A stretch of DNA of 64,000 nt. Source: Sycon ciliatum. Taxonomy: Eukaryota > Porifera > Calcarea > Leucosolenida > Sycettidae. The stretch's first letter is position 1. Every line of letters begins with the position of its first letter. This document shows, in pieces, positions 1 through 64,000 of the stretch. The position numbers and the translations under genes are program-made. The notes beneath the pieces were generated by a model. The model was not told the origin of the DNA, made no database searches, and saw only the letters and a program-made list of their open reading frames with translations. The stretch is from contig NC_088645.1 in assembly GCF_964019385.1 (NCBI RefSeq), forward strand, positions 34,191,963 to 34,255,962, in the 5' to 3' direction.

Positions 1-159
1 TAACCCCGCCCCCAGTAGCCAAATCAGCCAGTTTCACTGGTTACATCACCTTGCTGAGAGTAAGACGGCTTGAAATGTGCTTGGATCCATACAAAAACTG
101 GATCCAAGTGGATCCAATTTTTGAATTTTTGAAATTGTTGCTATGCTGTGACGTAGCAC

Positions 160-760
160 TTTCAAGCCCTATTGAACACGTCTTTCAAGTAATAGTAACA
201 GTTTGGAGCCTCCACTGAGAAGAAACATTCTTCATTTAGAGTACGCATCGTTTGATTTCCCATCATATTAAATGGGGATATGTGTGCCGCTCCTTACGTG
301 GGAGATCGCGCTTATCCTGCCGACTTGAATTCTCACTAGACTAACTCACGACTGCCATCTTGAGCACACGTACGAGAAGGCCATCGAACCTTCCACTCGA
401 CAAACCTACAAGAATGCACCACTCCCAACTCAATAATACATTGTTTCTGGGAATTCCACCCCCCCCCCCCCATCTGTTGAGTTGGAGTACTACTAGTAGG
501 CTGAGGAAGATTGTGCCTGAACTAGGCTGAAGAGCACCACTTACATAATGCTCTCCAGACGTAAGCATCACCAGGGATACAAGCGTACTGGGACGCTCCG
601 TTTCCAACGCGACAAACACCTCGTGAAACCAGATAGCAGTGTGAGTCAGTGTCGCTCGTATACATGTATATGTGCTAACCAAACGCTGATATTCCTTGGC
701 CATTCACTACGTTGTTGCCTCCAAACCATCTAATTCGCAAGCCTGCGCCGGGGACAAAAA
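160..760 (+). repeat. Dispersed repeat X-W, copy 1
   Basis: This holds the tail of module X (TTGAACACGTCTTTCA, AGAAACATTCTTCA) followed by module W (CGCTCC..TACGTGGG, CCGACTTGAATTCTCAC, GTAGGCTGAGGAAGATTGTG, CGTGAAACCAGATAGCAG). The same order recurs at 5730-6790, 7915-8660 and 29880-30827. Open frames here are short and not conserved between copies, so I see no protein. The origin of the family is unknown. Positions 1-159 hold nothing I recognise. Confidence 0.75.
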
Positions 761-806
761 TATGAAGAAGAGGTTGGCGCTCCTTCGGCGATACTTGGAG
801 AATTGT

Positions 807-885
807 GTGTCGCTCCCTATGTGGGATCTCGCGCTTTTCCTGCCGACTTCAATTCTCACTTGACTGATTCACGAACACCATCGAG
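807..885 (+). repeat. Dispersed repeat W, left fragment
   Basis: Start of a W module (GTGTGTCGCTCCCTATGTGGG, split here by nothing but its usual sequence). It is cut by the fold-back element at 886-1456 and resumes near 1477 with CCATCGAGAAC. Confidence 0.65.
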
Positions 886-1456
886 AACTTTATTAATGCG
901 ATTAATAGTATAAGTGAAGCGGACATTACAAAATGATGAATGAGAATACATGTATCTAAAATGGTTGTTCCTAATCGATTTTCTTGAGACTATCATCAGG
1001 GAATAATCGTCTCACAATAGAGGATACGGAGAAACAAACTACTTATAGGTTATAGGATAGTGGGAAGTATACAAGGTGAGGTGTGAAAAGAAAAAAGAAA
1101 GTGGGAGAGAAGACGAAAGAAATTAGAAGAAAAGATGTGAGAGTGTTCCGACGGTGTGAGCTACTACAAAAGGTGAGTGAAATGAAGGCGTGGAAGCAGG
1201 TGAATGTGATATCTAATTTCTTTCGTCTTCTCTCCCACTTTCTTTTTTTCTTTTCACACCTCACCTTGTATACTTCCCACTATCCTATAACCTATAAGTA
1301 GTTTGTTTCTCCGTATAGCCACTATTGTGAGACGATTTTCCCCTGATGATAGTCTCAAGAAAATCGATTAGGAACAACCATTTTAGATACATGTATTCTC
1401 ATTCATCATTTTGTAATGTCCGCTTCACTTATACTATTAATCGCATTAATAAAGTT
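886..1456. mobile_element. Fold-back (palindromic) MITE-like element
   Basis: Two nearly perfect inverted arms of about 240 bp (886-1127 and 1211-1456) enclose a loop of about 80 bp. The arms begin AACTTTATTAATGCG and end CGCATTAATAAAGTT. The element lies inside a W repeat, and ACCATCGAGAAC occurs on both sides (ending at 885 and again near 1478-1489), which may be a long target-site duplication. It has no coding capacity of its own; the purine-rich open frames in the arms are simply mirror images. Confidence 0.75.
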
Positions 1457-1476
1457 ATTGTCTCCTCGTCGCCTTA

Positions 1477-1605
1477 CCATCGAGAACACACGAAAAGTCC
1501 ATCGACTCTTCCACTCGACAAACCAGAAAGAAAGTACCTCTCCCTTCTCAATACACAGTGTTTTGGGGAATTCGCCCCTCACTAGTGGCATTCCCTGAAA
1601 CACTC
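1477..1605 (+). repeat. Dispersed repeat W, right fragment
   Basis: Continuation of the W module after the fold-back insertion: AAGTCCATCGA, TTCCACTCGACAAACCAG, CAATACACAGTGTTTTGGGG, as in the other W copies. Confidence 0.65.
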
Positions 1606-1611
1606 AGGTGG

Positions 1612-1790
1612 CTGCGTATCGAGCAGGGATTGGTGCCCCTCTTGCTGGTTTGCCGAGTGGAAGGTTCGATGGACTTCTCGTGTGCTCTAGAGGCAGTTGT
1701 GAGTCAGTCAAGTGAGAATACAAGGCAGTAGGAAAAGCGCAAGCTCTGACGTAGGGAGTGACACACAATTCCCCAAGTATCGCCGAAGTC
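1612..1790 (-). repeat. Dispersed repeat W, inverted fragment
   Basis: Reverse complement of the first half of W (GTGCCCCTCTTGCTGGTTTG, GAAGGTTCGATGGACTTCTC, GACGTAGGGAGTGACACACA). It forms an inverted pair with the copy just before it. Confidence 0.65.
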
Positions 1791-1859
1791 AAAAATGTCT
1801 TCATAAAATATGAAATGGTTCTCCTTGACCAATTTTGACAATTATCGGCCTCCCTTTCA

Positions 1860-3870
1860 AGGCGTTGGAGTGTTGTTGCATGGCAAATAGTGCATGAAAA
1901 CATGGTCACGTTGTAGCAAGGTCGTTCCCGCACAACAATGATAATTGAAGGGAAGTGGTTAGGTTTGGCAGAATCTCACTTTGCTTACACTGTTGTCAGT
2001 AAGTAAAGTAAATTATCGTGTCCCTTCCGATGTAAACTCACGACGCACCCAGGCAACCCATCGGTAGGTACAGTGAATAATAGTTGGGGTTTTGGGCATC
2101 GGCGAAAGAGCCGAAAAACCCGACACTGTAGGAAACTAAACGATCGAGGCTCTTCACAAGTATCAACAAACTTCTCTCTCCATTAAAATCCTGGCATACA
2201 GGGCAATAGCAAACACGTTGAGGAGTAGTTGGCCTCAGCCAGATTTGAAGCGGATAGCAAGAGAGGTCCAGAAGAAAGAACTGAGAACAGATCATCAAGC
2301 AAGTGAAAAATGAAAACATCGTTCAAGCCACTTCAAGAACCAGGATATGGATAAATACCACTGGGGCCGTCAGACCAATTTACCTAACCGAGCTAGCCGG
2401 GAAAAACACCCTCGTGCCGACGGACACAGTGCACTGTTAGGAAGGAAAAACCGGGTGTATAACCCCGGTTGCAATACAGCACCATGAAAAGAACATCCCA
2501 ACGTATGATCAGTGTTGGACAAAAGAAAAATCAAGCTTCACACAAAGCATCCAAAAACAGCGTGGCAAAATGCATATCGGCAGCTTTGGACATAGCAAGA
2601 TCAAGAAGAACATAATTTGAAAGGTGGGAGGTTACGGACACTCTTCACATTCCAAAAGCGGGCATAGTAACCCAAGAAAAGGTTCAACGATCTCGATAAG
2701 GAAATGAAAAAGGCTTACATGATGTATTGCCAGATTACAGAGGTGATGCATGCAGTTAAGCGAAGACGAACTAGAACATCTATAGACAGATGAAGAGAAT
2801 CAAGCAAACAGGCTGCCTGACAATAGTCAACGTATACCAAAACTCAAATGGAATAACAAGCTCATGATACAATTTTTAAGCAATCCGATTGCCGGTGAAC
2901 AGTCAACATCAGACAACATGTACAAGTACTACTAATATGGATAAAGTGAACAGTCCGTCTGCCAAGTGTCTCCTGTTTGTATCGCACACATATCAAAATT
3001 TTAATGTCAGTGAAGGCTATTACACAATCATTCTGCCAAGAAGGAAAGACGACGCCCTTTCGGCTTCTTGATCATCGTGCTCTTCACGTACATATATCTG
3101 CTGTTATCCAAGCTCCAGATTAAATGCCGCAGATCCTCAACTAAAATGTACATGCAGGTCGACCAAATGGAAACAGATATGAAAGGTAAAAAATAGGAAC
3201 TATTTCAAATCATCTAAAAACGTTTACTATCTACCCATCTCTGGAAAGCTCAGTAATGGTGTGGTGGTTGATAGCGCCCTCTCTGCACTATTATTATCCC
3301 CCCCCCCCCCCCACCAATAGGGGTGTGCGGATAATGCTCGAAAAGGTGGCAGATTCGGCTCGAAAAGCAGTGAAATTGGCAGAACCATACAAACCTTATG
3401 GCGGGCAATTTCTCGAATTCTGTTCCATTTCTTTATCCACATACCAGCATGCATGAAACTTACCAGAAAAACTACCGAATTCTGCCAATTTTTATGCCGG
3501 CATTATCCGCATACATGTATGCCTACCCACCAACCGCTAAAGTGCGAAGTCCGTGCAAGGATGCTTCGATGGTCTGTAAAATGGGCGTAATGTGCTGCAC
3601 TATCAGACGTGTCTCTACTAGCTTGCTGATGCGTTCTTTCCTTCATACTCCATTGATTGGGTTGTGCTCGACTTACATACAATGTATAAAATGAACAAAA
3701 GACAGGGTCATACCATCACAGTGATAATTGTAGTGGATAGTTGGCCGTACTACAAGGATGGTTACTGGGTGGTTCTTTTCACTGATAGCAAGCACAGTAC
3801 ATAACGCTGCAGTTGTCACTGTAGAATGGCCAATATTCACCAGCTTCGATTCTACACATGTATTTCCGCT
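1860..3870 (+). repeat. Dispersed repeat Y, copy 1
   Basis: Long module also present at 8918-10480 and 19255-21770. Shared landmarks in the same order are CATGGTCACGTTGTAGC, AATGATAATTGAAGGGA, GTAAGTAAGTAAA, ACCACTGGGGCCGTCAGA, CCGGGAAAAA, ATCAAGCAAACA, CTCCTCAACTGAAT.GTACATG, CCAAAGTGCGA and CATACTCCATTGATTGG. No conserved reading frame was seen. It may be the non-coding part of a large DNA element. Confidence 0.7.
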
Positions 3871-3879
3871 TAATTTTTC

Positions 3880-4060
3880 AGTGCGATAATGACATTCTTA
3901 CGTTCCGGTGAGGCTGGCTTCTCTCCATCCCAGTGCTCAAATGCCCCGCGCAGCGTAGGGCTAGCGCAAACAGCAGGACCAATAAAAGACAAAAACAAGA
4001 AAAACACAAACAGAGGTAGACAACTGAACTCGGGAGGATAGCCAAGGACTTAATTACGAA
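3880..4060. repeat. Short dispersed repeat (LINE-related segment)
   Basis: Similar to 17285-17450 and 22465-22610: TTCTTACGTTCCGGT, CTCCATCCCAGT, CAGGACCA, then A-rich AAAACACAAACAGAAGTAGAC. At 22288-22610 this segment continues into a minus-strand LINE C-terminus, so it is probably LINE-derived. Confidence 0.45.
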
Positions 4061-4766
4061 GAAAGGACCAAAAGTTTACACGTTACTCGTAGTTGTCCAA
4101 CCCTGGCAATGGTAAGATTGATATTGATGAGTCAGAACGTGCAAAAGTTAGCACAAACTGTGACCGCTGTGGCACTGACATTCAAAGACCCGACGTTCAG
4201 CTCCATCACGTCCTGAATGCGCACGCCAACAACGTTACTTGGAAGGTTTTAAGTTGTGAAATATCTTCAGGAAGAGAAGGTGAGCGAAATCCAGACGAAA
4301 ACAAACTAGACATCACAGCGAACCGAGAATGTCAGCCGTCACAAGAAGGTGACGAAAGACAACGGAACACAGCACAGGACGTCCACGAACGTGGCTGCTG
4401 GCGTGAGCATTCAAAACGTGATGGAACTGTCAGGTCATTGTAATGACTTCTCAACATCAAACTTTGCATGTTTTCAACAAAGGTATTGAAATTCCTTTGT
4501 CAAACGAGCCAATACGGTGTGGCTTCACTTCTTATGAGTGTAACAGGGTGCTGAAATTTGCTACGCCCATTGACTACTGTATATTTGAAATCTGAGTTGA
4601 CGATGGCCAAGTGCCGAAACGTTGTAAAAATAACGGAACTGGTTCGGATGTGCAGAGCGATGGGAATGAGTGTGTCCACCCGAATTCCTTTCAGGAATGA
4701 AGCTGCAGGAAGCCTCAGCCCTTCTTCAAATGAGTTAAAAGTATAAGGAATTTCTCATGCGATTTA
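4061..4766 (+). other. Weak open frame and degenerate repeat, no gene assigned
   Basis: A 116-codon open frame (4093-4443) contains a C-x2-C..H-x5-H spacing resembling a zinc finger, but it begins with TTG and has no partner. It may be a chance frame or a lone exon. From about 4470 to 4740 the sequence resembles 36530-36700 (AAATTCCTTWGTCAAACGA, CTGAAATTTGCT), another degenerate dispersed repeat. Confidence 0.25.
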
Positions 4767-4925
4767 GTGCCTTTGCTATTAGCTGTATGCAGAACTCACT
4801 GACTTGTCACTTTGAGCACTCTGGCAAGTTACGTTCCGGCCTGGTGTAAATCTGGCTTTGGAAATTTTATTTTTCGTTCCTATCAGGTTCGGCTTCATTT
4901 TCTCTGTGCTGAGCTGATGAGCCTT
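4767..4925 (+). repeat. Diverged single copy of the 226-bp repeat unit
   Basis: Matches the tandem unit at 25567-26240: TGCAGA.CTCACTGACTTGTC, GAGCACTCTGGCAAG, TATCAGGTTCGGC. It is older and shows several substitutions. Confidence 0.6.
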
Positions 4926-5128
4926 ACATATCTGATGACCTGGCCTGGCTCCAGGGGACAGATTGGATAACGTATGCCATACTTTTCAACTGTTCAACAC
5001 CGGACATGTACATGTACTTCAGCATGCATAACAAAATGGTGCAGCACGGATCTTATACACAAACAGGTATATTGTTTTGTTCTATTAGTGTTCGATATTG
5101 AATTTTATACACAATTTTAATTCTAAGG

Positions 5129-5545
5129 AAAAAAGGACCAAGAAATTACAAGTTACACTATAAAAGCCCCTTGTCGGGCATTGGTTGTGAGACTTACCAC
5201 CTCACCCTCGCCGTTAGGCGCTGCGTCTGCCACCCTGGTAGCACAGGCATGGTGGTGGCCTGGCACAAGCAAAACTTCCCAAGCTGGTTGTGTTTCTCAA
5301 CGCAATTGTATCGCCGGTGGTAACGCGGACGTGCAAACTTTACTATAACGTCCACTAACACCACCAGTTACTAAACAATCAGCTCCTGCGATGACATTGC
5401 ACGACACTGACTGTTAGCCAGTTTAGAGTTAGTTGTAGAACGTCAGTACCGTCGGTCAGTGTCGTGCAGTGTTATCGCATGAGCTGATTGCTTAGTAACT
5501 GGTGGTGTTAGTGGACATTATAGAGTAAAAAGTAGTTTCTTTGTC
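5129..5545. mobile_element. Inverted-repeat MITE-like element
   Basis: The outer ends AAAAAAGGACCAAGAAATTAC and GTAGTTTCTTTGTCCTTTTT are inverted. An inner pair at 5338-5415 and 5452-5528 (CACTAACACCACCAGTTACT / AGTAACTGGTGGTGTTAGTG) is nearly perfect. It has no coding capacity. Positions 5546-5729 hold nothing recognised. Confidence 0.6.
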
Positions 5546-5729
5546 CTTTTTTCTTTACTATAAATATATTCTTGGCTCTCCATCCGAGTCCAACTTTTAT
5601 TCTATTTCTTATTAAAAAATTCCATTCGTGTTCGGTTTAACTATTCACTGTACTGATACATGGTGATGATTGTGCTTTGCTTTGCCCGTAAAAGAGGCAT
5701 TTTCACACTATACATGAACAATGCATACA

Positions 5730-6790
5730 TTCTAAAGCATGGCATACAAATGCATTCGTCAAACCTTGGTTGTGACCGTCATCAGTGCTATTCTATGTCT
5801 TTATCCTCTCTTAGTCACTGACTACTAGTACAGCAATACTCAATAAAGATTTGTGTATAACATACCTGGCCATGTCCCTTGTGGCACGATGAGAACGGGT
5901 CTCCAGTCTCTGAACCTCAGAACGTCGCCCTATTCCCTGACAGCAACCCATGATGATTGTTCCTACTTAGAAAATATGTTTTCAACTGTTCAGCTCTGCT
6001 TATAAAGATCAACTGCCTGATTATCCATGGATGGTATTGATGTTATACTGAGCTAGATTAGGATAGAGCGTGAATGTCTCGTACCGGCACCAGGCAATGT
6101 ATGCAATCGCAATGGAAGACATGAACGTTCATTGTGTCTGTGTGTGCTGGCCGCTGGCAGTGTGGGCTCCAAGTACTGTGTAGGTCTCAGTGGGGGCGCC
6201 AAGCGCTGTGTAGACCTCGTGGTGCAACATGTACTGGGCTTTGTGTGGGCAGTGCACATACTCAGCCCTGGGTGTAGGCAAGCTAGGTTATCGAACACGT
6301 CTTTTCATTTTGTAGCCTCCACTGCAATGACAACAAGAAGAAACATTCTTCAATTAGAGTGTGCATCATTTTGCCATAATAATAGTTTTAAAATGGGGAA
6401 ACTTGTGTCGCTCCCTACGTGGGCGTTCGCGCTTTTCTCGCCGACTTGAATTCTCACTTGAATGACTCACACCTGACATACACAGTGTTTCGTGGAATAC
6501 ACCCGTTATCAGGTGAATTTGAGTAGGCCGAGGAAGATTGTGACTGAAGTACACCACTAACTTATAATGTAGCGGTCTCCAGACCCGACCATCACCGGGG
6601 ATACGCACTTACAGAGACGCTCTGTTTCCAGGGCAACAAACACCTCGTGAACATCAGATTGCAGCGTGGGTCAGTGTCGCTCATACTCATAGAGTTGCTG
6701 AAAACAAACGCGGCTGAGGACCGATGGCCATTCACAGCGCCGTTGCCTCCAAACCATCTAATTCTGGGCTGGGCCAACAGTTTGAATATT
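5730..6790 (+). repeat. Dispersed repeat X-W, copy 2
   Basis: Module X (AAAGCATGGCATACAAATGC, CTGACAGCAACCCATGATGA, GAGCTAGATTAGGATAGAGC, GTGTGGGCAGTGCACATA, AGAAGAAACATTCTTCA) runs directly into W (CTCCCTACGTGGGCG through ATCTAATTCTGGG). It is the cleanest uninterrupted X-W unit in the window. Confidence 0.7.
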
Positions 6791-6972
6791 GATGTGACCT
6801 CTGCGATTACTCAATATTCACTGACGGTACCTATAGTGGTCTAAACAGTGCTGTATGGGGGAAAACAATATTATATTTGTCAGTATCACAAGACAACTAT
6901 TCGTTAGTATCTACAACTGGGAGTCGTGTTGCTGGTTTGTGAGGTCGGCCAGAGAGTTTTTTACACACAAAT

Positions 6973-7064
6973 ATAAAAATTGTGGTGAAAAAGGAGCAGG
7001 ACAAAATGTTACGAGTTAGTCATAACTCGTAACATTTGTCCTTTTCCTTTTTCACCATAATTTA
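6973..7064. repeat. Short palindrome (MITE remnant)
   Basis: GGACAAAATGTTACGAG and CTCGTAACATTTGTCC are inverted around about 8 bp, and the match extends outward (GTGGTGAAAAAGGA / TCCTTTTTCACCAT). Positions 7065-7504 are AT-rich with no recognised feature. Confidence 0.65.
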
Positions 7065-7504
7065 ATTGGCTCACAATCCGAGTTGAATACAAAAAATTGA
7101 TTTGAAGTTTTTTGGTTTGGGTTTGAAAATCTTTATTTTTCTCATGCATTTTTCTGATTTCTTCTCCAGTGTATGTTTTATTGCATTTTTTGATCCATTG
7201 GGTAAATTTTAAATGGAAAACCTTACACGCATACCATCTTCAATCCAAGTGGTCTCTTCGCTGCAAATCGCAATAATTATCCATCAAATTTTCGGCCAGG
7301 AGAAATCATCAGGATTGAGGAAAAAACAAGTGAGGTGGACCTATAACAGGCAACACAAAGTGGAACGAAACTGCACCATACGTAATAAAAATGCATCGTC
7401 GTGTTAATTTTGCCCGTAAAGGAGGCTTGTTCCAATCCCTCTTGTGTCGGCCAGAGAGTGAGTGTGATGGATGTGGAATTGCTTCTTTGTAAAGGTGTTT
7501 ACTG

Positions 7505-7900
7505 CTCGGGTATTGTTGCATGGTACATGATGCATGGAAACAGGGTCACGTCGTAGCGAGGTCGGGCCCGCACAACTATGATAATTGAAGGGATGTGATT
7601 AGGTTTGGCCGCATCTAACTTTGCTTCCACTATTGTGCATGTAAGTAAGTAAGTAAGTTATACATTAAAATGGGGCGGGAATTCAAGACACCCGCTAACA
7701 CCTGGTTAACCAAGCGGCAGATGCAGCGCCTAGCGATTGGGGGGGGGGGGGTACTCACCCCCATCGTTAATCACCGAATCTGCCACTAGGCGAGGGAATA
7801 AGTCTCGCAACTACTGGCACAAGAGCCGAAACACTTGTCACTGCAGGAAACTAAACAATCCGGGCTCTTCGAAAGTAACACAAAATTTCTCGCTCCATAC
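7505..7900 (+). repeat. Dispersed repeat Y, 5' part
   Basis: Shares GCATGG, CAGGGTCACGTCGTAGCGAG, ATGATAATTGAAGGGA and GTAAGTAAGTAAG with the other Y copies, then CACCTGGTTAACCAAGCGG and GAAACTAAACAATCC as at 19255-19550. A poly-G run lies at 7740-7750. Confidence 0.6.
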
Positions 7901-7914
7901 AATTATAGGATACG

Positions 7915-8187
7915 GGGCAACAGCACACCCATTCAGGAGTAGTTCCTGGTTGTTCGTTGAGGACGGGTCTCAAGGCTCTCCACCTCAGTTTGTTACGCAG
8001 AACGTCGCCTTAATCCCTGCCAGCAACCCATGATCCCTGTTCCTTCTTACAATACTTCTTCAACTGCGCTCATAATAAAGTTCAACTGCCTGATTATTCA
8101 TGGCTGGTATTGATGTTACACTGAGCCAGACTAGGCTAGGCTAGAGCATGCATGGCTCGCAGCGACACCATGCAATGTATGCCATAG
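7915..8187 (+). repeat. Dispersed repeat X, left part of copy 3
   Basis: CTGCCAGCAACCCATGAT, CAACTGCCTGATTATTCATG, GGCTAGAGCATGCATGGCTC and CACCATGCAATGTATGCCAT are as in other X copies. It is broken at 8188 by a LINE 3' end and resumes at 8376. Confidence 0.7.
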
Positions 8188-8375
8188 TAGGTAGGTAGGT
8201 AGGTAAATTTTTATTTGAATTCGCAGAACCAAACCGGCGGTGTCCCCCAAATTACATGGAAGCGAATGGAAACAATAAAATATTGTAGGAAATAACCTAA
8301 CATGATAGCAGGGTGTAGTACAAATCAAAGAACACTCAGTCAGCTCAGTCAATGAATAACGTAAAGTAGTGGAAG
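8188..8375 (-). mobile_element. 5'-truncated LINE 3' end, same family as the 39568-59553 LINE
   Basis: Reverse complement of the 3' UTR at about 59390-59553: AATAAAAATTTACCTACC, TTACATGGAAGCGAATGG, CAATAAAATATTGTAGGAAA, CTAACATGATAGCAGGGTGT. Its tail is a (TACC)n run. Insertion between two halves of an X repeat dates it after X. It supports the 3' terminus assigned to the larger LINE. Confidence 0.85.
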
Positions 8376-8660
8376 ACATGAGCGTTACGATTGTACCAGT
8401 GTGTGTGCTGGCTTCTTTCAGTGTGAGCGCCCTGCATGGATCTCAGTGTGAGCGCGGAGCGTTGTTTGATTTTCCATTATAATAATAAGGAAATGTGTGT
8501 CGCTTCCTACGTGGGAGCTCGCGCTTTTCCTGCCAAATTCAATTCTCACTTGACTGACTCACGATTGTCATCCAGAATACACCAGAAAGTCCATCGAAAC
8601 TTCAACTCTGCAAACCAGCAAGGGAGCACCACTCCCTGCCCAATACACAGAGTAGCAAGG
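8376..8660 (+). repeat. Dispersed repeat X-W, right part of copy 3
   Basis: Resumes X with GGAAGACATGAGCGTT and passes into W (GTCGCTTCCTACGTGGGAGC, CTCACTTGACTGACTCACGA, CCAGCAAGGGAGCACCACTC). Confidence 0.65.
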
Positions 8661-8692
8661 TTGCGTTCGAAACATTATGATAAAATAGAAGG

Positions 8693-8917
8693 GAATTAGT
8701 TAGATTTTTGAAAGGATTGGGAGAACTTCAAATTTAAAGGATCAGTTGGGGAAGTGAACTGCCTCCTGGTGGGTTTGGCGATTTTTTCTCTTTTCAGGCA
8801 GTTCACTTCCTTTTTTCTTTCTTTTTTGAACAATGCAACACAATATTGTGGAAAGGTCACAACAATAAGAGACAAGATCAAAAGGAACTTCCCCAACTGA
8901 TCCTTGGAATTAGTTAG
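8693..8917. mobile_element. Nested inverted-repeat MITE with 12-bp flanking repeats
   Basis: The outer arms AAAGGATCAGTTGGGGAAG (about 8736) and CTTCCCCAACTGATCCTT (about 8888-8905) are inverted. An inner pair is GTGAACTGCC / GGCAGTTCAC. GGAATTAGTTAG occurs on both sides (8693-8704 and 8906-8917), consistent with a target duplication. Confidence 0.65.
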
Positions 8918-10480
8918 GTTTAGCTTAATCTAATTTGCTTATACTGCTGCAAGTAAGTCACCATGGCTGGTTAAAATCGCCCGCATCACATACTTATTGG
9001 CACTATGACATTGTCATCGTGATTGTGGAATAATAATAAAAATAATAAGTAAAGTAAACTATGGTGCCCGTTACCCGAACGGAACTGACGACGCCCACAA
9101 TACCCGGAAAACCCCGTAGTGGCCTGTGCAGCGAGGGTTGAGGGGATAATTCCTATAACCACTGGTACAGAGCCGAAAAGTCTGTCGTGGTCGGAAACTA
9201 AACGATCAAGGCTCTTCAAAAAGTATCTACAAATATCTCGCTCCATATAATCCTGCCATACAGGGCAACAGCACACGCACTTAGGAGTAGTTGGTGGCAG
9301 ACAGAGCGAATCGGATAGCAAGAGAATCCAGAAAAAAGGACTGAGAACAGAATATCAAGTGAAAAATAACGAAAATGTTTGCAAGCCAATTCGAAAAATA
9401 TGATATGCCACAATACCACTGGGGCCGTCAGATAAATTTACCTGGACCGAGCCAGCCGGGAAAAAACCCTCGCGCCGACGGACGCAGTGCACTGTTATGA
9501 GGGGAAAAACCGGGTGTATCACCCCAGTGGCAGTATGACGTCATGGAAGCGAAGGACAATACATAATAATGCAGAGTTGTACAAAAGAAAATCAAGATGC
9601 ACATAAATGAAGGGCGCGAGGTGAACGACACTCGTCACATTTCCAAAAACGGATATAGCAACACAAGAAACGAATCAACGATTTTGAAAAGGAAATGAAA
9701 GGGTTTGCGTGATGCATTGCCACATTCCAGAGGTGATGCGTGTAGCAAAGCGAAGAACAACTCGAACCACTACAGTAAGATGATGAGAATCAAGCAAACA
9801 ATCTGCCTGTGAATTTTCGGCGTCAGTGACTCCTGTTTGCATCGCATAAGAATCAGATTCCAGTGGATAACTTGAACGTTACAAAATCATTGTTCCGAGA
9901 AGCACATAGGACACCCTTTGAGCTTCTTACTTGTCGTGCTCCTAGCGTATCTGCTGTTATTCAACCTCCAGGTTGTATCTCGCAGCTCATCAACTGAATA
10001 TATACATGTACATGTAGACAGACAAGATGAAAAGAGATTATAGTAAAAACAGAAGGAATTACTAGTATTTCAAATCATCAAAAAGACAAAAACATTTTAT
10101 TGTTGACCCCTCTCTGGAAAGCTGGCTAGATAGCGTAGTTATGCTGTGGTGGTTGATGATCGAGCCCGGTCTGTCGACTGTCGTACTATTAGTATTTCTT
10201 CTCTCACCCCCCCCCACACACACACACACACAGACGCACCCGCCAAAGTGCGAAGTCCGTGCATCAATGCCTAGAGGTTCTGTAGCCTGGACTTAGTGTG
10301 TTGCACTATTATTATTATTATTATTATTATTTTTCTGTTGTTGTTGTTGTTGCACTATTGTTAAATTTTGTCTGTGCTCGCTCGCAGATGCCTTCTTTCA
10401 TGATCAATTGTTCGGGTTGCGTTTGACGTGAAACGAACACACGCATGTTTGTCACTGCAATATGGCTAAACTGTTACGTA
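8918..10480 (+). repeat. Dispersed repeat Y, copy 2
   Basis: Same landmark order as 1860-3870 and 19255-21770, including CAATACCACTGGGGCCGTCA at about 9410 and CTCATCAACTGAATATATAC near 9985. No protein recognised. Confidence 0.7.
10205..10355. repeat. Microsatellite cluster
   Basis: (CA)n at 10214-10232, (ATT)n at 10309-10332 and (TTG)n at 10336-10353 lie inside the Y repeat. Confidence 0.9.
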
Positions 10481-10540
10481 CCAGATTCGATTCTATCTCT
10501 GCATATACCCAGCGCAACAATGCAAATTAAAATGATACAC

Positions 10541-10625
10541 ACGGCTTCACCATAGCTCAGTGGTTAGAGCATCGCTGGCTACAACTTACAAGCGAGGGTG
10601 CCTGGTCCCAGTCCTGGTGGTGACA
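10541..10625 (+). repeat. tRNA-derived sequence (SINE head or tRNA pseudogene)
   Basis: An A-box-like TAGCTCAGTGGTTAGAGCA is followed about 40 bp later by a B-box-like GGTCCCAGTCC. I could not fold a proper anticodon loop or T-arm, so a functional tRNA is unlikely. A SINE head or pseudogene fits better. Confidence 0.5.
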
Positions 10626-10807
10626 GTCAATTTTTTCTTCAGACTTTTCCCGTTTGTCTCTTTCCCTCAAACTAGTTAATAGATAATGATAATGTACTTA
10701 CATTCCAGTGGCTTTGAACCATCTGCATTTTTGACCAAGGTACTGCAAAAAATAGGATTCCTACAAGAAACACCAAAATAAAACGCAAACAAAAGTAGGC
10801 AGAGTAC

Positions 10808-12263
10808 TTATGGTTGATTCTTATGGTGGTAAACACACACCTGGCAATATGGCGGTAAACGTATCAATCAACTGTACTTAAATGTACAGCTGCTGTGGTG
10901 TCTTCAACTTCATTCTCCGGAGTCAAGCTCCGTGCGAAGACATGGAAGAAGAAGATTGCCTGATTAGTCCAGCGGTGACGAAACGTACATGTAATTCACA
11001 ATCGAGCTATGTCGTTGCTATTGTCATCTTCCATGTGCCATGCGCTACCTGCTGTGCCAGCCTGCTATGCTGGTTACCGCTAATCATGCATCGACGATGC
11101 GCCAGGCACAACCTGATGGTAATGGTGGTGCGAAGGGGAGCTCTGTGCCAGAAGAACTATATTTGCAGCCTAGATAGCGTGTGTGGGCAGGCGTGTATTT
11201 ACCGCCATATTGCCGGGTGTGTGTTAAGGGGGCAGCCTACCCATAAATTTCATATGGCATTCAATTGACTGTAACTTTGGTGTTTCTCAATGGATTTGAT
11301 GGAAATTTGGACCACACACTCCTGCCACTATGCTGGCCCTCAGGACATGATTTACAAGTTCTTGCGCCTCACTGACAGGCTTTCCAGGCCGAAAAAACTC
11401 AAATTTCCGGCATAGTGCCACGGTGTGCGAGCCACCCAGGAGCCAAACAAATGCATTTACAATTTTTCACATTTTCGTGCTCATTCTGTTCGTGCGCGGG
11501 ACTCAAACCTAGAACAAGTCCAGAAGCAGCCATGGGTGATGGGGTTGGGCCCCTCAACGAGGCCCTGGAATCTGTCACAACGGAACGAGTGGGCGTTCTC
11601 TCACACACTCCCACAGACCCAAGTCAATTTTTGAATTTTTTTAGGTTTAGCACGTGCTACCAGGTCGTACCTTTGATACAACATCCAGTGCTGGGACCCC
11701 CACAGCAAGCCATTTCCACAGCGCTGCACACCAAATCCAGGATACCCTCAGAAACCGGCAAAGACTACCACTCACGTTTCACTACTGCCTAGTACTGAAT
11801 CCTACCTGACTTCTTGACACGACTCAAACTTGCCAAAGTCACTAAATCAACGTCAACTACAATAATCAAGCCACATATCTGCAACGTCACGAGGGTGCTG
11901 GCAAAAGTCCTGCTGCACGGCGGCGGGCTTCGCCCGCCGCCGTGCAGCCCAATACGTGGCTCAAAAACCTGATTTTTTGGACACGTGTTTCCATGATACG
12001 ACAAGTTGCGCACGGTCTGCTCACATTCAAATACAGTGCTGCCAACAAATGACAGCGTGCAACAAAAAAATCTTTCCTTGCAAGGGCACATTTTCGGCCA
12101 TAACTCTTGACCGGCCGGTCAGATCGGGACACAATTTTCAGAGAATTTGCAGCTATTCATGCTCTTACAACTGACGAAGCACTCAATATGAATTTACAAA
12201 TTCGATTTTTCAGCGAATTTTTGGGTAGTCTGCCACCTTAACCATCATATGAATCAACCATAA
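10808..12263. mobile_element. Inverted-repeat MITE split by a TTAA-flanked element
   Basis: The left arm 10808-10862 (ATGGTTGATTCTTATGGTGG, ACCTGGCAATATGGCGGTAA) is inverted against 11189-11227 plus 12242-12262. The right arm is cut exactly at a TTAA by the element 11224-12241 and resumes on its far side. The nested structure fixes the boundaries of the inner insertion. Confidence 0.75.
11224..12241 (+). mobile_element. TTAA-flanked non-autonomous DNA element (family T), full copy 1
   Basis: Flanked by TTAA at 11224-11227 and 12238-12241. The termini GGGGGCAGCCTACCC and GGGTAGTCTGCCACC are imperfect inverted repeats. An internal hairpin, CTGCACGGCGGCGGG / CCCGCCGCCGTGCAG, lies at about 11912-11946. 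Other copies are at 30828-31178, 61373-62444, 62590-62980, 63175-63520 and 63636-64000. There is no transposase. TTAA targets are typical of the piggyBac and Kolobok superfamilies; which applies here is not decided by the sequence. Confidence 0.8.
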
Positions 12264-13814
12264 TTATGATTCTTTCTAATTTGAAATAACAAATTACTTA
12301 ATTAGAAAGACTCCTATGGTTTCGGAAAGGTATCATACGGTCAAGTAAAGCCCATTTCGTATTTTCCTTGCATCATTGCCCACGGAGGTATCTTAGGTTA
12401 CTGAGCGCGCTGTGCTCGGTAATTCTTTGCATCGGAAGTGCATGTTCTTGCTAAATAGCCACAAATCCTGTCTAGCAAATTGTAGGCTGCATAGGGTTAC
12501 TGGGTGCGCCTTGCTCGGTGATCCTTTGCATCGGCTATGCATGTTCTTGCTGAATTGGCTTTACCGGCTTGACTGTGTGGATTGCGCCGGTGCTGACACC
12601 TTTTTCGAAATGGGATACGACTCCTATGGTTAACAGTGAATACTCTTATGGTTGATTCACATTATACAAAGGCAGTCAAATTCAATTTACCCTAAGACAA
12701 GAATGCGATACTACTTCGAAAAAGGACACACTTCAGGTTCTTTACGAAAATCTTGAAACCTGTAGTAATTTGAAGTCAAATTCCTTAGTCAGATGAACGA
12801 TTGTGCCAAAAAGCAACAGACCACTCTACTTGGGGGGCTCAAGTTTATATGATAAATTATACTCAAATCTGTGGACAGCAACCGTTTCGCTCTGTTAGAG
12901 CTCATCAGCACAGCTCAGAGGACCGAAGCGCAGCTCTTCGCAATGAAATACGTTTCCGTGAAGCAAAGCATTTTTATAAAGAGCTGCAAACCCCGCCAAG
13001 AGTGCGCGAAATGCTCCAAGAGCAGTGAACGTTGCACAAGGCGAGCGGCAAGGGTTCGCGCTAAGGTAAGAGTGCTCAACCTAACGACATTACTGACGCT
13101 AGGGAGCATAATACTCAACTATGTGGACAGCAACTGTTTCGCTCTGTTAGAGCTCACTTATAATTATATAAGCATAGAAGGGGTTTTTCTTTGCGTTGTC
13201 GAGTTGTCGTAAGACCGGTATGATCAATTGTCTTACTAGTCTCGTCATCATCCAGTAACGCTCGGCATTCTTTGTTGCCGTTAACAATACGAGTGTGTAG
13301 CTCGTGCTCATCTTCTCGCGCTTTACTTCCCCACTTTGGATCTTTCCTTACCTGAGCCTCCCAAGTTGGAAGGTTGTTGGTTTGCGCCTCTTAGTCTTAG
13401 ATGTGTTGGAGCTAGGTGTCAGGTTGTTGAATGCCTCAGTACTCCTTGTCATTTTTATGACCTGTTGACGAATTTGCTGACTGTATATTATCTGGTTACA
13501 TTGGTGGTCAGTTGGTGATAACTCGTAACATTTTGTTCTCTTTGTTCTATTTATCCGTTAAAAAAATAATGGTTAATTAAGCAACCAAAAACTTTCAAGA
13601 TGTTCGTAAAGAGCCCGACGTGTGTCCTTTTTATGAGTATTATCGCATTTTTGTCTCAGAGGAAACTGTTAATTATTTAGCAGTGACTTGATACAATGAA
13701 CCTGTAATGGCAGTATACGCTGTAAGTATAGCTTACATGTACATGTGCAACAGCCAAGACCTACTTGGGACCGTAAACTCTAAAATAATAAATAAAGTAT
13801 GGCAATCTTCGCCT
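12264..13814. other. No gene recognised; short direct repeats
   Basis: Contains two pairs of direct repeats: 12410-12470 with 12510-12560 (TGCTCGGTRATYCTTTGCATC, ATGCATGTTCTTGCT in part), and 12860-12905 with 13110-13155 (GTGGACAGCAACYGTTTCGC). A small hairpin (TTCTTTCTAATT / AATTAGAAAGA) lies near 12270-12311. No open frame has recognisable protein features. Confidence 0.4.
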
Positions 13815-14300
13815 GACTACTGACTACGTCTTTATCCAATCCAGCCTTCTATTTTAACTTACGTGATCGTGATCATCCTTGTGCTGTCCCTGCTCCTTGT
13901 CGCACGCTGAGAACGGATCCTCTCCAACTCCTCAATTTGTTCCGCAGAACGTTGCTTTCTTCCCATACAGCAACCCATGATAATTGCTCCTTCCCAATTA
14001 TTACTTCAACTGCTCAGCTCTGAAGAGAAAGATCAACTGTCTGATTATTCCCCGATAGAATTGAAGTAGCATGATACTGAGCTAGACTAGGCTAGAGCGT
14101 GCACGGCTCGCAGCGGCACCACACAATGTACTACTGTATGCCATGATTGATAATAATTAATACGCATTGACTGGGTGTGCTGGCTACGGTCCATGTGGGC
14201 GCCGAGCGCTATGTCACGGAGGCCCCGACATGTGCTGTCATAATCATTGTAGTGTGGTCTGGGTCAGTGCAAATGTTGGGCACTGTGTGTGCTTGTGATC
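13815..14300 (+). repeat. Dispersed repeat X, copy 4
   Basis: Shares CGCAGAACGTTGC, ACAGCAACCCATGATAATTG, GAGCTAGACTAGGCTAGAGC and CAGCGGCACCA with other X copies. Near 14650-14760 a short segment resembles Y (GTTGTAGCAAGG). Confidence 0.65.
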
Positions 14301-16035
14301 AGTGCATGCAGGTCAACCTCCACCAAATACCAAGAAGTACCTTTTTTTAGAATTGCTGCATGTATAAACAGAACGAGCTGAACAGTCATTTCACAAAGGC
14401 TTTATTGTGTTCAAAACTAGTGGATAAAAGGGGGTTTGTCAACTGACAACCACTCTACATGTACAATAATTATGATGTCCACCACTTTCTGGAAAAAAAC
14501 GAGTGGATACGAAAGAGACGCGTTTCCATTATCACATTTGTTTCTCCTTCCCTGTTCTTCAGCCAATCGTTTTGAACGCACAATAGCCTTGGTGAAATGA
14601 CTGTGCTGGACGGGGTTTGCCAATTCTTGGCTCCTTTGAAAGCTCTTTGAGCCTTGTTGCGTAGGCCATGGTGCCTGAAAGCAAGATCCCGTTGTAGCAA
14701 GGGCATGCTCGCAATAGTAGCATGATGAGTATCATGATTTTCTTGAGCACTTTATAGAAGCCCGTTGCCATGGACTATCCAACCAAGCGGGTATCATGGC
14801 TGCTGCAGTGAAGTCCTAACAGATAGTACTGTACACACACGTACATGTATTTTTGCTCCTGAGCGGTTGCCTTCGCTTATCCTTATGACCAGGGTGATTG
14901 CGGTGTGTCATCTTCATTGATCTTACCTCAAAATATCATTTTCAAGCATTCATTTCTTCAGGATATGGAAAAGGGAAAGGCGTGGAGAAAACTCCTCCGC
15001 AGCGCGCGACCACCAGAAAAAGACCAAGGCCCCCAGGACTCGTACCAAGGACCCAAGTCCTTCAAACAACGGTCAACGGGATGCAATGATCATGATTGTA
15101 CATGTACGCTGTACATAATGCATGTGGTGTGCTGCATGGACGCTGATGTCAGTAATGAGCAGTGGCGCCGACAACATACTGCCGCCATACTCTGATACTG
15201 GCTCGATGTTGAGAAATGTAGCATTGCGTTGCAGGATACAGTACAGGCTACGGTCAGTACGGAACATGAGTGGGCCTGCCGCCATGGAAACGCCATCACG
15301 ACCCATACCGGCATACGCAAGCAATAGAAGCGTGCAAAAGATAGGTCAAATAAAAAAGGAACCCGCGCCGCGTCTTGGTTTTTTCCAGATCTACGCGTCT
15401 GTACGGCAACGGGCAGGGTGACCATGGTGACACGGCTTTTCGTCATGTAGCACTTATGCAACAGTCATGATCTGTGCCTTCTGTCGCCACGGCAAGCCAT
15501 GGCAAGCAGCATAGCCATGGCCCATGGCATAGGTCTAAGCACTAGTACTAGTACTGTACTACAATCTACATGAGTGCTAGTAGTAGTAGTGGCAGTGCGC
15601 GCGGAGGTGTGCAGTACGGGTTCGATGCTGCAGAAACTGACGCCAAGACGGCAAGAGAGCGAGCATGGCATTCAGCGCCCACCATGCTGACGAGATTGTG
15701 CTGGCTAATGCTGCACTGTCTGCAGTCTAGTGTAGGCATGCGGACTCCGCACAGCCAGTGGCAGTGCCTGCCATGGCGCCAGCGCTAGCGCCTAGGCCTA
15801 GGCTAGCTATCATACTCAGTATAGGCGGACGGTTTATTTTTTTATTTTTTTATGAAAGTGCACACGCCTACATAGAATGGAAGAGACCATGTACCAACAA
15901 TCAACATGGCGTGTAGGTGCTGTGGCGGTGAGGTGAAGTGCGCTCCCCCGACCAATGCCAATGGTCTCTGCCTCTGGATATAGGCGCACCTTCGTTTTAT
16001 TTTATTTTTAATTTTATATTCCATACATTCATAAC
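14301..16035. other. No gene recognised
   Basis: Several open frames of 60-170 codons exist on both strands, but none shows a family motif, they overlap one another and the composition is not gene-like. CATGG-rich and CTAG-rich low-complexity palindromes lie at 15480-15560 and 15780-15812. Confidence 0.4.
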
Positions 16036-16039
16036 AGTC

Positions 16040-16703
16040 ATTTCCATTGATGAGAACGATCAACTGGGACGGACTCCGCACAGCCAGTGCCGCCTCACCA
16101 CCCTGGAGGACATGTTTAACATTAAGCTCCTCATCTTTGTCCGTCGTTGTCTGTTCTCCCGAGCTAGCTTCCTCTTCACCAGCTTCTTTGTGAGAGTTAC
16201 TGGTGACCGCACTCGGGGAGCAGCACATCACCTCGTTCGAGTACCATTTTGGCCCCGTCCTGCAGGTCGAGCGACCATGCAGTTCATCGGCGCAGTCCTG
16301 TGGAACCAGCTCCCGCCTGATCTCCGTTCCGAGCCCAGCCACCTTCAGTTCTGTGCCCTGCTAAAAGCGCATCATGGCTCCGCTTAAATGCTTTTCGGCT
16401 AGTGTGTTTCTGTGGTATAGCGGACTGAAGAATAGTAAACGTGTTTTGCAATAATTTATATGTATGAAGCTATTTTGTATATAGTATGTTCCCATTCCGT
16501 TTTTGCCTTGGTGTAGCCCTGAGGTTGATTGCTTATTTATTTCTACCCTTCCTCTCTCCATACTTCTGTCCCCCCCCCCCTCTCTCCCCCCCCCCTCTCT
16601 CATTCATTCTGTCGTCCACATGTATCAAAGGAGGCAAAATCGCCTGTTTGTGGTGCGACGTTAAATAAACTTCTACAACAACAACAACAACAACAACAAC
16701 AGT
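16040..16703 (+). mobile_element. LINE 3' end: ORF2 C-terminus, 3' UTR and (ACA)n tail
   Basis: The frame 15938-16387 ends with the C-terminal LINE signature (FIGAVLWNQLPPDLRSEPS), the usual W-N-x-L-P module downstream of reverse transcriptase. It is followed by a 3' UTR with CT-rich stretches and by TTAAATAAACTTCTACAACA running into a trinucleotide tail ending near 16700. It is 5' truncated. The family differs from the 39568-59553 LINE, whose tail is (ACCT)n. Confidence 0.7.
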
Positions 16704-17578
16704 GCCTGCTAGCGCTAATAGCGCGAGCAGAGAGGATGCCGACGGTTCGTTTTATAGTTTTTTAATTCTAGATGGCAAGTCCAACGTTCATAAAATGATG
16801 AGAGCGACCAATAGAGTCGCCTTTCCACGGAACATTGTGGTGTATGAGAGATAAACAATAATTTCACACTAGACAACTACATGGGAATCAGAGTACATGT
16901 AAATTGGCGCTGAACACGAAGACAGGATGCAGAAGACAGGATGCAGAAACACCGCTGCGGCAGGAGATAGTGTGCTGTGGACACTCGCATCGTACAGTAA
17001 ACTAGCTAGGTCGCTATTTTCGCTACATCGCAAGTCGAACTCAGCAGCCTAGTTTGCAGCAAATGGAGGATGATGACGGCGCTCACTGCTTTCACGCAGG
17101 ACGACCGACAACGTGCAGCCAGTGGACTGGACAGTGGCTGCTAGGCCACAGCTCGACCATCTCCAGGGTATTTCTTTTCCAGAGCCGGTCACGCAGTTGC
17201 TGATGGCCGACTGATTCGTGGTGATCAGCAGGATACTCGTGTCATGTGTATCGGAAGGAAGTGACTAGGAAGAGCGGTCAACATGAAATTGCTCACGTTC
17301 CGTTCCGGTATCACTGGATCGTCTCCATCCCAGTCCAAGAACTGAAATGATCAGCACAACGTGGGGCTAGCTCAAACAACAAACAACAAGACCACGGTAC
17401 AAGATAGATAACACAAGAAAAAGCAAGACAGACATGGAGTCATGGACAAGATTCTTTCAACAAGTTTTTTTATCTACGAAGATATTGACATTTCGTTTCG
17501 GACACTGACTATGTCCATATCCAATCAAACCTTCTGTTTTACTTACGTGTGGACAAAGATGAGGACTACTAATTACTA
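16704..17578. other. No gene recognised
   Basis: Only a copy of the short LINE-related repeat at 17285-17450 (CTCCATCCCAGTCCAAGAAC) and a fragment of X near 17500-17550 (CATATCCAATCAAACCTTCT) stand out. Confidence 0.4.
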
Positions 17579-17764
17579 CAGTCAACTTCGCTTATAACGA
17601 CACTCGCCGGGGCATCCGAAAAGTGTCCTTATTCGCGAAGTGTCGTTATACCCGAAGTCTCATTATTATGTGTCACAGGATGGGACTTTGCTCTGGGCAT
17701 GAAAATTATGTCGTTATTCGCGAATTGTCGTTATATCCGCAGTCTTTATTAGCGAAGTTGACTG
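17579..17764. mobile_element. Pogo/Tigger-like MITE
   Basis: The termini CAGTCAACTTCGC and GCGAAGTTGACTG are perfect inverted repeats flanked by TA on both sides, the target of Tc1/mariner/pogo elements. Inside are repeated GTCGTTATA.CCGAAGT and TCGTTATTCGCGAA motifs. It has no coding region. One isolated end of the same family lies at 31180-31234. Confidence 0.8.
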
Positions 17765-17785
17765 TACTTACCATTATGCAACGAG

Positions 17786-18540
17786 TTACCACACATTAAC
17801 ACCAAAGATTATTATGCGCTGTATAGAATGTGCAAGTCTATCCCAACACCCACGATCCCTGTTCACATTTGGACGTCTATAACGAAAAAATATTGCTTCA
17901 GGAATACGGCCATTTACAAGGGACGACTGTGTGTCGAGAATTGATGCGTTGGTGATGGGTGTAGACGTGATTGCTTGTTGTGGGTGGTGTTCTGCAGAAT
18001 GTTCTCCCCATGGTGTCTCCGGTGCTTGCGCTTTGGCCTCTCTGAGGTGCTCTTCGAATCTCTTCCTTGCAGTTATCCCGGTCTCGCCAACGTACACCTT
18101 GGCGCAAAGTGTACAGAACATTGAGTAGGAGAACATTGAGTAAATAACATCCTGAGACAAGCAGTGACATCTCCATACCGGAGCCACATGCACGGCATTC
18201 CTTAGGTTGCCGTCTTCCCCTCCTCTTCTTATATACTTCATTCCGGCATTCAGGACGGGAAAATGATGACGATATCAACATGTCCCTTAGCCAACGACCG
18301 AACTGGAACACCACACGCACATCCTCACTGAAAGACCTCCCGGTACGACGAACATCACGTGCCAAATGATCATTGCCAAAGGGCAGTTTGATGATGGATG
18401 TGTAACGTTACGATTGTTGTCGCTGTCTGGTGGGTAATGGGCTTGGTGTGCTTGCGTGGTGCTTGGCTGCTTGAATAGCATGTTGTGGATAGTCGTTGTC
18501 TCTAAGCCATGTCTCGACTTTCCTCTCTGCCCTCTATGTT
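17786..18540 (-). pseudogene. Penelope-like element, GIY-YIG endonuclease region (broken)
   Basis: The minus-strand frame 17786-18241 encodes a C-x2-C-x-K-VYVGETGITARKRFEEHL motif, the signature of the GIY-YIG nuclease at the C-terminus of Penelope-like elements. Upstream in another frame (17898-18365, then 18287-18481) lies the typical linker (DVRRTGRSFSEDVRVVF), so at least one frameshift separates linker and nuclease. Penelope-like elements are retroelements whose RT precedes this domain; no RT catalytic core is visible here. The plus-strand fragment 18640-19190 belongs to the same family. Confidence 0.75.
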
Positions 18541-18639
18541 TCCGTGGAAGCCTCGCTTGTACAGTATGGTCGATGATTGCCTGCTGTTAACTTATGGTGT
18601 CAAGGTCTTGTCAAGTTGATGGAGGTCGTGCTGTACTTG

Positions 18640-19190
18640 AGCAGCAGACACACCAGCATACGCTTCACGGTGGAACACACCCAGCAGAACGACTTGCACA
18701 CAATCAGCTACCTAGACGTGTCTATCTCTGTGGGGAGGTTTTTTTTTACTTAGTCCACTATGCTCCCGAATGAATGCGGAAAGTGGTGTTGTGCAGTGGG
18801 AGTTATTCGTCAAGCCCAGTCATAGTGGTGTCCATCTGTACGAGTCTTCATTGCCATTGGGGTGAAGCGGCCTGTTGCCCAGGAACAGTTTCGGCGCGCA
18901 AACAGCAAGGCATCAATCGACATGGGGAGAGGAGGGGAGAGGGGAAAATCGGACAAATCGAGACATTGCTGAGAGACAACGACTATCCCCAACATGCTAT
19001 TCAAGCAGCCAAGCACCATGCAAACACACCAAGACCATTACCGACCAGACTGCGACAACAATCGTACATATCCATCATCAAACTGTCCTTTGTCAATGAT
19101 CGTTTAGCACGTTATGTTCGCCGGACCGTGAGGTCTTTCAGTAAGGATGTGCGTGTGGTGTTCCTGTCCTGTCGGTCACAGGTTCCCTAA
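18640..19190 (+). pseudogene. Penelope-like element fragment, opposite orientation
   Basis: Encodes HTISYLDVSI, like the Penelope RT C-terminal LPFLDV motif, and then a linker (LARYVRRTVRSFSKDVRVVF) nearly identical to that of the minus-strand copy at 17786-18540. Frames are disrupted and the GIY-YIG part is missing. The two fragments face each other. Confidence 0.6.
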
Positions 19191-20284
19191 TATATCAGTG
19201 GCTGCAATGGAGTTTAGGAGTTATTAGAAAAGCATAAGCCTCATCGTAAAGTGTTGTTATTGCTGCGTGGTGCCTGGATACATGGTCATTTCGTAGCCAG
19301 GTCGTTCTCGCACACCATAATGATAATTGAAGGGAACTGGTTCTTCCACTACTGTAAGTAAGTAAAATATACATGTAACTGACCGTGTCCGTTCCTGAAG
19401 GGAACTCACGTTTACCGCTAACACCTGGCAAACCCAATGGAAGATGCAGCGCCTAACGGTGGGGGTGAGGGGATAAGTCTCACAACCATTGGCACAAGAG
19501 TTGAAAAACCGGTCACTGTAGGAAACTAAACGATCCAGGCTCTTCAAAAGTAGCTACAAATATCTCACTCCATATATAATACTGGCATACAGGGCAGCAA
19601 CACACACATTGTGGAGTACTAGTAGTTGGCCGTAGCCAAATGTGAAGCGGATAGCAAGAGAGATCCAGAGGAAAGGACTGAGCACAGAATATGAAGTGAA
19701 AAACGAGGAAAATGTTTGCAAGCCAATTCAAGAAATAGCATACACCACAATACCACTGGGGCCGTCAGATAAATTTACCTGGACCGAGCCAGCCGGGAAA
19801 AAACCCTCGCGCCGACGGACGCAGTAATGAGGGGAAAAACTGGGTGTTTAACCCCAGTGGCAGTATGGCATCATGGAATAGTGTCACTATGCATATATTG
19901 CAGAGTTGTACAAGTAGAAACATAGGAAAAGGATCAATGGTCTCGAAAGGAAAATGAAAAGACTTGAATGATGTATTGCCAGATGTATATACAGAGTTCA
20001 TGCCTGTAGCAAAGCGAAGAAGAACTAGAACAGTAAGATGAACTGAATCAAGCAAACAAACTGCCTGATAAGAGTCAATGTATAACACATTTCCAATGTA
20101 GGATCAAGCTGATGCTACATTTTCAAGCAAACAGATTGCCGGTCAAGAGTCAACACAATGTGTACTTGACTGTATCTTTACTTATAAAAGAGAGGCACCT
20201 GTGACGTGTGTCTGTGTGTGTGTGTGTCACGCTCCTTATAAAGAAGAGGCACCTGTGACGTGTGTTTTTGTGTCACGCTGCCCT

Positions 20285-20565
20285 GAGCACGCGAAGCGTG
20301 CGAACAGTGTAGCACAGTGTAGCTAGCTAGCGGCCGCAGAAGCAATGAGCACGCGAAGCGTGCGAATCGTGTAGCTAGCGGAAGCAGCCTAGCCACAGAA
20401 GCACTGAGCACGCGAAGCGTGCGAATCGTGTAGCCACCACCAGGTGATGAGCACGCGAAGCGTGCGAACAGTGTAGGTGGTAGCGCGCGCTTATAGCAGA
20501 CACGATCAGTACGAGTAGCAGTAGCAGCCGCGCGCAGAAGCACTGAGCACGCGAAGCGTGCGAAT
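20285..20565. repeat. Array of five GCACGCGAAGCGTGC hairpins
   Basis: The palindromic core GAGCACGCGAAGCGTGCGAA occurs at 20285, 20347, 20406, 20449 and 20545. It is usually followed by TCGTGTAGC or CAGTGTAG, with spacings of about 45-95 bp. The Polinton TIR has a related hairpin (GCACGCGGAGCGTGC at 41944). Confidence 0.75.
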
Positions 20566-21352
20566 CATGTAGCCACCTAGCCTAGGGCATAGGTAGCACT
20601 AGCAGCCGCACAAGCGCTGCGGACCACGTGAACCGTTCTCTGCAAATAGAAACATCTGCAACAAAAGGATACAAAAGATCTGCACTGACTGCACTCTGCA
20701 TCTGATCTGCAGTGAAGAGCGCATCGCACTTTTGTTCGTAAGTTTATGAATTTTTTGAGCCGCTTCATCCGCCACCAGGTGATGGACAACCCTGACCAGC
20801 CTCCCGAAGGCGTAACAAACGTCCCTCCTTCTCCTTCCAACGATGAAGAACCTCCCTCACCAGGACTTCAGCGGTCTGGCCACCACCACGTGCTGAGCAC
20901 GTGTGCTGTTCATGTACTTAATTGCTTCACCCGCATGCCACATTCGGCCAGGCAACGCTGGCCGGGGGTGCTGCTAGTCTATGTATAAACTTAATAAAGT
21001 GAACATTCTGCCTGCCAACTGTCAACGTGCGTGACTCCTGTTTGCATCGTATGCTTGTCAAATGTCAGTTAATAAAATAGAATATTACAAAATCATTGTT
21101 CCTAGAAGGAGAGACGTCGAGACTATGGTACTCTTCAAGCTCCACATTGCATGCTGCAGCTCCTCAACTGAATGTACATGTAGGTAGAACAATTAAAACA
21201 GATAAGGCAGAAAAAAACAGGAATTATTTCAAATCATCTAAAAACGTGTATGATCGACCCCTCTGAACAACTGCCTGGAGAGACAGCAGTTAAGGTGCGG
21301 TGCTTGATGAACGACTCCTCTGTGTCCCATCAAGTTAATATCATTATCCTCC

Positions 21353-21486
<134 letters not shown>

Positions 21487-22015
21487 CCCTCTCCCCCCCC
21501 CCCCCGTCACCTGCCAAAGTGCGATGGTCTATAGGCTTGTCTTACTGGGCAGCGTTATCGGAGGTGTCTCTGATGCTTTCTTTCCTTCATACTCCATTGA
21601 TTGGATTGTGTTCGACGTACAGTCATGTACATGTATGTACATTGTATAAAACGAAATGATCATAATGATTATAGTGCATAGTTGGCCTTACTACAAGGAT
21701 GGTGCTTTTGACTGATAGCAAGCAGAGTACCTAACCCTGCAGTTGTCACTGAAGAATGGCTAGTATGCACCGGCCACGATTCTATTTTGTATTTAGCTTT
21801 TACAAACCCAGACAGCCCTACTAATAATCATGAAAGAGGACAACTGAAGTGACACTGGACAACAAGACAAAGGGGAATAGGGGCGATGTTTTTTTGTTTT
21901 GCTTTTACGTGCCGATGTGGTTGGCGAGGCTCATCCGACCGGAGGTGTCGGAATCATAGCCTACGACCAGGCATCGATAGGAATGCAGCTAGAGAGGGAG
22001 GGAGATCAAGTGAGA

Positions 22016-22016
22016 A

Positions 22017-22114
<98 letters not shown>

Positions 22115-22140
22115 GCCAAGAGAGAGAGAGAGAGAGAGAA
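22016..22140. repeat. (GA)n microsatellite
   Basis: About 120 bp of GA dinucleotides with one interruption at 22110-22119. It is the complement of the (CT)n run 540 bp away, so the two could pair as an inverted repeat. Confidence 0.95.
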
Positions 22141-22287
22141 ATACAATAAAACAAGAAAGAGATGATGGACAAGGGCTCTTGCTCATTGACAGGTGACATA
22201 GCCCCACAGGGAGTCCGTTGCCCAGAGCCAAAGAGTTAGACGCTAGTGGTGGTGGACGTTTGTCTTAAAAGATGGGAGAAACTTCAA

Positions 22288-22610
22288 CTAGGGCATCTGT
22301 TCCGGAAATATGTCTTGCGGCAGCCTGTTCCATTCATCCACTACACCATATGGGAACGAACGCTGGAGAAAGTTGGGGGCTTTAGGGAGGAGCACTGTTT
22401 GTAGCTGATGCTTATGGTGGACACCGAGCTGCATGTATGTCTGCTTATACAGGTAAATATCCATTGCAATAATGATATTCTTACGTTCCGGTGTCGCTGG
22501 TTCTTCTCCATCCCAGTATTCAAATGATCCACTCAACGCAGGGCTAACGCAGACAGCAGGACCACTGCGAACCAAAACAGGAAAACAACACACACAGAAG
22601 TAGACGACAT
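22288..22610 (-). pseudogene. LINE ORF2 C-terminal fragment
   Basis: The minus strand encodes NFLQRSFPYGVVDEWNRLP, the W-N-x-L-P C-terminal module of non-LTR ORF2 proteins, preceded by TYMQLGVHHKH. The upstream part (22465-22610) matches the short repeat at 3880-4060. Confidence 0.55.
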
Positions 22611-22644
22611 CAGTCCTACTCGTCTACACGTACATTTTATTATT

Positions 22645-22842
22645 ATCGATAATCAGGGAATTGTGTGAGTTTGTGGGAGCTCGCGCTTTTCCTGCCGACT
22701 TGAATTCTCACTTGACTGACTCACGACTGCCATCCAGAGCATACGAGACGTCCATCGAACCTTCCACTTGGCAAACCTGCAAAAAGCACCACTCCCTGCT
22801 CAATACACAGTATTTCGGCGAATTCACCCCTCATCAGTTGAG
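22645..22842 (+). repeat. Dispersed repeat W, left part (interrupted)
   Basis: GGGAGCTCGCGCTTTTCCTG through TTCACCCCTCATCAGTTGAG as in other W copies. It stops at the fold-back element and continues at 25121 with GTAGGCTGAGGAAGACTGTG. Confidence 0.75.
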
Positions 22843-23656
22843 CTTTTAAAGAGAGCATGTCTGAGAAAACCAGAACATATGTGCAAGTCGATCTCTCAGA
22901 TTTCGCTCAAATTTTGCAGGTAGGTTTGCTTTGGGGTGTAGATCGACATTCCAAAGCCCGCACAAAATCTTTTGAAGGGAACCATGAAATTGGCATACCC
23001 CTCAATATTGCCCCAATATTGGCACGATTTATGGGTCTACAAACGAGCCACGGCACAGCGTACAAGAACAAGCTACGAACAAAACTCCATCAAGCCATCA
23101 TTACCTCACCTTAGAAGAGTTCTTGGGGCAGTACCACTTAGCCACGCCAGCATCCCAGAAGACGAGGGAAATCATCCCTTGACGCCACAAATGATCGTCT
23201 TGAAAATAGCCAAATTACAAGCGCTGATAAAACAGCGAGCTACATCCTCAATTAGCAAACACTATACACCGGCAGATAGTAGAACACCTCTTCTAGCACT
23301 GAGGACATGTCCTCCATCATCCTTTTGGGGTTCTCTTGAAATAAACAATTTTGAATTTTTCCACTCGACCATTCTGAAATACGTCCAAACTCATACTTGC
23401 GCAGGAAAGCTCGCCCCTCCGCGACGTCTAGTCAGCAATTTCTACTCCAACACCACTCCCAACGCTGCAGAACAAAGTGTATTGTTGACTCTGACAAGGA
23501 AAAGCAGCGGTGATCACTTGTCACTCCAAACGACAAGCTTCTCCTTGCGCCACCAACATTTTTCGTTGCAACAGTTGATGCAAAAGTGACTGAATTTTTG
23601 CGTGTAGTTTTTGGATTTTACTGAAAGAGGAATGAAGAAATCACGTGCCTCGTGAC
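22843..23656 (+). mobile_element. Large fold-back element, left 814-bp arm
   Basis: Pairs base for base with 24307-25120 (inverted, no net indels; positions sum to 47963). The ends read CTTTTAAAGAGAGCATGTC / GACATGCTCTCTTTAAAAG, so TTAA flanks AGAGAGCATG on both sides. A 205-codon frame (22972-23589) is open and nearly identical in both arms; its product has no domain I recognise. The whole element, 22843-25120, sits inside a W repeat. Confidence 0.85.
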
Positions 23657-24306
23657 ACAAGAATGCCAGGTCTCGTAGATCACGGTTCAGCAGTTGTTCC
23701 GAGTCACCTATGTCCTTGATCAAGCGCTCCTGCACTTACATGGTCACCCGTTGATCTAGATCGGATCAAGTGCATCTTGATGTCCAGCTCAAGAGCACGC
23801 ATGTCGTGTTGTAGGCCTTCCAGCTGGGACTTTCCCTCTACATGCAGCACAGAGACGGGCGGCGAGTAGGGTCAAATCACGTTGTTCATGACGTAAGAAA
23901 TCTGCCATGTGGCCGCGCCACATACTTCATGCAACCAGTGTTGGCCGCGCGCTGGTCAACTCCAAACGACCTTGATGGCATGGACCACGCTCATTCCTTG
24001 CTGTTGCAGATCTACGTGGATCATCAGCATGTAAACCAGCCGTAGTTCCTGCTGAACCATGTTCGGGATGAGCGAGGTTAGTGTGAAAAAATGCATCCCT
24101 GTTCTTACTGCAAGAGGAAATATCTCCAAGGATTCTTGCCAATGCAATACTGCTAGCGTTATAACGATAGTTTCTGCATGGTCTGAGCAGAGCATGCAAG
24201 AAATATAATGCATCTTACCTCCTCCCTCATGGTCCGTTTCGAATAGCGCCTCAGGAACGATCGTGATCGTGTGCATTGTGTCGTGTACCAGAAAGCATTA
24301 TTCTAC
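23657..24306. other. Spacer of the large fold-back element
   Basis: About 650 bp between the inverted arms. No recognised gene; only short frames on both strands. Confidence 0.5.
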
Positions 24307-25120
24307 GTCACGATCCACGTGATTTCTTCATTCCTCTTGCAGTAAAATCCAAAAACTACACGCAAATATTCAGTCACTTTTGCCTCAACAGTTGCAACGA
24401 AAAATGTTGGTGGCGCAAGGAGAAGCTTGTCGTTTGGAGTGACAAGTGATCACCGCTGCTTTTCCTTGTCAGAGTCAACAATACACTTTGTTCTGCAGCG
24501 TTGGGAGTGGTGTTGGAGTAGAAATTGCTGACTAGACGTCGCGGAGGGGCGAGCTTTCCTGCGCAGGTATGAGTATGGACGTATTTCAGAATGGTCGAGT
24601 GGAAAAATTCAAAATTGTTTATTTCAAGAAAACCCCAAAAGGATGATGGGGGACATGTCCTCAGTGCTAGAAGAGGTGTTCTACTATCTGCCGGTGTATA
24701 GTGTTTGCTAATTGAGGACGTAGCTCGCTGTTTTATCAGCGCTTGTAATTTGGCTATTTTCAAGACGATCATTTGTGGCGTCAAGGGATGATTTCCCTCG
24801 TCTTCTGGGATGCTGGCGTGGCTAAGTGGTGCTGCCCCAAGAACTCTTCTAAGGTGAGGTAATGATGGCTTGATGGAGTTTTGTTCGTAGCTTGTTCTTG
24901 TACGCTGTGCCGTGGCTCGTTTGTAGACCCATAAATCGTGCCAATATTGGGCCAATATTGAGGGGTATGCCAATTTCATGGTTCCCTTTAAAAGATTTTG
25001 TGCCGGCTTTGGAATGTCGATCTACACCCCAAAGCAAACCTACCTGCAAAATTTGAGCGAAATCTGAGAGATCGACTTGCACATATGTTCTGGTTTTCTC
25101 AGACATGCTCTCTTTAAAAG
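24307..25120 (-). mobile_element. Large fold-back element, right 814-bp arm
   Basis: Inverted copy of 22843-23656. Comparing the two 200-codon translations shows only about seven differences, so the arms are recent or kept alike by gene conversion. Confidence 0.85.
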
Positions 25121-25440
25121 TAGGCTGAGGAAGACTGTGTCCGAAGAGCACCACATACATATAGTGCTCCAGACCAAACCATCACAGGGATACAATCTTG
25201 CAGAGACGCTCCGAACACCAGATAGCAGCGTGAGTCAATGTTGCTCATCGGGGTGCCGAATACACGCTGAGGACCGTTGGCCATCCACAACGTCATTGCC
25301 TCCAAACCATTCAATTCGCAAACTTGAGCTGCGCACAACAATGTGAAGAATAGGTTGGTGGGCCTTCGGCGATACTTGGGGGTCTGTGTCTTTCTCCCTA
25401 CGTGGCAGCTCACCCTTTTCTTCACATCTGATGACCTGAC
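25121..25440 (+). repeat. Dispersed repeat W, right part
   Basis: GTAGGCTGAGGAAGACTGTG, GCGTGAGTCAATGTTGCTC, CATTGCCTCCAAACCATTC and TTCGGCGATACTTGGG follow on from 22645-22842. Confidence 0.7.
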
Positions 25441-25566
25441 CCCAAGGAAAGGATCGATCAAAGTATACCATACTTTTCACCTGTTCACCATTATAGATGT
25501 TTTTTTCAACCCGGCAAATATTTAGATTCTGATAAAAACGATTCAAAGCCTCTCAATTATTTTGTA

Positions 25567-26240
25567 GCTCCTGCTCTTGTAGCAGTTGAGCACTCTTGCG
25601 TGGGGTAGTGCCTTTGCTGTTTGCGTTGTGCAGAGCTCACTGACTTGTCAGTTTGAGCACTCTGGCAAGGTACGTTCGGGCCTGATTGGAAATTTTTATT
25701 TCCATTGCTATCAGGTTCGGCCTCATTTCCTCTGTGCTGCGCTGACGAGTCCACAAAGGACGAAACAGTTCTGTCCGCAGATTGAGTATTTCGCTCCTGC
25801 TCTTGTAGCAGTTGAGGACTCTTGCGTGGGGTAGTGCCTTTGCTGTTTGCGTTGTGCAGAGCTCACTGACTTGTCAGTTTGAGCACTCTGGCAAGGTACG
25901 TTCGGGCCTGATTGGAAATTTTTATTTCCATTGCTATCAGGTTCGGCCTCATTTCCTCTGTGCTGCGCTGACGAGTCCACAAAGGACGAAACAGTTCTGT
26001 CCGCAGATTGAGTATTTCGCTCCTGCTCTTGTAGCAGTTGAGCACTCTTGCGTGGGGTAGTGCCTTTGCTGTTTGCGTTGTGCAGAGCTCACTGACTTGT
26101 CAGTTTGAGCACTCTGGCAAGGTACGTTCGGGCTTGATTGGAAATTTTTATTTCCATTGCTATCAGGTTCGGCCTCATTTCCTCTGTGCTGCGCTGACGA
26201 GTCCACAAAGGACGAAACAGTTCTGTCCGCAGATTGAGTA
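25567..26240 (+). repeat. Tandem repeat, three 226-bp units
   Basis: Units start near 25567, 25793 and 26019 (GCTCCTGCTCTTGTAGCAGT) and end in GTCCGCAGATTGAGTA. They are almost identical. Each carries the same 60-80-codon frames on both strands, which reflect the repeat rather than a gene. A lone old copy sits at 4767-4925. Confidence 0.95.
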
Positions 26241-27299
26241 ATACTTGAAGTATAAATATAAGAATATACTTTCACACAAAACAAGCTCGGTGCAGCACTA
26301 ATCACGGCAGGGGAACCCGACCCTCCACCAACGCCAACTCACGAAGCATGTGAACTGGACGGTGACGGGCCGACCGAGCACCCCGGACACACAATACAGC
26401 TGAACGTAGCAGCGCGAAAGACACCCGACAGCGACAGTATCCCACTGTCGATGATTGTACCGTAAAGTCCGGAGCAAACGCCCACCCCAGCGGGTCCATA
26501 CTATTTTCGTCTTTTTCAGGTCAATATAGTTGTAAACAACTGGCATGAAGGTCGAATGCGTACGAGAGCGATTGTCATCATCTTCTTGCAAAGAAATAAC
26601 TTCTGTCGAGATTTCCTTTCATTCGATAAAGGTGTCCTCTTTGTGGTAGTTCGTTCTCCATGTGGTACGAGTAATGCCGTAGAAATTTGTGTAGTGCCAG
26701 GATGTCGCGCTGTCAGGAACAGTAATTGTTCTGATGAAGCGTCAGTCAACGACTTGACTGGTCCCAATATGGCAGTTGCAAGTCGAACAGGGTATGTCAC
26801 AGAAGCTACACCTACAAAGTCGCTGCTAACTTGTTGAAAACTCCGAAGTGCCCAAGAAAAACACTTGCCTTTGGGCGTTGTGTGATCTCTAAATGATGGC
26901 TTGAAACACCGTCAGAAGTGTATTTGGTTCCTTCAATACTCTGTTCTTCGCTACCTTGTTATTCGGAAGAAAACCCGTTCGGATTTGCGAAATAAAACAA
27001 CCATCATTATAAAATCACTACGAGCTAGCTCGTGGCTAGTGCCCAAAGAGGTTTTGAAACCAGGAAAGTGGACATAGTTTACCGTAGCAAAGTGCTCTTC
27101 CCGCTACGGTGTGAGATGCACTTTCGTACAGTAGGGGTGACAGTGCATGGGGTCAGTGTGTACAGGCCAGCAGATCTTGCAAAAATGGGGTGGGCGTTTG
27201 CTCCGGACTTTATAGGGTCAAAAATCGAAGTTTAGAAATCGGCTTTTTTGACTCTTTCAGTGGACGCACAAGGCCCTGAACCTGTGGAATCCAAAATTT
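26241..27299. other. Inverted repeat pair, no gene recognised
   Basis: AAAGTCCGGAGCAAACGCCC at about 26464-26483 is inverted at about 27188-27212 (GGGCGTTTGCTCCGGACTTT). The stretch between has only unconserved short frames. The pair may be the ends of a small DNA element next to the transposase relic downstream. Confidence 0.45.
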
Positions 27300-28690
27300 G
27301 AGGCGAATTGGCACAGTCTGCAGAGTTACAGGCCAGTGAAGTGCGTGGGTATGTACGATGTACGCACTGCAGCGTGACCATGCTAGCTGTCAGAAGAGCA
27401 AAAATGAGTACTCATGCCACGTGGGAAAAATTCAAATACAGTATTCGTTACCATGACTGCACAAAATGGCGACCCAGCGTAAAAACTGGGTTCCCTTGCG
27501 CTTTTTGCATCACAAACAGCAACTATTCTGCACTCGCTGTGCTGAGCTTGAAGATGGGAAACAAAAAAATGGAAAGGTAGATACTACGTTGCCAAAAAGA
27601 AGCAATATTATGGAAAGAAGCCTGAAACAGCTCCCGATCCTAACCCTGTTCCTGTGGAAGCGGAGCCAGAAGATATTGGACGTAGCTCTTCATTTGCAAA
27701 GCTCGTCGGCTGCAAACCCTGGTGGGAGCAGGAGACATCAGACAGCGATGGCGACGTTGGAACGGAGTCTGATACCTCACTGACCTCGAACCCAGACACG
27801 AGTGACAGCAGTGATGACAGTGATTGTTTCGAGGCTGATGAGCCCCATACTGGTGCGGGAAACGTATTTTCGACTTGGAGAAGCTGCAGGAGATTCTGCT
27901 GAAATGTGTTTGCAGTTTGTAAAGTTGGCGGTATCATTTTGGAAAAGGAGAGACAGCAAGGCTTAGGATCACACATGGTCATATCCTGTTCATCAGAATC
28001 ATGTCCTGGTGCTAATGTCAAGTTTTCATCGTCCATAAGAACAAGATTTTTTGACGTCAACCGATGCTCCGTTTTAGCTGCCAGGCCCATTGGCCGAGGA
28101 CACTCTGGTCTCCAGAAATTCTGTGCCATTATGGACCTCCCCAAGCCTGTCAACAAGACGAACTTCCAGAAACACCAACAAGCTGCAATTGAGGCTGCAC
28201 ACACGGTTGGCGAGAAAAGCCGCAACTACGCTGCCCAGCAGCTGTTAGCAGAAAATCCCAAAGCCAGAGGCCATCTACAAGTTGCTGGTGCCTGTTTACC
28301 GAAGACTGGCAGACCAGGCACTTCTGAAACGGTGCTTGCTTGGTGCCACACAAAATGCCAAAGAAGCATTCAATGGTGTCGTGTGGCGCATGTGCCCGAA
28401 GGAAGTCAATGCAGGTCGCTGTGTGGTGGAGCTCGCTGCAAATCTTGCTACATGCACTTTCAATGATGGTGCCATGAGCCTTTGTCAAGTTCTTGAGAGA
28501 AATGTCGTGTTCTGTTGGCCATAACACCATCAAGGCACTGAAGAAGGAGGATACGAACCGCATTGCACATGCCGAAGTGGCCAGTTCAGCATTGCAAAAA
28601 AGCACAAGAAAGAAGAGGAGAAGAAAGAAAAAGGGCTGGGTAGAGCAAAGAACAGAGCAAGAAGGTGTCACATATGAGGCTGGTGGATTT
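27300..28690 (+). pseudogene. Mutator-like (Kolobok-type?) transposase relic
   Basis: Frame 27906-28260 encodes RPIGRGHSGLQKFC-IM, and after a frameshift near 28260 another frame gives LLKRCLLGATQNAKEAFN and W-x-CPKE. These resemble conserved blocks of the Mutator-like transposase family seen in invertebrate genomes (GHSGLxKFC; CLxGxTQNxNE). The upstream part (27654-27900) is acidic and serine-rich. At least one frameshift means no complete protein. A link to the TTAA family T is possible but unproven. Confidence 0.5.
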
Positions 28691-29589
28691 TAGCTTGGTT
28701 TGGTGAGGTTTTGTTGCTGACATTACAGCTTATGCCTGCATTTTTGTCTGTTTTGGACCCCGTTTTTTCACTGTTTTTAGCCTACTGCGAGTGTGTTTTC
28801 TGAAGTTTTCTCTTGGATAAAGTGTCTGGACACCCCCCAAAGTATACATTTTTGGAAAGGTGATGCCCAGGCCTAGGGCACCTGGGTGTTTTCAAGAGCA
28901 ACACTTTAACTGGAACAATCTTTGCCCTCTCTCAAATGTTGCAACACGGTCGCGTATTATATATGTTGTTTATAAGGTGTATTGTGCGTCCTTTGTTCCT
29001 TTGGATGGACTTCTGCTGACCCAGGTGCCCTTCCCCAGACCTAGATGGTTTGGATCCAACAAATTTGGACCCATCAAATAGTCTTTTCCTGGACATTTTT
29101 TTAAGAAAATTTGTAGCCCGTCATATCGACAGAAAGTGTACATTCTGATTTACATTTTCCAAGGATCTTGCAAAGCATGACAATATATTTTCTGCTGTTG
29201 CAATCACTACCCTTTCATCTGTGTGTGGAGAAAATTTGGGGTGATTTGCTTGTGTGGGACCAAAGTAATGCCTCTTCTTGTGCGGTCGGCCCAGATACAG
29301 CCGCGAAAAGAGTACTAGTACCTTTTTTAAATTAATTGAGCGGTGCGCTAACATCGCAACGACCCAACACGGGACGGTAAAACTACGAAACAGAGACCGC
29401 TAGAATGTGAACCCACCGCTCAGAGGGTCGGATTTCAGTTGCCAGCACTGTACAAACACACCTGTGTAATACACAAACAGGTACATGTTCAATGTATAGT
29501 TAAACACTGAAGCATAATATAATAATAATAATATTCGCGGGATCCGCGTCGGCATCGCTTGAATGTTCAGAAACACACAAACTAGCCTT
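28691..29589. other. No gene recognised
   Basis: AT-rich sequence with short frames only. It contains an (AAT)n stretch near 29518-29532. Confidence 0.4.
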
Positions 29590-29879
29590 CGCATCCGCAG
29601 GCCACCACTATGCCTATTAACTTTAGTGGCGAATGCAGACCTCACAAGTGAGTCAGGGGAGAGGAGGTTAGTCTCTCAACCAATCGGGCGTGTAACGGCT
29701 CATAACCCTGTAAACTGCATCCTTGTTATTCTCACTCCGAGCTGTGAGTACCCAGTTGACCGTGGGTGTCGGCGCAGTTCAGCACGCGTAAAAAGTCTCC
29801 CTGCTACCAGCGCGGGTCTTGAACTCGGGACCTCATGATTCGCAGGCAGGCCTGCAAACCAATCGGCCATATATGCTTT
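29590..29879 (-). repeat. tRNA-derived SINE
   Basis: On the minus strand an A-box-like TGGCCGATTGGTTTGCAGG (near 29869) is followed by a B-box GAGTTCAAGACC (near 29820), the split Pol III promoter of tRNA-derived SINEs. A unique body extends to about 29590 (GGCGAATGCAGACC on plus). Confidence 0.6.
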
Positions 29880-30827
29880 GGTCTACTCTCAAGCATAGCA
29901 TAGAAATACATCCGTCTAGCCTTGTTTGTGACCATTGTCCTGCTATCCTAGGCTTTATTCTCTCTTAGGCAATGACTATAGCCTTATACTAAGTTATAGG
30001 TACATGATTGTACAATGTGTAGAATGATGATATACTTTCAAGCACAGCATGCAAATGCATCCATCAAACCTTACTTGTGACCATTGTCAGTGTTATCCTA
30101 GCCTAGGCCTTATTCTTAGGCAATGACTATCTTAATAATACTCTATGATGGTTTTTTTAACTTACCTGAGTATCGTGCTGGTATCCCTGTTGCTACACGC
30201 AGGCTTAGAACGGGGACCCGGGCACTCCAACTCCTCGGTTTGTTTCGCAGAACGTCGCCTAATTCCATGACAGCAACCCATGTTACCTGTTCCTTCTTAG
30301 AAAATGTTTCTTCAACTGTTCAGCACTCCTCATACATGTAGATCAACTGACTGGTTAATATTCCTTCAGGGATTGATATACCGAGCTAGGGCGTGCATGG
30401 CTCCCAGCGACACCATCCAATGATTATGTATGCCATAGTAATGGAATTCATGAACGTTCATGTCATGTGTGTGTGTGGGTCATTGTGTATGCTGGCTGCA
30501 GAGTGTACTGTGTAGATATAAGTGTGCATGTGGGCGCCCAGACCTCGTGCCGCAGTCGTCGTACTACGTCAACTGAGCTTTGTGTGGGCAGTGCACGTAT
30601 TGTGCACTGTGTGTGCGTGCGCTAGGCATGCCAGGCTATTGAACAGGTCTTTTAATATTTATTACATATATTTGGAGCCTCTACCGAAATGACAACAAGA
30701 AGAAACATTCTTCATTTAGAGTACGCATCATTTGATTTTTCTATCACAATAATTTTATTCGGGAAATGTGCGTCGCTCCCTACGTGGGCGTTCCCTCTTT
30801 CCTGCTGACTTGAATTCTCACTGACAC
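29880..30827 (+). repeat. Dispersed repeat X-W, copy 5
   Basis: The start of X is duplicated (29885-29975 and 30037-30127: AGCATAGCATAGAAATACAT / AGCACAGCATGCAAATGCAT). Then come ACAGCAACCCATGTTACCTG, AGAAGAAACATTCTTCATTT and W up to TTGAATTCTCACTGACAC, where the TTAA element at 30828 breaks it. Confidence 0.7.
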
Positions 30828-31178
30828 TTAAGGTGGCAGACTACCCAAAAATTCGCTGAAAAATCGAATTTGCAAATTCATATTGAGTGCTACGTCAGTT
30901 GAAAGAGCATGAATAGCTGCAAATTCTCTGAACATTGTGTCCCTATCTGACCAGCCGTTCAAGAGTTATGGCCGAAAATGTGCCCTTGCAAGGAAAGATT
31001 TTTTTGTTGCATACTGTCATTTGTTGGCAGCACTGTATTTTGAATGTGAGCAGACCGTGCGCAACTTGTCGTATTATGGAAACACGCGAAAGTGTGCAGA
31101 ATTTTGCCCCAAGTCCAAAAAAGTCCAAAAATCACGTTAAAAAACCACGTATTGGGCTGCACGGCGGCGGGCAAAGGA
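30828..31178 (-). mobile_element. Family T element, truncated copy
   Basis: TTAA at 30828-30831, then GGTGGCAGACTACCC (terminus) and CAAAAATTCGCTGAAAAATC. It continues to the hairpin start CTGCACGGCGGCGGGC, where it meets a pogo-like end at 31180. The second half is missing. Confidence 0.75.
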
Positions 31179-31179
31179 C

Positions 31180-31234
31180 ACTTTTCTGATGCCCCTCCGA
31201 GTGTCGTTATACGCGAAGTAATAGTTGACTGTAC
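31180..31234. mobile_element. Pogo/Tigger-like element, single end
   Basis: GACACTTTTCTGATGCCCC, GAGTGTCGTTATACGCGAAG and GTTGACTG-TA match the right end (reverse complement of the left end) of the MITE at 17579-17764. Confidence 0.65.
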
Positions 31235-31427
31235 TCATGCCTGTCATGGAGTCATGACGCTTGTCGGTTTGAGCTCGTCCACCTCGGCTATTGCCTATAC
31301 ATGTACTAGTCTTGGCTAGGTTGCTGCCTGGACGGGAGCGTGCTGGGTGACCATGGTGACCACGTTGACACAGTCAGCGTCTTCTGCCACCGCAGAAGCA
31401 AGCAGCGCATACATGTAAGATTCTTTT

Positions 31428-31486
31428 AGCACACGAAGGGACAAAGCCAGTTGAAAATCTGATGAGGCCTTTCGTACCATTACTCT
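31428..31486. repeat. Left arm of an inverted repeat flanking a LINE
   Basis: TAGCACACGAAGGGAC, AAGCCAGTTGAAAATCTGAT and GAGGCCTTTCGTAC are inverted at 35092-35148. The pair encloses about 3.6 kb containing the LINE at 31641-34358. It may be the TIRs of a DNA element that later received the LINE. Confidence 0.6.
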
Positions 31487-31640
31487 TCAAATCAGTACAT
31501 GGTACTTGGTACTATACTATTCATACATGTCACGTGCCTGTTGTCAGGTCGTTGCTAGCATTTGGCCAATCAGATCAGCACCGTACCAGGGCATTATCAG
31601 ACGATAATGCCCGGGTACGGCGTACCCACGCCCATTAGGA

Positions 31641-34073
31641 ATGACCCCAGGCGTACTACATACGCTGGTGCACTGCCAAATATGCACCAAGCCATGCCTT
31701 TTGGGCAGTGACCTGGCACATAATTGGCAGTACTCCAGCGCACATAGAACACATGGGACCATTCCTAAGGACACCACATGCACTCGCACACACCACACAA
31801 AACGAAACTACTTACGTCCACAACCGATCAGTGTCGTCCACAACCGATCAGCAGGCTCCACAGCCCAAATATCTTCTGCACAAAACACCTGGCTCGACTT
31901 TGCCCACACGGACTGGCAAGCATTTAACAACCACGTGTGGCAACTACCCTTGCTAGATGCCGTCCAAAATGCGCAAACAGTTGATGAGGCCTGGTCATTG
32001 TGGCGCACAGCGCTGGAAGACTCTGTATCGTTGTTTGTTCCCGTTGTCCGGGGAAGCACATTTCCATCGAACAAGCCTTGGTACTCTGCTGTTCACCATC
32101 GTCAGAGGCGGCTTCGGGATCGCCTCTTCGCCAAGGCCAAACGTCTCGGATCTACAGATAGTTGGATAGCGTATAGACTCTCACGTAACTGTCTTACTTC
32201 CTTGCTCCGGAAGGCGAAACGCCATTATCACGAGAGGATGGCGAGAGACATGGCTCAGCATCATGGAACCCGTACATGGTGGCGCAAAGCAAAGATCCTT
32301 TGTAATGTGAATCGCCCGTCTCCGGTTATCCCTGACCTCTACCATGACAACCAAGCCTACCCAGCCACGAGTAATACGGAAAAGACGAATCTCCTAGCCA
32401 AAGTGTTTGCGAGCTACAGCCAGGCGCCACTGCTAACACCTGACCTGCACTCAGCTGGTATTTTAACACCCACGTCCACTGTGAAGTTCTCCATACAACC
32501 ATTCTCTGTACAGTCCGTATTTGACACGCTATCCAGACTTCCCATTCAACGTAAAACCGCTGGACTGCTGAACAATCGCATCCTCCGTGAAACAGCTGAG
32601 GTCACGTCACAGTCTCTTTCCGCCCTTTTCAACCGCTGCTTGCTGTCCAGTACTCAGCCCAGGGAGTGGAAATCTGCCGTTGTTGTACCTGTGTTCAAGG
32701 GAAAAGGTAATCCTTCTCACCCAGTCAATTACCGTCCTATATCGCTGTTAAATGCAGTTGCCAAATTGTATGAGTCTATGATTAGCCGTCAGTTTTACTC
32801 GTTTGTTGAGAGCCATAAAATTATCAGTTCCAGCCAGTTTGGCTTTTGTCGAAAGAGGTCAACAGTTGACCAATTGGTACAGCTTACCTCAATTGTTTCG
32901 CGTGCATTTGACTCTAAGTCTTCTTGTGACCAGCTGTTCCGTGATTTTTCTAAGGCCTTTGACAGAGTTAGTCATCATTTAGTTATTCAATCTGTTTCAG
33001 GTTGGTGTTCTCTTTCTGCCTGTTCTTGGGTGAAGGACTTCATCAGTGATCGTAGTATTTGCGTTCGCATTGGCCAAACTCTTTCTGACCCTTTGCCCAT
33101 CACCGCTGGCGTACCCCAAGGTTCCCATCTCGGCCCGCTTTTTTTTAACCTGTGCATCAACTCCTTTCCTGATGCCCCTGCTTCTAGTACCCTATCCCTT
33201 TTTGCTGATGACTCTAATTTAATTCTTGTTTCTCCAGCAAACACCTCACTTCCTATTCATCATGCATTGCTCCAGACTGACATTGATAAGTGTTGTCAAT
33301 GGTCATCAGCTACTGCCATGACGTTTAACACCAGTAAATGCGTCCACCTACCCTTTCAAAAATATGCATTAGCCCCCGGCCCGTCATCCCCCTTGACAAT
33401 GAACGGTGTGCCTATTCAGAAAGGTGATAGCCACTGTCATCTCGGCGTGACTATCACTCCTTCACTAAATTTTTCTGACCATATAAAATCTATCACCCAT
33501 AAGTTTCGCAGTCGTGTTTTTCTGTTGCGCCATATGGCCCATTTCCTTTCTGCTTCAACCGTGAATTTGCTCTACAAGTGTTACGTACGACCACTGTTAG
33601 AATACGCAGTCCCTGTCTGGTCATTCGCCGTATCCCATTCAGATTCGCTTACGTTAGACCGACTGCAAGCCGTTGCTGCTCGTTCATATCTGCTTTGTAA
33701 GACCCGGCACCCTCCTGAGTGGGAAACCCCGAAGCAGATTCTTAATCGTACTTGTGACTGGTCATCCCTGAAGTGGCGTCGTCAGATTCTGTCCTTGCTG
33801 TATTTTCATCATGTCTTTTACCAGTTTCCGTCTTTGCTAATTCGTTTCAAATTCAATGTATCCCTTAGTTGTCGTCACCCGTCCTCTATAGTTTTACCTC
33901 GTTCTGGCGCCCATTTCCTTAAATCCCCTCTCTTCAGTTTATCTGTGGAATGGAACAAACTTCCAGAACACATCCGCTGCGTTCAGTCCTCTGTCAATTT
34001 TCGCATTGCTCTAAAGGCTCATTACTCTCAGCATAGATATTCTCTGACTGGAATTCCGAACTTTTCCGTTTGA
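31641..34073 (+). CDS. Non-LTR retrotransposon ORF2, reverse transcriptase (5' truncated)
   Basis: An 810-codon open frame encodes a LINE reverse transcriptase. Visible motifs are YRPISLLNAVAKLYE, SSQFGFCRKRSTVDQL, motif A DFSKAFDRVSH (catalytic Asp present), GVPQGSHLGPLFFNL, motif C FADD and the C-terminal SVEWNKLPEHIRC module. The first 90 or so codons do not look like LINE protein; the recognisable region begins near 31880 (NTWLDFAHTDW). The apurinic-type endonuclease that should precede RT is absent, so the copy is 5' truncated. It is still open throughout RT, hence fairly young. It is a different family from the LINE at 39568-59553. Confidence 0.85.
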   Translation: MTPGVLHTLVHCQICTKPCLLGSDLAHNWQYSSAHRTHGTIPKDTTCTRTHHTKRNYLRPQPISVVHNRSAGSTAQISSAQNTWLDFAHTDWQAFNNHVWQLPLLDAVQNAQTVDEAWSLWRTALEDSVSLFVPVVRGSTFPSNKPWYSAVHHRQRRLRDRLFAKAKRLGSTDSWIAYRLSRNCLTSLLRKAKRHYHERMARDMAQHHGTRTWWRKAKILCNVNRPSPVIPDLYHDNQAYPATSNTEKTNLLAKVFASYSQAPLLTPDLHSAGILTPTSTVKFSIQPFSVQSVFDTLSRLPIQRKTAGLLNNRILRETAEVTSQSLSALFNRCLLSSTQPREWKSAVVVPVFKGKGNPSHPVNYRPISLLNAVAKLYESMISRQFYSFVESHKIISSSQFGFCRKRSTVDQLVQLTSIVSRAFDSKSSCDQLFRDFSKAFDRVSHHLVIQSVSGWCSLSACSWVKDFISDRSICVRIGQTLSDPLPITAGVPQGSHLGPLFFNLCINSFPDAPASSTLSLFADDSNLILVSPANTSLPIHHALLQTDIDKCCQWSSATAMTFNTSKCVHLPFQKYALAPGPSSPLTMNGVPIQKGDSHCHLGVTITPSLNFSDHIKSITHKFRSRVFLLRHMAHFLSASTVNLLYKCYVRPLLEYAVPVWSFAVSHSDSLTLDRLQAVAARSYLLCKTRHPPEWETPKQILNRTCDWSSLKWRRQILSLLYFHHVFYQFPSLLIRFKFNVSLSCRHPSSIVLPRSGAHFLKSPLFSLSVEWNKLPEHIRCVQSSVNFRIALKAHYSQHRYSLTGIPNFSV

Positions 34074-34358
34074 GATTTTTTTTTCCTTGAAATTAATCCT
34101 TGCTGGGTTTTTTCATCTAAATGTCCCGCTATTATCTGCAGAGGTGATTTCTTCCCTCGTCGATTTCTTTCCTGCTTTTATACCTCGATATTTAGGTACT
34201 TGTTTCCCTTCTTCCCATGCTTCATCTTCCACTCTCCTCTCCCCATTTCCCCATTTTTCTCGCGATATTTATGTGGGAGACTTCCGTGATAAGCATCCAT
34301 TTGCTTTTGGAGAATCCTTTTAAATAAATACAATACAATACAATACAAAATACAATAC
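34074..34358 (+). mobile_element. LINE 3' UTR and (AATAC)n tail
   Basis: T-rich 3' UTR following the ORF2 stop, ending AAATAAATACAATACAATAC and further AATAC units to about 34358. Confidence 0.7.
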
Positions 34359-35091
34359 GTGCACCGTCCAAAACAATTATTTTATTAGCAATGTCGACAT
34401 AGGAGAAGTAATTTATAACAACGTGACAATAGCACACAGCATGTCATTACCATGCATTACTAAATTCAAGTCAATTGAGACGAACAAGTCGACAGGTGAA
34501 CATGCATCACAAAGTTACCTATCTGGAATAGATCAGATTGTATCTCGAACTCCTACAAAATATACAGTTACATCTACATGTACATGTACTTCAAATGTAC
34601 CTAGCTACATGTCCAGTGTGACACATGGACCTCAAGTAAACTGAAAGCAATGCGAACAAAATCTTAGATGTATGTGAAAAAGTATCATTGTTCCTAATAG
34701 GCGGCCCTTGGGCTACGGTGCACGACCTCGGGCTACGCACTAGGGCATAAATCAGCCATAATGCCCTCCGTACCATGTGTTATTATATACATAATGTGAC
34801 GAAGCACAACGATGTCAACTTATGCAGCATATTGGCGGAAAGAATTATTTGTGATGAAACGTACACAGTCTGAATGATAGTGTGAGTTGCGCCAAAGAGT
34901 ACACGCACTATAACAGGGAGGTGGGAAGTCACAATAGCACTAGCTTCCTAACATACTCCTTCTGTCTACACAGCTCAGGCTGTAGCTTGGCAATGTTAAT
35001 TTAAAATCCTCTAGCACATCTAGGTGACATTTGCTGCGCGCCAGCGCGTGAATCTCGAAGCGGTCTGGAACATTCCTACATACTGCATTCA

Positions 35092-35148
35092 AGCAATAGT
35101 ACGAAAGGCCTCATCAGATTTTCAACTGGCTTCGTCTCTTCGTGTGCT
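35092..35148. repeat. Right arm of the inverted repeat flanking a LINE
   Basis: GTACGAAAGGCCTCATCAGA, TTTTCAACTGGCTTCGTC and TCTTCGTGTGCTA mirror 31428-31486 with a few mismatches. Confidence 0.6.
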
Positions 35149-35157
35149 AATATGTTA

Positions 35158-35485
35158 GCAGCACTAGAGCAGCCTACTGAGCGTGCTCAACAAGACGAAA
35201 GCCGAGGAGGGCAATACCCAATGCTGTAGAAAGCAAGCTGTTTCGGCCATAAAGGCCTCATCAGTACAGCTAAGAGCTAAATAGGCCGACCTACCAGCCA
35301 TGGTGCAAAGGAGGCACCACAGATATTTTAGGATAGCTGGTCGCTCTAGCGCCAGAGTGCTCAAACTACAAAACGTAGCGGGCAATGCGTGATGCAGCAG
35401 CACTAGAGCAGCCTACTGAGAGTGCTCAACAAGACGAAAGCCGAGGAGCGTAATACTAGTACCCAATGCTGTAGACAGCAATCTG
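35158..35485 (+). repeat. Direct repeat pair
   Basis: GCAGCACTAGAGCAGCCTAC, AACAAGACGAAAGCCGAGGA and ACCCAATGCTGTAGA occur at 35158-35232 and again at 35396-35480. Confidence 0.8.
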
Positions 35486-35659
35486 CGAAGGTACAGAAAT
35501 TCCTTAGTCAAACGATCCTATCAGTATGAGCTGCATTGTATTCATTCTATTTATTTCTGCTCCTCGTAGCATATATTGTATTGTATTGATCTATTTGAAT
35601 TCGGTATCTCAACAGTACAATGTACAACTTTGGAAGATCCGAATGACAATAATATACGT

Positions 35660-36240
35660 AACACATGTTTTTACTTACCTGACTATCGTCTTGGTTTCCC
35701 AGTTGCTAGTCGCACGGTCAGAAAGGGTCTCCAGTCTCTCCAATTAACTCAGTTTGTTCCTCAGAACCCCGCCTTGTTACCTGACAGCAACCCATGATAA
35801 TTATTCTTTCTTAGAATAGTTCTACTTCGAAGTAACGCTGATGGGCATAATATAGTTAGGCCTTGCTGGTTCTGTACTACTCCATTCTCGTTCGAACACG
35901 GACTACCTCCATATCCAATCAAACCTTATAGTTTTTATAACCTGACTATAGCTGTATCGTCTTGATTACCCAGTTGCTAGTCGCACGTTCAGAATGGGTC
36001 TCTTGACTCTCCACTCTCCAATCTCTCCAACTCGGTTTGTTCGGCAGAACGTTGCGTTCTTACCTGACAGCAACCCATGGTAAACCGTTCGTTCTTAGAC
36101 TATTTTCTTGAACTGTTTGGCTGTGCCCGAAAATATCAACTACCCGGTTATCCGCCGATGATTGGATTGTTGTTATGTTGAGCTAGACCAGGTTAGAGCG
36201 TGCATGTCTCGCAACGACTCCATACAATATAATGACATCC
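35660..36240 (+). repeat. Dispersed repeat X, two partial copies in tandem
   Basis: CTTACCTGACTATCGTCTTG, CTGACAGCAACCCATGATAA (35779) and again TGACAGCAACCCATGG (36063), then GAGCTAGACCAGGTTAGAGC as in other X copies. Confidence 0.65.
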
Positions 36241-38384
36241 TGATAATCTGAATCATTCTCGCTCCACATACACTGGCACACACAGAGACATAGACAGCAA
36301 TAGCGACAACACACAAAGTGAAGGGTAGTTGGCCGCAGCCAGATGTGCACTGGTGAGACTCAAAACTGACTGAAGAAGTCAGGAAAAGAAGCGACAAAAA
36401 GAACACACCAGATGCCATAATTTGCAACTAAAAATATTTCGCGAGAAATCATTTCTCATCTTACAAGAAAACACCAAAGTAAACACAAAAAGAAGTAGGC
36501 AAGATTCTTTCCAATTTTCTATTAAAAAAACGGTATTCAAAGGTAGTCAAATTCCTTAGTCAAACGAACCTATAAAGTGTAGTTCAGTTTGTTGTGACTG
36601 TAAGGTTAAGCTGAAATTTGCTGCACCAACTGGATAGAATTATATTGACACATTTGAGTTATGAGTAAATGCACTTGGTCCATTTCATGGAAACTATCGC
36701 TTATCTTTCCACTTAATACATGTAAATGGAGCTCGAAATAGAAAAAGATGCGGTTCATGCGCTCAGTAGTGATGGACAGGATATAGAAACATATCAGCCA
36801 TGCAGGTTCCGCAAACCCGGCGAGATACTGGTGAAGATCAGAGAATTTGATTGTAATCAATCGCGGACATTGTTGGAGTACAGACCTCTTTTACGGGCAA
36901 ACAGAACACAATTGACAGTGGCATGGCGAATGATTAGAACACAACACCAAAAAATGAAAACAATGGACCGTATGCGTGTTAAAACAAAATGGCGTCACGA
37001 TTTATTGAAAGTGGTATAGTTGGTGGTACGAGTGTTCAAACCCATTTGAACTTCATACTGTTCGTCTTCTTTTTGACATGCTCTCTTTCCATCGTCCTTA
37101 GCTTTTGTTTGTTGAGAGCTGTTTTGGCTTTCTCCTATACCTCTGGGGGATGCCAAGTGATGGTTTTGAGAGGCTGGTGATGGCTGTGAGCGAGAGTTTG
37201 CCGATCGGCGTCGTCCTCGCTATAGCGATGAAAATACTAGTTACTGCGCACCTGGCAGATATCACAACACGTCGGAGCGTCCAGGAGCAAAGGAATCTTG
37301 GGTTTTCACTGGAATCTAGTTCCTCCAGCATCGTGTAGCCCACCGTCGGTGAATGGCGGTCCAGAAAGGTCGAACCTGGTCTTCTGCAGCATCTTGCAGT
37401 CCTGCGAGGCACACTGAATACACCTGTCATGGGCTACAAATAAAAATCACGAAGTAGTGGACTTTATAGTGATGAGTCTATCCTGTTTGCTGCAAAAGAC
37501 GCAGGAAATGTGACTGGTGTCCGTACACTGGACGCCAATATCATCCCAGTCTTCTCCTGCAGGATCTGTTTGACATTGACATACCGGTATGCAGTGGGTC
37601 GACATTGGCCTGGTTTGGCAGCTATCTGGCTGGGTGGATGTGGCAGGTTTGCATTGGCGCGTCGTCCAGTCCGACATTTTCTTGTAACTGTGGAGTACCG
37701 GCAGGGTTTGAGAGGTTGCTCGTGCTGTGAACACATCTCTACTGCCTGTCTCGTCCGGGAAGTGCCGTCTCGCCGCTTCCTTGCTCTACAGTCACGCCGT
37801 TATTTCGCTTTGTTTCGTGGTGCAGCTCAAAACCTGCCCAAACAACTGTGAGCTCGCAACATGGTATGGACAAATTGCACCACTCATGCTGGTTAACTAA
37901 AACCGGGATAGTCGAGTAAGCGAGTTCACTCCCTGGGCCATGGCAAGATCTGTTCAGCGCGAGCTATTCCAACCTCCAAGTGCATAGTCACAGATCGATC
38001 CATGCGATGGTGGTTGACCTACAAAGAGCCCAAGGTCTACGAGTACTACTATTGGATGCTGTCTACATGCAGTCAACAAAATCAAAGTACCTCAGTATGC
38101 CCCAGAATAGGGCATGTGCATCTATAGCATGACACAACAGGGGTTCTGGCGGCACCTGTCAAACAAGCAGTAGCGACTAGTGCCAGCTACCTATTGGAGG
38201 CTAGCCGCTACAGTCTGTCACTGGAGATAATTATTATGTTCACTGTTTAGACTGAGGACAATCAATGATGCCCAATCAATCTGCCCAATGTGTGTTCTGT
38301 TCCACCTAATTATAACGTCCCATTGCATCAACCCTACTACACCAGTGGCGTGTCCAGGATTTGGCTGAGGGCGGGTTGCGGCCA
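36241..38384. other. No gene recognised
   Basis: Open frames of 60-113 codons occur (for example plus 36726-37019, charged and with no motif), but none is supported by a family signature. A degenerate repeat shared with 4470-4740 lies at 36530-36700. Confidence 0.4.
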
Positions 38385-39007
38385 GGATCAAGGCTGGATG
38401 GGGTGGGGGTAGATGACATCATGCTACTGTCCCAGGTCAGCCATTTTGAAAACCAATGTCAAGAAGCTCCTCCTGTAGCCCCTTCTTCAACAGTTATTCA
38501 CCCGAACGGCCCCAGAGACTGTTCCGGAGGATCAGCGCACCACACGAAGACAAGTGTCGAACTTGCTTCAAGTTCCCTTTCTCCGTGGGCCTGCGGTACG
38601 ATCGAGCATGATGTTTTGGGGAAGCATTCTCTGGAACGCTCTCCCCTCTGATTTTAGAGTGATACGTGTCCCTGGTCCCTTCCGAAAAGCTCTTTCTGCC
38701 ATTGATATACTTACTTTGTCCTCGTTAAATTTTTATTATCTGCCATAAATTCCAACCTTCTCATCTATCAATCATTAATTTTGTGCATGCATGTCTATAA
38801 AATCAACCACGTGTTCCTGACTCCATGAAATTGTTCTTGATATAAATGTTTCCCTTTCTTCTTTTGGTCCTTTCTGTCTTATAAGTTATATTATTATTAT
38901 CATTTCTTGTTTTCCCTTGCATATCATCCCTTCATCATTCTGTGAGAACCTGTCCTATGGGCAGGTGAGAAGGCATCTCTGCCTGTTCCGGCATTTGGTG
39001 AAGTAAA

Positions 39008-39078
<71 letters not shown>
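38385..39078 (+). mobile_element. LINE 3' end with (CAA)n tail
   Basis: Encodes MFWGSILWNALPSDFRVIR, the LINE ORF2 C-terminal module, then a 3' UTR (TCTGCCTGTTCCGGCATTTG) and AAAATAAACAACAACAACAA to 39078. It is 5' truncated. The small insertion at about 58608-58712 ends in a similar sequence in inverse orientation. Confidence 0.7.
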
Positions 39079-39450
39079 GCCGTAAATCTCACACACCACG
39101 AGCAGTATTTCTGTACACGCAGCAACAAATGTACATTGTAAACTTCAAATTTGCGAGTCCAACAATTTCTCACCGCTCTCAAAGTATCCTTTACATAGGC
39201 AGCGGTACTTGTCACTGTGCACTGTTCTTTATGTTCTGGCTGCTCGCTGACAACAGGTTCTTCCACGTCTGGCGGAGTTTGACTGCCAGTCCGCTCCGAA
39301 AGTTCAACTGGATTGTCTGGAATAACAGCGACTTCATCACTCCCACTGTTTCCTGTTGGAGCGGCAGCAGGAGTTGCGCCGCCACAGGAACGCTTTACAA
39401 AAATTCCAGGCTCTGCTGGCTAGAGCTTGGCCTTTTGGGATGTCCCTGAG

Positions 39451-39567
39451 ACATCGAAGAAAAGCCTTCGAGTCAACCAAAACACGATTCGAACGAGGAT
39501 GATCGCCTGAGCCCTCGGCATTCGAATCGTGTTTTGGTTGACTCGATCGAAGACTTTTCTTCGATGT
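39451..39567. repeat. Perfect-looking hairpin upstream of the LINE ORF1
   Basis: ACATCGAAGAAAAG, CGAGTCAACCAAAACACGAT and TCGAA (39451-39493) are inverted at 39520-39567 around about 27 bp. It lies about 50 bp before ORF1 and may be part of the LINE 5' UTR or a small MITE. Confidence 0.75.
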
Positions 39568-39615
39568 TTGTACCGTTGAAGACGCGTCGAGCGGGTCCCA
39601 GCACTACTACGTACG

Positions 39616-40692
39616 ATGGAGACGGTTGGCAGTTTTGGAGCTCCTGCTCCGACCTCCTTTTCTTTTAGGATTGAGAAGGACTGGTCTGCAGACCACTTGT
39701 TTTACGCCAAGGCGCTGAAGCAGAGTAAGATAGATATAAGTCAGGTCTGCCAGGTGGACCTTCAGGGCAAGCCTGGACATTGCGTAGTAACTGTGAAGAG
39801 TTCTGCTGAGCGGGAAAAGATACTGGACGCAGGAATCCGGATTTCCGGTAAGCAGGTGCTCTGCGAGATTTCCGGGGTGGACTTAACCCATCTGCATGTG
39901 TTTGGGTGCCCTGTCGGGCTTCAAAACAGTAAATTGTGTGCTGCGCTGGGCCAATTCGGCCGAATTGTTGGGTCGCCTCTACAGAAAAAAGTATTGTTTG
40001 AGGGATTGGAAATATGTACTGGCACCCGTGTTCTCAGCCTGGTCCTCCGATCACCAGTTCCATCTACAGTTACCGTAGGTCAGTTGAAACTGCGAGTATG
40101 GCACCGTGGCCAACAGCAAACATGTTGGCGCTGCAACAACAGTGGCCACGAGGCTAAAGCATGTCCCAACCGTGGGGCACATGCACAGTCTACAGCTTCC
40201 CGGCCTCCACAAACGCAGCACCGCAACACAACCAGTACGAGTACAAACCCTCCCAGCGTCAGTACAGCCACTAATACGGGTACCGTGACTACCCAGCCCG
40301 CTGAAGCCGCTGTAGAGCCAGCTGTCGTCAGTGTGGAGACAGGTGCAGCTAGCAACACAGGGCTGAACACTGCCTCAGTCACCAGCTATCGCCAGGCACT
40401 TTTAGCCAATGGGACCAGCACTGGCACCACTGATACCAGTAACCATGTGCCGGCTTTCAGCCAATCTGGAGACAAAGAAAAGAGCAGCGGGACAACCCCC
40501 TCTCCTGATGACGATGGCTTCAGACTTGCAGCAGGCAAACACACCTTCTCCGCCACTGTCCTTTCGGGGCGCACTGAGCCACCTGCCTCTGCCATGAATG
40601 ACCCGCAAATTGCGTGGGCTCAGGAGTGTTCAAACCGTGAGCGCAAGAAGCTGGCAGAGAGAGTTGAAGCTGCCCGCAGAGGAAGCCACTAG
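39616..40692 (+). CDS. LINE ORF1, CCHC zinc-knuckle RNA-binding protein
   Basis: A 358-aa protein beginning METVGSFGAPAPT. Residues about 15-170 look like the RNA-recognition-type region of LINE ORF1 proteins. A single CCHC knuckle, CWRCNNSGHEAKAC, follows at about 173-186. The rest is a long Thr/Ser/Ala-rich, low-complexity tail. ORF1 proteins coat the LINE RNA and act as nucleic acid chaperones. The ORF is intact and is followed about 125 bp later by the likely ORF2 start. Confidence 0.85.
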   Translation: METVGSFGAPAPTSFSFRIEKDWSADHLFYAKALKQSKIDISQVCQVDLQGKPGHCVVTVKSSAEREKILDAGIRISGKQVLCEISGVDLTHLHVFGCPVGLQNSKLCAALGQFGRIVGSPLQKKVLFEGLEICTGTRVLSLVLRSPVPSTVTVGQLKLRVWHRGQQQTCWRCNNSGHEAKACPNRGAHAQSTASRPPQTQHRNTTSTSTNPPSVSTATNTGTVTTQPAEAAVEPAVVSVETGAASNTGLNTASVTSYRQALLANGTSTGTTDTSNHVPAFSQSGDKEKSSGTTPSPDDDGFRLAAGKHTFSATVLSGRTEPPASAMNDPQIAWAQECSNRERKKLAERVEAARRGSH

Positions 40693-40817
40693 CGCAATGA
40701 AGGTAATTACGGTCCGTCAGTGTTAACTATGAGTAGTATTTGTTACCTTTCGTTCTTTTAATACTTACTGCACTTGCTCTTAATCCCCGTGCTGATCCCT
40801 TTTTGCCTCGTGCTGCT

Positions 40818-41585
40818 ATGCAGCCTCCCGCTTCCCTTTTTCCGGTGAGCACCCAGGACACCCGAACTCTTAAGCTAGGTTTTTTGAATGTTTGTAGCTT
40901 GCGCTACAAAGTAGATGAAGTAACAGCACTCCTCCAGGTGCAGGACTTTGATATTTTTGGATTGGCTGAAACCTGGCTAGACAGCACTATTGGTGACGGA
41001 GAAGTAGCCATTCCTGGATACAACCTCACAAGGACAGACCGCGTGGGTAGACGAGGAGGAGGTACGTGTATATATTACAAATCTTCTTTGCCAATCCGAC
41101 CTTGTCCCGAACTGTCTTTGAACGGCCTAGAAGCTGTCTGGATATCGATCAAAGGCGGCCAGGGTCAACATGCAGTGGCCTGCGTCTACCGAGCTCCAGA
41201 CGTGGGGATTGACTACTGGAAGGACCTTGAAGAGTCACTGCAGCGGGCCCAAGCGCAAGCGCCACACATGACCATTATAGGCGATCTCAACGTCAACATG
41301 ACAACTCACAGCCACCATCGTACACACCTGCAAGACCTCAGCAATATGTTTGGCATCTCGAATTTGGTGAAGTTCCCCACACGGCCTACTCCAAGTGGGA
41401 ATCATGGTTCAGTAACCGACCTCGTACTAGCAGACCATAACTTTGTCTCGAGTTGCGTTGTCATGGAATGTTCGATTAGCGACCACCACGCGGTGATGGC
41501 GAACCTCCATATCGCCATATCCACAACTAGTCCAGGTAGGCAACGCCAAAAGCGTCGCCACTTACGCAACATTGATATCGACCAG
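40818..41585 (+). pseudogene. LINE ORF2, 5' part: endonuclease domain (interrupted)
   Basis: Apurinic/apyrimidinic-type endonuclease domain. Visible motifs are LGFLNVCSLRYK, FGLAETWLD (catalytic Glu), TIIGDLNVNM (Asp/Asn) and the C-terminal SDHHAVMAN (Asp-His). The frame is open from TTG 40740; the first ATG in frame is at 40818. Coding sequence runs without damage to 41585, where the Polinton was inserted; the frame resumes after the duplicated GACCAG at 57149. The function before insertion was target-site nicking. Confidence 0.85.
41580..41585 (+). repeat. Target-site duplication, left copy (GACCAG)
   Basis: GACCAG immediately before the TIR. The same hexamer follows the right TIR at 57143-57148. 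Removing the element plus one copy leaves the LINE ORF2 frame continuous. Six bp is the known target-duplication size of Polintons. Confidence 0.95.
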
Positions 41586-42028
41586 AGTAGTAAGTGCGGG
41601 GCAGGTTCTGGGCCACTTTTTGACCTTTGACCTTTGGGCCAAATAAGGCACACTGTGTCGGTCGTGCTTGGTCTGGCCCCGGGACTCCCCCAGGGTTTGA
41701 CCTTTGACCTTTGGGTTAAATAAGGCACACTGTATCGGGCGCGCTTGGTCTGGCCCCGGGACTCCCCCAGGGTTCGACCTTTGCCCCTGCCATGCCATAA
41801 ATGTCATCATGTTCTTTTCCGTGGCGACCGTGCACTTGTGCACGTTCGTTGTATTCGCACCAGGGAGTAGTAAAATACGTACTACTCCCTGATTTGCACA
41901 TCGTAGATGTGCAGTGAATGACATATTGCGCATGCGCGCATGAGCACGCGGAGCGTGCGACCTTCAGTGGCCCTGCGGAAAAGACGCAGTGCAACAGAAG
42001 GTGGACTAGTACACGTGTCATTATACTA
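41586..42028 (+). repeat. Polinton left terminal inverted repeat (443 bp)
   Basis: Matches 56700-57142 in inverse orientation with no indel (positions sum to 98728). Two translated frames compared across both copies were identical. Inside are a 77-bp direct duplication (41619-41695, 41696-41772) and hairpins GCACATCGTAGATGTGC (41897) and GCACGCGGAGCGTGC (41944). Confidence 0.95.
41619..41772 (+). repeat. 77-bp tandem duplication inside the TIR
   Basis: Two units, each starting TTTGACCTTTGACCTTTGGG and ending GGGACTCCCCCAGGG, differing at a handful of positions. The mirror copy is at 56956-57109. Repeated GACCTTT units could bind a protein such as the integrase or terminal protein, by analogy with other TIRs; this is inference. 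Confidence 0.85.
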
Positions 42029-42111
42029 ATGTGTGATAGCCGACCTCATATACGATGTACGGGTAGATTTTTCCTCAGTATGTTGTAGGCAGTGCTGGAG
42101 GTGACGTGACG
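42029..42111 (+). promoter_or_regulatory. PolB 5' region
   Basis: 83 bp between the TIR and the PolB ATG. It holds no clear copy of the late motif (only GATTTTTCCTCAGTATG vaguely resembles it). PolB is presumably an early gene whose promoter overlaps the TIR. Confidence 0.35.
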
Positions 42112-45100
42112 ATGGCGGAGCCAAGTGCAAAACGATCTAGGCAGCCCAGACAGCCCACCTCGAGTGCCGTGCGTGGTTTTTTGAAAAAGTTTTCTTTGCC
42201 AGGTTCAGGCACTGATCCTCTCGTCTTTTTCAGCAGCCATCATGACGAGCTCAGACAGGTTCTCCTCGAGGAGCTTCAGTCTCACCCGTTCAAGGTGGTT
42301 TTAGTTTTGAGGGTGGAGATGACACGAGAGTCGGCCACGGGTAGTACGTCTGCCGTCCCGTTTTTTAGAAGTAGACCGGCTCGGATCCTCAGCGAAGGGG
42401 ATATTGATAGTGCAGTCAAGACGATGGTGGCGAGGATCACTGGTCTTATTGATAAGTGGGTGCAGAACGGATCTGACTGGACCGTTTCTCGAGTGAGGCA
42501 GCTGGATGTGTCGACAGCAAAGTACACTCCTCTTCGAGGTGAGTTTCTGTTCATCCGGCAGTGTTTGTTCGAAGCCTGTCGAATTTCTTGTGGAAAGTGG
42601 TAGACGTATGTTTTGTACCAGATGTACAGTTTTTCGTGATTGTCGAGAGGGTGTAGTTGTGATGTGGTGTTACTCTGAGCAAAGCCTTCGTTGTATTTTT
42701 GTGGTGTACTGTAGGTGGTGCAGCTGCTATCCCGCCGAAATTAGAAAAAAAGAAGGCCATCATTAACGTAAAGAACAACGATGACAGGTGTTTGATGTGG
42801 GCGTTGTTGTCAGCGCTGCACCCCGTCGAGCAGCATGCTGAGCGTGCATCCAAGTACACCCAGTATGTGGAGGAGCTGCGGTTCGACGGTGTAATGTTCC
42901 CTGCAACGCTCCGTGATGTATCCAAAGTGGAGATACAGAATGGTCTTGCAATCAATGTGTTTGGGTACGAGGGGAATCTGTACCCACTCTATCTCAGCGA
43001 GCGACAGGAGACTCCCATCAACCTCCTTCTTCATGACAACCACTTCACATGGATAAAAAACTTCAGTCGTGCATGTGAGAATAAGAACAGACACGCCACA
43101 CACTACTGCTTGCGATGCCTCTCCGCACACAAAACAGCAGACTCCCTGCAGCATCACAGCGAGAGATGTCAGGTGATGAAGCCCGTGCCAGTAGTCATGC
43201 CCACAGCAAAGGACAGCATCCTCAAATATACAAATTTGAAGCACAGGATGGTGGCTCCATATATCATTTACGCTGATACGGAGGCCATCATTGAGCCGAT
43301 GGAGGAACAGCATGGCAGCAGCACTGTACGCACAGCACGTCATGTACCATGCAGCATCAGGTATGTTTTGTTGTTGGTGTTGTTTTTGACTAATGTTTGC
43401 TGTACTCATGCCTGCACAGTGCTTGCTGTTATTCCTTCTTGTCTTGTTCTCCCCTAATTGTGTTCGTGTTGTAGTATGTGCATTTTGTGTGATTCCATTT
43501 TTTCAAAATCACTTATTCTTACTTTCCCTCTTCTTTTATGCTCTTGTAGATATGCTGCCATCCGATCCAACGGTGAAGTCCGTGGTGAGTTTGACGACTG
43601 CAGTGAGAATGCCATTCACAACTTTTTCGACAGTCTCAAAGAGTTGGAAGGCAGTATCCAGGAGGATTTGGCTGATACCAAGCCAATTCGCATGACAGCA
43701 GAACTGGAGCTTGAGTTTCAGAACGCAGTCAACTGCTGGATATGTGATGAAGTACTTGGAGAAGATCGTGTTCGTGATCATGATCATCTCACTGGTAAGT
43801 ATTATAATTTTTTGTTTTTTTTTGTTGTTTTGCAGTTGTGTGTAGATATGCGCATGATGTGTATAGTGCATTTTCATGTCTTTGTAGCTGTTTGCGTCTG
43901 TGTTTTATCACGGTGTATTGAATTGTATTGTCTGTGGTATCACCTTCACTGTAGATGTTTACTATGTTTGTGTTTTCCCCTCTTTCTGAATATCTGCACA
44001 GGCAACTACCGTGGTGCTGCACACTACCAGTGTAATATTCAGCTGAGTATCTACCCAGATCGCCAGATCATTCCGGTTGTGTTTCACAACCTGAAAGGGT
44101 ACGATGCTCACCACCTCATCGCCCACATTGGTATGACCGAGGTTGAAGAGGTGGAGTACGAGGACTCTAACCAGCGTAAGCGGATTAAGAAGGTTGGTGA
44201 GATCAGTGTCATCGCCAACAACATGGAGAAATATATTTCATTCAAGTGGCGTCAGTACCGCTTCATCGACTCCATGGCCTTCTTGAACTCCTCTCTGGAC
44301 TCGTTGGTGAGCAACACCCCGGAAGATGCCTTCAAGCTTACTCGTACATTGGCCCATCATGACCTTCTCCTGCGTAAGGGTGTCTACCCCTACGAGTACA
44401 TGGACTCCTTTGCTCGGTTTGATGAGACACAGCTGCCACCTAAATCAGCATTTGAGTCTAGTTTGACTGGAGAAGGTATCAGTGATGCTGACTATGCTCA
44501 TGCTCAGAACGTATGGCAGGTAAGCAGCTTGTGCCTTCTGTATTGGCCCTCAGAATTTCCCTGATGCCATGCTTTTTGCATTATGCTCTACTTATGACTT
44601 TGTATGCTGTTGTGATGTGCCCTACACATTTTTTTGTACTCATTGCTCTCTATCCGTGGATATGTGGATGCTTGTGTGTATGGATGTGTGCATGCGTGTG
44701 TGCGTTGATGTTTTTTTTTGTTTTTTTTTTGTTTTGCAGACATTTGAGTGCAGTACAATGGAGGCCTATCATGACCTCTATTTGCAAACAGATGTCTATC
44801 TTCTAGCAGATGTCTTTGAGCATTTCCGCAAGACGGCATACAAGACGTATGGGTTGGATCCAGCTCATTACCTTACTCTCCCAGGTATGTTCATCAGTCT
44901 TTGTTGTTGTCCAATGTATTCTCTCCTTTAGATGGTGTTCTCTGTTAGTATTCTTGTGCTTTCTTGTCGGTGTATTTTTATACTTTTTGCATGGTGTATT
45001 GACTTTCGTGTTTGTGTTCTGGTGTGTTGCATGGTGTTATGTAGGATATGCATGGGATGCTCTACTACGGTTCACCCAGATTGAACTGCAGCTGCTCACG

Positions 45101-46754
45101 GATGTAGACATGCATCTGTTTGTCGAAGCCGGTCTATGTGGGGGCATCTCAATGGCGTCGCAGCGGTACGGCAAGGCCAACAACCCAACGATGGATCAGT
45201 ACAATCCTGCCGAGCCCACATCATACCTGCTATACCTTGATGCCAACAACCTGTATGGCTGGGCTATGTGCCAGAGTATGCCGACATCTGAGTTTGCCTG
45301 GTGTGACAAGAACCTGTCCGAGATACTGGCACAACCTGTAGATTCGAGCACTGGGTTCATTGTGGAGTGTGATCTTGAGGTACCCTCTTCGCTGCACCAC
45401 TACTTCAATGATTATCCACTTGCACCGGAAGTGATGAGAGCATTCTCAGATAAGCTATCACCATACCAGAAAGCACTTGTGGAGGAGCTCAAAGTGTCAG
45501 CCGTAGATGGAGTCAAGTTGACACCCAGTCTCCTACCCAAGTCCAAGTATGTGTTACACTACCGTACACTGCAGCTGTATTCGCGTCTGGGCATGGTGGT
45601 GACCGCTGTTCACAAGGTGTTGGGATTTCAGCAGAGTGCCTGGATGGCTCCCTACATCAATCTGAACACTGCACTTCGCACGAGGGCTACAACCGACTTT
45701 GAGAAGAGCTTTTACAAGGTAAATGCAACCGTTGTGTGCAGTCTTGTATGTTGTTGTTGGTTTCAAATCTTTATTCTCACGATAGCCAGTGGCCAATAAG
45801 AGATAATAGTGTAAGAAAGGAGAAAGAGTGAGGAAGATTTTGTTGGTTGTTGTTGTTGTTGTTGTTGTTTTTGTTGTTGTTGCATGTATGGTGCAAGTGT
45901 GACGTGGAGTATGCTAATTGAAAATATGCTGATGTGAAGGAATGGCATGATATGATTCTCATGTGTCATGTTTGCCTGTTTGTGAGCTGCAGCTGATGAA
46001 CAACTCAGTCTTTGGCAAGACGATGGAGAACGTTCGTAATCGAACACGCATCGATCTCTTGCGGGAAGAAAGTGAGGAGCAGGTACTGAGGGCAGTGAGC
46101 AAGCCTACATATGTGCGGCACGACATTTTCCCGAACGGGCTTGTCGGAATAGAAAAGCAGCACACTGAGATCAAGCTCAACAAGCCGGTCTATGTGGGTA
46201 TGTCGATACTAGACCTGTCAAAGTTGCACATGTACTCCTTCTACTACGATGTGCTGAAGGAGCAGTACGGTAGCAGAATCCGGCTGTTGTACACCGACAC
46301 CGACTCTGTTATTGTGCACATAACCACCGGTGATGTTTATGCAGAGATGGATCTGTCTCTGTATGACACCAGCAACTTTCCCACTGACCATCCTCAGTAC
46401 ACTTCTGCCAATAAGAAAGTGGTTGGCAAATTCAAAGATGAGCTTGGTGGGAAATCCATGGTGGAGTTTGTAGGTCTAAGATCGAAGATGTACTCCTACA
46501 TCGGGCAGGAATCGGCCAAACGGGCCAAGGGTGTGCGGAAGGCAGTCCTGGCAAATACCATCACCCACAAGGACTATGTAGATGCACTGCTCAGTCATCG
46601 TGTGTCTGCCAGGCCTATGATGGGTCTCCGATCACATTGCCACACAGTGTATGAGGAGGTAACCACCAAGGTGGCATTGTCTCCATTCGACTGCAAGCGG
46701 TATATACTGGATGATGGCATGGCCACACTTGCCTATGGTCACAAGGACATTTAA
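42112..46754 (+). CDS. polB: Protein-primed family-B DNA polymerase, seven exons
   Basis: Replicates the linear element by protein priming. Exons are 42112-42538, 42715-43360, 43550-43794, 44002-44519, 44740-44884, 45045-45718 and 45993-46754. All six introns are GT-AG and phases match throughout, giving about 1138 aa. Motifs: a C2H2 finger (CLRCLSAH..HSERC, exon 2), exonuclease I YADTEAI (end of exon 2), an endonuclease-VII-like CWICDE..DHDHLTG (exons 3-4), exonuclease II FHNLKGYDAHHL (exon 4), polymerase motif A LDANNLYGWAM (exon 6), motif B NNSVFGKT (start of exon 7) and motif C YTDTDSV (exon 7). All key acidic residues are present. The ATG at 42112 was chosen; an in-frame GTG lies at 42106. 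Confidence 0.93.
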
Positions 46755-46959
46755 TGGGCAGAACCCCACATTGAACATGTTTCATCATTTTCATGCAAAA
46801 CTTCCCGCCATTCTTCTGTCTAATATTCCTCCTTTCTTGACATGTGGAGCTGGCTCCAACACTCCACATTTGTGTTAAATATTTCAGGCTTGTGCCTCAA
46901 TTATATTGCAGGATATAGTGCATTGTGCGGTATAATAATCTTCATCGCATCATAAAATA
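46755..46959. other. Convergent 3' region between PolB and the leftward late block
   Basis: 205 bp between two converging stop codons, AT-rich. It presumably holds both 3' ends; no AATAAA was seen. Confidence 0.4.
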
Positions 46960-47355
46960 TTACCCTACATACTTTGGTTTGCAGTGTGTGCGCAGCATAG
47001 TCCATATATCATCAAATTGATCAAGTTCAGTATCTGCGGGCATATATTTCCCCAGCTTGAGAAAATGCTTATATACTTGCGTAAATTTATGCTCACAATG
47101 ATGACATAAAAATGAGATTAAAGTCCATATGATGGCCAGTATGAATGTAGTTATGATGCTTGTTCTTTCGGCTGGTGAGGTTTGAGTGGATTTCTCTGCC
47201 AACACATTGCTGGCTCCGAACAGCACTGGTGCAAGCAGGAGTAGTTGTTGAGTAAGTTTAACTTTATTCAAACGCCCCTTCACTTTCTGATAGGTTCCGC
47301 TGTTGCTCGCAGTTGATGGCTCGGCTGATGGGGTGTCATTGCTTGAGGAGTCCAT
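46960..47355 (-). CDS. Two-TM membrane protein, unknown function
   Basis: 131 aa from the ATG at 47355. The start was chosen because the late motif lies directly upstream of it (47361-47384); an in-frame ATG at 47394 would add 13 residues and overlap the upstream gene. The N-terminus is Ser/Thr-rich. Hydrophobic segments are LTQQLLLLAPVLFGASNVLA (about 33-52) and SIITTFILAIIWTLISFLC (about 68-86), followed by a Cys/His- and charge-rich tail. It is the last gene of the leftward block. It could be a small virion membrane or release protein; no family recognised. Confidence 0.75.
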   Translation of the reverse strand: MDSSSNDTPSAEPSTASNSGTYQKVKGRLNKVKLTQQLLLLAPVLFGASNVLAEKSTQTSPAERTSIITTFILAIIWTLISFLCHHCEHKFTQVYKHFLKLGKYMPADTELDQFDDIWTMLRTHCKPKYVG

Positions 47356-47360
47356 CTTGA

Positions 47361-47384
47361 TCTTACTGTACCGGGAATTTTTCC
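47361..47384 (-). promoter_or_regulatory. Late motif before the two-TM protein gene
   Basis: Minus strand reads GGAAAAATTCCCGGTACAGT then AAGA, 5 bp before ATG. It matches the shared late element and lies inside the end of the preceding gene. Confidence 0.75.
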
Positions 47385-47948
47385 TCACATCCATTCAACC
47401 ATTAGTATGAGCAAAATTATGGCCAAAAAGGCTGAACGGGGATGAGTCCATACTGAGCGATTTGACCAGTTGAAGTCGTGTGTAAGGGTGTTTTCAAAAC
47501 TTTGCCAACCTCCTTTTTCCGCCAACCAGGGCGAAACATTGGTGGTCATGTAATCTAAGTGCCAGGTCATGACATGATGTACATAGTGCAATCCCAGTTC
47601 CGTTGAATTCTCCATACAGATGTTCGCTAACTCGCTGCTGAATAAGTACAGGGCCACAATTTTAACATGGCTGATACCGTTTTTAAATAGTTCTTTTGCA
47701 AATGTAAGAAATTGCGTACGACCCGTTCTGGAGTTGAAACACAGTTGCTGCATCAGCACCTGAAATCTCGATCCACTGCGCCTGACTAAGCGACACACTC
47801 GTACCAAAACTCTAGAAAGCCGAGATGGTTTCGACTCCGGCGACGATACACATTGTGGTAGGTCTACATGACCTTGTTCTGCCAGTCGATCAGCAATAAC
47901 AGCAGAAAGCAGATTTCTTGCAGTAGTCTGCATTGTGCACTGCATCAT
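47385..47948 (-). CDS. Bcl-2-like protein with C-terminal membrane anchor
   Basis: 187 aa. A BH1-like block at about 85-103 (KELFKNGISHVKIVALYLF) and a clear BH2 at about 140-151 (PWLAEKGGWQSF) have the order and spacing of Bcl-2 family proteins. A hydrophobic tail at 172-184 (SAFLAIILLILMV) matches the membrane anchor of that family. A helix near 47-60 may be a degenerate BH3. The usual NWGR of BH1 is changed to SHVK. The family regulates mitochondrial apoptosis, and viral members usually delay host-cell death; that role here is inference. Its ATG overlaps the protease-integrase stop (ATGA), and the late motif lies inside the upstream gene's 3' end. Confidence 0.85.
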   Translation of the reverse strand: MMQCTMQTTARNLLSAVIADRLAEQGHVDLPQCVSSPESKPSRLSRVLVRVCRLVRRSGSRFQVLMQQLCFNSRTGRTQFLTFAKELFKNGISHVKIVALYLFSSELANICMENSTELGLHYVHHVMTWHLDYMTTNVSPWLAEKGGWQSFENTLTHDFNWSNRSVWTHPRSAFLAIILLILMVEWM

Positions 47949-49351
47949 CGTTTCCCTCTACTACTATCCTTGGAAATATACCTCATTTCTTTCTGCGATA
48001 CCCATTGGTTGAACTTTTCGGGGTATCCCTTCCACTTGACCAGCAAACTACCCTTACGTCTTTTCAACACCTGATCGATTCGAAATGTAGCTTGCGCAGT
48101 CTTCATGAGCTGCTGTTTGTAGAAGCTTCCTGTGATGGGTTCATCGGCAAGGTCTTTCACTTTGTAGGTGACCGGATAAGTGGGGAGAACCTTACGAATC
48201 ACAAATACCTCTTCGGTCCAGTTGGGTGTGTATCCCTTCGCAAACATTCTTTTTTCCACTGTAATGCGAACTTTATCTCCGACTTGAAAGACAGGCTCAT
48301 CCGCAATGGGCTCATACAGTTGCTCAATCGGTTTCCCTAGGGAGGCTTCCATGGGGGTCATCCCAATTGTACGGTGTTTACTATTGTTGTAGTTGTCGAC
48401 AAGTTTTTGCAGCACATCGATGTAGACGTTGGTCGAGCGAGCGGTGAAGTGCTTCCACATACGAGATTTTAGCGTTCTGTTGAAACGTTCAACGACGACG
48501 GCTTTTCCTTCATTCTCTGTACTGTACATGTGAATGTCGTTTTTCTTCAACCACTCCTTGAACGTTTTGTTATAAAATTCCGAGCCATGGTCCACCCATA
48601 GTAGCTTAGGTTTCCGATTGGTTGTGATGGTTTTAAAGGCTGAGACAACACTATCCCCGGTTTTGCTCTTAAGTGGCACACTCCAAGCATACTTCGTGTA
48701 TATGTCTATAACATTGAGAATATATCTAATTCCTTCGTTATATTCGCTAAAGGGCTGCATTTCTACGAGATCAGCACTCCATACATCGTCCTTGCCGTAA
48801 ACGTCCACTTTTCTGCGTGGGAAATGTACTCGCTTAGGTTTATGTAGCTCATCAGCAAGATCATCTTGCCAATCCCCACCAACCATGACTTGATCGTTGT
48901 GAAGGGTATCGTGAGAGAACGTACAGGAGAGGAATTCCAATACTCCGTCTATACCAGTCTTTGAGAAGACTTTCGCTACCAGGATGGCATAACGTCCGCA
49001 GACCGCTGTGCTTCTATCTTGAATGACTTGCGTATTGGTGTACAGGTTGCAGCCGGAATAAACATTAAGAAAACATTGTTTTAGTTCCGGTTCTTTATAG
49101 TCTTCGGCCATCTGCATCAATGCACGCCCGAAGCTGTCAAATATCAGAACATTATCGCCTTCCCTACACACCGTCAGCCAATGGTGTCCCCCTTCGGGTT
49201 TGTCCAATATCGGGAGTATGTTGTCCGTGTTACACACACAAAACTCGCCATGGTTTAAGGCAGGCAGGAGATCATAGCTAGTCACACCTCGGAACCCGCG
49301 AATGTGTTTCAGCGCAGACTCGATGTCCACGTTGCTCAGCTCCACATCCAT
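47945..49351 (-). CDS. Adenain-like protease fused to retroviral-type integrase with chromodomain
   Basis: A single 468-aa frame. Residues about 1-150 form an adenovirus-type cysteine protease with GGHHW (His57), FDSFGR (Asp72) and TAVCGRYA (Cys118) in the adenain order. Residues about 185-340 form an rve integrase core with D194 (WSADLVEM), D254 (WVDHGSEF) and E288 (VVVERFN), spacing 60 and 34. The C-terminus (about 415-460) is a chromodomain (LLVKWKGYP..NQWVS). Polintons normally encode protease and integrase as separate genes. The fusion may be cleaved, or it may tether the protease to the integrase. No stop or frameshift lies between the domains, and all catalytic residues are present. 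Confidence 0.93.
   Translation of the reverse strand: MDVELSNVDIESALKHIRGFRGVTSYDLLPALNHGEFCVCNTDNILPILDKPEGGHHWLTVCREGDNVLIFDSFGRALMQMAEDYKEPELKQCFLNVYSGCNLYTNTQVIQDRSTAVCGRYAILVAKVFSKTGIDGVLEFLSCTFSHDTLHNDQVMVGGDWQDDLADELHKPKRVHFPRRKVDVYGKDDVWSADLVEMQPFSEYNEGIRYILNVIDIYTKYAWSVPLKSKTGDSVVSAFKTITTNRKPKLLWVDHGSEFYNKTFKEWLKKNDIHMYSTENEGKAVVVERFNRTLKSRMWKHFTARSTNVYIDVLQKLVDNYNNSKHRTIGMTPMEASLGKPIEQLYEPIADEPVFQVGDKVRITVEKRMFAKGYTPNWTEEVFVIRKVLPTYPVTYKVKDLADEPITGSFYKQQLMKTAQATFRIDQVLKRRKGSLLVKWKGYPEKFNQWVSQKEMRYISKDSSRGKR
47958..47980 (-). promoter_or_regulatory. Late motif before the Bcl-2-like gene
   Basis: Minus strand TATATTTCCAAGGATAGTAG, 9-12 bp before the ATG pair. It has the same two boxes but is farther from the ATG than in other genes. 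It lies within the last codons of the protease-integrase gene. Confidence 0.7.
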
Positions 49352-49376
49352 ACCTAGTATACCAGGGATTTTCCTT
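49352..49376 (-). promoter_or_regulatory. Late motif before protease-integrase
   Basis: Minus strand AAAGGAAAATCCCTGGTATA then CTAGGT, immediately before ATG. It overlaps the last codons and TAG stop of the upstream gene. A weaker match in the first box. Confidence 0.65.
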
Positions 49377-50403
49377 TCAGAATAGCAAGTGTTCGGTAAT
49401 AGGGACTCCTTGTATTGCTAGCCACTTGCCGATTCTTGAAGACACTTTTGATAAAGGTGGCATCATCAGCCATGTACTCTTTGAGACCTAACATAAATTG
49501 TTCTGCGTTGATAAGTTTTGCTTCTTTGGTTCGAGTGTAGGCGTTGATCATATCTCCTATACCGGAATATTTGTCTGCGGATCCTGGTATGGCTAGAAGC
49601 TGAGTTCTTATTGCAGCCAATTTCACATTACTTCTCGAGTGGTTTGGAAGCGCATTAAGGTTGGCTGCTGCTGCAATCTGCTGGAATGGATAACGCGACA
49701 GGTGAAACTGATTGATTTGGTTGACCAGAGTAGCATAGTCTTTGAGGATTTGAAATTCGAGGGTATCTCTAGTGTTTTCCATTCTACCTCTGAGCCCCTG
49801 CTCATCCTCCTGATAGACTTGGTGTAGTTGCGGCCTTGCACTGAAGTGGCTGCTTTGCAGAAAGGCTTCCGGTATCTTATGGTCTACTAGGAGTTTACCA
49901 AATGTATTTATCACTATTCTATCAAACTTTGGCTCCATGGCGGTTTGCAGTGGGATACTAGCGGCAGAGATGTTTCGCCTCATTCTAGCCTCTGCTATGG
50001 ACCCTCTTGCCATTCCAGAACTCTGATCATAATCGAGGAGATTCGATGCAACAGCATTAGTAACCGAGAATGGGTTTATCAGATCCGGATTGTTCTTAAA
50101 TGTTCTATCATACATAGCCTTTACTCGAGGGTTTGATTTCACTTGGGAGATAGGAAATGGGCGATCTTCTTCGGGGATATAGGCCAGTGCTTCTCTCACT
50201 TGCCCGGAAAATTTCTTATAATCTCCACCTCGTACTGGAGGAGTACCTTAAACCTCCCACATGGTGTCACCTTTACTCAGGATATCCTGGGGGTTTTGTA
50301 ATATCATCTTCATGGTCTCGTCTCTCTTCTCTAGTGGTATTGGGTGAGTACGGCCGTTGCACTCGATGCAGATAGGTTGGAAGTGCACCCGTATTCGCTC
50401 CAT
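49354..50403 (-). pseudogene. Late-block protein of unknown function with an in-frame TAA
   Basis: The frame opens at ATG 50403, directly after a late-type motif, meets TAA at 50248-50250 after 51 codons, then stays open in the same frame to TAG at 49354. No ATG and no late motif follow the stop; the only start-like codon is GTG at 50199. The simplest reading is one gene of about 349 codons with a nonsense codon. Two genes, or readthrough, are alternatives. The N-terminal part has CIEC. The long part is mixed helical, without recognised domain (for example SSGMARGSIAEARM). Its place next to the protease suggests a virion or assembly role. Confidence 0.65.
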
Positions 50404-50421
50404 TTCTGTACAACGGGCTTA
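50404..50421 (-). promoter_or_regulatory. Late motif (weak) before the interrupted gene
   Basis: Minus strand TAAGCCCGTTGTACAGAA directly before ATG 50403. The GT-TGTACAG box is kept; the AAATATTT box is degenerate. It overlaps the stop of the 64-aa gene. Confidence 0.5.
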
Positions 50422-50613
50422 ATCAATCTCATCCACTCCTACCCCCCGTGCTTCACAGCCAGCAATCCACTCAAAACTATCAACTTCGGATTCGATTTGG
50501 ACAATTAGTTTTACTCTAGGGAATGTGACCTCCCAGGTGTCTCCAATCTTAGTGACGGTAACCGCATCCCACTCACTGTGGGTGGGTATAATGCGAACAC
50601 TGACACCATCCAT
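50419..50613 (-). CDS. Small late-block protein, 64 aa, unknown
   Basis: Begins MDGVSVRIIPTHSEW; acidic and beta-rich in appearance (TWEVTFPRVKLIVQIES), without Cys motifs or membrane segment. Supported as a gene by a strong late motif ending at its ATG and by tight packing: its TAA lies 15 bp before the next ATG. No family recognised. Confidence 0.7.
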   Translation of the reverse strand: MDGVSVRIIPTHSEWDAVTVTKIGDTWEVTFPRVKLIVQIESEVDSFEWIAGCEARGVGVDEID

Positions 50614-50641
50614 ACTTACTATAGGCAGAAAATATTTTATT
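50614..50641 (-). promoter_or_regulatory. Late motif before the 64-aa gene
   Basis: Minus strand AATAAAATATTTTCTG then CCTATAGTAAGT, directly abutting ATG. Strong match in both boxes. It overlaps the 3' end of the ATPase gene. Confidence 0.85.
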
Positions 50642-51332
50642 CAAACACAACCTTCGAGGTTATGGAATCACAGTGAGTATAAAACTCATTGCGTGATGCA
50701 TCGACCGCTAGAAAGGGTCTCCAACAAGCTTCTAATAGTTTTTCATAGAGTTTATAGACAAGATTAGCTTTCAAACAGGATCCGCCAAATAAAGTATGAA
50801 GATAGCGTTTGATGTTGGATTTATCTGTAAAGCGAAAAAGATAGAGGAAGTTGGTATTTATCTTCATATCTTTGATGTTATCAAAGCTTTGAGAGAGAAA
50901 GAACACATTAAGTTCATAATGATGGCTATACATGGTGAAAAACTTGTAAAGACATTCCCTCTGACTGCCATGCTTCAGTCCCATGACACGTATATCATCT
51001 ATAATGACAAAGGACTTGGGCTGAATGTCCGTCTCTTCGATACACTCAGGCATTGCACTGTAATGTTTCAACTCCGTGCCTTCCTGCCTGTATTGCTCCG
51101 GTGAAGTATTGGAGATGACGTAAAGTCGTTCCGGCTTTACCGCTCGAAGTATTTCCTTGAGGTAATGGGATTTCCCCATGCTGCTCTGACCCAGAAATAG
51201 CACATTTTGTCCCCATGTTTGGAGGGAGGGGAGAATCTCAGAGTACTTGGGTTGAGATCGTAGAGACAGACCTGCTACGCGGAGTAAAGAGGCAGACCCT
51301 CCTTTCAGAGACAGCAGTGATGAAAAGTCCAT
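50637..51332 (-). CDS. Genome-packaging ATPase (FtsK/HerA, A32-like)
   Basis: 231 aa. Walker A GQSSMGKS at 48-55 (after WGQNVLFL) and Walker B SFVIIDDIRV at about 107-116 with the Asp-Asp pair, followed by a sensor-like FFLSQSFDNIKD region. The length and motif spacing fit the compact packaging ATPases of Polintons and other double-jelly-roll viruses, which pump DNA into preformed capsids. It lies between the 64-aa gene and the basic core-like gene, as expected in a morphogenesis block. Intact. Confidence 0.92.
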   Translation of the reverse strand: MDFSSLLSLKGGSASLLRVAGLSLRSQPKYSEILPSLQTWGQNVLFLGQSSMGKSHYLKEILRAVKPERLYVISNTSPEQYRQEGTELKHYSAMPECIEETDIQPKSFVIIDDIRVMGLKHGSQRECLYKFFTMYSHHYELNVFFLSQSFDNIKDMKINTNFLYLFRFTDKSNIKRYLHTLFGGSCLKANLVYKLYEKLLEACWRPFLAVDASRNEFYTHCDSITSKVVFE

Positions 51333-51357
51333 ACTTACTATAACGAGAAAAAATTAA
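51333..51357 (-). promoter_or_regulatory. Late motif before the ATPase gene
   Basis: Minus strand TTAATTTTTTCTCGTTATAG then TAAGT abutting ATG. Strong second box. It overlaps the upstream gene's stop. Confidence 0.85.
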
Positions 51358-52121
51358 ATGTTAAAGCTCTGAGGTATAAACGAAGGGTTATGGGTATTTT
51401 CGATGCGAGTTCGGATACGGTCAGTAATGGTTTCTGGAGGGTTTGAGGATCGTCGTCTTCTACCTCTCTTCTTAGCTCCTGACTTGATGCCGGACTGTAC
51501 TCTCGACTTTGCATGTTCAAACAGCTGCCTTCCCAGACCTTCAACCTCCCTCTTCAAACCGTCTCCTTTGCGCTTCCTTGCACGTTGCCCCCTGGAGAAT
51601 TTGTTAGTGGGTGGTAGCTTCGATCGTCTTTTCTGAGATCGTCTCTGGCTTGCTCGAGTACTGCTTTTTCTACTATTTCCCTTTCGACCCCGGCCAAATA
51701 CCTTGTCCACCAGATTGTCACCGACGGACGCTAGCGCCCCCATAGCTAAGGGTGCACCAACGGTTTTCAATATGGGTAGGGCTTTAGCCACGAGTCCCGG
51801 TGGAATGCTCAGTCCGCCTCGCTGCATCATGGGTTCACGGCCGGCTACCATCTGACGTCTGATGGACTCGCCGTCTTGACCTCGACCCAAGAGCATGGGA
51901 AGAAGCGACATGCCTAACATCGCCCCCATCCCAAGCCCACCCCTCTGGGTGAGCTTTTGGCCTTGTTCGGGGTCTTGCATTCTTTTTCGAAGCTCCTCAG
52001 CCTGTGCACCTCCAAAGATGTTTTTGATGAAGCCCCAGATACCAGACCCGTATTGTCTTTCCAAAGTCTGTAGATCACCTCCCCACGCTCGGGGTGTGGT
52101 TTCCAAATCTCCTCCCTGCAT
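51354..52121 (-). CDS. Basic glycine-rich virion protein (adenovirus pVI/pX-like)
   Basis: 255 aa. Residues about 15-40 hold a potential amphipathic helix (GIWGFIKNIFGGAQAEEL) and about 65-80 a Gly/Met-rich hydrophobic stretch (GMGAMLGMSLLPMLLGRG), with another at about 110-130. From about 140 it is strongly basic (RKGNSRKSSTRASQRRSQKR; GAKKRGRRRRSS). This mix of membrane-active and DNA-condensing segments is like adenovirus core/pVI proteins and their Polinton counterparts; homology by motif is weak, so the call rests on composition and place between ATPase and capsid genes. Confidence 0.75.
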   Translation of the reverse strand: MQGGDLETTPRAWGGDLQTLERQYGSGIWGFIKNIFGGAQAEELRKRMQDPEQGQKLTQRGGLGMGAMLGMSLLPMLLGRGQDGESIRRQMVAGREPMMQRGGLSIPPGLVAKALPILKTVGAPLAMGALASVGDNLVDKVFGRGRKGNSRKSSTRASQRRSQKRRSKLPPTNKFSRGQRARKRKGDGLKREVEGLGRQLFEHAKSRVQSGIKSGAKKRGRRRRSSNPPETITDRIRTRIENTHNPSFIPQSFNI

Positions 52122-52146
52122 TGTTACTATAACGTGGAAATATTTA
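52122..52146 (-). promoter_or_regulatory. Late motif before the pVI/pX-like gene
   Basis: Minus strand TAAATATTTCCACGTTATAG then TAACA abutting ATG. The best match to the shared element. It overlaps the end of the capsid gene by a few bases. Confidence 0.9.
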
Positions 52147-53724
52147 CACAGTCTCCCACTTGATGCCTTCTTCCTTGCTCATGGTATACATATACTGGTC
52201 GAGACATAATAAATTGACCTTGATCGATGTGCTTGCGTGACTGGGTACATTGATCGGGGCGTTGGCCACATTGGCGAATTGATAATCGAGTGACATGTTA
52301 CCCCTGACCTTTTCATTGTCCAGCATCCTGTCTAGATTGAGGTTGATTGGTATCATAAAGTAATGGTTACAGTAATCCGAGGCTGTGATAGGTATTTCAG
52401 CCCCATAGGTCTTTCCAAAGAACTCTTGAACCAAGTTGTATCCACGTAAATAGCTCGACTTGTTATAGTCATAATAGTGCTTGGCATCACTGTTTTCAGA
52501 ACACTCCCATCTGAACTTCAGCGGACTGTCGAACACAGATTCATCGTTAATGGTTACTCTGAGTTGGGAAAGATTCGCATGTACCATGGCCAGGCGATTG
52601 CTGAAATTACTGGCAGCGCCGCCACCCAAGACAGCATCTTCTCCGAGTTTCAGATCAGAAAAGAACAGGATCATCCTCCTAGGAATATCTGAATTGTGGA
52701 GTAGCTCCAGAGTACCTGCATCGTCTGTCAAACTCTTCTGTACAAGCCGAGGGCACCAGGTATGGAAATATAGTTCTTTAGGCAGACGCACTTGATCTAC
52801 GTATGCCTTATCCATTCTATAGGTAGGGTAAACAAAGTCCAGCTGCAGCAGATCAATGTTGACAGGCCCAACACCTGTTAGACTGTTTCCTCCTCCGCCT
52901 CTATCCGAGACAATCATATATCTAGAGAGCTGGGTTTGCGGTAAATCAAACCGTATTTTGATTTGTGTTCCTGGAGGCAACCACGCATCATCCACATTGA
53001 AGAAGGGAAGGAATGGTCTCATTTTGAACTGGAAATGCCCTGATGTCACACGGGCAACGTTTTCCAGAACAGTATTACTGAAGTTCTCCTCATTCGACAG
53101 GTGGACAGTGGGCCGTCTTTTCAGTGTCGTACCATCGAAATCATCTTCGCCATCTGTGTTTGTTGCAAACGCATAGGCGTGCGAGCGTTTTACACCATAC
53201 CGATAATTCCCTAGAGGTATATCTTTAACACACTTCTGGGGGTCGAGTTTCTGAAGTCCGTACAGATCAGAATCGGAATATTGGAGTTTAGCCACGTCAC
53301 TCTCCATAAGGCTAAGAATGTGTTGCACACTCTGCATATCTTGCACCTTGCTAGATTGCGTCACCTCCGTGCCATTTAGTTCCACGCGGATATTCTTGAA
53401 CCATGAAAATGCAGGGGAGGTGGTACACACCCAGTGTGGATATGATCTGGCTCCATTAGCCCGACTATCACTAACTTCATACCGGAGTTTGACGATAAAG
53501 TAACTTTCACTCAAGGCAATGAAATTTGGTGATGATATATCCAATTCGCTGTTCAGAGAGGGTGGTGAACCATTTCGAGAATACAGTCTTACAAAGTTTC
53601 TCCCCTCTAGGAGTGATATCTTCTTTTCGGTTCGCTCTAGGATGCTATTCTGCACCACTTTAGTTTTCGACAGCAGCCCCTTAAAGGGGTCTGGGATCTG
53701 AGTGGCCACGACGTGCTGCGCCAT
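52144..53724 (-). CDS. Major capsid protein, double jelly-roll (hexon-like)
   Basis: 526 aa, the usual size for Polinton/adintovirus hexons. It starts MAQHVVATQIPDPFKG. The region FIALSESYFIVKLRYEV..PAFSWFKNIRVELNGTEV is like the first strands of jelly-roll 1, and AWLPPGTQIKIRFDL lies at the connection; the second half (PRRMILFFSDLKLG..LRVTINDESVFDSPLKFRWE) fits jelly-roll 2. It forms trimeric capsomers of an icosahedral shell. It is intact, the largest late gene, and lies between the core-like and penton-like genes. Confidence 0.9.
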   Translation of the reverse strand: MAQHVVATQIPDPFKGLLSKTKVVQNSILERTEKKISLLEGRNFVRLYSRNGSPPSLNSELDISSPNFIALSESYFIVKLRYEVSDSRANGARSYPHWVCTTSPAFSWFKNIRVELNGTEVTQSSKVQDMQSVQHILSLMESDVAKLQYSDSDLYGLQKLDPQKCVKDIPLGNYRYGVKRSHAYAFATNTDGEDDFDGTTLKRRPTVHLSNEENFSNTVLENVARVTSGHFQFKMRPFLPFFNVDDAWLPPGTQIKIRFDLPQTQLSRYMIVSDRGGGGNSLTGVGPVNIDLLQLDFVYPTYRMDKAYVDQVRLPKELYFHTWCPRLVQKSLTDDAGTLELLHNSDIPRRMILFFSDLKLGEDAVLGGGAASNFSNRLAMVHANLSQLRVTINDESVFDSPLKFRWECSENSDAKHYYDYNKSSYLRGYNLVQEFFGKTYGAEIPITASDYCNHYFMIPINLNLDRMLDNEKVRGNMSLDYQFANVANAPINVPSHASTSIKVNLLCLDQYMYTMSKEEGIKWETV

Positions 53725-53749
53725 TCTTACTTGTACGTGGAAAAATTTA
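53725..53749 (-). promoter_or_regulatory. Late motif before the major capsid gene
   Basis: Minus strand TAAATTTTTCCACGTACAAG then TAAGA abutting ATG. Strong match. Confidence 0.9.
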
Positions 53750-54472
53750 CTCGATTCTCAGATCCAATAACGCCGGGTACCCCGTGGTGATAAACTCTCC
53801 AGTGTTGTACTTCAGCCAAAATGATATTTCCGTAACGCTTGAGTGCGGAAGTAGAGCGCGTTTGTCTCTCTCTCCAAATATGTAATTGTTGATACCGTTG
53901 TGAGTTTGAATGGGGAACGTCTTCAAAATCCTCGAGTCCTGATTGTCTTCATATTCGACGGCCTGGGCGATCAGGTCTGTATACAACAACACAAACCTTC
54001 TCCCTCTAGTCAGATCAACTGCATACGGTGATGTGAAAAGACCAGGTTGTATGGTCACGGATTCTGCAATCGATCCCAAGCCCAGAACGACACTGGGGGA
54101 GTCGGGTTTCAGGATAATTTTTTTCCCGACAGGTACGCTGATGCTCGCTCGGCTTGTATAGCGGGAATAGGAAAACACAATATCTGGGTGATTTGCACTT
54201 TTCAGTGCCTCGTTAATGACTGTAATGAGATCTGCAATATCCGTGTGAGTTCCTGTTAGGATGGAGAGTTGAACTTCCCCTTCTTGTGTCTCCACGTACA
54301 ATTTGTTACTCTCCGTATCAACGTTTTCAGAATGAAGTTCGAACTGGGCAGTGTCCAAACTGATGTGTTTCCCTATGGTATTCAAAGACCTGATACGCAG
54401 TGTAAAATGAGGCGTGAACGCACCGGCTATAACGGCAGAAGCGTTGTTTACTGCAGACAGTACCACCGCCAT
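53747..54472 (-). CDS. Penton-like minor capsid protein (single jelly-roll)
   Basis: 241 aa from ATG 54472 (MAVVLSAVNNASAVIAG). The frame is open further upstream, but this start sits directly after a strong late motif, and the upstream part would overlap the divergent collagen-like gene. Beta-rich segments (HFTLRIRSLNTIGKHISL, SPSVVLGLGSIAESVTIQPG, RRFVLLYTDLI) fit the penton proteins of Polintons, which close the five-fold vertices. It ends at 53747, 22 bp before the capsid ATG. Confidence 0.85.
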   Translation of the reverse strand: MAVVLSAVNNASAVIAGAFTPHFTLRIRSLNTIGKHISLDTAQFELHSENVDTESNKLYVETQEGEVQLSILTGTHTDIADLITVINEALKSANHPDIVFSYSRYTSRASISVPVGKKIILKPDSPSVVLGLGSIAESVTIQPGLFTSPYAVDLTRGRRFVLLYTDLIAQAVEYEDNQDSRILKTFPIQTHNGINNYIFGERDKRALLPHSSVTEISFWLKYNTGEFITTGYPALLDLRIE

Positions 54473-54512
54473 ACCTACTGTACAGGGGAAATATTTCCCC
54501 ATAATAACAAGG
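54473..54512. promoter_or_regulatory. Bidirectional late promoter with GGGGAAATATTTCCCC palindrome
   Basis: A perfect 16-bp palindrome at 54485-54500 serves both sides. Leftward, AAATATTTCCCC is followed by TGTACAGTAGGT and the penton ATG. Rightward, AAATATTTCCCC is followed by ATAATAACAAGG and the collagen-like ATG. The distance from palindrome to ATG is 12 bp on each side. Confidence 0.9.
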
Positions 54513-55334
54513 ATGGCGTTTTGGAGCATGCATTTCCACAAGAGCCCGTCTGAGGAAACCTCCAGCCGAACAATAAGAACCTTGAAGGATGATATTGCGC
54601 AACTCAAAACTCTGGTGGGTAACGATAACACCAAAAACACCCTGATGTACAATGTCGGGGCACTACAGAACAGCAAGTTGAATAAAACAGATGCTGAGAT
54701 TATGGAGGGTCGAATCAAAGAATTCGCGGAGTCAACGGTGATAGATGACGAAACCCATTTGAAAACGGATGGCAGCGTGAGGATGAGAGGAAATCTGCAC
54801 ATGAATGGCAAACGCTTATGCTGGCTGGATTACGACGGTGTGTCGGACACCTGTGCTGTACCTGCTGGGTGGGTGAAGAAGGAATTAGCCCAAATCCGCA
54901 AAATGAAAGGTCCTAAAGGTGATCCAGGATTTGGTTGGTATAGCGGAGCAGACCCTCCGTCGCCACCCATCGGCAGACAGGGTGACTTCTATTTGGATGC
55001 TACCACCCTCGTTGTATATAAAAAACTCATTGCGGGTTGGACTGCATTCGGATCACTTAAAGGACATCGAGGAAGACCAGGGGTTCCTGGACCAAAAGGA
55101 AGTCCTGGCCCGACTGGGGAATCTGGATTGCAAGGTTTAAGGGGCCACACAGGACTGCAAGGACCCCAAGGACCATCAGGACACATAGGTGCTACAGGAC
55201 CGCAAGGACCCCCAGGAAACATAGGACCCCAAGGACCTGAAGGATCGCCAGGCCCTCAGGGTGACATGGGACCGCCGGGGCCCAGAGGTCCTCGGGGCCA
55301 CAGTGCAAAGAGTCTTCCAATACTTCTTCCATAA
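54513..55334 (+). CDS. Collagen-like fibre protein
   Basis: 273 aa from ATG 54513 ([14 protein letters not shown]), chosen because it abuts the rightward late motif. Residues about 25-130 are helical and charged with likely coiled-coil character. A short Gly-X-Y piece (KGPKGDPG) lies near 132. A globular insert ([18 protein letters not shown]) has the look of the segment preceding collagen repeats in phage and bacterial fibres. A continuous Gly-X-Y run of about 27 triplets follows to the C-terminus (ending GPRGHSAKS). Divergence from the penton gene suggests a vertex fibre or surface decoration; this is inference. Intact. Confidence 0.88.
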
Positions 55335-55489
55335 TACGAAAACCAGAGTGAGATTATAGAAATGTTTCCTTTCTTTTCAATTCAACGAATTCATGCAATG
55401 GATGGTTTGATTACGGTTGAAATTGACTGTATGATTCATAAAGAACAATATTCTCCAAGCAAGTGATGACACGTACACCTTAAATCAGT
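55335..55489. other. Convergent 3' region between collagen-like and TFIIB-like genes
   Basis: 155 bp, AT-rich, between two converging stops. No separate gene. Confidence 0.4.
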
Positions 55490-56158
55490 TTAGAATGCCT
55501 GCACAATGGTGGATAGTATATAGATCAATGCATCTGGATAGTCATCATAAGCCAGTGAGGCAGCAAGTGGTAGCTTCGGTTCAACTCCATAATGTTGGAT
55601 GAGTTCAATCATTAGCTGTTCTTCTTGCTCTGTCATATCCACCGTCCTCTCAATAAACCGTTCAAAGTGAGCCTTACGTAGTTTCTTTGGGGTTATGATC
55701 TTCATCCACATTTTGAAGAACACTGGGGAAGTCTTGAATAGGGAAGCATTTCTCATCCATGCATCTTTGCTTCTGGGGAGATGAAGACTGAGTATCTGCA
55801 CCATCTCTTCATCTTCATAGTAAATGCATGACAGGGCGATGGCATAATTCAGAGCTCTATACTCACTGCCCTTCTTCATAGCGTAGAGGCGTTGCCGAGT
55901 TTCAAAAAGCGATGGGTATAGCGGCTTACAAACTCCCACCTTCTCGATAAAAGCCCCCAGACTTTTATCCACTGATTCCAGTCGCTGCACATCTGTGTAA
56001 GGCTTACTGGGCAGCATTACACGCTCTGCTACATTTGCCTCTGGCGCAAACAAAGAGCCCAAGACTAGACCACATTTCATGCAAACGACAGCTTCTTCCG
56101 TTTCTATTTCTTCATGGTTACACCCATCACAAAATTCAACTTCCTCCTGAAACTCCAT
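55490..56158 (-). CDS. TFIIB-like transcription factor
   Basis: 222 aa. The N-terminal zinc ribbon has Cys10, Cys13, Cys26 and Cys29 (FCDGC..VVCMKCGLVLG), the TFIIB pattern including the CGLVxG ending. An all-helical region follows (about 60-222; SVDKSLGAFIEKVGV, ALNYAIALSCIYYED, RKAHFERFIERTVDM) that fits one full and one partial cyclin fold. It is shorter than cellular TFIIB (about 310-350 aa). TFIIB bridges promoter DNA/TBP and RNA polymerase II; large nucleocytoplasmic DNA viruses carry such factors, but it is not part of the usual Polinton set. It lacks the late motif and has CCAAT boxes instead, which suggests early expression. Confidence 0.82.
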   Translation of the reverse strand: MEFQEEVEFCDGCNHEEIETEEAVVCMKCGLVLGSLFAPEANVAERVMLPSKPYTDVQRLESVDKSLGAFIEKVGVCKPLYPSLFETRQRLYAMKKGSEYRALNYAIALSCIYYEDEEMVQILSLHLPRSKDAWMRNASLFKTSPVFFKMWMKIITPKKLRKAHFERFIERTVDMTEQEEQLMIELIQHYGVEPKLPLAASLAYDDYPDALIYILSTIVQAF

Positions 56159-56222
56159 GGTGCCAAATGCAACTGTAATGATCCTGACGCATTACTTTAT
56201 CCCTTCCACTAATTGTTATCGG

Positions 56223-56264
56223 CCAATCAGCATACTCTCGTCAACTCACATCCAATCAGCATAC
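56223..56264 (-). promoter_or_regulatory. Two CCAAT boxes in a direct repeat upstream of the TFIIB-like gene
   Basis: CCAATCAGCATAC occurs at 56223-56235 and 56252-56264, 65 and 94 bp upstream of the ATG at 56158. CCAAT boxes (NF-Y sites) work in either orientation. This is a host-type promoter, in contrast with the late genes. Confidence 0.6.
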
Positions 56265-56382
56265 CCCACGTCACACTAACGTTACACACACTTGTGTCAT
56301 ATATGCGAAAAAAATGGTACTGGATCATAGCAAAATCCTCCTGGATAATGAACAAAATAACGATTAAAACACAACTCACAAT

Positions 56383-56562
56383 AACAACAACAACAACAAC
56401 AACAACCAACAACAACCAACAACAACCAACAACAACCAACAACAACCAACAACAACCAACAACAACCAACAACAACCAACAACAACCAACAACAACCAAC
56501 AACAACCAACAACAACCAACAACAACCAACAACAACCAACAACAACAACCAACAACAACAAC
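56383..56562. repeat. (AACAACCAAC)n minisatellite
   Basis: About 14-15 units with a 10-bp period, flanked by (AAC)n, between the TFIIB-like gene and the right TIR. The long frames across it on both strands are repeat artefacts. Confidence 0.95.
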
Positions 56563-56699
56563 ACGGCCAGGGACTGAAAGTCGCACGCTAAGTATGGGCA
56601 ACTTACTTGTCAATCACTGCACATCTACGATGTGCGAATAAAACGAATGCAAGGAACGTGAACTTGTTGCTGCACATCTACGAAGTGCGAATCAGGGAG

Positions 56700-57142
56700 T
56701 AGTATAATGACACGTGTACTAGTCCACCTTCTGTTGCACTGCGTCTTTTCCGCAGGGCCACTGAAGGTCGCACGCTCCGCGTGCTCATGCGCGCATGCGC
56801 AATATGTCATTCACTGCACATCTACGATGTGCAAATCAGGGAGTAGTACGTATTTTACTACTCCCTGGTGCGAATACAACGAACGTGCACAAGTGCACGG
56901 TCGCCACGGAAAAGAACATGATGACATTTATGGCATGGCAGGGGCAAAGGTCGAACCCTGGGGGAGTCCCGGGGCCAGACCAAGCGCGCCCGATACAGTG
57001 TGCCTTATTTAACCCAAAGGTCAAAGGTCAAACCCTGGGGGAGTCCCGGGGCCAGACCAAGCACGACCGACACAGTGTGCCTTATTTGGCCCAAAGGTCA
57101 AAGGTCAAAAAGTGGCCCAGAACCTGCCCCGCACTTACTACT
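56700..57142 (-). repeat. Polinton right terminal inverted repeat (443 bp)
   Basis: Mirror of 41586-42028, ending CCCCGCACTTACTACT at 57142. Inward of 56700 the match stops abruptly. A GTAGTA-type motif and the hairpin GCACATCTACGATGTGC also occur nearby (56817). Confidence 0.95.
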
Positions 57143-57148
57143 GACCAG
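57143..57148 (+). repeat. Target-site duplication, right copy (GACCAG)
   Basis: Identical to 41580-41585; immediately followed by TTCCGGTGTGACCTCGCC, where the LINE ORF2 frame resumes. Confidence 0.95.
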
Positions 57149-58607
57149 TTCCGGTGTGACCTCGCCGAAGCACTCAGCGCTAATCCTACATCCGCCCACA
57201 TGGATGTTGACGACATGTGGACGGCTTTCTATGAAGGGTTCAAAACAGTTCTAGACATACATGCACCCATCATGCTCTCGTCAAGACGCCAGAGAGCTGC
57301 TGCGAGATTACCTTGGCTCGACAAGGATACGTACCAACTCACGCAAAAGAAAAACAGATTACACAAGCGCTGGCTAGGAGATAGAGGAAATGACATCCTA
57401 CTCTCCCGGTATAAAACAGCCCGGTCTCAGGCATCCAACGCAATCCGCAAGAAAAGAAACGCTTTTTTCACCAGACAATGTGAGCAGCACTCTCATGATC
57501 CAAGGAGAATGTGGTCAACCTTGAACGCGGTAACCGGCCGCTCCAAGGCAAGGCAGGACCCAGTGTGCGATGTTTCTGCAGTGAGCAGCTCCTTCAATAG
57601 TATTGTCACTGATCCAAGTCGTCCGGACACCCTACAGATACCCCATGGTCCCTGCACCCGCAACTCACTATCAGCTCTCACGCCAACGACCTGTCCCGCA
57701 GTACAGCGATTACTCGCCACAATCGATCCTGACAAGGCTACAGGCAGTGACGAGATCCCTGGCCGTCTGCTGCGAGCCTGCAGTGATATTGTTGCCCCGC
57801 ACTTATGCGACCTCTTCAATGCCTCCTTGCATTCCGGTCGCCTACCGAAGCCGTTCAAACACGCCCTGGTAAAGCCGCTTTACAAAGCAGGGGACCCAAC
57901 AGTCGCCACTAACTACAGACCTGTGTCATTATTACCAATTGTTGCGAAGCTGCTTGAAAAGGTAGTACATCGCCAGCTTACAAGGTTCCTCGCGGCAAAC
58001 GACGTGCTGCCGACCACGCAATTTGCATACCGCACAAACCACTGCACTGAAGACGCTTTGGTACTCCTGACGGAGAACATTCTCCATGCAAAGGACGCGC
58101 GACTAGCCAGTGGTGTGTGTTTGCTGGGCATGTCGAAGGCTTTCGACAAAGTCAAGCATGACATTCTTGTACGCGATCTTTTCGAAGTTGGCCTTCACGG
58201 CACTGCACTCCAATGGTTTGCAGACTACCTCGAAGGACGCACCCAACAAGTGCAAATCGCTGGATCCATTGGTGTCAGTGGCACATGCTCATGTGGCGTC
58301 CCGCAGGGTTCCGTTCTCGGACCCGTGCTTTTCAACATCTACACCAGGCATGTGCCCACCATTGCCAGTCCGTCCATCTCAGTGCAGTTTGCTGACGATA
58401 TTGCTCTCACGTTCAGCTACCCTGATTGCCAGGAAGTATCGCGAGTTTTAACAACGTCTACAACCGAGATTGCTAACCACCTCCAGAAACGGAATCTAAT
58501 CCTGAACACTAGCAAAAGCCATGTCTTGCGAATTTCCGGCCAAGACATTACTGTCAAATGCCGTGGAAACCCGCTACCAGCAGTTCCCCATGCGAAGTAC
58601 CTGGGCA
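57149..58607 (+). pseudogene. LINE ORF2, reverse transcriptase part
   Basis: Continues the endonuclease half at 40818-41585. RT motifs: TGSDEIPGRLLRACSD, YRPVSLLPIVAKLLEKV, TQFAYRTNHCTEDALV, motif A LLGMSKAFDKVKHD, GVPQGSVLGPVLFNIY and motif C VQFADDIALT. In motif A the catalytic Asp position (LD-x-SKAFD in the family) is Gly (codon GGC at about 58126-58131), which should abolish polymerisation. The frame continues into leucines because a (TTG)n insertion starts at 58608. Confidence 0.85.
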
Positions 58608-58712
58608 TGTTGTTGTTGTTGTTGTTGTTGTGTTTATTTTAATTCGCAAACCAAACGGGCAGATCTGCCCAATGAAAAGGTGGCGAATGCAGATAGAAAG
58701 CAGTAATAAATC
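58608..58712 (-). mobile_element. Short LINE 3'-end insertion in ORF2
   Basis: About 105 bp interrupting the codons for YLG. On the minus strand it ends AATTAAAATAAACACAACAA, a LINE-like 3' end with a (CAA)n tail, like the one at 39000-39078. A strongly truncated insertion; no clear target duplication was seen. Confidence 0.7.
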
Positions 58713-59312
58713 ACGATAGACGAGCACGTTCGATTTGACGAACACGTTAACAATGTTGTGAAGAAGGCCTCGCAGAAGGTGGGAGCACTCTGGAGAGCCC
58801 GCCGTTGCCTTACAAGAAAGTCCAGAGAGCAGTACGTGAAATCCGTTGTGATGCCAGATTTGCTCTACGGGTCCGTGGCGTTCTCTGGGTGCCTTCGACA
58901 AGACCAGCGGTCCCGCCTTCAGGTCCAGCAAAACCGTGCGGCACGCGCCGTATTCGGCCTGCCACCTCGCACAAGCGCCCAACCTCTGCTTGCTCGTCTG
59001 CAGCTGTATGGCATCGAAGAGCTCCACAAGCAAAAGACCCTTATTATGATCTGGCGTTGCTCGAATGGTCGGGCAAGCAATGCACTGCAAGCCCTTCTGG
59101 AGCATCCCAGTACTCGAACAACGCGCGCACAACGCAGCTTGGGCCTTCGAGTGCCCAAATCTGCTTCCAAAGCCGGCCACGACCGTCCAACCGCTCGCGG
59201 GTCCATTTTATGGAACACCCTGCCATCCGACGTGCGTGGTATTACCCAGTACCACCAGTTCAAACAAGCCTGCCTCCCGTTCTGTCTTGCCAGCAGTAGC
59301 ACCCACTACTGA
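58713..59312 (+). pseudogene. LINE ORF2, C-terminal part
   Basis: The frame resumes with EHVRFDEHVNNVVKKASQK, then LWRARRCLTRKSREQYVKSV, LYGIEELHKQKTLIMIWRC and the terminal GSILWNTLPSDVRGITQYHQ, ending at the stop at 59310. These are the thumb and C-terminal segments of LINE ORF2. Apart from the two insertions and the motif A change, the frame is intact. Confidence 0.85.
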
Positions 59313-59553
59313 ACACTACAGGAATCTTTGAACGTTTGCACAGTACCAGTCATGTGCTGTTTACCGCCTCCCCGTTGTTGTATTCTAACGTTAACGTTAT
59401 TCATTGACTGAGCGTTCTTTGCTTTGTACTACACCCTGCTATCATGTTAGGCTGTTTCCTACAATATTTTACTGTTTCCATTCGCTTCCATGTAATTGGG
59501 TGACACCGCCCGTTTGGTTCTGCGGATTCAAATAAAAATGTACCTACCTAGTC
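59313..59553 (+). mobile_element. LINE 3' UTR
   Basis: Contains TTCCTACAATATTTTACTG, CCATTCGCTTCCATGTAAT and GGTTCTGCGGATTCAAATAA, ending TGTACCTACCT. Mirrored by the fragment at 8188-8375. Confidence 0.85.
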
Positions 59554-61372
59554 CATCGGCCAAATCTCAGAAAGGGCCTCTTTCGGCGAAGGTGATGCAC
59601 TGAAGCTCCAACTAAACGCCCTTTGGCACACTAGCTCATGAGACCCCATAGAATACGAATCCGATTGTTGGACGTTGCCAATCCAGTCCAGGATAGTCGA
59701 ACTGGGTCGAGTACCTTCTTCCGATTTTCGTAATTTCGTCCACCATTACATCTTTCTCATCGACTTTTTTTCGCGTGGCGAATGTTCTTGACCCGCTGAG
59801 CAGAATCTACGCACGCTCGAACACTTGAAATGCCTGCATATTGACGGTTCGCAAGATTCTAGCGAGCTTGGTGGAAATCTATTATTTATTTGGACATTTT
59901 TGGGGAATCTGAATTATTATTATTTAGAACGGTAGAAGCTCATTCGGAGAAGACGGCGTGTCGCCGCTGTCGGATTGTCGCTACTGTGTTTCAGACGTAT
60001 TTGCTTGAACGTGCTATTGAGGATGGACAGAAGATGAAGTGACGGCTTTCTTGAACACGGACGTTGTGTCTACATTGTAGCTGAAACATCTCATCTGGCG
60101 TCTAGAACGCAATTATTATGAGTTGTGAGTGCCAGCTGAGCTGAACACAAGCTGGACACCATTCGTCAGCTGGGAATTTGCATCGAAGCTCTTGATAGCC
60201 ACGATAAGCATAATTATACAGAGGTAACCTTGTTTGACTCAATACGCATGCAGGTGATACCACTAGTGGCAATACAATGTGAATGGTGCAAAATTGATGC
60301 AACCACGGATATGTACTTCGTACAATCACGAACAATTGTAAGGCAAGTGTTCATGCCTGTCATAGAAGAATTTCAGCCCGGAAGTCTTGTTGTCATGGTC
60401 ATAAATAATACAGGACTTGAGTTGGCTCTGGACATGAACACACTTGTGGTGAATACGGTCATTATTGCGAGAAAAATATTTAGCCACTGTATGTTAACAC
60501 CTGATGCCGCACTACACGCAATATTTCATGTACATGTATGTGAGACTCAATTGCATCTTCAAGGCCGTAGATGCATGTAAGCACACAATGCTGTACAGTA
60601 TAAGTAGTAGTCGACATGTGGTGCCTTCCTGGTCCACACGCACATGCGGCAAGTTGGGAATGACACATGACCTATCTGCACTGCACAGCGTGAGCTTAGA
60701 AAGGAATATTGCACACATAGTGCTTTTTTTGTGTTCCGATATCGTTAAGCCGGTATACATTATACTAGTATCCTTATACATGTACCTGGTCACTCGATAG
60801 GCGATGCCGACTGTACTAATCTTATCCATATTACCCGATACGCTATAGCACACTGCGTCAGATCACTATGCAACAAAACAAGAGCTTTGGAGCGAATATA
60901 CACTGAAGCAAAGTAGGTTTCAACGGTACAGCACTAGTCACGATGAGGGGAGTTACGAGGATGGTTAGGCCGTGACACATAGATGATGATTGTTAATGAT
61001 TCATGCATGGTGGAAAATTACCACCAATGGCGATGATATTGCTTTCACAACAATGACATCAGTAGGAGCAGTGACACAACCTTACTGCTCCAAGTAGGAT
61101 TTACAAGCGAGTGAAGGGAGAGCAGACTGGTCTAATAGCAGACCGGGTCTAAGCAAGGAAGTAATCAGCATCAGAGGTGAGCTTGCACATCAGAAAACAG
61201 AATGATGATCACCAAACACAGAGAAGTTGGCTATGTGTATGTTTGTGTCACTGTGTGTGCATGTGTGTGTGTGTGCATGTGTGTTTGTGTGTATGCGCGC
61301 ACATCTGTGTGTGAGAGAGAGGCAGACAGACAGATAGCATATGGTGGGAGGGATCAAGGTCTGACCTCAGAG
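59554..61372. other. No gene recognised
   Basis: Short frames only (the longest, plus 60230-60580, has no family motif). Contains (TG)n-rich sequence at 61220-61312. Confidence 0.4.
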
Positions 61373-62444
61373 TTAAGGGGGCACATCACAAGGGGGGCAC
61401 ATCACCCAAAAATTTCATATGGCATTCAATTGACCGTAACTTTGGTGTTTCTCAGTGGATTTGAGTGAAATTTTGACCACACACTCCTGCCACTATGCTG
61501 GCCCTCAGGACATGATTTACAAGTTCTTGCGCCTCACTGACAGGCTTTCCAGGCCGGAAAAACTCAAATTTCCGGCATAGTGCTACGGTGTGCGAGCCAC
61601 CCAGGAGCCAAACAAATGCATTTACATTTTTTTCACATTTTCGGGCCCATTCTCTCCGTGCGCGGGACCCAAACCTAAAACAAGTCCAGAAGCAGCCATG
61701 GGTGGTGGGGTAGGGCCCCTCAACGTGGCCCTGGAATCTGTCACAACGGAACGAGTGGGCGTTCTTTCACGGACTCCCACAGACCCAAGTCAATTTTTGA
61801 ATTTTTTTAGGTTTAGCACGTGCTACGAGGTCGTACCTTTCATACAACATCCAGTGCTGGGACCTCCACGGCAAGCCATTTCCACAGCGCTGCACACCAA
61901 ATCCAGGATGCCCTCAGAAACCGGCAAAGACTGCCACTCACGTTTCACTACTGCCTAGTACTGAATCCTACCTGACTTCTTGACACGACTCAAACTTGCC
62001 AAAGTCACTAAATCAACGTCAACTACAATAATCAAGCCACATATCTGCAACGTCACGAGGGTGCTGGCAAAAGTCCTGCTGCACGGCGGCGGGCAAAGCC
62101 CGCCGCCGTGCAGCCCAATACGTGGTTTTTTAACGTGATTTTTTGGACTTTTTTGGACTTGGGGCAAAATTCTGCACACTTTCGCGTGTTTCCATAATAC
62201 GACAAGTTGCGCACGGTCTGCTCAAATTCAATTACAGTGCTGCCAACAAATGACAGCATGCAACAAAAAAATCTTTCCTTGCAAGGGCACATTTTCGGCC
62301 ATAACTCTTGAACGGCTGGTCAGATAGGGACACAGTTTTCAGAGAATTTGCAGCTATTCATGCTCTTTCAACTGACGTAGCACTCGATATTAATTTACAA
62401 ATTCGATTTTTCAGCGAATTTTTGGGTGATGTGCCCCCTTTTAA
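61373..62444 (+). mobile_element. Family T element, full copy 2
   Basis: TTAA at 61373-61376 and 62441-62444. The body is about 95% like 11224-12241. The left end carries GGGGGCACATCAC twice. The hairpin CTGCACGGCGGCGGG / CCCGCCGCCGTGCAG is at about 62080-62113. An extra segment TTTTTGGACTTGGGGCAAAA (near 62150) is absent from copy 1. Confidence 0.85.
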
Positions 62445-62589
62445 CAGCAGGTGGTCGCTAAAACCAGAGGTCGCTTACACCAGGTTTTACTGTTGTTCGT
62501 TTACAAAAATTGGACTTGCTTAGCCACTTTTTTGAACAGTCACCTGTACTTCTTCGAAAAACTAAAAAATATTCAGGCAATTTCGGTTA

Positions 62590-62980
62590 ATGGTGGTAGA
62601 GAGTCGTAAAATCCCTGAAAAATCGAATTTGTAAATTCATATCGAGTGCTACATCAGTTGAAAGAGCCTGAACAGCTGCAAAATCTCTGAAACTTTTGTC
62701 TCGATCTGACCAGCCGTTCAAGAGTTATGGCCGAAAATGTGCCCTTGCTCGGAAAGATTTTTTTGTTGCACGCTGTCATTTGTTGGCAGAAATGTATTTG
62801 AATGTGAGCAGAGCGTGCGCAACTTGTCGTATCATGGAAAGACGCGAAAGTGTGAAGAATTTTGCTCCAAGTCCAAAAATCACGTTTTTTAGCCACGTAT
62901 TGGGCTGCACGGCGGCGGGCGAACGCCTTGCATCAGGACTTTTGCCAGCACCCTCGTGACGTTCCAGATATGTGACTTAA
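62590..62980 (-). mobile_element. Family T element, deleted copy
   Basis: GAAAAATCGAATTTGTAAAT, CAGCCGTTCAAGAGTTATGG, GTATTGGGCTGCACGGCGGC and CAGCACCCTCGTGACGTT follow the reverse order of copy 1. The outer termini are degenerate; TTAA is present at 62977-62980 only. Confidence 0.7.
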
Positions 62981-62984
62981 GGAG

Positions 62985-63173
62985 TACGGCTGGCTTTTCT
63001 CGGATTGGCTATCTCGATGCTGACCGGTGGAATATGCTGCCTTCCACTGTTCGTACTTGTACCGATTACCGCTCATTTATTCGCTCATGCATAACCTTCC
63101 TAGGGGCTCCCGTAAGAAGACCATAGGTCTGTGGGAAACACCCTAGTAAAATAAAAGTTAAATAATAATAATA
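62985..63173 (+). pseudogene. LINE ORF2 C-terminus and (AAT)n tail
   Basis: Encodes RWNMLPSTVRTCTDYRSFI, the LINE C-terminal module, then a stop, a short 3' UTR and AAATAATAATAATAA. A third LINE family by tail type. Confidence 0.65.
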
Positions 63174-63174
63174 A

Positions 63175-63520
63175 GGGGGCACATCACCCAAAAATTCGCT
63201 GAAAAATCGAATTTATAAATTCATATTGAGTGCTACGTCAGTTGAAAGAGCATGAATAGCTGCAAATTCTCTGAAAACTGTGTCCCTATCTGACCAGCCG
63301 TTCAAGAGTTATGGCCGAAAAAGTCCAAAAAATCACGTTAAAAAAACCACGTATTGGGCTGCACGGCGGCGGGCAAAGCCCGCCGCCGTGCAGCAGGACT
63401 TTCGCCAGCACCCTCGTGACGTTGCAAATATGTGGCTTGATTATTGTAGTTGACGTTGACTTAGTGACACTAAAATTACGGTCAATTGAATGCATGAAAT
63501 TTATGGGTAGGCTGCCCCCT
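63175..63520 (-). mobile_element. Family T element, internal-deletion derivative (346 bp)
   Basis: Both termini are present (GGGGGCACATCACCC and GGGTAGGCTGCCCCC) together with the GC hairpin, but most of the body is missing. Confidence 0.8.
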
Positions 63521-63635
63521 GAAAATACGATGGACCAGAACGCATGACTGTCTTGGCGACAGGATAGGGATGGGGCTGGATGCCAAGCTATAGATCAGTA
63601 GAGGGGAAAAGAGAGGGTTTACAAATCAGGTATTT

Positions 63636-64000
63636 GAGCCACGTATTGGGCTGCACGGCGGCGGGCGAAGCCCGCCGCCGTGCAGCAGGACTTTTGCCAG
63701 CACCCTCGTGACGTTGCAGATATGTGGCTTAATTATTGTAGTTGACGTTGATTTAGTGACTTTGGCAAGTTTGAGTCGTGTCAAGAAGTCAGGTAGGATT
63801 CAGTACTAGGCAGTAGTGAAACGTGAGTGGTAGTCTTTGCCGGCTTCTGAGGGTATCCTGGATTTGGTGTGCAGCGCTGTGGAAATAGCTTGCTGTGCAT
63901 GTGGAGGTCCCAGCACTGGATGTTGTATGAAAGGTACGACCTCGTAGCACGTGCTAAACCTAAAAAAAATCAAAAATTGACTTGGGTCTGTGGGAGTGTA
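63636..64000 (-). mobile_element. Family T element, cut by the window end
   Basis: GAGCCACGTATTGGGCTGCA, the GC hairpin, CAGCACCCTCGTGACGTTGC and on to CAAAAATTGACTTGGGTCTG are as in copy 1, reversed. It continues beyond the window. Confidence 0.8.

Follow-up and report, generated by a model that had tools for sequence, protein, structure and literature searches.

The integrative-conjugative elements that PMC6563490 identifies in thaumarchaea all encode TFIIB homologues, and in giant viruses TFIIB serves as a marker gene (PMC12638062), both according to the accessible parts of these papers. The original prediction for the locus studied here held that, among mobile virus-like elements, TFIIB is otherwise known from large DNA viruses. 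This is too narrow in view of the thaumarchaeal elements. The latter resemble the Polinton described below in carrying a TFIIB gene on an integrated mobile element, but they are archaeal and their TFIIB gene mostly lies just upstream of parB (PMC6563490, accessible part). A virophage, identified by context in the accessible part of PMC11464507, encodes no transcription factors. We found no description of TFIIB in a Polinton in the literature searched, which covers few subscription papers, so that its novelty is provisional. None is described in the accessible parts of PMC12638062, PMC12085832, PMC6563490, and PMC11464507, and the word TFIIB is absent, by word search, from the accessible text of PMC11071296, PMC11071308, PMC10120064, and PMC8097293. 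Nor did this literature yield an account of the timing of capsid genes in Polintons.

The Polinton and its gene content

The window, i.e., the whole 64,000-nucleotide stretch of the Sycon ciliatum genome that we analyzed, contains a Polinton of 15,557 bp. The TFIIB-like ORF was expected to belong to such an element, and it is indeed enclosed by 452-nt terminal inverted repeats (TIRs) and a 6-bp target-site duplication, together with an integrase gene. The Polinton interrupts a LINE (40740-41630 and 56795-58642, plus strand) between its endonuclease ORF and its reverse transcriptase ORF; when the flanks are joined without the element, one LINE frame is open across the insertion site. Each TIR contains two 77-bp tandem units (41619-41783 and 56945-57109).

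The features of the element are listed in Table 1. Gene order, size, and motifs are the basis for designating products as MCP, penton, PX, ATPase, and PolB; Pfam did not confirm these designations, and the PolB-like region gave no Pfam match in the three pieces scanned. The protease-integrase frame matched Pfam rve above the cut-off (4.4e-11), Peptidase_C5 at 4.2e-4 (20.5 bits, cut-off 21.3), and Chromo at 2.5e-4 (21.3 bits, cut-off 25.1). A search with the MCP-type protein returned 45 proteins, the window's own included, one of which is 68% identical and comes from S. ciliatum. Neither the ATPase nor the MCP matched any INPHARED phage. The Bcl-2 family protein is presumably an apoptosis regulator. 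Between the protease-integrase and ATPase genes lies a 281-aa frame without an ATG start (49354-50199, minus strand); a motif-like site overlaps its GTG but is absent from the late-matrix sites scoring above 9. The element ORFs scanned with Pfam gave no RNA polymerase match, from which we infer that host RNA polymerase II (Pol II) must be used.

Table 1. Features of the Polinton in window coordinates.
Feature	Position	Strand	Observation
Target-site duplication, left	41580..41585	.	GACCAG both sides
Left TIR, begins AGTAGTAAGTG	41586..42037	+	448/452 identical to right arm
Split PolB-like region, probable introns	42699..46754	+	motifs by eye
Late motif outside training set	47361..47384	-	5 nt before ATG of ORF 46960-47355; score 16.4
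Bcl-2 family protein	47385..47948	-	Pfam Bcl-2 1.4e-15
Protease-integrase: adenovirus-type protease, integrase, and chromodomain in one frame	47945..49351	-	Pfam
Late motif, protease-integrase start 49351	49352..49375	-	score 17.7; left out, 208 windows equal it, not distinctive
Late motif, ORF start 50613	50614..50637	-	score 27.3
Packaging ATPase-type protein	50637..51332	-	Walker A by eye; weak Pfam AAA matches
Late motif, ATPase start 51332	51333..51356	-	score 29.2
PX-type protein	51354..52121	-	label by gene order and motifs
Late motif, PX start 52121	52122..52145	-	score 30.9
Major capsid-type protein (MCP)	52144..53724	-	relatives in genome; nothing convincing in Pfam
Late motif, MCP start 53724	53725..53748	-	score 26.7
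Penton-type minor capsid protein	53747..54472	-	relatives at 55% (L145) and 59% (L146) identity; nothing convincing in Pfam
Late motif, penton-type ORF start 54472	54473..54496	-	score 29.4
Late motif, fibre start 54513	54489..54512	+	score 25.8; left out, 8 of ~128,000 windows equal it
Fibre-like protein with collagen repeats	54513..55334	+	Pfam Collagen 5.1e-16
TFIIB-like gene, 222 aa	55490..56158	-	family of relatives; TFIIB ribbon in 8/8
Zinc-ribbon codons C13-x-H15 to C26-x2-C29	56072..56122	-	four residues invariant in 8/8 members
Upstream region of TFIIB-like gene	56159..56260	-	late motif absent; inverted CCAAT boxes (ATTGG) at -98 and at -69
Right TIR	56691..57142	-	448/452 identical to left arm
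Target-site duplication, right	57143..57148	.	GACCAG both sides

Zinc ribbon and C-terminal part of the encoded protein

The TFIIB-like ORF runs from an ATG to a stop codon, and its product (P0001) has the Cys10/13/26/29 set and the CGLVLG stretch that had been read from it. A search with residues 9-112 of P0001 found two divergent relatives, P0048 (45% identical) and P0049 (43%), the latter with an N-terminus that looks basic and NLS-like by eye. We aligned these three proteins with five further relatives, L147-L151, encoded by other copies of Polintons in this genome (alignment A6, n = 8). C13, C26, and C29 are conserved as the proposed ligands, but Cys10 is variable and H15 is invariant instead. 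The resulting CHCC set (C13/H15/C26/C29) resembles the one visible in human TFIIB, from which it differs in having C-x-H rather than C-x2-H spacing.

Profile comparisons identify the N-terminus as a TFIIB-type zinc ribbon. P0001 alone matched the Pfam TFIIB ribbon (Zn_Ribbon_TF) weakly (0.077), whereas all eight members of A6 matched it at E<=1, the best at 0.0026, and no score reached the curated 29-bit cut-off. Seven other Pfam families were each matched by one of the eight members. Among these families is the ribbon of Rrn7, a TFIIB relative in the Pol I system. When the ribbon alone was scanned, the TFIIB ribbon ranked first for all four sequences tried (E 0.00084-0.0041). For comparison we assembled 80 sequences, namely 78 TFBs from 80 loci, a Pyrococcus TFB, and human TFIIB. 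Against the 79 archaeal TFBs and human TFIIB, hhalign scored the ribbon at 31.7, with a maximum of 18.7 among 100 shuffles, and in a second run at 31.8, with a maximum of 16.2 among 60 shuffles. A TFB-ribbon HMM gave 12.9-17.4 bits in all eight members, a score reached by none of the 100 shuffles of each. The likeness to TFIIB claimed for the ribbon thus goes beyond chance; since shuffling destroys the cysteine spacing, it is the Pfam ranking, not the comparison with shuffles, that provides the specific evidence. The similarity spans about 26-40 residues, and the hhalign match continues beyond the ribbon to the linker, where a PE..W-like segment aligns, with the W present in four of the eight members and absent in P0001. 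P0001 had no match in NCBIfam or PHROGs, PDB searches with P0001, A3, P0049, A5, and A6 did not return TFIIB, and no relative was confirmed in viral contigs when these were scanned with P0001, the MCP, the MCP alignment A1, A3, the TFB alignment A4, and P0049.

The helical core, also said to resemble TFIIB, fared differently: neither HMM nor profile-profile tests ever separated it from shuffled sequence. When hhalign compared the core with cyclin repeats 1 and 2, 79 and 18 of 100 shuffles, respectively, did as well or better; in a second run 12/60 and 26/60 were as good, and 42/60 against both repeats together. With hmmsearch, all eight A6 cores fell within the range of their own shuffles, and nothing in Pfam or the PDB convincingly matched the C-terminal part. 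These tests read sequence only, and a cyclin fold may escape them. By eye, one may read helices 3 and 5 of a cyclin repeat in the invariant NYxIALxCI and in the LPxS that is followed by W and R, and a truncated second repeat in the final 60 residues; we regard both as leads.

Recurrence in other Polintons and the late motif

A DNA search of the genome (538,412,230 bases) with the gene gave 37 full-length copies at 95-100% identity and three partial ones among the best 40 of 47 candidates. The partial matches (85-87%) were considered as a family with another core and rejected, as within the stretches compared they match only part of the element's right end. The frame was open in all 30 of the 37 full-length copies that were examined, comprising 13 distinct sequences; with 5 synonymous and 14 nonsynonymous distinct changes, purifying selection is not seen among these recent copies. 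A protein search with P0048 returned matches with E from 8e-46 to 2e-30 (best 150 of 544 candidates), 146 of them without an internal stop. The six proteins from the window and L147-L151 are 30-67% identical to each other, and synonymous divergence exceeds 2 or is saturated in all 15 pairs.

Searching the genome with the MCP-type protein gave 34 matches at 97-100% identity, which represent the window family, and 48 at 68-73%, which represent other families (best 82 of 226 candidates). A same-strand TFIIB-like gene lies upstream of at least 33 of the 34 window-family MCPs, 1764-1822 nt away, and of at least 23 of the 48 others, 3003-4616 nt away, with a chance expectation of 0.0013 per MCP. The broken copy of L145, which was read directly, and a ribbon match 5.8 kb upstream of one MCP, somewhat farther than the rest, bring the second figure to at least 25 of 48. 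For 23 other-family MCPs and one window-family MCP no gene is among the matches listed, from which neither absence nor presence follows. The search of other Polintons that had been proposed as a check therefore found the same gene in them.

With the Pfam TFIIB ribbon, the genome search gave 96 matches at E<=1 (best 150 of 170 candidates), 80 of which lie in, or within 150 nt of, Polinton gene matches; copies of the window family itself are missing from the 96. Two ribbons exceed the cut-off. They lie elsewhere, in short frames, score far higher, and are presumably host TFIIB and a Brf-like gene. TFIIB-like genes also form 21 inward-facing pairs, 15 of them spaced 12.5-14.9 kb (e.g., C4:17266971 / C4:17281115), which suggests that in some subfamilies the gene lies inside both long TIRs. 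At C6:733506-747912 four TFIIB-like genes stand in tandem, with starts 3.7-5 kb apart and no MCP among the matches listed there. L114 (C12:9677000-9686900) holds two window-family copies that face opposite ways, so that each strand carries PX, MCP, and penton-type genes within a span of 10 kb.

The late motif that had been linked to the gene exists. It takes the form AAATATTTYC, a short gap, and TATAGTAAG, directly before the ATG. We trained a 24-nt matrix on seven ORF starts (penton-type, MCP, PX, ATPase, ORF 50613, protease-integrase, and fibre), and the eight best of ~128,000 windows were these seven sites and 47361-47384, all preceding element ORFs. When each training site was left out in turn, six of the seven were matched by only 5-8 windows, which include the sites themselves and mostly other sites. 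Spacing between motif and ATG is zero in seven of the eight sites. The divergent penton-type and fibre genes have one AAATATTT palindrome in common, forming a two-way late motif (54473-54512). The highest score outside the element, within the window, was 10.7. Upstream of the TFIIB-like ORF no late motif was found, the best site within 400 nt scoring 1.5 versus 16.4-30.9 for the eight sites.

The window-trained matrix was also applied to L145 and L146, both of which carry the TFIIB-like gene (read directly in L145; at C8:25576568-25577272 in L146). Sites scored 14.9, 8.8 (MCP), and 3.1 (penton-type) in L145 and 15.7, 12.0, 11.2, and 8.7 in L146, where the 15.7 site is tied to no recognized ORF. 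The distance from motif to ATG is 1, 35, and ~79 nt in L145 and 12-39 nt in L146, so that only the window family has a fixed spacing. In L146 the late motif is separated from the fibre ATG by a (GT)n run at ~922-961, and the spacing is thus not fixed there. The co-occurrence of gene and motif that the original prediction called for is seen, but in three families only, i.e., the window family, L145, and L146.

Proposed role, alternatives, and known systems

We put at roughly one in two the probability that the ORF is a recurrent Polinton gene for a small TFIIB-derived or TFIIB-mimicking factor that acts early and brings host Pol II to late promoters, taken jointly with a build of TFIIB-type zinc ribbon, short B-reader-like linker, and divergent C-terminal part. 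The gene would be expressed early from a host-type promoter with CCAAT boxes and no late motif. The ribbon of TFIIB docks on Pol II, and the ribbon of the Polinton protein may do the same with the host enzyme. Its C-terminal part would then recognize the late motif, either by itself or together with TBP or a further protein of the element, and Pol II would thereby be brought to the virion-type genes, activating them late. Of all this, the gene, its ribbon, its recurrence, and the motif with its distribution over the genes of this element are observed, whereas early timing, docking on Pol II, DNA recognition, and late activation make up the proposal. A TFIIB-like gene that lacks the motif, next to virion-type genes that are uniformly preceded by it, fits an early factor for late promoters.

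Other readings of the same observations have to be weighed. It is possible, if doubtful, that the protein is an early regulator whose TFIIB-like ribbon binds host Pol II or TBP and redirects or damps host transcription generally, without recognizing the late motif itself; adenovirus E1A CR3 or a host shut-off factor would be the working model. Such a role suits a protein in which only the ribbon is demonstrably TFIIB-like and the C-terminal part has no convincing Pfam or PDB match, and a gene that no late motif precedes. It leaves the late motif unexplained, however, P0001 as read contains no LxCxE motif, and both the preference for TFIIB over other ribbon families and the continuation of the hhalign match into the linker speak against it. 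The latter point also weighs against convergence, according to which a zinc-ribbon protein of unrelated role (replication, packaging, or virion) merely came to resemble TFIIB in its CxxCGLVL stretch. Despite the shortness of the similarity, the sub-threshold Pfam scores, and a core unrelated by sequence, we consider this unlikely, as the TFIIB ribbon is the only Pfam family that recurs in the eight members and one of the single matches is to its Pol I cousin.

The motif itself could be a 3' splice acceptor, a pyrimidine tract and AG before the ATG through which a common leader is added, with the TFIIB-like protein unrelated to it. Common leaders are found on adenovirus late mRNAs and in spliced-leader trans-splicing. 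By eye, a T/C-rich tract and an AG do stand shortly before the ATG at the sites and the PolB-like gene seems to have introns; the variable distance in L146 points the same way. A promoter accounts better for the AAATA that most sites conserve ahead of the tract and for the usual zero spacing, and the AAATATTT palindrome between the divergent genes also counts against an acceptor, which makes this explanation distinctly unlikely. A recent, decaying capture of a host TFIIB gene, named at the outset as an outcome that would overturn the idea, would account for a TFIIB-type ribbon and is highly improbable. The divergence of the relatives in several Polinton families of this one genome and the location of the over-threshold ribbons elsewhere both argue against it, as does the scarcity of internal stops among the best protein matches.

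A TFIIB-type factor and a common late motif would provide a concrete switch, open to testing, for the timing of capsid genes. They would bear on the origin of giant-virus TFIIB genes, and they would offer a small model in which a TFIIB ribbon joined to a very divergent C-terminal part steers Pol II. More tentatively, and with odds somewhat short of even, animal Polintons may as a group possess a general transcription factor gene of their own together with a matching class of late promoters that are nearly leaderless. Such a minimal two-part late switch would let a ~15-kb element without a recognized RNA polymerase reprogram host Pol II, for which giant viruses and herpesviruses employ larger gene sets.

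Compared with TFIIB and archaeal TFB, the Polinton family shares a CHCC or CCCC ribbon ending in a CxxCGLV-like stretch and possibly a PE-W-like linker after it, but it has C-x-H in place of C-x2-H/C, a shorter ribbon loop, and cyclin repeats that are undetectable by sequence. The zinc-finger regulators known as Ziftr in some adintoviruses also occur in Polinton relatives; by their description in the accessible part of PMC11071296 they have a remote similarity to CTCF and to further zinc fingers rather than to TFIIB. Giant viruses (Nucleocytoviricota) are, by description, likewise virus-type elements with a TFIIB-type gene, but the giant virus in the accessible part of PMC11464507 encodes TBP and RNA polymerase subunits as well as TFIIB, whereas no RNA polymerase match was found in the scanned Polinton ORFs. 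Two viral factors would work in a similar way, as far as their descriptions in partly accessible sources go. Poxvirus VITF-3, an atypical TBP/TFIIB pair, uses a divergent TFIIB-like subunit for a temporal class of promoters, but acts with the viral polymerase (PMC12917281). ORF24 of the herpesvirus KSHV steers host Pol II to late promoters, as we propose for the Polinton protein, and does so as a TBP mimic rather than with a TFIIB ribbon.
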